From assembly GCA_021163155.1 (NCBI GenBank), contig JAGGXI010000049.1, positions 1 to 32,016 on the forward strand: 32,016 bases of DNA, written 5' to 3'. This stretch comes from Candidatus Aerophobota bacterium (lineage in GTDB: Bacteria; Aerophobota; Aerophobia; Aerophobales; JAGGXI01). The notes below the pieces were generated by a model that searched no databases, was not told where the DNA came from, and saw nothing but the letters and a program-made list of their open reading frames with translations. Positions 1 through 32,016 of the stretch are shown in pieces (within the stretch, counting starts at the first letter, position 1; every line of letters begins with the position of its first letter). The position numbers were made by a program, and so were the translations under genes.

Positions 1-175
1 GGAATCCCCTTTTGCACCTACAATCCTTTTTACCACAATAGTTGGGTAAAAAGACTAAGGAGGCTCTAATCATTTTCTTTGGTCGAAAAAGCGAATCTTC
101 TAATTTTTTTCGATCCTCTCTTAACCAAACTATCTCTTGACGGATATCACTAAGAGCTTTTCTGTCCACCATCAT
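1..175 (-). CDS. Partial small protein resembling the DUF6788 family (N-terminal 58 residues; runs off the left edge)
   Basis: An open frame reads leftward from an ATG at 175-173 to the window edge without a stop. A charged, probably helical segment (about residues 3-30) is followed by MIRASLVFLPNYCGKKDCRC, a compact basic and Cys-rich stretch. This resembles the conserved core of the small DUF6788 proteins, where MIRGSLV is followed by CGK and CxC. I recognise that by memory of the pattern, not by search. A second ATG follows immediately at 172, so either may be used. A GATAGGAT sequence upstream is a modest ribosome-binding site, and a good promoter lies at 214-242, so this looks like a separately transcribed gene. 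The function of the family is unknown, and such proteins are often multicopy and repeat- or transposon-associated. The assignment is tentative because most of the protein is missing. Confidence 0.5.
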   Translation of the reverse strand, partial: MMVDRKALSDIRQEIVWLREDRKKLEDSLFRPKKMIRASLVFLPNYCGKKDCRCKRGF

Positions 176-213
176 GAGCTATCCTATCTCTTTATATAAT
201 ATATACATATAGG

Positions 214-242
214 ATTATACCAAAAAAGAAAAAGGGAGTCAA
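214..242 (-). promoter_or_regulatory. Promoter of the partial DUF6788-like gene
   Basis: On the minus strand TTGACT (242-237) is followed after exactly 17 bases by a perfect TATAAT (219-214), about 40 bases upstream of the ATG. The -35 box lies inside the stem of the 234-258 hairpin and the spacer is the T-rich tract of that hairpin. Promoter and possible terminator therefore share the same bases. Confidence 0.6.
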
Positions 243-258
243 TTTTGTTTTGACTCCC
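222..258 (-). terminator. Possible rho-independent terminator downstream of pheT
   Basis: A perfect 9-bp stem (GGGAGTCAA with TTGACTCCC, loop about 7 nt) at 234-258 is followed, reading leftward, by a T-rich tract (complement of 223-233). It would stop leftward transcription coming from pheT. It lies 430 bp beyond the pheT stop, after several other hairpins. Confidence 0.5.
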
Positions 259-344
259 TCCATAATACTTGCTAAATCTTAGTCAGAGTAACTTTCAATT
301 TTTCTGTGAATAAAAAGTGAGTGAATAAAAAGTAAATAAACTAG

Positions 345-408
345 GAGACCTCTGAAAAACCTCCAGAGGTCTCTGATTCACCCCGTGAAATACTCTATTT
401 CATGGGGT
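345..408. repeat. Two adjacent hairpins
   Basis: Hairpin one (345-373) pairs GAGACCTCTG with CAGAGGTCTC around a 9-nt loop. Hairpin two (380-408) pairs ACCCCGTGAAATA with TATTTCATGGGGT around a 3-nt loop, with one mismatch or wobble. The first hairpin recurs in degenerate form near 3358-3380 (GGGGGTTTTAGAGACCTC) beside the same partner repeat, so both belong to one composite dispersed element. Confidence 0.6.
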
Positions 409-450
409 AAACACAGAAAAATGATTACACTGATTTAGTAAGGATAATCT

Positions 451-513
451 ATCTGTGTAATCTCGATTTTTATCTGCGAAATAAGAGATTTCTGACTTTT
501 TCAGAAATTTCTT
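451..513 (+). repeat. Dispersed repeat family A, copy 1
   Basis: Begins ATCTGTGTAATCTCGATTTT, continues TATCTGCGAA and ends in a hairpin in which GAGATTTCTG pairs with CAGAAATTTC. Related copies lie at about 3305-3355 (inverted), 4857-4918 and 11758-11789 (truncated, lacking the hairpin). All are intergenic. Confidence 0.7.
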
Positions 514-522
514 ATTGTAATA

Positions 523-679
523 GAATATCTCGGGACTTTTCTCCTCCGTTGCTGTCTATCCGCTTTGGATTATTTCTGCTTGCCCCGTTAAATAATCCAT
601 TTCCCCCCTCCACGCTACGCTGCTTCCTCTAAAAAACAGGCAAAGCAACTCGTCGTTTCACTCCTCAAACATAAATTTT
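523..679 (-). repeat. Dispersed repeat family B, copy 1 (intergenic)
   Basis: Plus-strand text such as GGGACTTTTCTCCTCCGTTG and TTATTTCTGCTTGCCCCGTT recurs at 10100-10247 with roughly 80 percent identity by eye over the first 75 bases. A diverged middle follows, then a conserved tail (ACTCGT, then CTCCTCAAACA and TAAATTTT). This copy is directly downstream of pheT. The other copy is inside the 5' coding part of the xerD-like gene. Confidence 0.75.
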
Positions 680-686
680 CTTCTAT

Positions 687-3038
687 CTATTTTTTTCTTA
701 AACGTGCCCCCAAACGTCTCTCTAATAAACTTACTATATTTCGCTGAATCTTATCTATCTCTTTATCCTTTAAAGTTCTCTTTGGATGTCGGAAGATTAA
801 AGAATAGGCAATGCTTTTGTATCCTGAAGGAGTAGATTCCCCATGGTAAATATCAAAAAGTTTTGCTTCCTCTATCCATTTTCCTCCCGCCCTGATGATG
901 TTTTCTCTAATTTTTTCAGCAGGAATCTCCTCTTTAACTAAGATAGATAAATCCCGTTGAATAGAAGGAAACTTTGGGGGCGGAATTATTTTTCTCCCTG
1001 GAGTCCAAAAAGATAAAAGATTATAAAAATCGAACTCAAAAATATAAGAAGGCAAAGGCAATTCAAAATTATTATTGACTTTAGAATTAAGTTTGCCCAT
1101 TATCCCTAAACTTATTTTTTCTTTTTTTATAGCTAATCTCTCTTTTGAGGATAAATAAGGACAATTGCACTGAACAAACTCTACTTTATTTATATGTAAT
1201 TCCTCCAGTAAAGTCTCTCCTAACCCCTTCAAGAAAAGAAAGTCAAAATCTTTCTCTAAAACCAGTCCTGCTAAAAAGGTCCTCTCTTTTAAAGAATCAC
1301 CATTTTTAAATACATTAGCTAACTCAAATACACGGAGTCTTTTAATACCTTGATTTATATTATAAGAGGCAATAGTCAATAAGTGAGGGAAAAGGTGATT
1401 CATTAAAATTTCCTGCTGTTTAGAGAGAGGATTTCTCACTCTTATCCCTTCCTCTGAAGAAAGATTTGTTTTATTAAAAATATTATCCTCACTAAGAGCT
1501 GGCCCTATCACTTCATAAAAACCAAGATCTTGAAGAATCCTTCGGATTCTTCTTCCTATTTGCTCACCAAAATCCTCCCGAGGTCCTCCACTACTTAAGG
1601 AAGGAAGAGTTGCCTTTATTTTATTATATCCATAAAACCTGACTATCTCCTCAATAAGGTCTATTTCTCGGCTAACATCTTGCCGAAAAGAGGGAACAGT
1701 CACTTCCCAGTTCTCTTTTCTTTCTTCAACTTCAAATTGTAATCTACGGAGTATTTTACTCATTGTAGAAGAGGAAATATGGCTTCCCAGGATATGATGA
1801 GCTCGCCAGGGGCGAAAAAAAATCTTCTTTTTTTCTTTAGGAGATTCCCCTTTCTCTATAATGCCTCCCTCTATTTTTCCTCCAGCCAATTTTTGAATAA
1901 GAAAAGCAGCTCTATTTAAAGCTTCTTTCACCCCCAAAGGGTCTATACCTCTCTCAAACCTATAAGAAGCCTCCGTAGATAGACCTAATCTCCTGGACGT
2001 TTGACGAATAGAGATAGGATTAAAATAGGCTGACTCCAGAAGAATATCTCGCGTATAACTTTGCAATTGAGTATTTTCTCCTCCCATAACTCCTGCTAAA
2101 GCAATCGCTTTATCTGAATCAGCAATGACTAACATATTATCGTCTAATCGGCGCTCAAGACCATCAAGGCTAATTAAAACCTCATCCTTTTTTGCTCTAC
2201 GAACTATTATTTTCCCTGATTTTATCAGGTGATAATCAAACGCATGAAGAGGCTGCCCCATCTCCCATAACACATAATTAGTAATATCTACAATATTATT
2301 AATAGGCTTGGCCCCCGAAGCTAATACTCCTTGCCGAAGCCAGAGAGGAGACGAACCAATACTTACATCTCTTATTAATCGAGCAGTATAGTAAGGACAA
2401 AGATCAGGAGCTTGTATATCTATTTCAACTGCTTTATTCTCTTTTTTTTCTTCTCCTTCATTTATCTTATAAAAAGGGATGGATAACTTTGTACCCGTTA
2501 AGGCAGATATCTCACGTGCTATACCTATTATTGATAAACAATCTGCACGATTTGGAGTAATCTCCAGGTCAAATATAGTATCTTCTATATCTAAGGCATG
2601 GGACACACTTTCTCCTAAAGGCGAAGGCGAAGGAAGAATCATAATCCCTGATTGGTCTTCTCCTAATCCCAATTCTTTTTCCGAGCAAAGCATTGCTGGA
2701 GAAACTACTCCACGAATCTTTACTTTTCTTAGCTTTACTCCGTTTTTTAGTACTGCTCCTTCTAAGGCCACAGGAACAAAAAGACCCTCCTTTATATTGG
2801 ATGCTCCACAAACCAGAGAAAGTTTATCTTCTCCTATATCTACTTCTACTATTCTTAACTTATCAGCATAGGGATGATTTTTAAGGGAGATAATTTCCCC
2901 TACCACTACTTTTTCTAATCTACCAATTAGCCGAAATTCTCGCACCTCTAATCCCAAATTAGTCAAATGCTCAGCTAACTCTTCCGGAGAAAAGGAGAAA
3001 TCTACCATTTGTTTAAGACTTCTATAGGAAACTCTCAT
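687..3038 (-). CDS. pheT: Phenylalanine--tRNA ligase beta subunit (783 aa)
   Basis: PheT is the beta subunit of the cytoplasmic alpha2-beta2 enzyme that charges tRNA-Phe. It binds and positions the tRNA and edits mischarged Tyr-tRNA. The order is typical: an N-terminal EMAP/OB tRNA-binding fold (about residues 40-150, VVVGEIISLKNHPYADKLRI and CGASNI), a B3/4 editing region (about 205-380, with SYRFERGIDP), a B5 domain (about 400-475, FRQDVSREIDLIEEI), the catalytic-like core, and a C-terminal FDX-ACB domain (last 95 residues, KFPSIQRDLSILV to HPKRTLKD). Length is normal for the family. The ATG at 3038 is preceded by AAGGTT and a promoter at 3073-3101. No pheS lies beside it, although pheS-pheT is the usual order, and the promoter is immediately upstream of pheT, so it appears monocistronic here. 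Confidence 0.97.
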   Translation of the reverse strand: MRVSYRSLKQMVDFSFSPEELAEHLTNLGLEVREFRLIGRLEKVVVGEIISLKNHPYADKLRIVEVDIGEDKLSLVCGASNIKEGLFVPVALEGAVLKNGVKLRKVKIRGVVSPAMLCSEKELGLGEDQSGIMILPSPSPLGESVSHALDIEDTIFDLEITPNRADCLSIIGIAREISALTGTKLSIPFYKINEGEEKKENKAVEIDIQAPDLCPYYTARLIRDVSIGSSPLWLRQGVLASGAKPINNIVDITNYVLWEMGQPLHAFDYHLIKSGKIIVRRAKKDEVLISLDGLERRLDDNMLVIADSDKAIALAGVMGGENTQLQSYTRDILLESAYFNPISIRQTSRRLGLSTEASYRFERGIDPLGVKEALNRAAFLIQKLAGGKIEGGIIEKGESPKEKKKIFFRPWRAHHILGSHISSSTMSKILRRLQFEVEERKENWEVTVPSFRQDVSREIDLIEEIVRFYGYNKIKATLPSLSSGGPREDFGEQIGRRIRRILQDLGFYEVIGPALSEDNIFNKTNLSSEEGIRVRNPLSKQQEILMNHLFPHLLTIASYNINQGIKRLRVFELANVFKNGDSLKERTFLAGLVLEKDFDFLFLKGLGETLLEELHINKVEFVQCNCPYLSSKERLAIKKEKISLGIMGKLNSKVNNNFELPLPSYIFEFDFYNLLSFWTPGRKIIPPPKFPSIQRDLSILVKEEIPAEKIRENIIRAGGKWIEEAKLFDIYHGESTPSGYKSIAYSLIFRHPKRTLKDKEIDKIQRNIVSLLERRLGARLRKK

Positions 3039-3072
3039 CTTTAAAACCTTTTACAACCTTCTTTTTTACCTT

Positions 3073-3101
3073 TTTATATAACATATCTTCCCATTTGTCA
3101 A
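3073..3101 (-). promoter_or_regulatory. pheT promoter, -35 at the end of a MITE-like element
   Basis: On the minus strand TTGACA (3101-3096) is followed after 17 bases by TATAAA (3078-3073), about 35 bases before the pheT ATG. The TTGACA is the terminal hexamer of the repeat element at 3096-3296, read outward. Confidence 0.65.
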
Positions 3102-3296
3102 TCAACTTTTGCAGGAAACTCATCTTATTAGATTTTTAGAATATCTTGAAATCCGTAATATTTGCATTAATAACGATCTATGTAAGAAGAGAAAGATTAA
3201 TTTCAAAATCACAGATTCCACATTTATTGAGGTAGGGAACGATCACGACCATTCCCTACTTTATAAAATGATTTTCCTGCAAAAGATAGCTGTCAA
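3096..3296. mobile_element. MITE-like element 1 (about 200 bp, non-coding)
   Basis: Its ends form imperfect terminal inverted repeats. The left is TGTCAATCAACTTTTGCAGG and the right end reads GACAGCTATCTTTTGCAGGA on the minus strand. They share the 12-mer TTTTGCAGGAAA. The hexamer TGTCAA occurs at both ends (3096-3101 and 3292-3297) in direct orientation, as a target duplication would. The left arm (about 3102-3216) is nearly identical to the complement of 29578-29697. The core is the palindrome at 3232-3259. It holds no credible gene. Confidence 0.65.
3232..3259. repeat. Palindrome family C, copy 1 (28 nt, imperfect)
   Basis: Starts GTAGGGAACG and ends CCATTCCCTAC, with wobble mismatches in the stem. 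Related copies are at 12946-12973 (perfect palindrome) and 19529-19556. Here it forms the core of MITE-like element 1. Confidence 0.75.
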
Positions 3297-3398
3297 CCAA
3301 GTTTTATAGAGATTTCTAAAAAAGTCAGAAATCTCCGTAAATCTATGTAATCAGATGACTCTGGGGGTTTTAGAGACCTCAAAAAAAGTTGGTTGACA
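3292..3398. mobile_element. MITE-like element 2 (about 107 bp) abutting element 1
   Basis: Left end TGTCAACCAAGTTTT and right end AAAAGTTGGTTGACA are 15-bp inverted repeats with one mismatch. The interior is dispersed repeat family A in inverted orientation: a hairpin GAGATTTCT/AGAAATCTC at about 3309-3337, then the complement of the ATCTGTGTAATC-like text, then GAGACCTC. Together with element 1 it fills almost the whole pheT-purF intergenic gap. Confidence 0.6.
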
Positions 3399-3420
3399 AT
3401 AAGATAATAGAGTATAAAAT
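3393..3420 (+). promoter_or_regulatory. purF promoter, -35 at the end of MITE-like element 2
   Basis: TTGACA (3393-3398) is followed after 16 bases by TAAAAT (3415-3420). An alternative -10, TATAAA at 3413, would leave only 14 bases. The start codon is 20 bases further on. The -35 coincides with the last six bases of the element at 3292-3398. Confidence 0.55.
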
Positions 3421-3440
3421 CATTAAAAAAGGAGAATTGT

Positions 3441-4838
3441 TTGCAGGAAGATTGTGGTTTATTTGGGATATACGGTCATCCCAAGGCAGCTGAGCTAACC
3501 TATTTAGGACTCTATGCCTTGCAGCATAGAGGACAAGAAAGCGCAGGAATAGTATCTTCTGATGGAGTCAATGCTTTCATCCACAGAGGGATGGGCCTTG
3601 TAAATAAAGTTTTTAATGAAGAAGCACTGCATTCTCTTGTCGGACATTTAGCTATCGGACACAACCGATATTCTACCACAGGTACCTCTATTATAGCTAA
3701 TACTCAGCCTTTACTGGTAAACTTTTTTGGAGAAGGGATTGCTATTTCTCATAATGGTAATCTCATCAATGCTGCAGAGTTAAGAGAAAAATTGGAATTG
3801 GGAGGGTCAATCTTCCAGACCTCTATGGATACAGAAGTTATTGTCCATCTTTTAACTAAGTTTACCAAATCCTTAGGTAAAAGGAAGGCGCTTTTAAAAG
3901 CCTTAAAAAAAGTAAAGGGAGCTTACTCTCTACTTATACTTACTAATGACGAAATAATTGGGGCAAGGGATCCGCATGGATTCAGACCTTTAGTAATAGG
4001 TAAATTAAATAAAAGCTTTATTTTTGCCTCAGAAACCTGTGCTTTTGATCTTATAGGAGCAAAATATATCCGTGAGGTAAAACCAGGAGAAATGGTAGTA
4101 ATAAACAAAGAAGGAATAAAATCTTTCTCTTTAACACCTTCGAAAGCAATTACTCAATGTATATTTGAACATATCTATTTTGCTCGTCCAGATAGTTTAG
4201 TCTTTGGAGAAAGTGTGCATAGGGTAAGAGAGAAACTGGGAAGACGTTTAAGCTATGAACATCCATGTAAAGCAGATATAGTAATTCCTGTACCCGACTC
4301 GGGAGTATCAGCTGCTTTAGGCTATGCCCGGAAGAGTAAAATCCCTTTTGCTATAGGTCTTACCAGAAACCATTATATAGGCAGAACATTCATCCAACCT
4401 CTTCAATTTATTCGAGATATGGAAGTAAAGATAAAATTAAATCCCATTAAAGATGTCCTTAAAGGTAAAAGAGTTGTTTTGGTTGATGACTCTATTGTTA
4501 GGGGGACTACCTCTAAAAAGATAATTCGTCTTCTCAGAGAGGGTGGAGCAAGTGAGGTCCATTTCCGTATTTCTTCTCCTCCTATTAAATTTCCTTGCTT
4601 TTTTGGCATCGATACGCCCGTGCAAAGAGAACTAATAGCTTCTTCCCACACTGTAGAGGAGATAAAGGAAGAATTAGAAGCAGACAGTCTTGGATATTTA
4701 AGTCTTGAAGGACTTTTAAGTTGTGTGAAAAATAAAGAAAAGTACTGTACAGCCTGCTTTAATGGCAAATATTCACTTAAGGTTCACCCTCAAACAAAAT
4801 ATATATTTGAAACCAAAAAACATTTTAGAGAGCTCTGA
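3441..4838 (+). CDS. purF: Amidophosphoribosyltransferase (465 aa), first step of purine synthesis
   Basis: PurF converts PRPP and glutamine to phosphoribosylamine in the cytoplasm. It starts at a TTG codon with AAGGAGA seven bases upstream. The first residues are MQEDCGLFGI, so Cys5 should become the N-terminal nucleophile after removal of a four-residue propeptide. The Ntn glutaminase half is residues 5-235 (HRGQESAG at 29-36, GHNRYST at 73-79). The phosphoribosyltransferase half carries the PRPP loop VVLVDDSIVRGTT (about 345-357). Four cysteines, C240, C386, C436 and C439 (YCTAC), match the 4Fe-4S ligands of the Bacillus-type enzyme, so this is the oxygen-sensitive cluster-containing class. 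purM follows 95 bp downstream on the same strand with repeat family A in the gap. Confidence 0.97.
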   Translation: MQEDCGLFGIYGHPKAAELTYLGLYALQHRGQESAGIVSSDGVNAFIHRGMGLVNKVFNEEALHSLVGHLAIGHNRYSTTGTSIIANTQPLLVNFFGEGIAISHNGNLINAAELREKLELGGSIFQTSMDTEVIVHLLTKFTKSLGKRKALLKALKKVKGAYSLLILTNDEIIGARDPHGFRPLVIGKLNKSFIFASETCAFDLIGAKYIREVKPGEMVVINKEGIKSFSLTPSKAITQCIFEHIYFARPDSLVFGESVHRVREKLGRRLSYEHPCKADIVIPVPDSGVSAALGYARKSKIPFAIGLTRNHYIGRTFIQPLQFIRDMEVKIKLNPIKDVLKGKRVVLVDDSIVRGTTSKKIIRLLREGGASEVHFRISSPPIKFPCFFGIDTPVQRELIASSHTVEEIKEELEADSLGYLSLEGLLSCVKNKEKYCTACFNGKYSLKVHPQTKYIFETKKHFREL

Positions 4839-4856
4839 AACTCATCAAAGCCCGCT

Positions 4857-4918
4857 AATCTGTGTAATCTGAACTTTTATCTGTGAAATCAGAGATTTCT
4901 AAACTTTTCAGAAATCTT
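4857..4918 (+). repeat. Dispersed repeat family A, copy 3 (between purF and purM)
   Basis: AATCTGTGTAATCTGAAC, then TTTTATCTGTGAAATC, then a hairpin pairing AGATTTCT with AGAAATCT followed by a run of T (4916-4921). In this position the hairpin plus T-run could act as a partial terminator within the purF-purM transcript. Confidence 0.65.
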
Positions 4919-4933
4919 TTTTAAGAGGAAACA

Positions 4934-5980
4934 ATGAACGAAAAAAAACTTACCTATAAAAAAGCAGGAGTAAATATAGAAAAAGGAGAAGAATTCAGCC
5001 GCTGGATAAAGAAAAAAGTATCCTCATTAACCCCTCCCTCTGCTTTATCTAAAATAGGCTCGTTTTCTGGGTTATACTCTTTAAACAAGGAAAAAGACAA
5101 AGGTTTAGTATTAGCAGCTACTACCGATGGTGTGGGAACCAAGCTAAGAATAGCTCAGCAGGCTAACAAACATAACTCCATAGGAATAGACCTTGTAGCT
5201 ATGAGCGTTAATGATTTACTTGCAGAAGGAGCAAAACCTTTATTTTTTTTAGATTATATCTCTACATCCAAACTATCTCTTACCATAGGAAAACAGATCA
5301 TATTAGGAATAATAGAAGGATGTAAAAGAGCCAGGTGTATTCTTTTAGGAGGCGAGACAGCGGAAATGCCCTCTTTTTATAAAGAAGGGGATTACGATGT
5401 AGCCGGCTTTGCTATAGGAATAATAAAAAAAGAGAGATTAATCGATAAATCAAAAATTAAATCAGGAGATAAAATTCTAGGAATCCCTTCTTCTGGATTG
5501 CATAGCAATGGTTTCTCCTTTGTAAGAAAAATATTTTTTAAGAATAAAAATTATCGCCTTGAAGACAGAATAGAAAAACTAGGAAGAACCCTTGGAGAAG
5601 AATTATTGGAACCTACCCGCATTTATACATCTCAGGTTTTCTCTCTTCTGGATAATTTCTGCATAAAAGGAATTGCCAATATTACCGGAGGGGGAATGGT
5701 AAGAAATATATCTCGCATCCTACCTGCAAAATGTAGGGCTTTAATTTATAAAGGTAAATGGAGAATTCATCCCATTTTTAAATTAATTCAAAAAGAAGGG
5801 AAAGTTAGCGAAGAAGAGATGTTTAAAGTATTTAATATGGGAATAGGAATGGCTTTTATAATCCCTTCTTCTGAAGAAAACTCTATCCTTGAATTTTGCA
5901 TGAGCCAGAAAGAAGAAGCAAAAATTATAGGAGAAATTGTAAAAGGAGAAAAAGGCGTAGAAATTAAATATCCTTTATAA
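4934..5980 (+). CDS. purM: Phosphoribosylformylglycinamidine cyclo-ligase (AIR synthetase, 348 aa)
   Basis: PurM closes the imidazole ring of FGAM to give AIR using ATP, as a cytoplasmic homodimer. Length matches the usual 345 or so residues. Motifs are TTDGVGTKL (about residue 63), IGIDLVAMSVNDLLAEGAKP (about 84-103), GGETAEMP (about 140), DYDVAGFAIGI, SSGLHSNGFS, ITGGGMVRN (about 250) and FNMGIGM near the C-terminus. Start is ATG with GAGGAAAC just upstream. It pairs with purF, so a two-gene purine unit is likely, although the dispersed repeat between the two genes could weaken co-transcription. Its 3' end overlaps the convergent M50 protease gene by six bases. Confidence 0.97.
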   Translation: MNEKKLTYKKAGVNIEKGEEFSRWIKKKVSSLTPPSALSKIGSFSGLYSLNKEKDKGLVLAATTDGVGTKLRIAQQANKHNSIGIDLVAMSVNDLLAEGAKPLFFLDYISTSKLSLTIGKQIILGIIEGCKRARCILLGGETAEMPSFYKEGDYDVAGFAIGIIKKERLIDKSKIKSGDKILGIPSSGLHSNGFSFVRKIFFKNKNYRLEDRIEKLGRTLGEELLEPTRIYTSQVFSLLDNFCIKGIANITGGGMVRNISRILPAKCRALIYKGKWRIHPIFKLIQKEGKVSEEEMFKVFNMGIGMAFIIPSSEENSILEFCMSQKEEAKIIGEIVKGEKGVEIKYPL

Positions 5981-6613
5981 AAATGCAGGATAAACCCCTG
6001 TTAATAAGATACTTAATCTTAAAATAGCAACAAATAAAAAGTTAAAAACACCACTTACCAAAAGAATAACTAAAATTATAAATCCAAAAGGCTCAATCCT
6101 GCTTAACCTATAGTTATGCTCTTCAGACAAAATGCCGCTTAAAACCCTCGAACCATCAAGAGGAGGAATAGGGATTAAATTAAAGAATGCCAATATTAAG
6201 TTGATAGTTATTCCATAAAAAAGAATAACTGCCGCTATAGAAGCAGAAGTTACAAAAATACGAAAGAGTAGAGTAAGAAAAAGAGCTATCCCTAAATTTG
6301 CAGCTGGTCCAGCCACTCCAATCCACATCATATCTTTTTTAGGATTGTTTAAGTTGCGAGGATCGATAGGCACAGGTTTAGCCCACCCAAATATAAACAG
6401 AGGACCTCCAATGAGACTCATTATAATCATAATGCCAGGTAAAAGAAGAGAACCGATAGGGTCAAGATGAGGAATAGGATTAAGAGTTATCCTTCCTGCC
6501 ATTCTTGCCGTCGGGTCACCGTGACGCTCAGCCATAATCCCATGAGCACACTCATGCAGAATTATAGAAAACAACAAAATTATTAAAGTAAACAACAAAA
6601 GAATTGTCCTCAT
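5975..6613 (-). CDS. M50-family site-2-type membrane metalloprotease (212 aa)
   Basis: An integral membrane zinc protease of the short site-2 protease (FtsH-free, M50B-like) type. The zinc site HECAH is at residues 20-24 in the first membrane segment (HExxH). The second conserved motif NLIPIPPLDGS (about 145-155) supplies the Asp ligand D153. GPAANL (102-107) is the family's conserved middle motif. Four to five hydrophobic segments are visible, and there is no PDZ domain, so it is the minimal form. It is the last gene of a minus-strand run. The upstream nucleotidyltransferase stops three bases before its ATG, and GGAG inside the end of that gene serves as its ribosome-binding site, which implies translational coupling. 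The substrate is unknown. Confidence 0.9.
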   Translation of the reverse strand: MRTILLLFTLIILLFSIILHECAHGIMAERHGDPTARMAGRITLNPIPHLDPIGSLLLPGIMIIMSLIGGPLFIFGWAKPVPIDPRNLNNPKKDMMWIGVAGPAANLGIALFLTLLFRIFVTSASIAAVILFYGITINLILAFFNLIPIPPLDGSRVLSGILSEEHNYRLSRIEPFGFIILVILLVSGVFNFLFVAILRLSILLTGVYPAFL

Positions 6614-6616
6614 TAT

Positions 6617-9220
6617 TTATTTCTCCTCTCGAGAAAATTTAATCTTTATATAATCCATCTCCTCTTTTTTGGTAGTTAAAAGGCCATCCAGCTTAACTTT
6701 TTTAACTTCTTCTAATATTTCTTTGAATTTAGGGGAAGGTTTATATCCTATTTTTTTTAAATCATCTCCGTTTACCTTTGTCTTTATGCCTTTCAATTTG
6801 GAGAGAAAAAGAAAAATCTTTTTCTTAACTATCTTCTTCTTTGTTTTAGCCATAGCAAATAAAAGAACTTCTCGAGGAAAAGGTTGAAGTAAATAGTATA
6901 TAGAACTTGGAGTATCAGTTTCAAAACTCTTTAATTTTTTTAGAATCCTTTCTGCCTCAAGCCTTCCTTTAATAACAGAATCTCTCTCTTCTTTATTAAA
7001 TCTGTATTTCCGACAAAATTTTTCTACCTCATCTTTATCTAAATTTTCCAATAAGAGCAAAAGTCTAATTAACCATCTTTTTACCCTTTCCCCAGAAAGA
7101 GTTTCAACCCAGGCAAAAACATCTATCAAAGAGTCCAGTTTTTTTTCTATTTCTTCAGTTAACTCCATTTGGGGATGGATTGACCTTAAAACCCCTAACT
7201 CTTGCATCCTCTGGATAATCCTATCGGGTCTATCCTCCTCCAGAATTTGAATAAACTCATCACGAACTCTTTCTCTACTTAATTTATCAAGGAGTCCCTT
7301 TTTAAGAGTATCCTCGATTAACTCCTGTGTTCTCTCTTCCAGGATAAAGTTGTATCTTTGTTCAAATCTTATGGCTCTAAAGATTCTTGTGGGATCTTGA
7401 ATAAAACTCTCAGAATGCAAAACCCTTACTTTTTTTTGTTTGAGGTCTTCCCTCCCCTTAAAAAAATCTATCAACTGCCCAAAGCAGGAAGGACTAAGGT
7501 CAATAGCCATAGTATTCACCGTAAAATCTCGTCGCAAGAGATCCTCCCGTAAAGGGGCAGGTTCAACCTTTGGTAAAACAGCTGGAGCTGGATAAAATTC
7601 TCTGCGAGAAGTAGCTGTATCCAATTTAAAACCATCGGGCAGAATAATAGTGGCTGTGCCAAAATCTTTATGATATTTTGCCTCTCCTCTAATTTCCTGA
7701 GCAAAAACATTAGCAAAGGAGATGCCATCTCCCTCAATCACCAGATCTATATCCAGATTTTCTATTCTTAAAAGAAGATCCCGCACAAATCCTCCCACTA
7801 TAAAAGCTCTATATCCTAATTCCTGGGCTATTCTCCCTGCTCGCCTTAATAAATTCTGAATTTTCAAAGGAATCGCCTCTCCCAACAATTTTTCAAGATT
7901 ATTCCCTTCTCCATACTCTCTCAAACTTTTTTTTGGGGAATGGAAGGCATTTAAAAGATCAAGACCACTAAGGACTCCAATAAATTTATTCTCACTATCA
8001 AAAACCATTAAATCTTTAGTTTTATTTTCTATCATTATCTCTTGAGCTTTCTTTATAGAGAAAAAAGCAGGGATAGCAGCTATCTTCTGAGAAATATAAT
8101 TTTTTAAAGGAATATTTTCTGCATTATGAGATATAAGATGCTCTATTCTCTCTCTCGATACCGCCCCTACAAACTTCCCTTTGTCTATTACAGGAAGAGT
8201 TTCTAAACTGTACTTTTCTAATATGTCTTTAGCTTCCTTAATAGAAGCATAAGGAGAAATTGTTCTTGCTGGAGGTTTTATTAATTCACCTACTGTAAGA
8301 TGAGGCCTTACTATCTCCTCCAAAACCTGATAAAGCTTCTCTTCTATCTCCTTAATATCTCCCTCTCTAATTAAAGCAGAGGCAGCAAAATTATGCCCTC
8401 CACCGCCGAAAAAGGAAAGTACTTCCCCTACATTAACAGAAGGAGTTCGAGAGCGAGCAATTAAATAGATTCTCTCTTTCGATTTTATTAAAGCAAAAAC
8501 CACTTCTAAATTTTTTAAATCAATAAATTTATGTAAAGGAAGAGAAAATCCTCCTATAAACTCATCTGCTTCTGCAGATATTATAACAACTTCTACGCCA
8601 TTTATAATTCTTGTTTTAGCTTTCTTTAAAAATTCATTAAGAAGTCTTGTCTGCTTTTCGTTTAAATCTCTATTCAAAAAACTGGAAATTAATTCCAGGT
8701 TAGCCCCTTGAGAAAGTAGAAAGTTAGCTGCCTCAAGATCCAGGGGGGTAGTAGAAGAATAGATTAAAGAACCTGTATCTTCATAAATTCCAAGAAGAAA
8801 GAGGGTGGCTTCAATAGGAGTAATAAAAATGCCCCTTTTTTTTATTAAAGAAATAAAAAGGGTTATCGTAGCCCCAACTTCCTTACACACTCCCCAATCT
8901 CCCTTTATATCTTTTGGATGAGGGGGATGATGGTCATAAATGTGAATTTCTACACACTTCTTGGAGATAAGTTTACTAAAAATCCCTATTCTATTAATCA
9001 ACTTTGTATCTACAATAATTAATCTACTAACTTTCTGTAAATCTATCATTTCCGGCGGAGTACTTTGAATTATCTTCCCATAAATAATTAAAAATCGCTT
9101 TACCTCTCCTGATAAAAAGCCTGGAAAACATATCTTTGCTTCAGGATAAAGCTTTTTTGCAGCTATCATAGAAGATAAAGCATCAAAGTCAGTCCCTACA
9201 TGTGTAGTAATCACTTGCAT
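6617..9220 (-). CDS. DHH-CBS-tRNA nucleotidyltransferase fusion (867 aa; CCA- or A-adding enzyme)
   Basis: A three-part protein. Residues 1-310 are a DHH/DHHA1 phosphoesterase unit: GTDFDALSS (9-17), YDHHPP (95-100), EDTGS (147-151) and GGGGHNFAA (272-280). Residues about 308-430 are a CBS pair. Residues 450-867 are a class II nucleotidyltransferase: FIVGGFVRDLLL (473-484), the metal-binding DID at 490-492, RRDFTVNTMAIDL (563-575) and DPTRIFRAIRFEQRYNF. Proteins of this build add CCA, or only the terminal A, to tRNA 3' ends; in Aquifex the comparable fusion is the A-adding partner. Which activity applies here depends on whether the genome has a second nucleotidyltransferase. The DHH unit keeps its metal motifs and may be an active oligonucleotide or nucleotide phosphatase. 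The gene lies 12 bp after the xerD-like gene and 3 bp before the M50 gene, so it is mid-operon. Confidence 0.92.
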   Translation of the reverse strand: MQVITTHVGTDFDALSSMIAAKKLYPEAKICFPGFLSGEVKRFLIIYGKIIQSTPPEMIDLQKVSRLIIVDTKLINRIGIFSKLISKKCVEIHIYDHHPPHPKDIKGDWGVCKEVGATITLFISLIKKRGIFITPIEATLFLLGIYEDTGSLIYSSTTPLDLEAANFLLSQGANLELISSFLNRDLNEKQTRLLNEFLKKAKTRIINGVEVVIISAEADEFIGGFSLPLHKFIDLKNLEVVFALIKSKERIYLIARSRTPSVNVGEVLSFFGGGGHNFAASALIREGDIKEIEEKLYQVLEEIVRPHLTVGELIKPPARTISPYASIKEAKDILEKYSLETLPVIDKGKFVGAVSRERIEHLISHNAENIPLKNYISQKIAAIPAFFSIKKAQEIMIENKTKDLMVFDSENKFIGVLSGLDLLNAFHSPKKSLREYGEGNNLEKLLGEAIPLKIQNLLRRAGRIAQELGYRAFIVGGFVRDLLLRIENLDIDLVIEGDGISFANVFAQEIRGEAKYHKDFGTATIILPDGFKLDTATSRREFYPAPAVLPKVEPAPLREDLLRRDFTVNTMAIDLSPSCFGQLIDFFKGREDLKQKKVRVLHSESFIQDPTRIFRAIRFEQRYNFILEERTQELIEDTLKKGLLDKLSRERVRDEFIQILEEDRPDRIIQRMQELGVLRSIHPQMELTEEIEKKLDSLIDVFAWVETLSGERVKRWLIRLLLLLENLDKDEVEKFCRKYRFNKEERDSVIKGRLEAERILKKLKSFETDTPSSIYYLLQPFPREVLLFAMAKTKKKIVKKKIFLFLSKLKGIKTKVNGDDLKKIGYKPSPKFKEILEEVKKVKLDGLLTTKKEEMDYIKIKFSREEK

Positions 9221-9232
9221 AATCTTCTCTCT

Positions 9233-10234
9233 CTATGCTCGAGGATGATATTTATTGTAAGCTCTCTTTAACCTCTCTTGAGTAATATGAGTATATATTT
9301 GAGTAGTAGAAATATTAGTATGCCCTAATAGCTCCTGCACAGACCGCAAGTCAGCATCTCTCGATAAAAGATGGGTAGCAAAAGAATGCCTCAATGTATG
9401 AGGAGAAATCTTCTTAGTTATTCCAGCCTTTAAAGCATACTTTTTGACAGCCTTCCAACAGGATTGGCGAGAAATCCTTTTATTGTAACGATTGCAGAAT
9501 AAAGCTCTTCTTTTTTCATCATCCTCTTTTTTTCTTTCTCTTAAATAACTTCTTATCCAATAGCAGGCTTTTCTTCCCAAAGGGATAATACGCTCTTTAG
9601 AGCCTTTGCCTAAAACTTTTATCCACCCTTTACTTAAATTTAAATCATTTACATTAAGGTTTACAAGCTCTGAAATACGCAAACCTGCTCCATATAAAAC
9701 CTCTAAAATTGTTTTGTCTCTAATCCCATATAAATTATTGGTAGAAGGAACATTTAAAAGACGCTCTACCTCTCTTTCGGAAAGAAAGATAGGTATTTTT
9801 ATTTCTACACGGGGAGAGACAATCTCATTAAGAGGATTACGTTCTATTTTCCCTTCCATATTAAGAAATCTATATAACATTCGGATAACAGAAATCTTTC
9901 GACTTATACTGGAAGGCTCATATCCTTTTCCTCGAAGCTCACTTATATACCTTCCCAAAGAGTAAGAATCTACTTTAATAATATCTTTTTTTAACCACTG
10001 CATATATTGAGCAAGATCTCTTCTATAAGCATCTATTGTGCGAGGAGAAAGCCCCCGTTCTATGCTTGAATAGTTAAGAAAAGAAGAGACTATTTCAGGA
10101 ATATTTTGGGACTTTTCCCCTTCGCCACTGTATATCCGCCTTAAATTATTTCTGCTCGCCCCGTTAAATAATCTATTAACAGGGCTCGTCTTCTCGTTTC
10201 GGGGAAAATTTAAACTCGTTACTTCCCTCCTCAA
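9233..10234 (-). CDS. XerC/XerD-type tyrosine recombinase (333 aa) with a repeat-encoded N-terminal extension
   Basis: A site-specific recombinase of the Xer type, which resolves chromosome dimers. The core-binding domain is about residues 45-130 (SSIERGLSPRTIDAYRRDL) and the catalytic domain about 145-333. The full catalytic set is visible: R186 (GAGLRISEL), K210 (LGKGSKERIIPL), H279 and R282 (HTLRHSFATHLL), H305 (LLGHTNI) and the nucleophile Y314 (QIYTH). The start at 10234 is TTG. The first 44 or so residues are encoded by dispersed repeat family B, and normal Xer proteins begin about where the repeat ends (KSQNIPEIV). No ATG, GTG or TTG in frame fits a conventional start there, so either the repeat lengthened the protein or translation starts at an unusual codon. 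XerC, XerD and single-Xer types cannot be separated by eye. Confidence 0.88.
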   Translation of the reverse strand: MRREVTSLNFPRNEKTSPVNRLFNGASRNNLRRIYSGEGEKSQNIPEIVSSFLNYSSIERGLSPRTIDAYRRDLAQYMQWLKKDIIKVDSYSLGRYISELRGKGYEPSSISRKISVIRMLYRFLNMEGKIERNPLNEIVSPRVEIKIPIFLSEREVERLLNVPSTNNLYGIRDKTILEVLYGAGLRISELVNLNVNDLNLSKGWIKVLGKGSKERIIPLGRKACYWIRSYLRERKKEDDEKRRALFCNRYNKRISRQSCWKAVKKYALKAGITKKISPHTLRHSFATHLLSRDADLRSVQELLGHTNISTTQIYTHITQERLKRAYNKYHPRA

Positions 10235-10247
10235 ACAGTAAATTTTT
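10100..10247 (-). repeat. Dispersed repeat family B, copy 2 (inside the xerD-like coding region)
   Basis: Homologous to 523-679. Shared plus-strand text includes GGGACTTTTC, TATCCGC, ATTATTTCTGCT and GCCCCGTTAAATAATC, then after a diverged centre CTCCTCAAACA and TAAATTTT. This copy reads as open coding sequence for the first 44 or so residues of the recombinase and reaches to the stop codon of the upstream mutase gene. Confidence 0.75.
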
Positions 10248-11661
10248 AAATGGCATCTTTTGCCATCTTTACTCCCTCTTCGATAATTCTCCTTAATCTA
10301 TCTTCATTAGATGCTTCGGCATAAACTCTCACTTTAGGTTCTGTTCCTGAAGGACGGATAAGAAGCCAACTCTCGTCCTTCATTACAAATTTAATTCCAT
10401 CAATAGTTTTCACTTTGCTTATAGGAATACCTCCCAGAGAAGATAAAGGCAAAGAGGATATCTTTTCCACCATTTTTTTCTTGTTTACTCCTGCCTGTTT
10501 AAAGTCTATCCTCCCAAAAAATGAGGCACCAAATTCCTTCTCCATATTCTCTAAGAGAGTAAATAAAGATTTTGCCGCTTTGGTAATCATTTCTACGAAG
10601 AGAAGTGAGGAGAGAATTCCATCCCTTTCTAAGAGATGTCCTCGGTAGCCATATCCTCCACTTTCTTCTCCTCCAAGAAGAACATTTCCTTTTACCATTT
10701 TATTGCAAATATACTTAAAACCAACGGGTGTTTCTATCAAAGGAAGATTAAATTTTTTAGCTATTCTTTCCGGCTGATAACCTAAAGAAACAGTTTTAAC
10801 CACCCCTCCTCTCATTTTTCTCTCCCTCACTAAATATAAAAGGAGAAGAGAAAAAACCTGATGAGGAGTTAGATATCTTCCTTTATTATCCACTATTCCC
10901 ACTCTATCAGCATCCCCATCTGTAGCTATTCCTAAGTCTGCTTTTTCTTTGACTACTCTTTTCTTTAAATCCTCTAAGTTTTTCTCAATAGGTTCAGGAT
11001 TTAAACCTCCAAACCCAGGATTATACTTGTGATTAATGGTAATAACTTCACAATTTGACTGTGCAAAAATTTTTTGGGTAACACCATCCCCTGCCCCAAA
11101 CATTGGGTCATAAATGACTTTAAGATGAGCTTCTTTTAGTAAGTCAATATCTAAGAAAGATTCTACTTTCTTAATATAGTCTGGAATTAAATCTTTTTTT
11201 ATAATCAGCTTTTTTTTATCAGCTTTTTCAAGACTTACTCTTTTTATCTCATTTTTCCCTAAAAAAGACTCAATTTTACTGGTAACCTCGGGAAGAACAG
11301 AAGCTCCGGAAGAGCTTCTAATTTTTATTCCGTTAAATTGAGGAGGATTATGAGAAGCAGTAATCATTATCCCGCCATCGAGATGAGCATTACCTATAGT
11401 AAAAGAAATAGCTTGCGTAGGAAGGTCTCCTGATGAAAGTATAATATGAAACTCATTTCCCATAAGAACCTCTGCTACTACACGAGCAAATTCATTGGAT
11501 AAAAAGCGAGTATCGTATCCTATTGCTAAGGCCATCTTTTTATTTCTGTAAATTTTATAATAATCAGCTATAGCCTGTGATACCTTAGCAACATTGGCAA
11601 AAGTGAAATTGTCAGCAATCACTCCCCTCCAGCCATCTGTACCAAATTTAATCTCGTTCAA
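10246..11661 (-). CDS. Alpha-D-phosphohexomutase (phosphoglucomutase/phosphomannomutase family, 471 aa)
   Basis: Interconverts hexose 1- and 6-phosphates in the cytoplasm. FGTDGWRG lies near the N-terminus, the phosphoserine loop is MITASHNPPQFNGIKI (active Ser about residue 103), the magnesium loop is DGDADR (about 248-253), sugar recognition is GGEESGGYG, and the C-terminal phosphate loop is RPSGTEPKVRVYAEA. I choose the TTG start at 11661. It has AGGAG eight bases upstream and puts FGTDGWRG at the usual place. The ATG at 11709 would add 16 residues, has no ribosome-binding site, and overlaps the -10 box of the promoter at 11708-11735. Glucose, mannose and glucosamine specificity cannot be separated here. 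It heads the operon with the xerD-like, CCA and M50 genes. Confidence 0.9.
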   Translation of the reverse strand: MNEIKFGTDGWRGVIADNFTFANVAKVSQAIADYYKIYRNKKMALAIGYDTRFLSNEFARVVAEVLMGNEFHIILSSGDLPTQAISFTIGNAHLDGGIMITASHNPPQFNGIKIRSSSGASVLPEVTSKIESFLGKNEIKRVSLEKADKKKLIIKKDLIPDYIKKVESFLDIDLLKEAHLKVIYDPMFGAGDGVTQKIFAQSNCEVITINHKYNPGFGGLNPEPIEKNLEDLKKRVVKEKADLGIATDGDADRVGIVDNKGRYLTPHQVFSLLLLYLVRERKMRGGVVKTVSLGYQPERIAKKFNLPLIETPVGFKYICNKMVKGNVLLGGEESGGYGYRGHLLERDGILSSLLFVEMITKAAKSLFTLLENMEKEFGASFFGRIDFKQAGVNKKKMVEKISSLPLSSLGGIPISKVKTIDGIKFVMKDESWLLIRPSGTEPKVRVYAEASNEDRLRRIIEEGVKMAKDAI

Positions 11662-11707
11662 TTTATAAACTCCTGAAAATTTATGTCTTAAAACTTCTAC
11701 TAAACTC

Positions 11708-11735
11708 ATTCTATGGTATTAAAGGAGAATGTCAA
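11708..11735 (-). promoter_or_regulatory. Promoter of the phosphohexomutase operon
   Basis: On the minus strand TTGACA (11735-11730) is followed after 16 bases by TAGAAT (11713-11708). The ATG of the longer reading lies inside the -10 box, so translation must begin further in, at the TTG at 11661. Confidence 0.65.
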
Positions 11736-12039
11736 ATTATATAATAGCGAGAGCTCTGATCTGTGTAATCTCGATTTTTATCTGCGAAGAATAGAATTAG
11801 TATGTATGCCCCCCCTTAATCCTCTAATCCCATTTTAACCCGGATTCGGCAATTTGAATAATTATCATTAAGTTTACCCTAAAATATTGTTCTGAGTCTA
11901 ATCTTCATAAAAATTAAATTTTTTTAGGGGCAAAAAATATTTTTCTTTTTTGAGTAGGGGCGACTTCAGTCGCCCTTTGCAAAACAAGAGTTAAAGTCTA
12001 TTGGGAGGCTAAAGCCTCCCCCTACCCAGGCCAGGCACT
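11710..12039. other. Intergenic region upstream of the mutase operon
   Basis: No gene seen. It contains the mutase promoter, the truncated family A repeat and most of the MITE-like element at 11843-12057. Confidence 0.7.
11758..11789 (+). repeat. Dispersed repeat family A, copy 4 (truncated)
   Basis: CTGTGTAATCTCGATTTTTA then TCTGCGAA matches 452-480 closely. The terminal hairpin is missing. It sits just upstream of the -35 box of the mutase promoter. Confidence 0.65.
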
Positions 12040-12057
12040 CTAACAGTTTGCCGAATC
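11843..12057. mobile_element. MITE-like element 3 with 10-bp terminal inverted repeats and nested hairpins
   Basis: GATTCGGCAA (11843-11852) and TTGCCGAATC (12048-12057) are perfect inverted repeats about 215 bp apart. Inside, an outer pair GTAGGGG/CCCCTAC (11954 and 12025) encloses two hairpins: GGGCGACTTCAGTCGCCC (11958-11975) and GGGAGGCTAAAGCCTCCC (12003-12020). The right end overlaps the last codons of the flavoprotein gene. Confidence 0.65.
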
Positions 12058-12657
12058 TGAATTTAAGTCTTTTTTCTCTTCACCTATAAGCTGTCTACCC
12101 ATATAGAAAGCTTCTTTTAAAGCGGTGGAATGCTTTTTAATAGCTTCTTTTTCATCTATCTTACGAAATAATAACTCACCACTATATTCAACATCTACAG
12201 CATCAAAAAAGTATTTTACGGTAAGGATCACCCCTTTGAATAGATTATCCCCTTTTGTGGCGCCTACTGAAATAAACCATCCTTTTCTATTAAGTGTTTC
12301 TTTATTTAACGGTCGTTGTTTCAAGATGTATTTTCTTGCCCAGAGAGCCTGACATCGGTCTATTAAAATTTTTGTTTGGGCAGTAACATTATAGAAAAAT
12401 ATAGGCGAGGCTAAGATTATAAAATTTGCTTTTGTTAACTTAGGATAAATATCTTGCATCTCATCATTAATAACACAATTCCCAAAAATTTCACATTTTC
12501 TGCATTCTTGGCAGGGAGATATATTTAACTGAGAGAGAAAAATCCTCTCAATTTCTGCACCCTGGCTTTGCGCTCCTTTAAGCACTTCTTCAAGGAGAAG
12601 GTCTGTATTCCCTCCTCGCCGTGGACTACCAAACAATCCTAAAATTTTTATTTTCAT
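12040..12657 (-). CDS. NADPH-dependent FMN reductase-like iron-sulfur flavoprotein (205 aa)
   Basis: A flavodoxin-fold protein of the NADPH-dependent FMN reductase family. KIKILGLFGSPRRGGNTDLL is the FMN phosphate loop. The compact cysteine motif CQECRKCEIFGNC (C-x2-C-x2-C-x5-C) is that of the iron-sulfur flavoprotein (Isf) branch known from methanogens and other anaerobes, which binds FMN and a 4Fe-4S cluster and passes electrons singly. ASPIFFYNVTAQTKILIDR is the typical second flavin-binding region. I choose the ATG at 12657. A longer reading from a TTG at 12699 would encode its extra residues in one arm of the inverted repeat at 12673-12762. The last six or so residues (DSANC) lie inside MITE-like element 3, so the original C-terminus was probably replaced. 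Its electron partner is unknown. Confidence 0.85.
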   Translation of the reverse strand: MKIKILGLFGSPRRGGNTDLLLEEVLKGAQSQGAEIERIFLSQLNISPCQECRKCEIFGNCVINDEMQDIYPKLTKANFIILASPIFFYNVTAQTKILIDRCQALWARKYILKQRPLNKETLNRKGWFISVGATKGDNLFKGVILTVKYFFDAVDVEYSGELLFRKIDEKEAIKKHSTALKEAFYMGRQLIGEEKKDLNSDSANC

Positions 12658-12672
12658 TTTAAACTTTACTAA

Positions 12673-12762
12673 ATGGTTCAATCCTTTCTTGAAGCACAAT
12701 CTTCATCCTCATAATATTCTACCTTTTAATTACGCCTGTGCTTTCAGAAGAGATTGAACCAT
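12673..12762. repeat. Long inverted repeat (26-bp interrupted arms) before the flavoprotein gene
   Basis: ATGGTTCAATC at 12673-12683 pairs perfectly with GATTGAACCAT at 12752-12762. Further in, TTGAAGCACA (12689-12698) pairs with TGTGCTTTCAG (12737-12747) with one bulge. It would fold into a strong hairpin in the 5' leader of the flavoprotein mRNA, or it is another MITE remnant. Confidence 0.65.
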
Positions 12763-12806
12763 ATCAACTTTTCTAAAATATAAGTACTTCCATAAAACCA
12801 TCCCCT

Positions 12807-12834
12807 AATTTATAACAAATGTAAGGAATGTCAA
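12807..12834 (-). promoter_or_regulatory. Possible promoter of the flavoprotein gene
   Basis: Minus-strand TTGACA (12834-12829) is followed after 16 bases by TAAATT (12812-12807), or after 14 by TATAAA. The -35 is perfect but the -10 is uncertain. The leader would be about 145 nt and would contain the inverted repeat at 12673-12762. Confidence 0.35.
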
Positions 12835-12863
12835 TCTAAACCGACTTTTCTTATTCAGAGAAT

Positions 12864-12973
12864 GGTGGCCATCGTTTTCTACCAATTTGACAAAACACCG
12901 AGAAAAGCTACGCTGTAGAGAACGATCATGACCGGTCCTAAACAGGTAGGGAACGGTCGCGACCGTTCCCTAC
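12864..12973. repeat. Palindrome family C: one perfect 28-nt copy with degenerate neighbours
   Basis: Positions 12946-12973 form a perfect palindrome, GTAGGGAACGGTCG and its complement. Immediately to the left, 12915-12943 (GTAGAGAACGATCATGACCG) is a decayed version, and 12864-12882 pairs with 12915-12933 as an imperfect 19-bp inverted repeat. It reads as successive decayed copies of the same unit. Confidence 0.65.
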
Positions 12974-12998
12974 AAGAAGATATTAAGGATAAATAAAG

Positions 12999-13937
12999 AT
13001 GGATGTAGTAGGGTTCGGAGCCTTAAATGTGGATTTAATTTATGAGGTTGATTTACCCTTATTGGGGATAGAAGCAGGCAAAGAAAGAATAGGAAAATAT
13101 GAAGAGTTCGAGAATCTCTTGAAGTATTTAAATAATAAGGGGAATATAAAGATGAGAAGCGGAGGAGGCTCAGCAGCTAACACTGTTTATGCCTTATCTA
13201 AAATGGGATTCTCTTGTGGTTATATAGGAAAAGTAGGCAAGGACAAAGAGGGAGAATTCCTTTTAGAAGGTTTAAGAAGAGAGGGAGTAGATACAAGTAA
13301 AATCTTACAGAATGAAAAAAGTGGACTATGCATTGTTCTTCTGGATAAGAGAAAAGATAGAAGTATTCTCATCCTCCCTAATGCTAATGATAGTCTATCT
13401 TATTCAGAAATTGATATAGATTATATAAATAAAGCGAAATTTTTACATATAACTTCTCTTTTGGGGGAAACTCCTTTTGAAGCCCAAAAAATAATCGCCC
13501 AGAAGACCAAAGCAAAAATAAGCTTTGACCCTGGAGAGCCTCATGTAAAAAGAGGTATCGAGGAATTAAAGCCTATCTTCAAGCGTTCCTTTATTATCTT
13601 TCCTTCTCAAGAAGAGGTAAAGATGTTAACAGGTAAAGATTATAAAAATGGAGCAAGAGAAATGCTCAATAATTATGGAATAAAAATTGTTGCTTGCACC
13701 CGCGGAAACAAGGGCTCTTATATTCTCTCTAAAGAAGAAGAGATAGAGCTCCTATCGGAGGAAGCTGAAGTAGTAGATACAATGGGGGCAGGCGATGTAT
13801 ATGCCGCAGGTTTCTTAGCTGGCTTACTAAAAGGATATACTCTATTTAAATGTGCAAAATTAGCTACAAAAGCAGCTGCTCAAAGTATAAAAGACTACGG
13901 AAGAAAAAGTTATCCTGATAAAGAGATTTTATCTTAG
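12999..13937 (+). CDS. PfkB-family carbohydrate/nucleoside kinase (312 aa)
   Basis: A ribokinase-fold kinase transferring phosphate from ATP to a sugar or nucleoside. The N-terminal GALNVDLIYEV, the substrate loop RSGGGSAANTVYALSKMG (about residues 53-70) and the C-terminal signature DTMGAGDVYAAGFLAGLL (260-277, catalytic base D266) are all intact. Length is normal. An insertion around residues 22-50 before the glycine loop is longer than in ribokinase and recalls adenosine-kinase-like members, but I cannot name the substrate. It is the first of three plus-strand genes; the formyltransferase starts 19 bp downstream. There is only a weak GGAT-type ribosome-binding site before the ATG. Confidence 0.9.
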   Translation: MDVVGFGALNVDLIYEVDLPLLGIEAGKERIGKYEEFENLLKYLNNKGNIKMRSGGGSAANTVYALSKMGFSCGYIGKVGKDKEGEFLLEGLRREGVDTSKILQNEKSGLCIVLLDKRKDRSILILPNANDSLSYSEIDIDYINKAKFLHITSLLGETPFEAQKIIAQKTKAKISFDPGEPHVKRGIEELKPIFKRSFIIFPSQEEVKMLTGKDYKNGAREMLNNYGIKIVACTRGNKGSYILSKEEEIELLSEEAEVVDTMGAGDVYAAGFLAGLLKGYTLFKCAKLATKAAAQSIKDYGRKSYPDKEILS

Positions 13938-13956
13938 ATTTAATAGGATTATTATA

Positions 13957-14763
13957 ATGTATAGAATAGGTTGGTTTTCCACAGGTAGAGATAAAGCTGC
14001 TCGTGACTTACTATGGACAATCTGGGATAATATTAAAGAAGGAATCATCAATAACTTAAAAATCTCCTTTATCTTTAGCAATAGGATTAAGGGAGAGGAT
14101 AAAGAAAGCGATCTCTTTTTTCAATTAGCAAATAGCCTTGGAATTGAGATAATATCTTTCTCTTCGCAAAAATTTAAGATAGAGTTAAGAAAAAAGGGAA
14201 TTAAGGAAGATAAAGAAGGAAAAGTAAAACTAATCAATAAATGGCGCAATCTCTATGATAAGGAGATAGAAAATAGAATAAGTAAATTTGATGCTGATTT
14301 AATCGTTTTAGCTGGCTATATGCTTATCTTGGGAGAAAAAATTTGTAAAAAATATTCCATTATAAATCTTCATCCTGCTGCTCCTGATGGCCCTAAAGGA
14401 ACATGGCAGGAGGTAATATGGAATTTAATTGAAAATAAGGCTCAAAGAACAGGAGTGATGATGCATTTAGTCACGCCTGAATTAGATGCCGGTCCCCCTT
14501 TGACTTATTGCACTTTTTCTATAAGAGGAGAAAATTTTGACCCTCTTTGGAAGGAAATGGAGAAAAAACTAAAGATAAAGAGCTTAAATCAGATAAAGAC
14601 GGAAGAAGGAGAAGATGAGCCTCTCTTTAAAAAGATCAGAGAAGAAGGAGTTAAAAGAGAGCTTCCTTTAATAGTTTGGACATTTAAGGCTTTCTCTGAA
14701 GGAAAAATCAAAATAAAAGCAGGGAAGATAATAAAGAATGAAGCAGGTCAATTTAGATTGTGA
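13957..14763 (+). CDS. Phosphoribosylglycinamide formyltransferase-like protein (268 aa)
   Basis: A formyl-transfer-fold protein related to PurN, which moves a formyl group from N10-formyl-tetrahydrofolate to an amine. The three residues of the PurN active site are present: N137 and H139 in INLHPAAPDGPKG, and D177 in TPELDAGPP. It is longer than PurN (about 210 residues). The N-terminus lacks the typical GxGSNxQ phosphate loop and reads WFSTGRDKAARDLL instead, and there is an extra C-terminal part of about 60 residues (DEPLFKKIREEGVKRELPLI). It may act on a substrate other than GAR. It overlaps the next gene by 26 bases and follows the PfkB gene closely, so the three form one transcript. Confidence 0.82.
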   Translation: MYRIGWFSTGRDKAARDLLWTIWDNIKEGIINNLKISFIFSNRIKGEDKESDLFFQLANSLGIEIISFSSQKFKIELRKKGIKEDKEGKVKLINKWRNLYDKEIENRISKFDADLIVLAGYMLILGEKICKKYSIINLHPAAPDGPKGTWQEVIWNLIENKAQRTGVMMHLVTPELDAGPPLTYCTFSIRGENFDPLWKEMEKKLKIKSLNQIKTEEGEDEPLFKKIREEGVKRELPLIVWTFKAFSEGKIKIKAGKIIKNEAGQFRL

Positions 14764-15754
14764 AGGTCCTATAACCAAAAATGACAATGCTCTTGAGCTC
14801 TGTCAATACTTTATACCTCAGGGAGAGAGGTTTTTCTCCCTTATAAGTAACTATGATGATTTCCTTGCCGATATCCTTAAAAGAAAAGGATATAAAGCTG
14901 GTAATACCTTAAAATTGATTCTTCCTTTTTTAAAAGCTTATGGAGCGAGTGATAAAAAAATAAAAGATTATTCCGCCTCTCATCTCTTATTCGTTCCTAA
15001 AGCAAAAAAGATGCTTTCCTATATTAGAAAAGCAATGCCTGTCTTTATTATTAGCACCAGCTATCAACCCTACATTGAGGCTTTATGCGAGTTTTTAAAC
15101 TTTCCGAAAGAAAACAGCTATTTTACTTCCTTAAATTTAGATAATTATGATATTCCTCAAGAAGAGATAAAAACTTTAAAAGAGATGGCTCAGGAAATAA
15201 TTAATTTACCCAATATAAATCTTTCTCAAGTTAAAGAGAACAGCCTTCCTCAAAAAATGAAAAAAAGTATTAAAAAGTTAGATGAAATTTTTGAAGATAA
15301 AATTCCCTTTATGAAATGTGGTAAGATATTAAAAGAGATCGACCCTGTTGGAGGTAAAAAAAAAGCAGAAGCAGTCCTTGATTCTTTAAAAAGAAAGAAG
15401 GGGAAACTCTCTGATGTAATGTATGTTGGTGACAGCATTACCGATGTTGAGGCTTTAAAATTAGTAAAAGATGGCGGAGGGATAGCGATTTCCTTTAATG
15501 GTAACTTTTATGCCTTGAAAGCAGCTCAAATTGCCTGCATTTCCCCCGATACTTCTCCCCTCCCTGTCTTAGCTGAACTCTTTTATAAAAAAGGTAAAAA
15601 AACAGTTTTAGAGATGATAACTGAAGAGGCAAACAAATTAAACGCTTCTTCCACTTTAGCTATCATAAGTAAAGATAATCTCAAACCTCTTGCTAAAGAG
15701 AGTGAGATAATGAGAAAAAAAGTGAGAGGAGAAAAAATTGGAAGATTAGGATAG
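14738..15754 (+). CDS. HAD-superfamily protein resembling archaeal EhaR (338 aa)
   Basis: A HAD-fold protein similar to the family annotated as energy-converting hydrogenase A subunit R in methanogens. The signs are the N-terminal NLDCEGPITKNDNALELC, where D7 is the expected nucleophile and E9 replaces the usual second Asp, motif II IISTSYQP (104-111), and motif IV YVGDSITDVEAL (229-240) with D232 and D236. A long insertion (about 120-200) is probably a cap. No other hydrogenase subunit lies nearby, so the Eha name reflects family history only. A small-molecule phosphatase acting after the kinase and formyltransferase is a reasonable guess. The ATG lies inside the formyltransferase gene, implying coupled translation. 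Confidence 0.78.
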   Translation: MKQVNLDCEGPITKNDNALELCQYFIPQGERFFSLISNYDDFLADILKRKGYKAGNTLKLILPFLKAYGASDKKIKDYSASHLLFVPKAKKMLSYIRKAMPVFIISTSYQPYIEALCEFLNFPKENSYFTSLNLDNYDIPQEEIKTLKEMAQEIINLPNINLSQVKENSLPQKMKKSIKKLDEIFEDKIPFMKCGKILKEIDPVGGKKKAEAVLDSLKRKKGKLSDVMYVGDSITDVEALKLVKDGGGIAISFNGNFYALKAAQIACISPDTSPLPVLAELFYKKGKKTVLEMITEEANKLNASSTLAIISKDNLKPLAKESEIMRKKVRGEKIGRLG

Positions 15755-15798
15755 TATTATTATTCTTAATCTATTCTTCCTCTATTTATATTATAAAA

Positions 15799-16452
15799 TT
15801 ATCCTCCTCTTGCTTTTTTTATTTCCTCTACAAATTGCTTTGCTTTACTGGTTAATACCTCAAACTTCCCCTCAGCTACTGCTTTTTTATCAACTAAAGC
15901 ACTACCTACTGAGATGATAGAGGCTCCAGCCCTAATAAATTCAGCGGCATTCTCTAAATTAACACCACCTGTGGGATTAAGCAAAATCTGAGGCAGGGGT
16001 GCCTTTATTGCCTTAATATACTTAGGTCCTCCCAAATTTCCAGCTGGAAATACTTTTACTATATCAGCTCCCATCTCCCAGGCTTTCAATATCTCTGTAG
16101 GAGTCATTGCTCCGGGGATAACCATCTTAGCATATCTTTTGCATATTCTTATTAAATCTTCATTGAGACAGGGGCTAACCACAAACTCAGCACCAGCTAA
16201 AATTGATGTCCTGGCTGTTTCAGCATCAAGCACTGTTCCTGCTCCTAAAAGAACCTCATCGCCAAACTTTTTAGCCACCTCTTCCATCACTCCAATTGCC
16301 CCAGGAATAGTCATAGTTATCTCAACAGTATTAATCCCTCCCTCTTTAATAGCGTAAACTATCTTCATGGCATCATTGGTTGATTTAGCCCTGACCACTG
16401 GCACAACCCCACCATTGAGCAATATTTTAAAATTTGAAGCTTTATCTTGCAT
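15799..16452 (-). CDS. eda: 2-dehydro-3-deoxy-phosphogluconate aldolase / 4-hydroxy-2-oxoglutarate aldolase (217 aa)
   Basis: A class I aldolase that cleaves KDPG to pyruvate and glyceraldehyde 3-phosphate, the last Entner-Doudoroff step. The catalytic base is E44 in NTVEITM and the Schiff-base lysine is K133 in DIVKVFPA, almost the same numbering as E. coli Eda. GAGTVL (70-75), the SPCLNEDLI loop and NPTGGV are the usual barrel motifs. ATG is preceded by TAGGAG. It sits 37 bp downstream of the aldehyde oxidoreductase gene and pairs functionally with the KDG kinase at 29752-30777. Members also cleave related phosphorylated or unphosphorylated keto acids, so the exact substrate is not certain. 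Confidence 0.93.
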   Translation of the reverse strand: MQDKASNFKILLNGGVVPVVRAKSTNDAMKIVYAIKEGGINTVEITMTIPGAIGVMEEVAKKFGDEVLLGAGTVLDAETARTSILAGAEFVVSPCLNEDLIRICKRYAKMVIPGAMTPTEILKAWEMGADIVKVFPAGNLGGPKYIKAIKAPLPQILLNPTGGVNLENAAEFIRAGASIISVGSALVDKKAVAEGKFEVLTSKAKQFVEEIKKARGG

Positions 16453-16489
16453 TTTATTCTCCTATTATTGAACATTCTTTTTCTGTAAT

Positions 16490-18307
16490 TTAAAGATTGA
16501 CTAAAGAAAGACTCTTAAGCCTTTTCCTGGTAGGTATACCCTCCTTATTCCATCCTCTTGCCTTATAATACTCGTTAAGCTCAACTTCATACATCTGTTT
16601 TGTTAATATATGTCCTTTAGCTGAACCATCGGGTAACTTCTCATTTGTTATTCTCTCTGGCAGCAGGTCATCCTTTCGACTAATACTTTCTCTTGTTAAT
16701 ATTAACCGTTCTAAAGTATAAATTCTTTCTCCTATTTTCATGAGGTTATCTGTAAAATCTAAACCGGTAACTAAACTTAGCACTGTTGAATCTGGGTTAT
16801 CTGTGAACCCCAAAACCCTTCTCACTGTTGTGCATATCCCAAGAGAATCTAAATAAGCTCTTGTATCCTGAATGTTCTTTATTAATTTCCCTTTTCCTTT
16901 TATAGCAAATCTATCATATTGACCACTTAACAGTTCTGCTCTAATAGACCAACCACCTACGTTATGACAGGCACCTCTACTGGAGGTACCATAGGTTAAC
17001 CCCATACCATAAAATCCTCTGGGGTCATAGGCAGCGAAAGGCATTCCCTTAACTTGCATCATATAAGGTTTTGAGTCAGGAATCTTTTTAGCTATTTCAC
17101 GAAATCCACCGGATAACACCTTCCCTATTTTCTCCTTATGAGCTATAAGTCTAATAACTTTCAATAAAGCCTCAGAATTACCAAAAGTCAATTCCAAGCC
17201 GCCAGTATCTTCTTTAGTAATCTTCCCCCTTTCATACAATTCCATGGCAAAACCAATTATATTGCCCGTAGACATTGTATCCATCCCATATTCATTACAC
17301 AAAACGTTAGCAGACAAAATTGTATTGAAGTCTGATACACCACACTGAGCTCCTAATGCCCATATTGTCTCATATTCTGGAACCACTCTCTGGCCTGCTA
17401 ACTTACCATCTTTTACCTCACATAACTGTAAACAAGCTACAGGACATCTATAACAAGCCTGATTTTTAATGAAAAAATTTTCTTTCATAAATTCAGCATC
17501 AACCTTATCAATTCCACTAAATACCGTAGTTTGAAAATTCCTCACAGGATAACAACCTAAATCATGTATACTCTTCGTATAAATTGGCCTACCATAGGTA
17601 GCTAAATCCTTGCAGGCTTCTTTTATCTCTCGAGGTTTAATTCTTTTTTTAAGTTCAGCAAAATTAGCATAACTTAACTTGTCTTTGCCTTTAACTACTA
17701 TAGCTTTAAGATTTTTGGAAGCCATAACTGCTCCTGCGCCACCTCGGCCAAAGCTTCTTTTATCTACTCTTATATTTGAGAAGACAACTTTTCTTTCTGC
17801 AGCTGGCCCAATACACATTATTCCTGCTCTGGAATATCCAATTTCTTTTTTAAGGATATTATAAACCTCAACTGTAGACTTGCCCCAGAGTTTACTGGCA
17901 TCTTTAATCTCCATCTTACCATCATCTATAATTATATACACGGGCTTTGAGGATTTTCCTTCAATTATCAGTCCATCGTAACCGGAAAACTTAAGTTGAG
18001 GGCCAAAATTGCCTCCCGAGTTTGAGCATAAGTATATCCCAGTTTCTGGTGATTTGGTAGCACATTGGAATTTAGTACTAGCAGGGACAATAGTACCAGT
18101 TAAGGGACCTGTTATAAAGATTAACTTATTTTTCTTATCCAGTGGTTTAACCTCGGGAGAAATCTCCTCAAAATAAATCTTAGCAGCTACACCTCTCCCG
18201 CCCAAAAACTTCTTAAAAACTTCTCTATTTATATCCTGTATAAAACTATTTTTGTGAGTTAAATTAACTCGCAAGACCTTTCCGGTGCACCCCCCTATTC
18301 CCTCCAT
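16490..18307 (-). CDS. Aldehyde:ferredoxin oxidoreductase family protein (605 aa, tungsten or molybdenum)
   Basis: A bis-pterin W/Mo enzyme oxidising an aldehyde to the acid and reducing ferredoxin, typical of anaerobes. The AOR N-terminal domain (GKVLRVNLT, FLGGRGVAAKIY, GPLTGTIVPASTKF) is followed by a pterin-binding stretch (SFGRGGAGAVMASKNLKAI). The 4Fe-4S ligands are CYRCPVAC (C285, C288, C292) and C492 (LGICTT), nearly the positions of the Pyrococcus AOR cysteines. I choose the ATG at 18307 with GGGAGAG upstream; the TTG at 18322 would place that ribosome-binding site inside the gene. It lies between a 2-hydroxyacid dehydrogenase and KDPG aldolase, so glyceraldehyde or another sugar-derived aldehyde is a plausible substrate. 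That is inference. Confidence 0.93.
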   Translation of the reverse strand: MEGIGGCTGKVLRVNLTHKNSFIQDINREVFKKFLGGRGVAAKIYFEEISPEVKPLDKKNKLIFITGPLTGTIVPASTKFQCATKSPETGIYLCSNSGGNFGPQLKFSGYDGLIIEGKSSKPVYIIIDDGKMEIKDASKLWGKSTVEVYNILKKEIGYSRAGIMCIGPAAERKVVFSNIRVDKRSFGRGGAGAVMASKNLKAIVVKGKDKLSYANFAELKKRIKPREIKEACKDLATYGRPIYTKSIHDLGCYPVRNFQTTVFSGIDKVDAEFMKENFFIKNQACYRCPVACLQLCEVKDGKLAGQRVVPEYETIWALGAQCGVSDFNTILSANVLCNEYGMDTMSTGNIIGFAMELYERGKITKEDTGGLELTFGNSEALLKVIRLIAHKEKIGKVLSGGFREIAKKIPDSKPYMMQVKGMPFAAYDPRGFYGMGLTYGTSSRGACHNVGGWSIRAELLSGQYDRFAIKGKGKLIKNIQDTRAYLDSLGICTTVRRVLGFTDNPDSTVLSLVTGLDFTDNLMKIGERIYTLERLILTRESISRKDDLLPERITNEKLPDGSAKGHILTKQMYEVELNEYYKARGWNKEGIPTRKRLKSLSLVNL

Positions 18308-18410
18308 AATTATCTCTCCCAATTGTATTTCATTTTTGTATCTATGTTTTTATAATTTTCACTCAATTTTAAGTGCTGATTAATTTTATTACCTCTTTCT
18401 CTAATCATAA

Positions 18411-19382
18411 TTAGCTCTCATATACCTCTGGATTAACTACATATTCTGGCCTTTTTTTGTTCAGTACATCGATGACGTTTTTTACCGAGGTCATTCCCAT
18501 ATTCATAATTGATTCATAGGTATAAGCTCCCATATGAGGAGTAGCAATAATGTTATCCAGAGAGAGGAGGGGGCTGTCCTTGGGCGGTTGATTAGAATAA
18601 GCATCAACCGCAGCCCCAGCTATTATCCTGTCCCTTAAACACTCATAAAGAGCATCCTCATTCACTATAGGACCTCTGGCTGTGTTTATCAGAAAGGCTG
18701 TGGGCTTCATCAGTCTTATCTCATCTTTCCCAATAATATTTTTAGTATCACTGGTTAAAGCAAGATGCAGACTCACAAAGTCCGCCTCCTGCAGCAAGGA
18801 TTTAAGATCAGTGTATTTTGCTCCAGTCCTCTCTTCAATATCTAACTTCCTTCGGCGACTCCAGTAAATTATCCTCATATTAAAGCCCTTTGCCCTTTTA
18901 GCAACGGCTTTTCCAATTTCACCCATCCCTACTATACCCAGAGTTTTTTCATATACTGCCCTGCCAAAAAACTTTTTCCATTCCCCCTTTTTAGTACTCC
19001 CATTCGCCTGAGGTATTTTCCTGGCTACCGCTAAGATCAATCCAAAGGTTAAATCTGCTACTGCTCCAGTATTTGTACCAGGAGTATTGGTTACCACTAT
19101 TTTCTTCCTGGTAGCCACCTCAATATCTATATTATCAACACCAGCTCCATATTTTGAGATTACCTTTAATCTATCAGCCGCCTCAATTGCCCTGGTGGTG
19201 ATCTCATCTAAACCAGCAATATAAGCATCTATTCCTTTTATTCTCCCTATTACTTCTTCCTCTTTTAACGGCCGGCCTAATTTATTCCAGATAATTTCGT
19301 AACCCTGGTTATTTAATAATTCCACTGGCTCCTTTACCACCTTTCCAAAAGAAGTAGAGGTAACTAATACCCTGATAGACAT
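18411..19382 (-). CDS. D-2-hydroxyacid dehydrogenase, phosphoglycerate-dehydrogenase-like (323 aa)
   Basis: An NAD(P)-dependent D-isomer-specific 2-hydroxyacid dehydrogenase. The NAD fold is GIVGMGEIGKAVAKR, the catalytic Arg is in INTARGPIVNEDAL, and the catalytic His is in TPHMGAYT. KVISKYGAGVDNID is the conserved N-terminal family segment. There is no ACT or regulatory domain, so it is not classical SerA. Hydroxypyruvate/glycerate or 2-ketogluconate-type substrates fit the context. The ATG at 19382 has AAAGGAG seven bases upstream; a longer in-frame reading to 19430 starts with a basic stretch without family likeness. It is first of a minus-strand group with the aldehyde oxidoreductase and Eda genes. 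Confidence 0.9.
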   Translation of the reverse strand: MSIRVLVTSTSFGKVVKEPVELLNNQGYEIIWNKLGRPLKEEEVIGRIKGIDAYIAGLDEITTRAIEAADRLKVISKYGAGVDNIDIEVATRKKIVVTNTPGTNTGAVADLTFGLILAVARKIPQANGSTKKGEWKKFFGRAVYEKTLGIVGMGEIGKAVAKRAKGFNMRIIYWSRRRKLDIEERTGAKYTDLKSLLQEADFVSLHLALTSDTKNIIGKDEIRLMKPTAFLINTARGPIVNEDALYECLRDRIIAGAAVDAYSNQPPKDSPLLSLDNIIATPHMGAYTYESIMNMGMTSVKNVIDVLNKKRPEYVVNPEVYES

Positions 19383-19528
19383 TCTTTTTCTCCTTTGTTT
19401 TAAACGCCCCATTTTATAATATAAATACAACGTAACTATTCAGCCTCTCTAATTATAGCAATACAAATAAACCTGCGGCTAATTGACTGTTTATTTAGTG
19501 TGTAGGGGTGAGGCTAATCGTCCTTTGC

Positions 19529-19556
19529 GTAGGGAATGGTCGCGACCGTTCCCTAC
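19529..19556. repeat. Palindrome family C, copy 3
   Basis: Begins GTAGGGAATGGTCGCGACC and ends GTTCCCTAC. It differs from the perfect copy at 12946-12973 at one base. Confidence 0.75.
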
Positions 19557-19727
19557 AGCAAACAATGCATATAAAAACTTTAATGAGCTCAATAATATTA
19601 GCAAGGTTATCCTGAAGTATCGGGCTAACTCTCAGCGTTTAATAATTCAGGAACCAGAAGAGACAATGAAGGATGCAAAATTAAAAAAGAAAACCATTAT
19701 AGCATATGAGTTTGCGTTACAAAAAAC

Positions 19728-19785
19728 GGTAGCCGCAGGCTTTAGGTTACACTGTTTTACGCAGGCTCTGAGCCTCGCGGCTACC
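19728..19785 (+). repeat. Hairpin repeat family D, copy 1
   Basis: The outer stem is GGTAGCCGC with GCGGCTACC, and an inner stem uses GAGGCT/AGCCTC-type pairs. It matches the complement of 29469-29526 closely. The flank to the right (ATTTTTTTCGTGCAAAAGTT) is also shared with the complement of the flank there, so the copied unit is larger than the hairpin. Confidence 0.75.
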
Positions 19786-19828
19786 ATTTTTTTCGTGCAA
19801 AAGTTAGCAGCCAAGTATGGATTGATCT

Positions 19829-20407
19829 TTATTTCACTTTAAAATTAGGATTTCTTTTGATAACTGGTTTTCCTTGCTCCTCCACAATTATTTTAGCAAA
19901 TCCCACCTTTTCAATACTCCCATAGTTGTGTCCTGCCTCTGCTGGATAAACACCAGTAAATACAAGCGGCTCTTTACCTACATTAATCGTACGATGTGCC
20001 CAATAAGGAGGAACATATACGAAAGCTTCTTTCTTCATTTCTACAGTTTCACATTCTCCATCCTCTGTTTGCAACAACACGTATCCCTGACCGGAAAAAC
20101 AAAGGTATACTTCGGCACAACTTTTCTTCTTATGATAGTGTCCTTTAGTCATATAATATTCTTTTCCTATTTTACCGGGATAAATAATAGAGGTACATTG
20201 AATAAGCTGGCCAGCTTCCTCCGGAACAGATACCTCATATACTTCGTAAATCAATGGATTATCCGAATTCATAATCTCATTTAGCACTTCCCTGTCTTGA
20301 TACATACCCCGCATCTCCTTAAGATACCGGGTCCAGTGATTATCAGCTCCATCAATTACACCAGTTGTTAAATTAAACTGTTTACCAAACGGTTTCATTA
20401 GTTTCAT
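19829..20407 (-). CDS. Cupin-type glucose-6-phosphate isomerase (192 aa)
   Basis: A small metal-dependent phosphoglucose isomerase of the cupin class, unrelated to the usual bacterial Pgi. The cupin motif TKGHYHKKKSCAEVYLCFSG gives metal ligands H90, H92 and E99, and H138 in PPYWAHRTIN is the fourth. These sit two residues from the positions in the Pyrococcus enzyme. GSIEKVGFAKI near the end is also typical. The ATG at 20407 has GAGGTGAG upstream. The class is mainly archaeal and scattered in bacteria. It interconverts glucose 6-phosphate and fructose 6-phosphate, although relatives with other sugar phosphates are possible. It lies 138 bp after the Gfo/Idh gene on the same strand, at the end of the sugar cluster. 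Confidence 0.88.
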   Translation of the reverse strand: MKLMKPFGKQFNLTTGVIDGADNHWTRYLKEMRGMYQDREVLNEIMNSDNPLIYEVYEVSVPEEAGQLIQCTSIIYPGKIGKEYYMTKGHYHKKKSCAEVYLCFSGQGYVLLQTEDGECETVEMKKEAFVYVPPYWAHRTINVGKEPLVFTGVYPAEAGHNYGSIEKVGFAKIIVEEQGKPVIKRNPNFKVK

Positions 20408-20545
20408 AAAAACTCACCTCTTTCTCGTATAATAATTTAGTTTAATATATCTAATTACTCTTCTAAAGATTTAATTTTAGAAATAGAACTTCCTATTCTA
20501 TTCATATAATTTAAGAATATGTGATATCTTAGAGCTTAAACATGC

Positions 20546-21676
20546 TTATTTTATATTCATCCATTTCTTCTCATAAGATGATAGGTAAGCTGCTTCTACA
20601 ACTCTTTGAGCAGCTAATCCATCCTCGAAGCTTGGTTCTGTTGGTAGATTCTCAGTAATAGCTCTAATAAATTCATACTGGCCAGCGATATGAAAACGAA
20701 CCCATCCAACTGTAGACTTAGAATAGGGGAATATATTGGGATCAGGATAGCGTTGCACCGTCTCAATTCGCTTAAAACCACGATCTCCCCCTATGGGTTC
20801 ACCTTTTTCGGTAGCATCATAAAAATAGAGCCAGTTCGGCTCCATAAGGCTAAAAAAAATAGCTCCCTTACTCCCGTGTATCTTTATCCTTAGATCATCA
20901 TTGGCACCGGTAGCAAGACGTGATGCTTCAACACTCCCAACTCCACCATTCTCTAAACGTAAAAGAAGAATACTTATATCATCTACACTTACATTCTCAC
21001 GTTCACCGCTATTTTCTGAACGCCGACTTTTAATCACCGTCTCGTTTACCGCAAGAACACTTTTAAAATCGCCTAATAAATATCTTATTAAATCTATAAT
21101 ATGAATTCCTAAATCAATAAGCGCTCCACCACCAGCTTCTTCCTTCCTTAACCGCCAACTCATTGGTCTATCCAAATCTATATAGCCAGAGTGTAAATAT
21201 TCTCCTCGAAAACTAAATATTTTCCCCAAAGAGTCTTGTTTGATAAGTTGTTTAGCCCGTATTGTAGCCGGAACAAATCTATAATTGAAGGCGATCTGAT
21301 GTTTCACATTTGAGTTACGCACTGCGTTTATTATTTGCTCAGCCTCTTCAACATTCATAGCTAATGGTTTTTCGCAGTAGATGTGCTTGCCACAACTAAT
21401 CGTGTCCAAAATGACATTTTTATGTAAATAATTAGGCATACAGCAATCGATTATATCGATATCATCCCTTTCAAGAAGAAAAGAATAATCATTACAACAA
21501 AATTCAAAGTTATGCTCTTGCTGCGCTCTTTTAGCTGTTCTTTCGTTTGAAGTGCATACACCCACCAGTTTAACTTGCACAGGCAACCGATAATATGACG
21601 AAAGATTCCGATATGCCAGGGCATGAACCTTTCCTATCGCCCCACATCCTGCCAGTCCTATACCTAATGATTTCAT
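20546..21676 (-). CDS. Gfo/Idh/MocA family sugar dehydrogenase (376 aa)
   Basis: An NAD(P)-dependent oxidoreductase acting on a sugar, inositol or sugar derivative. The nucleotide fold is GIGLAGCGAIGKVHALAY, the EKP motif is CEKPLAMNVEEAEQI, and the catalytic region is GGGALIDLGIHIIDLIRYLLG (D and H). It starts at the ATG at 21676, which overlaps the stop of the upstream isomerase gene as ATGA; a GTG 12 bases earlier has no spacing for a ribosome-binding site. Tight coupling to the TIM-barrel isomerase and epimerase genes suggests oxidation of a sugar to a keto form followed by isomerisation. The substrate cannot be read from the sequence. Confidence 0.92.
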   Translation of the reverse strand: MKSLGIGLAGCGAIGKVHALAYRNLSSYYRLPVQVKLVGVCTSNERTAKRAQQEHNFEFCCNDYSFLLERDDIDIIDCCMPNYLHKNVILDTISCGKHIYCEKPLAMNVEEAEQIINAVRNSNVKHQIAFNYRFVPATIRAKQLIKQDSLGKIFSFRGEYLHSGYIDLDRPMSWRLRKEEAGGGALIDLGIHIIDLIRYLLGDFKSVLAVNETVIKSRRSENSGERENVSVDDISILLLRLENGGVGSVEASRLATGANDDLRIKIHGSKGAIFFSLMEPNWLYFYDATEKGEPIGGDRGFKRIETVQRYPDPNIFPYSKSTVGWVRFHIAGQYEFIRAITENLPTEPSFEDGLAAQRVVEAAYLSSYEKKWMNIK

Positions 21677-22551
21677 TTTAAGCCACACTCCCGAATGACG
21701 GCTCTAAGACTCTGTAAAAACTCAAGACTCCCCTCTTTATAATTTCCTTTAGGTGAATATTCTGGCTCTAATGAAAGGACTCTATGGTATCCATCCTTGA
21801 CTAAATTGGACAGCACTTTATAGTAATCAATAATGCCTCTGTCGATGAGGTCATATGAATACTTCCTGGCATAACCATAATTAAGAGATAAGTTTTTCAC
21901 ATGAATATGAGCAATGTCATTTTTGATTACTTGATACTCGTCCGGATAAGGAATACCGTCTCCTTTGATAGTATTTCCCAGGTCCCAAAGCAACTTTAAA
22001 CTTTGAGACTCTATCTTCTTTATCATCTCATAAGTTAGCATTCCTGTTGGAAGGTTTGTATAAGGGCAGTTTTCCAAAACCAATGTCATTCCAGCCCTTT
22101 CTGCAAGTCGGACCGGGATAATTAATCTTTGAGCAATCTTTTCAATAACTTTATCTAAAGTCTCTTCTTGGCGGCGAAACCCAAAAATGCGAATCATAGA
22201 TGTATCAAGAATATTTGCAATTTCAAAACATTTTTTAAGTTTATCGACATGAAACGCATAATCTCCTTTGGTATGGACAAAATGGGGATTTACGGGCTTT
22301 AAATCATCTGGGCTTGTTGAATCAAATAACGGACACATAAAGAAAAGAGTCGGGCCTATATTGGAAACTTTTAGACCAAAATCTTGTAGCAGGTGTCTTG
22401 CCCTCTTTGCTTCCTTGATGGAGAGATTCTCCACAGTCTTACCCCATAACCCATGGATCTCAACAGTACTTAGTCCAGCAGCAGTTATATCCTGCAATGC
22501 AGATTCAAAGTCCATTCCTATTTGGTCAGTAATTATCCCTATCTTAAACAC
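21673..22551 (-). CDS. Sugar phosphate isomerase/epimerase, xylose-isomerase-like TIM barrel (292 aa)
   Basis: An AP-endonuclease-2-type TIM barrel. The metal ligands expected for this family are visible in order: Glu in LVLENCPY, Asp in LLWDLGN, His in HIHVKN and Glu in LSLEPEY. Such enzymes isomerise or epimerise keto sugars, or act with a Gfo/Idh partner. I prefer the GTG start at 22551 (MFKIGIITDQIG), with GGAGG ten bases before it. The ATG at 22575 lies three bases after the epimerase stop but has no ribosome-binding site. Its stop overlaps the Gfo/Idh start. The exact reaction is unknown. Confidence 0.88.
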   Translation of the reverse strand: MFKIGIITDQIGMDFESALQDITAAGLSTVEIHGLWGKTVENLSIKEAKRARHLLQDFGLKVSNIGPTLFFMCPLFDSTSPDDLKPVNPHFVHTKGDYAFHVDKLKKCFEIANILDTSMIRIFGFRRQEETLDKVIEKIAQRLIIPVRLAERAGMTLVLENCPYTNLPTGMLTYEMIKKIESQSLKLLWDLGNTIKGDGIPYPDEYQVIKNDIAHIHVKNLSLNYGYARKYSYDLIDRGIIDYYKVLSNLVKDGYHRVLSLEPEYSPKGNYKEGSLEFLQSLRAVIRECGLK

Positions 22552-22578
22552 TCTTTCCTCGCCTCCGAACAGCATAAT

Positions 22579-23265
22579 TTAACAGCTGTAGTTACTCAAA
22601 GCACTATCGCGCATTATCTTTACAGCCTCAGCGATACTAAGACCGGGTATGAACAGCCCCGATGAACCCCCTACAAAGACGTTTGCTCCTGCCCCGGCTA
22701 AATCAGGAATCGTCCTTTTGTTAATGTGTCCATCTACTTCAATGTCTATTTTCAGCTTTCGTTGAAAAATTATATCCCTCAACGTACGCACCTTGTGGAC
22801 CATTGAAGAAATGAAGTCTTGACCTGCAAAGCCTGGTTCTACAGTCATAATAAGCACCATATCAATCTGATCAAGAACATAATCCACAGCGCTAAGTGGT
22901 GTAGCAGGATTTATAGCTATTCCAGCCTTAAGACCGTACGCCCGTATCCGCTGAATCGCTCGAAATGGATGAGTGCACGCTTCTGCGTGAAAGACAAGAA
23001 TGTCACTACCTGCTTCAGCAAACATATCAAAATAATTATCTGGGTTCTGAACCATCAAATGAGTATCAAACAGTAAATCTGTCTTATTTCTAAGAGACCG
23101 TACAAGGTCAGGGCCTAAAGCAATATTAGGAACAAAATGCCCATCCATAATGTCAAAATGTAGCGCATCAACATTTGCCCTCTTAAGTTCGAGAAGAACG
23201 TTATCTAAATGGCTAAAATCAGCACACATCATCGAGGCAGAAATCTTTATCCGTTGACTATTCAC
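22579..23265 (-). CDS. Ribulose-phosphate 3-epimerase family protein (228 aa)
   Basis: A metal-dependent TIM-barrel 3-epimerase of ketose phosphates. HFDIMDGHFVPN carries H36 and D38, DTHLMVQNP carries H69, VEPGFAGQDF is the phosphate loop and EVDGHIN carries D178, so all four metal or catalytic positions agree with Rpe. Length is normal. The start is GTG at 23265. Because it is embedded in a carbohydrate operon, it may be a pathway-specific epimerase (for example of allulose 6-phosphate or another ketose phosphate) and not the housekeeping Rpe. The gene lies 24 bp after the UroD-like gene and 3 to 27 bp before the isomerase, depending on the start. Confidence 0.9.
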   Translation of the reverse strand: MNSQRIKISASMMCADFSHLDNVLLELKRANVDALHFDIMDGHFVPNIALGPDLVRSLRNKTDLLFDTHLMVQNPDNYFDMFAEAGSDILVFHAEACTHPFRAIQRIRAYGLKAGIAINPATPLSAVDYVLDQIDMVLIMTVEPGFAGQDFISSMVHKVRTLRDIIFQRKLKIDIEVDGHINKRTIPDLAGAGANVFVGGSSGLFIPGLSIAEAVKIMRDSALSNYSC

Positions 23266-23289
23266 TATATGTCTCTCTTTTGGATTATG

Positions 23290-24498
23290 TTATTCGCCAT
23301 AGGTCTTAGCTATCTCAAATAACTTTAAAATCTTATCTGGAGTGGTTTCTGGTTGAATGTTATGAACAGTGCTAAAAACAAAACCACCACCAGGTGCAAA
23401 GATATCGATGACTTTTTTAACATGTTTTTCTATCTCCTGTAATCCCATAAAGGGAAGTCGTTGTGTGTCAACTCCAGCACCCCAGAAGGTTAGTTCCTTC
23501 CCAAATTCCCTTTTCAACCTGGCAGCATCCATGCCCTTAGCCTCTAACTGCATAGGATTTAGAATATCAACACCAATCTCAATTAAATCAGGAATGATCT
23601 CATAAATAGCTCCATCGCTGTGAAAAAACACTTTATAGTTAGAATTCACTTTAATATATGAAATAATCTCTTTCCATCTGGGCTTGAACAACTCTCTAAA
23701 TGTTTGCGGTGATACCAAGAGACGATCTTGTGCTCCAAAATCATCGGCAAGTTTTAAGATATCCACGTTGTCGCCCACGGCTTTTTTCAACTGGTCAAAG
23801 TTTTTCTTAAAATTTTCAACACAACGATCCAACAAATACGCCACATAATCTTTTCTCATTGCTAAATCCATAAAGAACTGCTCAGGTCCTCTCAAGAACT
23901 GACCGCTCTCGAGTAGACTTGCATAAAGTTCTTTCCCTATGGTAACTATGATTGCTCTTTTGCTATTAGATCGTATATCCGCTGAGCGCATACGTAAATA
24001 TTCAAGGTCGTCATTGGAGTATGAAGGCCATTTGTACCTATTTAAGTCATCGATGTTATTCTTATCATTCAATGGATAATAAATAGGGTCAAACCAATAA
24101 GCCTTCTTTGATCTCTTGGCTATGCTTATACCGTCCTGTTTGAGAAACAGCCAACGGTCTTCCTCCACAGGGGAAAATCCATTGGGTACCAAGCAACTGG
24201 AACCATCTGTTAATTCTCCTGCCTTCCATCCTGTATAAATAGGTATTCCAAAGCGAGGATTAGGGCGAAAGAGCGGATCAACATCTACGCCAAAAATAAT
24301 CTTAACCTGCTCATCAACAACAGCCAATTGTTGCATTACATCAAAAATCTTAATCTTTTGATCGCCTCCTATGAAGTCACAAAGTTTTTTATATGCAACT
24401 GCTGAAATTCCAGTCACTGTAGTCCCACCAAAATCAATTGGAACCCTGTCCGGCTCTTTATGAGCAATACTTGTTAGCACTCTTTCTTTAGAATTCAT
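23290..24498 (-). CDS. Uroporphyrinogen decarboxylase superfamily protein, non-haem context (402 aa)
   Basis: A UroD-fold protein (MNSKERVLTSIAHKEPDRVPIDFGG at the N-terminus; PGGGFVFSTVHNIQPETTPDKI at the C-terminus). True HemE starts with a substrate-binding arginine segment that is absent. Corrinoid methyltransferases MtaA and MtbA bind zinc with an HxC motif; the matching place here reads FFHSDGAIYEI, with Asp where the Cys would be. It is therefore neither clearly HemE nor a standard methyltransferase. Proteins of this branch are often found in carbohydrate operons with Gfo/Idh enzymes, with unknown activity. The start overlaps the ROK gene by 11 bases. A remnant of a second such gene is at 31631-31771. 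Confidence 0.88.
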   Translation of the reverse strand: MNSKERVLTSIAHKEPDRVPIDFGGTTVTGISAVAYKKLCDFIGGDQKIKIFDVMQQLAVVDEQVKIIFGVDVDPLFRPNPRFGIPIYTGWKAGELTDGSSCLVPNGFSPVEEDRWLFLKQDGISIAKRSKKAYWFDPIYYPLNDKNNIDDLNRYKWPSYSNDDLEYLRMRSADIRSNSKRAIIVTIGKELYASLLESGQFLRGPEQFFMDLAMRKDYVAYLLDRCVENFKKNFDQLKKAVGDNVDILKLADDFGAQDRLLVSPQTFRELFKPRWKEIISYIKVNSNYKVFFHSDGAIYEIIPDLIEIGVDILNPMQLEAKGMDAARLKREFGKELTFWGAGVDTQRLPFMGLQEIEKHVKKVIDIFAPGGGFVFSTVHNIQPETTPDKILKLFEIAKTYGE

Positions 24499-25441
24499 TT
24501 ATCCCCTTCTCTTCTAATGCTATTAATGCTGCACCGATAAGGGCAGGATTCTCCAAACTTGCTGGAATGATTTCTACACAACGAGCAGATTCACTGGAAA
24601 TGTTATTCTTTACAACCTTTCTTAAGGGAGAAAAGAGAATTTCACCTGCCCTCGCAATTCCTCCTCCAATAATAACTTTACCAGGATCTAAAATAGCAAC
24701 CAAACCTGCGATAGCCAATCCAAAGTCTTTCGCTATCTCTGGCACTAACTCTCTTGCTACTACATTACCCTCTTTAGCTGACCTAAAAACCCTTTTCACA
24801 GTTAAATGGTCTATATCAACCCCTATGTCTCTACCTGTTTGGATTTTACTCCTTGCCCTTTTAATAATTCCCTCTCTTCCTATAAACGTTTCCAAACATC
24901 CATTTAAGCCACATGTGCAAGGCCTTCCCTGCTCATTAATAACCCAATGGCCAATGTTTCCTGCACTGTTGTGAATTCCTCTTCTAATACTTCCGTTGAT
25001 CACTATGCCTGCTGATAGACCCGTCCCATAAGTAATATAAATAAAATCATTACAATTACGGCCTGCACCATATATTTTTTCAGCTAAAGTAGCACATTTT
25101 ACATCATGTTCAATATAAACAGGCATCCCGATTCTTTCTTCCATTATTTTTTTAAGTGGAACATTTATCCATCCCAGGTTTGGAGCATGTATAACCTCTC
25201 CTTCTTTAGTAGTAAAAGAAGGAACACTTATTCCTATCTTAAGTGCTTTTAGTTTTAAGGTAGAAGCAATATTTGCAGTGAACTCTTTTATATTCTCTTT
25301 AACTATCTTTGCTAAACCGTCGGGCTTTAAAGATTTTGGAGTTGGTTGGACCTTTTGAATTATAATCCTACCTTCATTATTAATAATCCCTATGGCTAAT
25401 GTCGTACCGCCCAAGTCCACCCCGATTACTGCTCTTGCCAT
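24488..25441 (-). CDS. ROK-family sugar kinase (317 aa)
   Basis: A ROK kinase phosphorylating a hexose or related sugar. The ATP loop is IGVDLGGTTLAIGI (6-19), the catalytic region is IEHDVKCATLAEKIYGAG (D113), and ITYGTGLSAGIVINGSIRRG follows. The zinc site is GRPCTCGLNGCLETF (C175, C177, C182) with H165. The usual ExGH motif, whose Glu contacts sugar hydroxyls in glucokinases, reads GNIGH here, so sugar choice may differ from glucose. There is no N-terminal helix-turn-helix, so it is a kinase and not a repressor. GGAGGG precedes the ATG. It lies between the transporter permease and the UroD-like gene. Confidence 0.9.
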   Translation of the reverse strand: MARAVIGVDLGGTTLAIGIINNEGRIIIQKVQPTPKSLKPDGLAKIVKENIKEFTANIASTLKLKALKIGISVPSFTTKEGEVIHAPNLGWINVPLKKIMEERIGMPVYIEHDVKCATLAEKIYGAGRNCNDFIYITYGTGLSAGIVINGSIRRGIHNSAGNIGHWVINEQGRPCTCGLNGCLETFIGREGIIKRARSKIQTGRDIGVDIDHLTVKRVFRSAKEGNVVARELVPEIAKDFGLAIAGLVAILDPGKVIIGGGIARAGEILFSPLRKVVKNNISSESARCVEIIPASLENPALIGAALIALEEKGINEF

Positions 25442-25492
25442 CCAGATTCCCTCCTTTTCTTTTTAGATATCAATAAAACTTAAATCTATATA

Positions 25493-26524
25493 CTATTTTA
25501 CAACTTCACCGCTCTTTTTAATCTGCGAGCCGGCAATTACCATAATAACCGCTGTAACAATATAGTTATAAAGAGGAGAAATACCTACTAATGTGATAAT
25601 ATCCGAAATCATAGCGATAATAATTGCTCCTATTCCTACTCCAATAATGGTTCCATAACCACCAGTAAAGGGAATACCGCCAAGAACTACCGCTGCAATA
25701 GCTTGCATACTATACCCTTGAGCAGACCACGCATAACCTGAATTCAGCCAAGCCGTCATCATTATTCCCGCAGTTGCAGCCAGCATGCCTGACATAACGA
25801 AAACAAAAATTTTCACCCTATCCGTCTTTACTCCACGGTTTTTCGCAGCGATTTCGTCTCCACCTGTGGCATATATATGAACGCCCCGCTGGGACTGGCA
25901 CACATAGAAATGAAAAACCAATACAATGGATATAGCGATAAGAGGCATTATAGGCACTTTACCAAAATAGCCTGCGATCCAGGAAAAACCAATAGGACGA
26001 GCAGGCACAACAGATGAAGGACTTATTGGTAATCCACCGCCCAATAACATTCCAACACCACGCAATCCCCAATAAATACCCAAAGTAGTAACAAAAGATG
26101 GAATTCTTGTCTTAGTGACAAGAATTCCAACAAGTAGTCCTATAAGAAGACCATATAAAAGCGCAACAATAATACATACCCCTGTAAATACTCCCATAAT
26201 AATATTTAGAAAAGCTATAAGCACACCGGTAGAAGCTGCTATAGATTCTACACCCAAATCTATCATACCCGTCAGAATCACCAGCGCCTCTCCTACCGCG
26301 ATGATCATCAAGGGAGATGCCGAAATAAGCACAGCCTTCATGTTAGCGAAAGATAAAAACTTGGGTGTAATGATAGTACAGATTATAGTAAAAATAATTA
26401 GAAACATTACAGGTTTTCCATATGAGCTCTTTAAGAAAAACTTAGAAATATATCTTGATACTCGATTGCCAGAAATCGACAAATTACTCAATCGTGTCTT
26501 TTTCGTATCTATGTTTTGATTCAT
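25493..26524 (-). CDS. CUT2 sugar ABC transporter permease, RbsC-like (343 aa)
   Basis: An integral membrane subunit of a ribose/monosaccharide-type importer. After a cytoplasmic, basic N-terminal stretch of about 35 residues, roughly eight to ten hydrophobic segments follow. Family marks are the segment GEALVILTGMIDLGVESIAA, VTKTRIPSFVTTLGIYWGLRG, the loop YATGGDEIAAKNRGVKTDRVK and the C-terminal AVVLGGIPFTGGYGTIIGVG. AAGGAAATAAGG precedes the ATG. It is 25 bp after the ATPase gene. It probably homodimerises with the ATPase and receives sugar from the binding protein at 27394-28428. Confidence 0.93.
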   Translation of the reverse strand: MNQNIDTKKTRLSNLSISGNRVSRYISKFFLKSSYGKPVMFLIIFTIICTIITPKFLSFANMKAVLISASPLMIIAVGEALVILTGMIDLGVESIAASTGVLIAFLNIIMGVFTGVCIIVALLYGLLIGLLVGILVTKTRIPSFVTTLGIYWGLRGVGMLLGGGLPISPSSVVPARPIGFSWIAGYFGKVPIMPLIAISIVLVFHFYVCQSQRGVHIYATGGDEIAAKNRGVKTDRVKIFVFVMSGMLAATAGIMMTAWLNSGYAWSAQGYSMQAIAAVVLGGIPFTGGYGTIIGVGIGAIIIAMISDIITLVGISPLYNYIVTAVIMVIAGSQIKKSGEVVK

Positions 26525-26549
26525 CCTTATTTCCTTTTTCTTTTTTTAG

Positions 26550-27293
26550 TTAAAGTGCACCGACCATGATTTCCACAAGGTCTTCTATAGTAATTTCTGA
26601 TGCCTGGACAATCCTTACAACTTGTCCCCTCCTTAAAATTACGATACGGTCACAGATATCTATGACTTCAGGAAGTCTATGGCTAACATAAATTATTGAT
26701 ACTCCGTTATCCCGCGCTTTTTTGACTCGAGGATGAAAATCCTTAATGGCAGCCACCGAGAGAGCTGCTGTAGGCTCATCCATTAACATGATACGGCACT
26801 GGAAGTAAAGTGCTCTTGCGATAGCCACTATTTGCCGTTGGCCACCAGAAAGTTCTCCAACTAATTTATGTAAATCTATTTTGAGTCCTAATCCCTGAAT
26901 GGTCTTCTGAACTTCCTCTCTCATTCTATTTCTTTGGACTCTCTTGAAAAGCCCCCAGTTACTCGTAATTTCTCGTCCAAGAAAGATATTCGCCGGTGCA
27001 TTTAAATTAGGAGTGAGCATAAAATCTTGATATATAATTTCAATGCTGTTCCGCTGGGCATCAAGAGGGCTTTCAATATTAACCTTTTCGCCATTGATAT
27101 AAATTTCTCCTTTGTCGGGCGAATAGACTCCCGCAACTATTTTAAGTAAAGTCGATTTCCCAGCTGCGTTATCACCTACAAGACCCAATATCTCTTGTTT
27201 CTTTAAACTAAAACTTACATCTTTAAGGGCTTGTACGGGCCCAAATTTTTTGCTTATCCGTTCCAATTTAAGAACAGCCTTTTCGTCTTTCAC
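26550..27293 (-). CDS. CUT2 sugar ABC transporter ATP-binding protein, single domain (247 aa)
   Basis: An ABC ATPase with Walker A GDNAAGKST (40-48), signature LSGGQRQIVAIARAL (148-162), Walker B IMLMDEPTAAL (168-178) and switch His in YVSHRLPEV (H205). RbsA-type CUT2 ATPases are usually about 500 residues with two tandem ABC halves. This has one half only, like FrcA-type proteins, and must act as a homodimer. The start is GTG at 27293 with AAAGGAG nine bases upstream. It is separated from the binding-protein gene by about 100 bp containing a hairpin (27339-27372) that may reduce its expression relative to that gene. Confidence 0.93.
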   Translation of the reverse strand: MKDEKAVLKLERISKKFGPVQALKDVSFSLKKQEILGLVGDNAAGKSTLLKIVAGVYSPDKGEIYINGEKVNIESPLDAQRNSIEIIYQDFMLTPNLNAPANIFLGREITSNWGLFKRVQRNRMREEVQKTIQGLGLKIDLHKLVGELSGGQRQIVAIARALYFQCRIMLMDEPTAALSVAAIKDFHPRVKKARDNGVSIIYVSHRLPEVIDICDRIVILRRGQVVRIVQASEITIEDLVEIMVGAL

Positions 27294-27338
27294 TATAATT
27301 CGCTCCTTTACGGTTTCTTATTATATTAGAATTAAATT

Positions 27339-27372
27339 AGAGGATTGGAGTTATTAATAGCCCCAATCCTCT
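27339..27372 (-). promoter_or_regulatory. Intergenic hairpin between binding-protein and ATPase genes
   Basis: AGAGGATTGG pairs with CCAATCCTCT, a perfect 10-bp stem with a 14-nt loop. No T-run follows on the minus strand, so it is not a full terminator. Such hairpins after binding-protein genes are known to stabilise the upstream mRNA or reduce read-through, giving more binding protein than transporter core. Confidence 0.55.
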
Positions 27373-27393
27373 ATCTTGTTCAGCTATTTATAT

Positions 27394-28428
27394 CTAATAG
27401 GGAAGCTTGGGAGCCTTACTTGGATCAGCAGGCTCACCAAAAGGTCCAGCTAACTCATCAACATTTTCTTGATCTACCATGAAAATTGGGGTAATAAGGT
27501 AATTATTCTTAAATTTACCTTTCGGAGGAACATTTCCTTTAAGGAGATATTCGACTGCCATTTTGCACCCCCAATATCCTTGAAGCCATGCTTGGTGACA
27601 TACAGTGGCTAATTCTTCCCCTCTCTTTACTAAATCAACACCTACCCGGGAAGCATCGACACCAGTGAGATAGACATCCTTCCCCGGCTTAAGACCGGCA
27701 GCCTTCAAAGCAGAGATTGCTCCTGCTACTATCTCATCATTTGATGCAATCACAACGTCAATATCCTTCGTCTTAACTAATATCTGGGACATCACACGAA
27801 GTGCAGGTTCTCGAGCCCAATTGGCCGGCTCATCAGCAACAATCTCTACGTCTCCACTCTTAATCAGCGGATTGAGGACATCGTACCAGCCTCCGGTTCT
27901 TTCCGTGTTTGCCAAAGCGCCAGGAGTCCCCTCTAATATAACAATTCGCCAAGGCTTCCCAAAATTTTTCTCCTTTAGAAACTTAACTATGTATTGCGCA
28001 TTTGTATTCCCAATCAGTCTCTGGTTGGAACCAACAGCCCCTATCCGCAGACTGGCATCTGAGATATCCCTGTCCACGCAAAAAACTGGTATTCCCGCTG
28101 CCTTAGCAGTTCTGGCTGAAGGGACCAGGGCGTCACTGGTCACCGGATCCAAAAGAATAGCATCAACCCCTTTTGCGATTGCCGCAAGAGCCTGCGAAGC
28201 CTGATAACCTGAATCCTCTCTTCCGTCCAAATTAACGAGGTTTACGTTTGGGTACTCTCGAGAAGCAACAACTGCCCCCTTCATAATCCCAATATAATAG
28301 GGATTATTCATGCCGACATTAAGCAAGTAAACCTCATATTGCTTGTTTGCCGCGAAAGAAGTTGACAAACCAAAAACCAGCAGAAAGATCAGACCTACAA
28401 ACCCTATTCTTTTTAACATACTTAACAT
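27394..28428 (-). CDS. CUT2 sugar ABC transporter substrate-binding protein, RbsB-like (344 aa)
   Basis: An exported sugar-binding protein. The signal peptide is MLSMLKRIGF followed by a hydrophobic core (GLIFLLVFGLSTS), with likely cleavage after SFA. No lipobox cysteine is seen, so it should be periplasmic or secreted, not a lipoprotein. The mature protein has the periplasmic-binding-protein type 1 (LacI-like) fold: GMNNPYYIGIMKGA at the first strand-helix, GREDSGYQASQALAAIAKGV, ILLDPVTSDAL, DRDI, and the hinge region ASNDEIVAGAISALKAAG. ATG is preceded by AGGAGG. It is the first gene of the transport and catabolic run, 187 bp downstream of the GntR gene. The sugar bound is unknown. Confidence 0.93.
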   Translation of the reverse strand: MLSMLKRIGFVGLIFLLVFGLSTSFAANKQYEVYLLNVGMNNPYYIGIMKGAVVASREYPNVNLVNLDGREDSGYQASQALAAIAKGVDAILLDPVTSDALVPSARTAKAAGIPVFCVDRDISDASLRIGAVGSNQRLIGNTNAQYIVKFLKEKNFGKPWRIVILEGTPGALANTERTGGWYDVLNPLIKSGDVEIVADEPANWAREPALRVMSQILVKTKDIDVVIASNDEIVAGAISALKAAGLKPGKDVYLTGVDASRVGVDLVKRGEELATVCHQAWLQGYWGCKMAVEYLLKGNVPPKGKFKNNYLITPIFMVDQENVDELAGPFGEPADPSKAPKLPY

Positions 28429-28615
28429 TTAAGACCTCCTTTTTAAATATTATTCATTTCTTTGTAGAAAGCTATCAAAAGAAAATTAATTTTTTAACAC
28501 TATATTTTTTCTTTTGAGAAACTTTTCTTTGTTACTTAATTGTACTTTTTCACCTCCCCTGGATTTTATTTTAGCTTCTCCCTTATTAACGATCTAATCT
28601 CATCAATATCCCTTT

Positions 28616-29365
28616 TTATCTCTCCAGAGTAATGCTATACTTATACCTATCAGCCCTGTACCTTCCCTCAACTATCTCTATAGGCTTATTACCCGTTGTA
28701 TAGGTAATTCTGATCATGCATAGCACAGGAAAACCACGTTTCACTCTTAATAGATTAGCTTCGTATTTGTTAGCCGCTAAAGCTTCGATACTCTGTTTTC
28801 CTTTAATAATAGGAATTTGATATTTCATCTCTACCAAATTGTATAAAGAACCTGTAAAATCATCTTCCAGCTTTATCCCTAAACTGGAAGGAAGATAGGA
28901 GGTAAGAATACAGATAATCTCTCCATCCGCTGAGCGTAGTCTCTCTATTCTTATAACTTTTTCCTCTTCTTTAAGATGTAGTGCCTGTGCTACTCTTTTA
29001 GAAGGTGTTATCTCCTTAACTGAGATAACTTTTGCCTCAGGTTTTAAGCCTTTTAATAGCATTTCTTCTGTAAAACTGTGAAGCTTTGGTAAATCCTCGC
29101 TCAATCTCTTAACAGTTGAGACAAATGTACCCTTTCCCTGCTTTTTAACCAAATATCCCTCATTTACAAGCTCATTTATAGCTTGTCTCACTGTAGAACG
29201 ACTTATTCCGTATTCTTTCTGTAATTGCTGCTCTGTTGGTATAAGACCGCCAACCTGCCATACTCCTTCCTCTATTTGCTGCCTTACCATCTCTTTTAAT
29301 TGGTAATAAAGCGGAATAGCTATATCAAATTTTAATCTTGCCTTGCCAATTTGTGTCTTAACCAT
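28616..29365 (-). CDS. GntR-family regulator, HutC type with UTRA domain (249 aa)
   Basis: A transcription factor with an N-terminal winged helix (about residues 15-85: PLYYQLKEMVRQQIEEGVW, IPTEQQLQKEYGISRSTVRQ, GKGTFVS) and a C-terminal UTRA ligand domain (about 100-245: IIRIERLRSADGEIICI, IEALAANKYEANLL, GRYRADRYKYSI). HutC-type regulators bind sugar phosphates or related ligands and usually repress. Its own promoter carries a GTTC-N4-GAAC inverted repeat just after the -10 box, which fits autorepression. It lies upstream of the ABC transporter operon in the same orientation and is its likely regulator. The ligand is unknown. Confidence 0.93.
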   Translation of the reverse strand: MVKTQIGKARLKFDIAIPLYYQLKEMVRQQIEEGVWQVGGLIPTEQQLQKEYGISRSTVRQAINELVNEGYLVKKQGKGTFVSTVKRLSEDLPKLHSFTEEMLLKGLKPEAKVISVKEITPSKRVAQALHLKEEEKVIRIERLRSADGEIICILTSYLPSSLGIKLEDDFTGSLYNLVEMKYQIPIIKGKQSIEALAANKYEANLLRVKRGFPVLCMIRITYTTGNKPIEIVEGRYRADRYKYSITLER

Positions 29366-29394
29366 CCTTCCCCTTTCAACAGATAATTACATTA

Positions 29395-29406
29395 GTTCAT
29401 TAGAAC
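29395..29406. promoter_or_regulatory. Candidate GntR operator
   Basis: GTTCATTAGAAC is an inverted repeat (GTTC/GAAC arms, 4-base spacer). It lies 12 bases downstream of the gntR -10 box, about at the transcription start and leader, where bound protein would block initiation. Confidence 0.45.
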
Positions 29407-29418
29407 ATCATTATATAT

Positions 29419-29446
29419 ATTATAGAGTAAATTTTATTTTTGTCAA
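29419..29446 (-). promoter_or_regulatory. gntR promoter (consensus), -35 at the end of a MITE-like element
   Basis: On the minus strand TTGACA (29446-29441), a 16-base spacer, then TATAAT (29424-29419). Both boxes match consensus exactly. The TTGACA is the outermost hexamer of the element at 29441-29697. Confidence 0.8.
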
Positions 29447-29697
29447 CCAACTTTTGCACGGAAAAAATGGTAGCCGCGAGGCTCAGAGCCTGCGTAAAAC
29501 AGCGCAACCTGAAGGTTGCGGCTACCTTACTTTACCGATCAATCTTGATAGTGCAAGGATAACTACAGCTTAAATGTGATATTTATGATTTTGAAATTAA
29601 TCTTTCTATTCTTTACATAGATCGTTATTAATGCAAATATTACGGATTTCAAGATATTCTAAAAATTTAACAAGATGAGTTTCCTCCAAAAGTTTGT
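29441..29697. mobile_element. MITE-like element 4 (about 257 bp), related to element 1
   Basis: The left end TGTCAACCAACTTTTGCACG and the right end (minus strand: GCCAAACAAACTTTTGGAGG) are imperfect inverted repeats. The complement of 29578-29697 nearly matches 3102-3216 of element 1 over about 115 bases (for example TTTTTAGAATATCTTGAAAT and TAATAACGATCTATGTAA). The core differs: here it is hairpin family D (29469-29526), while element 1 has palindrome family C. It has no gene and occupies most of the gap between the gntR and KDG kinase genes. Confidence 0.7.
29469..29526 (-). repeat. Hairpin repeat family D, copy 2
   Basis: GGTAGCCGC at the left and GCGGCTACC at the right form the outer stem. 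Inside are two small stems, GAGGCTCAGAGCCT and GCAACCTGAAGGTTGC. The complement matches 19728-19785. Confidence 0.75.
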
Positions 29698-29751
29698 TTG
29701 GCATTAAGCAATATCTTAAAATTTGAAACTTTAGCTCGTATTTTATTCTTC

Positions 29752-30777
29752 TTATCTTTGCACTCTTCCGGATACATTTCCTCTCCGAAGGGATTCCACC
29801 TCATCCACACTTACCATATTGAAATCGCCAGGGATTGTGTGTTTCAAACAAGATGCAGCAACAGCAAAATCCAGCGCTTCCTTTAATCTTTTTCCGTTAA
29901 TTAGGGAATATATTAAACCACCAGCGAAAGCATCTCCTCCACCTACCCTATCCACTATATGAATCTTGTATTTAGTTGAAGTGTAAAAATTCCTTCCATC
30001 ATAGGCCATAGCTGACCAGCCATTATCCGATGCCGAGTAGCTTTCCCTTAAGGTAATAGCTACTAACTTAAAATTAAACTTTTCAATTAGTTCTTTAGCT
30101 ACAAATCTGTAACCTTCCTCGCTGAGTTTTCCAGCAGTAACATCAGATTCAGATGCCTTAATACCGAAGATTTTCTCTGCATCTTCCTCGTTTCCCAAAG
30201 CTATATCAACATATTCCATAAGTTGGGTCATCATCTTATTGGCTTTTTCTGGGCTCCAGAGTTTTTTGCGATAGTTTAAATCACAACTTACCTTAACGTC
30301 ATTCTGTTTAGCCTTCTTTACCGCTTCCAAAGTTAGCTCAGCTGCGCTATCGCTTAAAGCTGGAGTGATACCTGTAAAATGAAACCATTCGGCATCTTTA
30401 AAAATCATATCCCAGTCAAAGTCTTCAAGCTTTGCCTCGGCTATAGCAGAGCCAGCTCTATCATATACAACCTTAGATGGTCTTTGTGCTGCGCCTATCT
30501 CCATAAAGTAAATACCCAGCCTATCTCCACCTCTTACGATATAATCCGTCTTGACGCCAAATCGTCTTAAATGATTCAGGGCAGCATCACCTATAGGATT
30601 ATTGGGAAGCTTGGTTACATAATAAGCATCAAACCCGAAGTTAGCCAGGGATACGCCTACATTAGCCTCCCCTCCTCCATAGGTTACATCAAATGAATCA
30701 GCTTGAATAAACCTTTTGAAACTAGATGGAGATAATCTCAGCATAATTTCTCCAAAAGTAATAATTTTCTTACCCAT
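29752..30777 (-). CDS. kdgK: 2-keto-3-deoxygluconate kinase (PfkB family, 341 aa)
   Basis: Phosphorylates 2-keto-3-deoxygluconate (KDG) to KDPG with ATP in the cytoplasm, feeding KDPG aldolase. The N-terminus IITFGEIMLRLSPSSFKRFI and the glycine loop TYGGGEANVGVSLANFG are characteristic of KdgK. DRLGIYFMEIGAAQRPSKVV is the substrate-recognition region typical of KDG kinases, and VDRVGGGDAFAGGLIYSL holds the catalytic Asp (D282). ATG is preceded by GAGGAG. The gene starts 20 bp after the HpcH/HpaI aldolase gene, forming a two-gene unit on the minus strand. The partner aldolase Eda is at 15799-16452. Confidence 0.92.
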   Translation of the reverse strand: MGKKIITFGEIMLRLSPSSFKRFIQADSFDVTYGGGEANVGVSLANFGFDAYYVTKLPNNPIGDAALNHLRRFGVKTDYIVRGGDRLGIYFMEIGAAQRPSKVVYDRAGSAIAEAKLEDFDWDMIFKDAEWFHFTGITPALSDSAAELTLEAVKKAKQNDVKVSCDLNYRKKLWSPEKANKMMTQLMEYVDIALGNEEDAEKIFGIKASESDVTAGKLSEEGYRFVAKELIEKFNFKLVAITLRESYSASDNGWSAMAYDGRNFYTSTKYKIHIVDRVGGGDAFAGGLIYSLINGKRLKEALDFAVAASCLKHTIPGDFNMVSVDEVESLRRGNVSGRVQR

Positions 30778-30797
30778 AAGAAAATCTCCTCTCCAAA

Positions 30798-31580
30798 TTA
30801 CTTGCTTATAGTTAAGTCTCTTAGATTTTTCACTATCCTACAGCAAGCTTCGTAAAATATACCCACATCCACAGAAAAAGAGATATACTGGACTCCTGCA
30901 TCTATCCATTTTTTACCATCTTCAACGCTGTCAACAAAAGTGCCAATCGCTACATCTGCCTCTCGGGAAAGCTTTACTGCCTCCTTCATTTTTTTAATCA
31001 CTGATGGATGATTTATCTGGCCAGTTACCCCACAGGAGGAAGACAAATCATAAGGACCAAGAAAAATAACATCTAAACCTTCCACAGTTAAAATATTTTT
31101 TAGATTTTCCACCCCCTCTACTCCTTCAATATGGGCAATTACTGTTACCTCTTTATTGGAAAACTTAAAGTATTTAAATCGCTCCAGTGAAGAGTAACCA
31201 GCAGCACGAACGAATCGGCAAACACCTCGCTCACCCTGAGGGGAAAACTTTGCTGCCTCCACAGCTCTCAGAGCATCTTCTTTGGTAGAAATTTGTGGAA
31301 TCTCTACCCCTTGAGCACCAACATCCAAAGCTCTTAAAATAAGAGAAGAATTATTTTCTCTAACCCTAACTATGGGAGTAATTTCTGCAATTTCAGCCGC
31401 TCGGATAAGATTTTGAGCTGTCTCTACAGAAATTGGACCGTGCTCGGTATCAATTATAACAAAATCAAATCCAGCGAATCCAGTAATCTCTATAGCAGCA
31501 GGATCTGTAAATTTCATAAAAGGACCGATAGCTACATTGTTTTCTTTAAGAATTTTTTTAAGCTTATTTTCTTTCACCAT
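30798..31580 (-). CDS. HpcH/HpaI family aldolase (260 aa)
   Basis: A class II (divalent-metal) pyruvate aldolase that cleaves 2-keto-3-deoxy sugar acids or 4-hydroxy-2-oxo acids. The motifs are FVIIDTEHGPISV (H48), VRV (R72), GVEIPQISTKEDAL, IEGVEGVENL (metal ligand E152) and FLGPYDLSSS (metal ligand D178). Length is normal for the family. ATG is preceded by AAAGGAAAG. The adjacent kdgK and a UroD-like remnant 50 bp upstream suggest a sugar-acid breakdown operon that once extended further to the right. Glucarate-type, KDG-type and hydroxy-oxo-acid substrates cannot be separated by eye. Confidence 0.9.
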   Translation of the reverse strand: MVKENKLKKILKENNVAIGPFMKFTDPAAIEITGFAGFDFVIIDTEHGPISVETAQNLIRAAEIAEITPIVRVRENNSSLILRALDVGAQGVEIPQISTKEDALRAVEAAKFSPQGERGVCRFVRAAGYSSLERFKYFKFSNKEVTVIAHIEGVEGVENLKNILTVEGLDVIFLGPYDLSSSCGVTGQINHPSVIKKMKEAVKLSREADVAIGTFVDSVEDGKKWIDAGVQYISFSVDVGIFYEACCRIVKNLRDLTISK

Positions 31581-31630
31581 TGTTACTTTCCTTTCCCATC
31601 TCTCAAATTAATATTATTCACATAATAATC

Positions 31631-31771
31631 TCATACGAGATACTTACTATACCTTTCAACAGTTTCAAACATCACTATTATGTTCTCTGGTGGAACATTA
31701 GGTTGAATGTTATGCACCTGATTAAAAACAAACCCCCCTCCACTTTCAAGATCTTTAATTCTAGCGCAAGT
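31631..31771 (-). pseudogene. C-terminal remnant of a second UroD-superfamily gene
   Basis: About 46 codons remain, read leftward from 31771 to a TGA at 31633-31631. The segment ESGGGFVFNQVHNIQPNVPP matches the C-terminus of the intact UroD-like protein at 23290-24498 (PGGGFVFSTVHNIQPETTP). An in-frame TAA at 31774-31772 closes it at the 5' side, and no UroD-like sequence continues to the right. The 5' part is missing, probably displaced by the mobile element that starts in the next 200 bp. The remnant's stop lies 50 bp before the aldolase start, so the old operon was probably uroD-like, aldolase, kdgK. Confidence 0.8.
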
Positions 31772-31975
31772 TTACTAAATTTTAACATAAAAATTGTGAA
31801 AATAAGGAATTGAGAAAGAGTTGGAGAGTTCATCTTTGTATATACTAAAATTGCTAACAGAAAGTTTTAAAAGTGCCTCGATAGTATATCTCTGTATTGC
31901 TGTATTAGGAAATATGAAAGAGAAAAATCGAATAGGGACTTGACAAGATGTTAAATTTGTATATACTAAATAGAA
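31772..31975. other. Region between the UroD-like remnant and the transposase start
   Basis: Probably the left end of an insertion sequence, AT-rich and non-coding. It contains a 15-bp direct repeat (TTTGTATATACTAAA) at 31835-31849 and 31956-31970. The exact IS end and any target duplication cannot be set without the right end. Confidence 0.5.
31940..31967 (+). promoter_or_regulatory. Promoter of the partial transposase gene
   Basis: TTGACA (31940-31945), a 16-base spacer, then TATACT (31962-31967), nine bases before the ATG. The -10 lies within the second copy of the 15-bp direct repeat, which could be an operator. The very short leader has no obvious ribosome-binding site, so some of the message may be nearly leaderless. 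Confidence 0.6.
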
Positions 31976-32016
31976 ATGGCATCACTTCAAAAAAAGAAAG
32001 TTCATGGGAAAGAGTA
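31976..32016 (+). CDS. Start of an IS1634/IS4-like transposase gene (13 codons; runs off the right edge)
   Basis: The ATG at 31976 begins MASLQKKKVHGKE. This is the typical opening of IS1634-type DDE transposases (MAS-x-QKKK-x-x-G). Only 13 residues are in the window, so the call rests on this opening, the upstream promoter and the gene remnant next to it. Orientation is away from the truncated UroD-like gene. Confidence 0.55.
   Translation, partial: MASLQKKKVHGKE

Follow-up and report, generated by a model that had tools for sequence, protein, structure and literature searches.

Short elements and promoter-like sites in the window

The window, meaning the whole 32,016-nt stretch of DNA analyzed here, contains short MITE-like elements whose ends lie directly upstream of pheT, purF, and gntR (starts at 3038, 3441, and 29365). 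Positions 3096-3398, between the divergent genes pheT and purF, hold two adjacent elements, E1 and then E2, and not a single one. E2 was read from the sequence and is probably a second member with related ends. Its flanks differ at the center base, being TGTCA on one side and TGACA (3394-3398) on the other. Direct reading confirmed that an outward TTGACA is followed by a properly spaced -10 box at all three genes (Table 1). We infer that these promoters are probably used, judging from their sequences. The hexamers had been described as the outermost bases of the elements, which is right for the outermost T; the other five bases are target-site duplication.

Table 1 Element copies and promoter-like boxes in the window
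Feature	Positions	Strand	Details
pheT -10 box	3073-3078	-	TATAAA; spacer 17 bp; L091, a relative, matches in spacer and -10
pheT -35 box	3096-3101	-	TTGACA; formed by TGTCA (3096-3100, left copy of E1 duplication) and base 3101
E1, MITE-like	3101-3290		190 bp; left arm ATCAACTTTTGCAGGAAACTC, right arm GCTATCTTTTGCAGGAAAATC
E1 duplication, right copy	3291-3295		TGTCA; matches left copy
E2, probable second short element	3296-3393		98 bp; related ends ACCAAGTTTT / AAAAGTTGGT
purF -35 box	3393-3398	+	TTGACA; terminal T of E2 plus flank TGACA; conserved in 9/10 element-free relatives
purF -10 box	3415-3420	+	TAAAAT; spacer 16 bp
Truncated copy	19721-19808		right half only; flank AGCCA; duplication absent
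gntR -10 box	29419-29424	-	TATAAT; spacer 16 bp
gntR -35 box	29441-29446	-	TTGACA; formed by TGTCA (29441-29445, left flank of third element) and base 29446
Third element, longer type	29446-29697		252 bp; right flank T-TGGCA, giving an imperfect duplication

Other repeats were also present. A REP-like palindrome, GTAGGGAACGGTCGCGACCGTTCCCTAC, lies within E1 (3232-3260) and also stands alone (12946-12974 and 19529-19557), and a second palindromic unit, GGTAGCCGC...GCGGCTACC, which varies between copies, is found in the longer elements (29470-29530 and 19730-19790). Outside the element family, dispersed repeats pair 451-513 with 4858-4920 and 523-601 with 10099-10177; relatives of the 523-601 unit adjoin element ends at two other loci (L002 and L026). 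No RNA family was found in the window at the gathering threshold.

The element family across the genome

We searched the 119-contig, 1.83-Mb MAG to which the window belongs; the records nearest to the window's purF are from Candidatus Aerophobetes. Two arm searches each returned about 40 scored copies, and 113 element ends were collected from the loci around copies, the sequence read being the stretches surrounding them. The copies are short and non-coding, mostly 190-440 bp, with matching terminal inverted repeats, and number more than 40, as is typical of MITEs. Those with paired ends span 190-436 bp. Their ends read [A/G]C[C/T]AACTTTTGCAGGAAA; a reversed control of the end-pattern search gave zero matches in this genome.

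Many contigs of the assembly (G000) end inside copies: C15, C16, C33, C51, C53, C55, C73, C79, C81, C100, C106, C108, C111, and C119. The family thus breaks the assembly, and in a MAG with so many contigs ending in copies, some of the non-matching flanks may stem from misassembly. Beside one element end we saw repeated AGTGAGACGTAAGACGTAAAAAGTGAGACGTGAAAGG units and GGATTAAA runs (L055 in contig C13, about 1300-1764).

Target-site duplication and target motif

Among 29 candidate end pairs, which include a few spurious pairings, 16 have identical 5-bp flanks. These 16 two-ended copies show the target-site duplication expected of MITEs, with TGTCA in seven, TGACA in four, TGCCA and TGAAA in two each, and TGTAA in one. 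Since the central base is directly repeated, and the non-palindromic TGAAA and TGTAA are repeated whole, these flanks are 5-bp target-site duplications rather than part of an inverted repeat. We rejected a 7-bp duplication of the whole heptamer, since in most pairs the outer bases disagree between the two copies. A 1-bp duplication with CA/TG inside the element was likewise discarded, as all five bases of TGAAA and TGTAA are duplicated.

The target reconstructed from the duplicated copies is the palindrome TTGNCAA. TGNCA flanks 73 of the 113 ends in this genome, compared with 0.2% of window positions, and is missing from the other 40; relatives also follow the rule (23 of 33 ends). TTGACA is the standard consensus of the promoter -35 box. 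As TTGNCAA contains TTGACA, many intergenic landing sites are -35 boxes.

-10 boxes and the terminal base at element ends

The original prediction raised the question of whether every copy carries TTGACA; it was found, facing outward, at 33 of the 113 ends in this genome. We scored a -10 box as strict if it matched at 5/6 or more positions with T1, A2, and T6, or read TATAAA, and looked for it 15-18 bp from the hexamer. Such a box follows 15 of these 33 ends, which upholds the expectation of an excess over chance: shuffled sequences gave a mean of 2.2, and none of 2000 shuffles reached 15. The peak is confined to 15-18 bp, other spacings giving 1-6, and ends facing TGTCA have a -10 box in 2 of 23 cases. 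Relatives show the box at 3 of 12 TTGACA ends (shuffle mean 0.54; 33 of 2000 shuffles reached 3).

Among the stretches read, element-free intergenic TTGACA is followed by a -10 box in 15 of 50 cases, compared with 15 of 33 at element ends (p = 0.17). Promoter recognition beyond the heptamer is unsupported by this comparison, and the -10 pattern can be accounted for by the heptamer itself. A genome-wide regulatory effect had also been proposed, but the evidence fits promoters that were kept, not created. The genes behind TTGACA/-10 ends resemble, by reading of their translations only, pheT, purF, gntR, dnaN, HU, an HflX-like GTPase, and an acyl-CoA dehydrogenase. An element end (L238 in G006:C137, position 1415) from a different taxonomic family within the order gives TTGACA and then TATAAT before an mraZ-like ORF.

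The terminal base of the element is T at 29 of 34 ends facing TGACA versus 5 of 17 facing TGTCA (Fisher p = 1.2e-4). All three arm types, taken separately, point the same way (one-sided p = 0.016, 0.028, and 0.063). The trend may reflect survival of the insertions that rebuild TTGACA, or a preferred orientation of insertion; some T-ended ends facing TGACA (L005 and L017) have no visible promoter.

Promoters of relatives lacking the element

We compared ten purF regions of Aerophobetes relatives, none of which has an element end upstream of purF. As these relatives come from different families within the order, purF and pheT were compared as orthologous promoters and not as true pre-insertion alleles. 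Nine of the ten keep TTGACA between -45 and -53, followed by a -10 box after 15-17 bp, and seven of these nine have TTGACA-16-TAAAAT like the window, where it lies at -48. The divergent -35/-10 pair is kept in five of ten, and in one relative (L091) it reads TTGACA-17-TATAAA, the same as the pheT side of the window.

Upstream of nusB, 6 of 11 element-free relatives carry TTGACA between -61 and -75 together with a -10 box, and 10 of 11 have a divergent TTGACN with a -10 box; in the window's own genome, the nusB-facing TTGACA has no strict -10 box at 15-18 bp. TTGACA promoters precede dnaN in several relatives at variable distance. In relatives, ruvA sits behind another gene without that promoter and was unusable as an empty-site comparison, and gntR, which has many paralogues, was left out. 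From these comparisons, we conclude that the purF and pheT -35 boxes predate insertion.

A candidate mover

The end-pattern search of relatives returned two perfect inverted ends in one contig (G009, C142). They delimit a 2252-bp transposon (L234:1449-3700) with ends ACCAACTTTTGCACGAAA and TGACA on both sides, the duplication of about 4-5 bp that is usual in the IS1380 family. It encodes an HTH/Zn-ribbon ORF and a DDE transposase that matches PF13701 in its second part (E = 4.9e-17). The NF033539 model gave 118.5 bits, read through one in-frame stop, against a curated cut-off of 180 bits, and we therefore name the transposase IS1380-like only. The MITEs and this autonomous transposon have common ends, as MITEs are expected to.

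The first 549 bp of the transposon match C39:560-1108 of the window's own genome (84% over ~550 bp), where the transposase part has been lost, and further IS1380-type fragments were detected in C83 and C11. No intact transposase was found in the window's own MAG, and no plasmid-borne relatives of the L234 transposase were found. We infer that a transposase of this type moved the MITEs in trans.

Comparison with known systems

Members of the IS1380 family, such as IS1247 and ISEcp1, share with the L234 transposon a DDE transposase and a 5-bp duplication; IS1247 makes 5-bp direct repeats (PMC3281130). The L234 transposon differs from them in the extra HTH/Zn-ribbon ORF in front, the target TTGNCAA, and the NF033539 score below cut-off. 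The Correia elements (CREE) of Neisseria are likewise a MITE family with direct repeats resembling a promoter hexamer, in their case the -10 box (PMC9330008). Those repeats are TA, TATAG, and the like, and parts of a promoter lie in the Correia element itself, whereas here the repeat is the core of the -35. IS911, IS2, IS256, and others have an outward -35 at the element end (PMC9330008) and thus also place a TTGACA-like hexamer at the junction with the host, before a host -10. However, their -35 lies within the inverted repeat and travels along, while here five of the six bases are target-site duplication. A partial literature search returned no paper on MITEs that target the -35 box or on a duplication that forms its core. 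We class the family as MITEs belonging to an IS1380-like transposon whose target is shaped like a -35 box.

Interpretation and alternatives

We consider it highly probable that these are MITEs moved, now or once, by an IS1380-like transposase that targets TTGNCAA, with -35 boxes hit yet rebuilt. The transposase would cut the palindrome with a 5-base stagger, leaving TGNCA duplicated. The TGACA copy beside the -10 box would retain its spacing after insertion, and a terminal T on that side would make TTGACA whole, with element DNA replacing the native upstream region. Promoter-facing insertions would then persist as the promoter survives. Judged by their sequences, housekeeping-gene promoters seem to survive the insertions.

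The original prediction left two options, portable -35 boxes or a preference for TTGACA sites. Under donation, TTGACA would be part of the element end, and insertion near a chance -10 box would build a hybrid promoter, as some IS ends do. The outward hexamers and the element-owned terminal T speak for this, but the other five bases depend on the site and form direct repeats around the element, TGAAA and TGTAA among them, and the purF -35 box is already there in element-free relatives. With the duplications and these relatives against it, we reject donation as most improbable, and the idea of portable boxes is largely refuted; a grain of it remains in that the element's terminal T completes TTGACA. 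The presence of the purF box in relatives lacking the element favors target preference, so that insertion into pre-existing -35 boxes is supported. Alternatively, the elements may have no intrinsic target rule and insert loosely, only survivors with a working -35 remaining visible while others were lost. This would account for the promoters behind many TTGACA ends and for the association of terminal T with TGACA. It is nevertheless very unlikely, as promoterless copies share identical TGNCA duplications (for example, TGTCA at L016 and TGACA at L017) and the L234 transposon has TGACA at either end.

Copies whose two flanks are TGTCA and TGACA (E2 and those at L036 and L049) may need a further step. 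They could bridge two back-to-back divergent -35 boxes after two insertions and recombination. Each of them separates a divergent gene pair (pheT/purF, HU/nusB, and DUF3108-like/ruvA), and element-free relatives have back-to-back -35 boxes, about 15 bp apart in one of them (L094). However, a single mutation of the center base of an ordinary duplication gives the same sequence, and MAG misassembly is possible, so we hold the bridging reading as somewhat doubtful.

Returning to insertion at TTGNCAA, we tentatively suggest, as a possibility rather than an expectation, a promoter-sparing transposon: one that targets the -35 box itself and whose end keeps the base that rebuilds TTGACA, making insertion nearly costless in the pheT, purF, dnaN, and nusB/HU promoters. 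It would be a bacterial counterpart of the eukaryotic elements that settle beside tRNA genes. For annotation, a -35 box at the edge of an element need not come from the element. The proposed explanation would also connect an uncultured lineage's MITE family with an IS1380-like transposase. If true, TTGNCAA, the 5-bp duplication, and the terminal T together would explain mobile DNA within intact housekeeping promoters, and promoter-sparing target choice by transposons would become directly testable.
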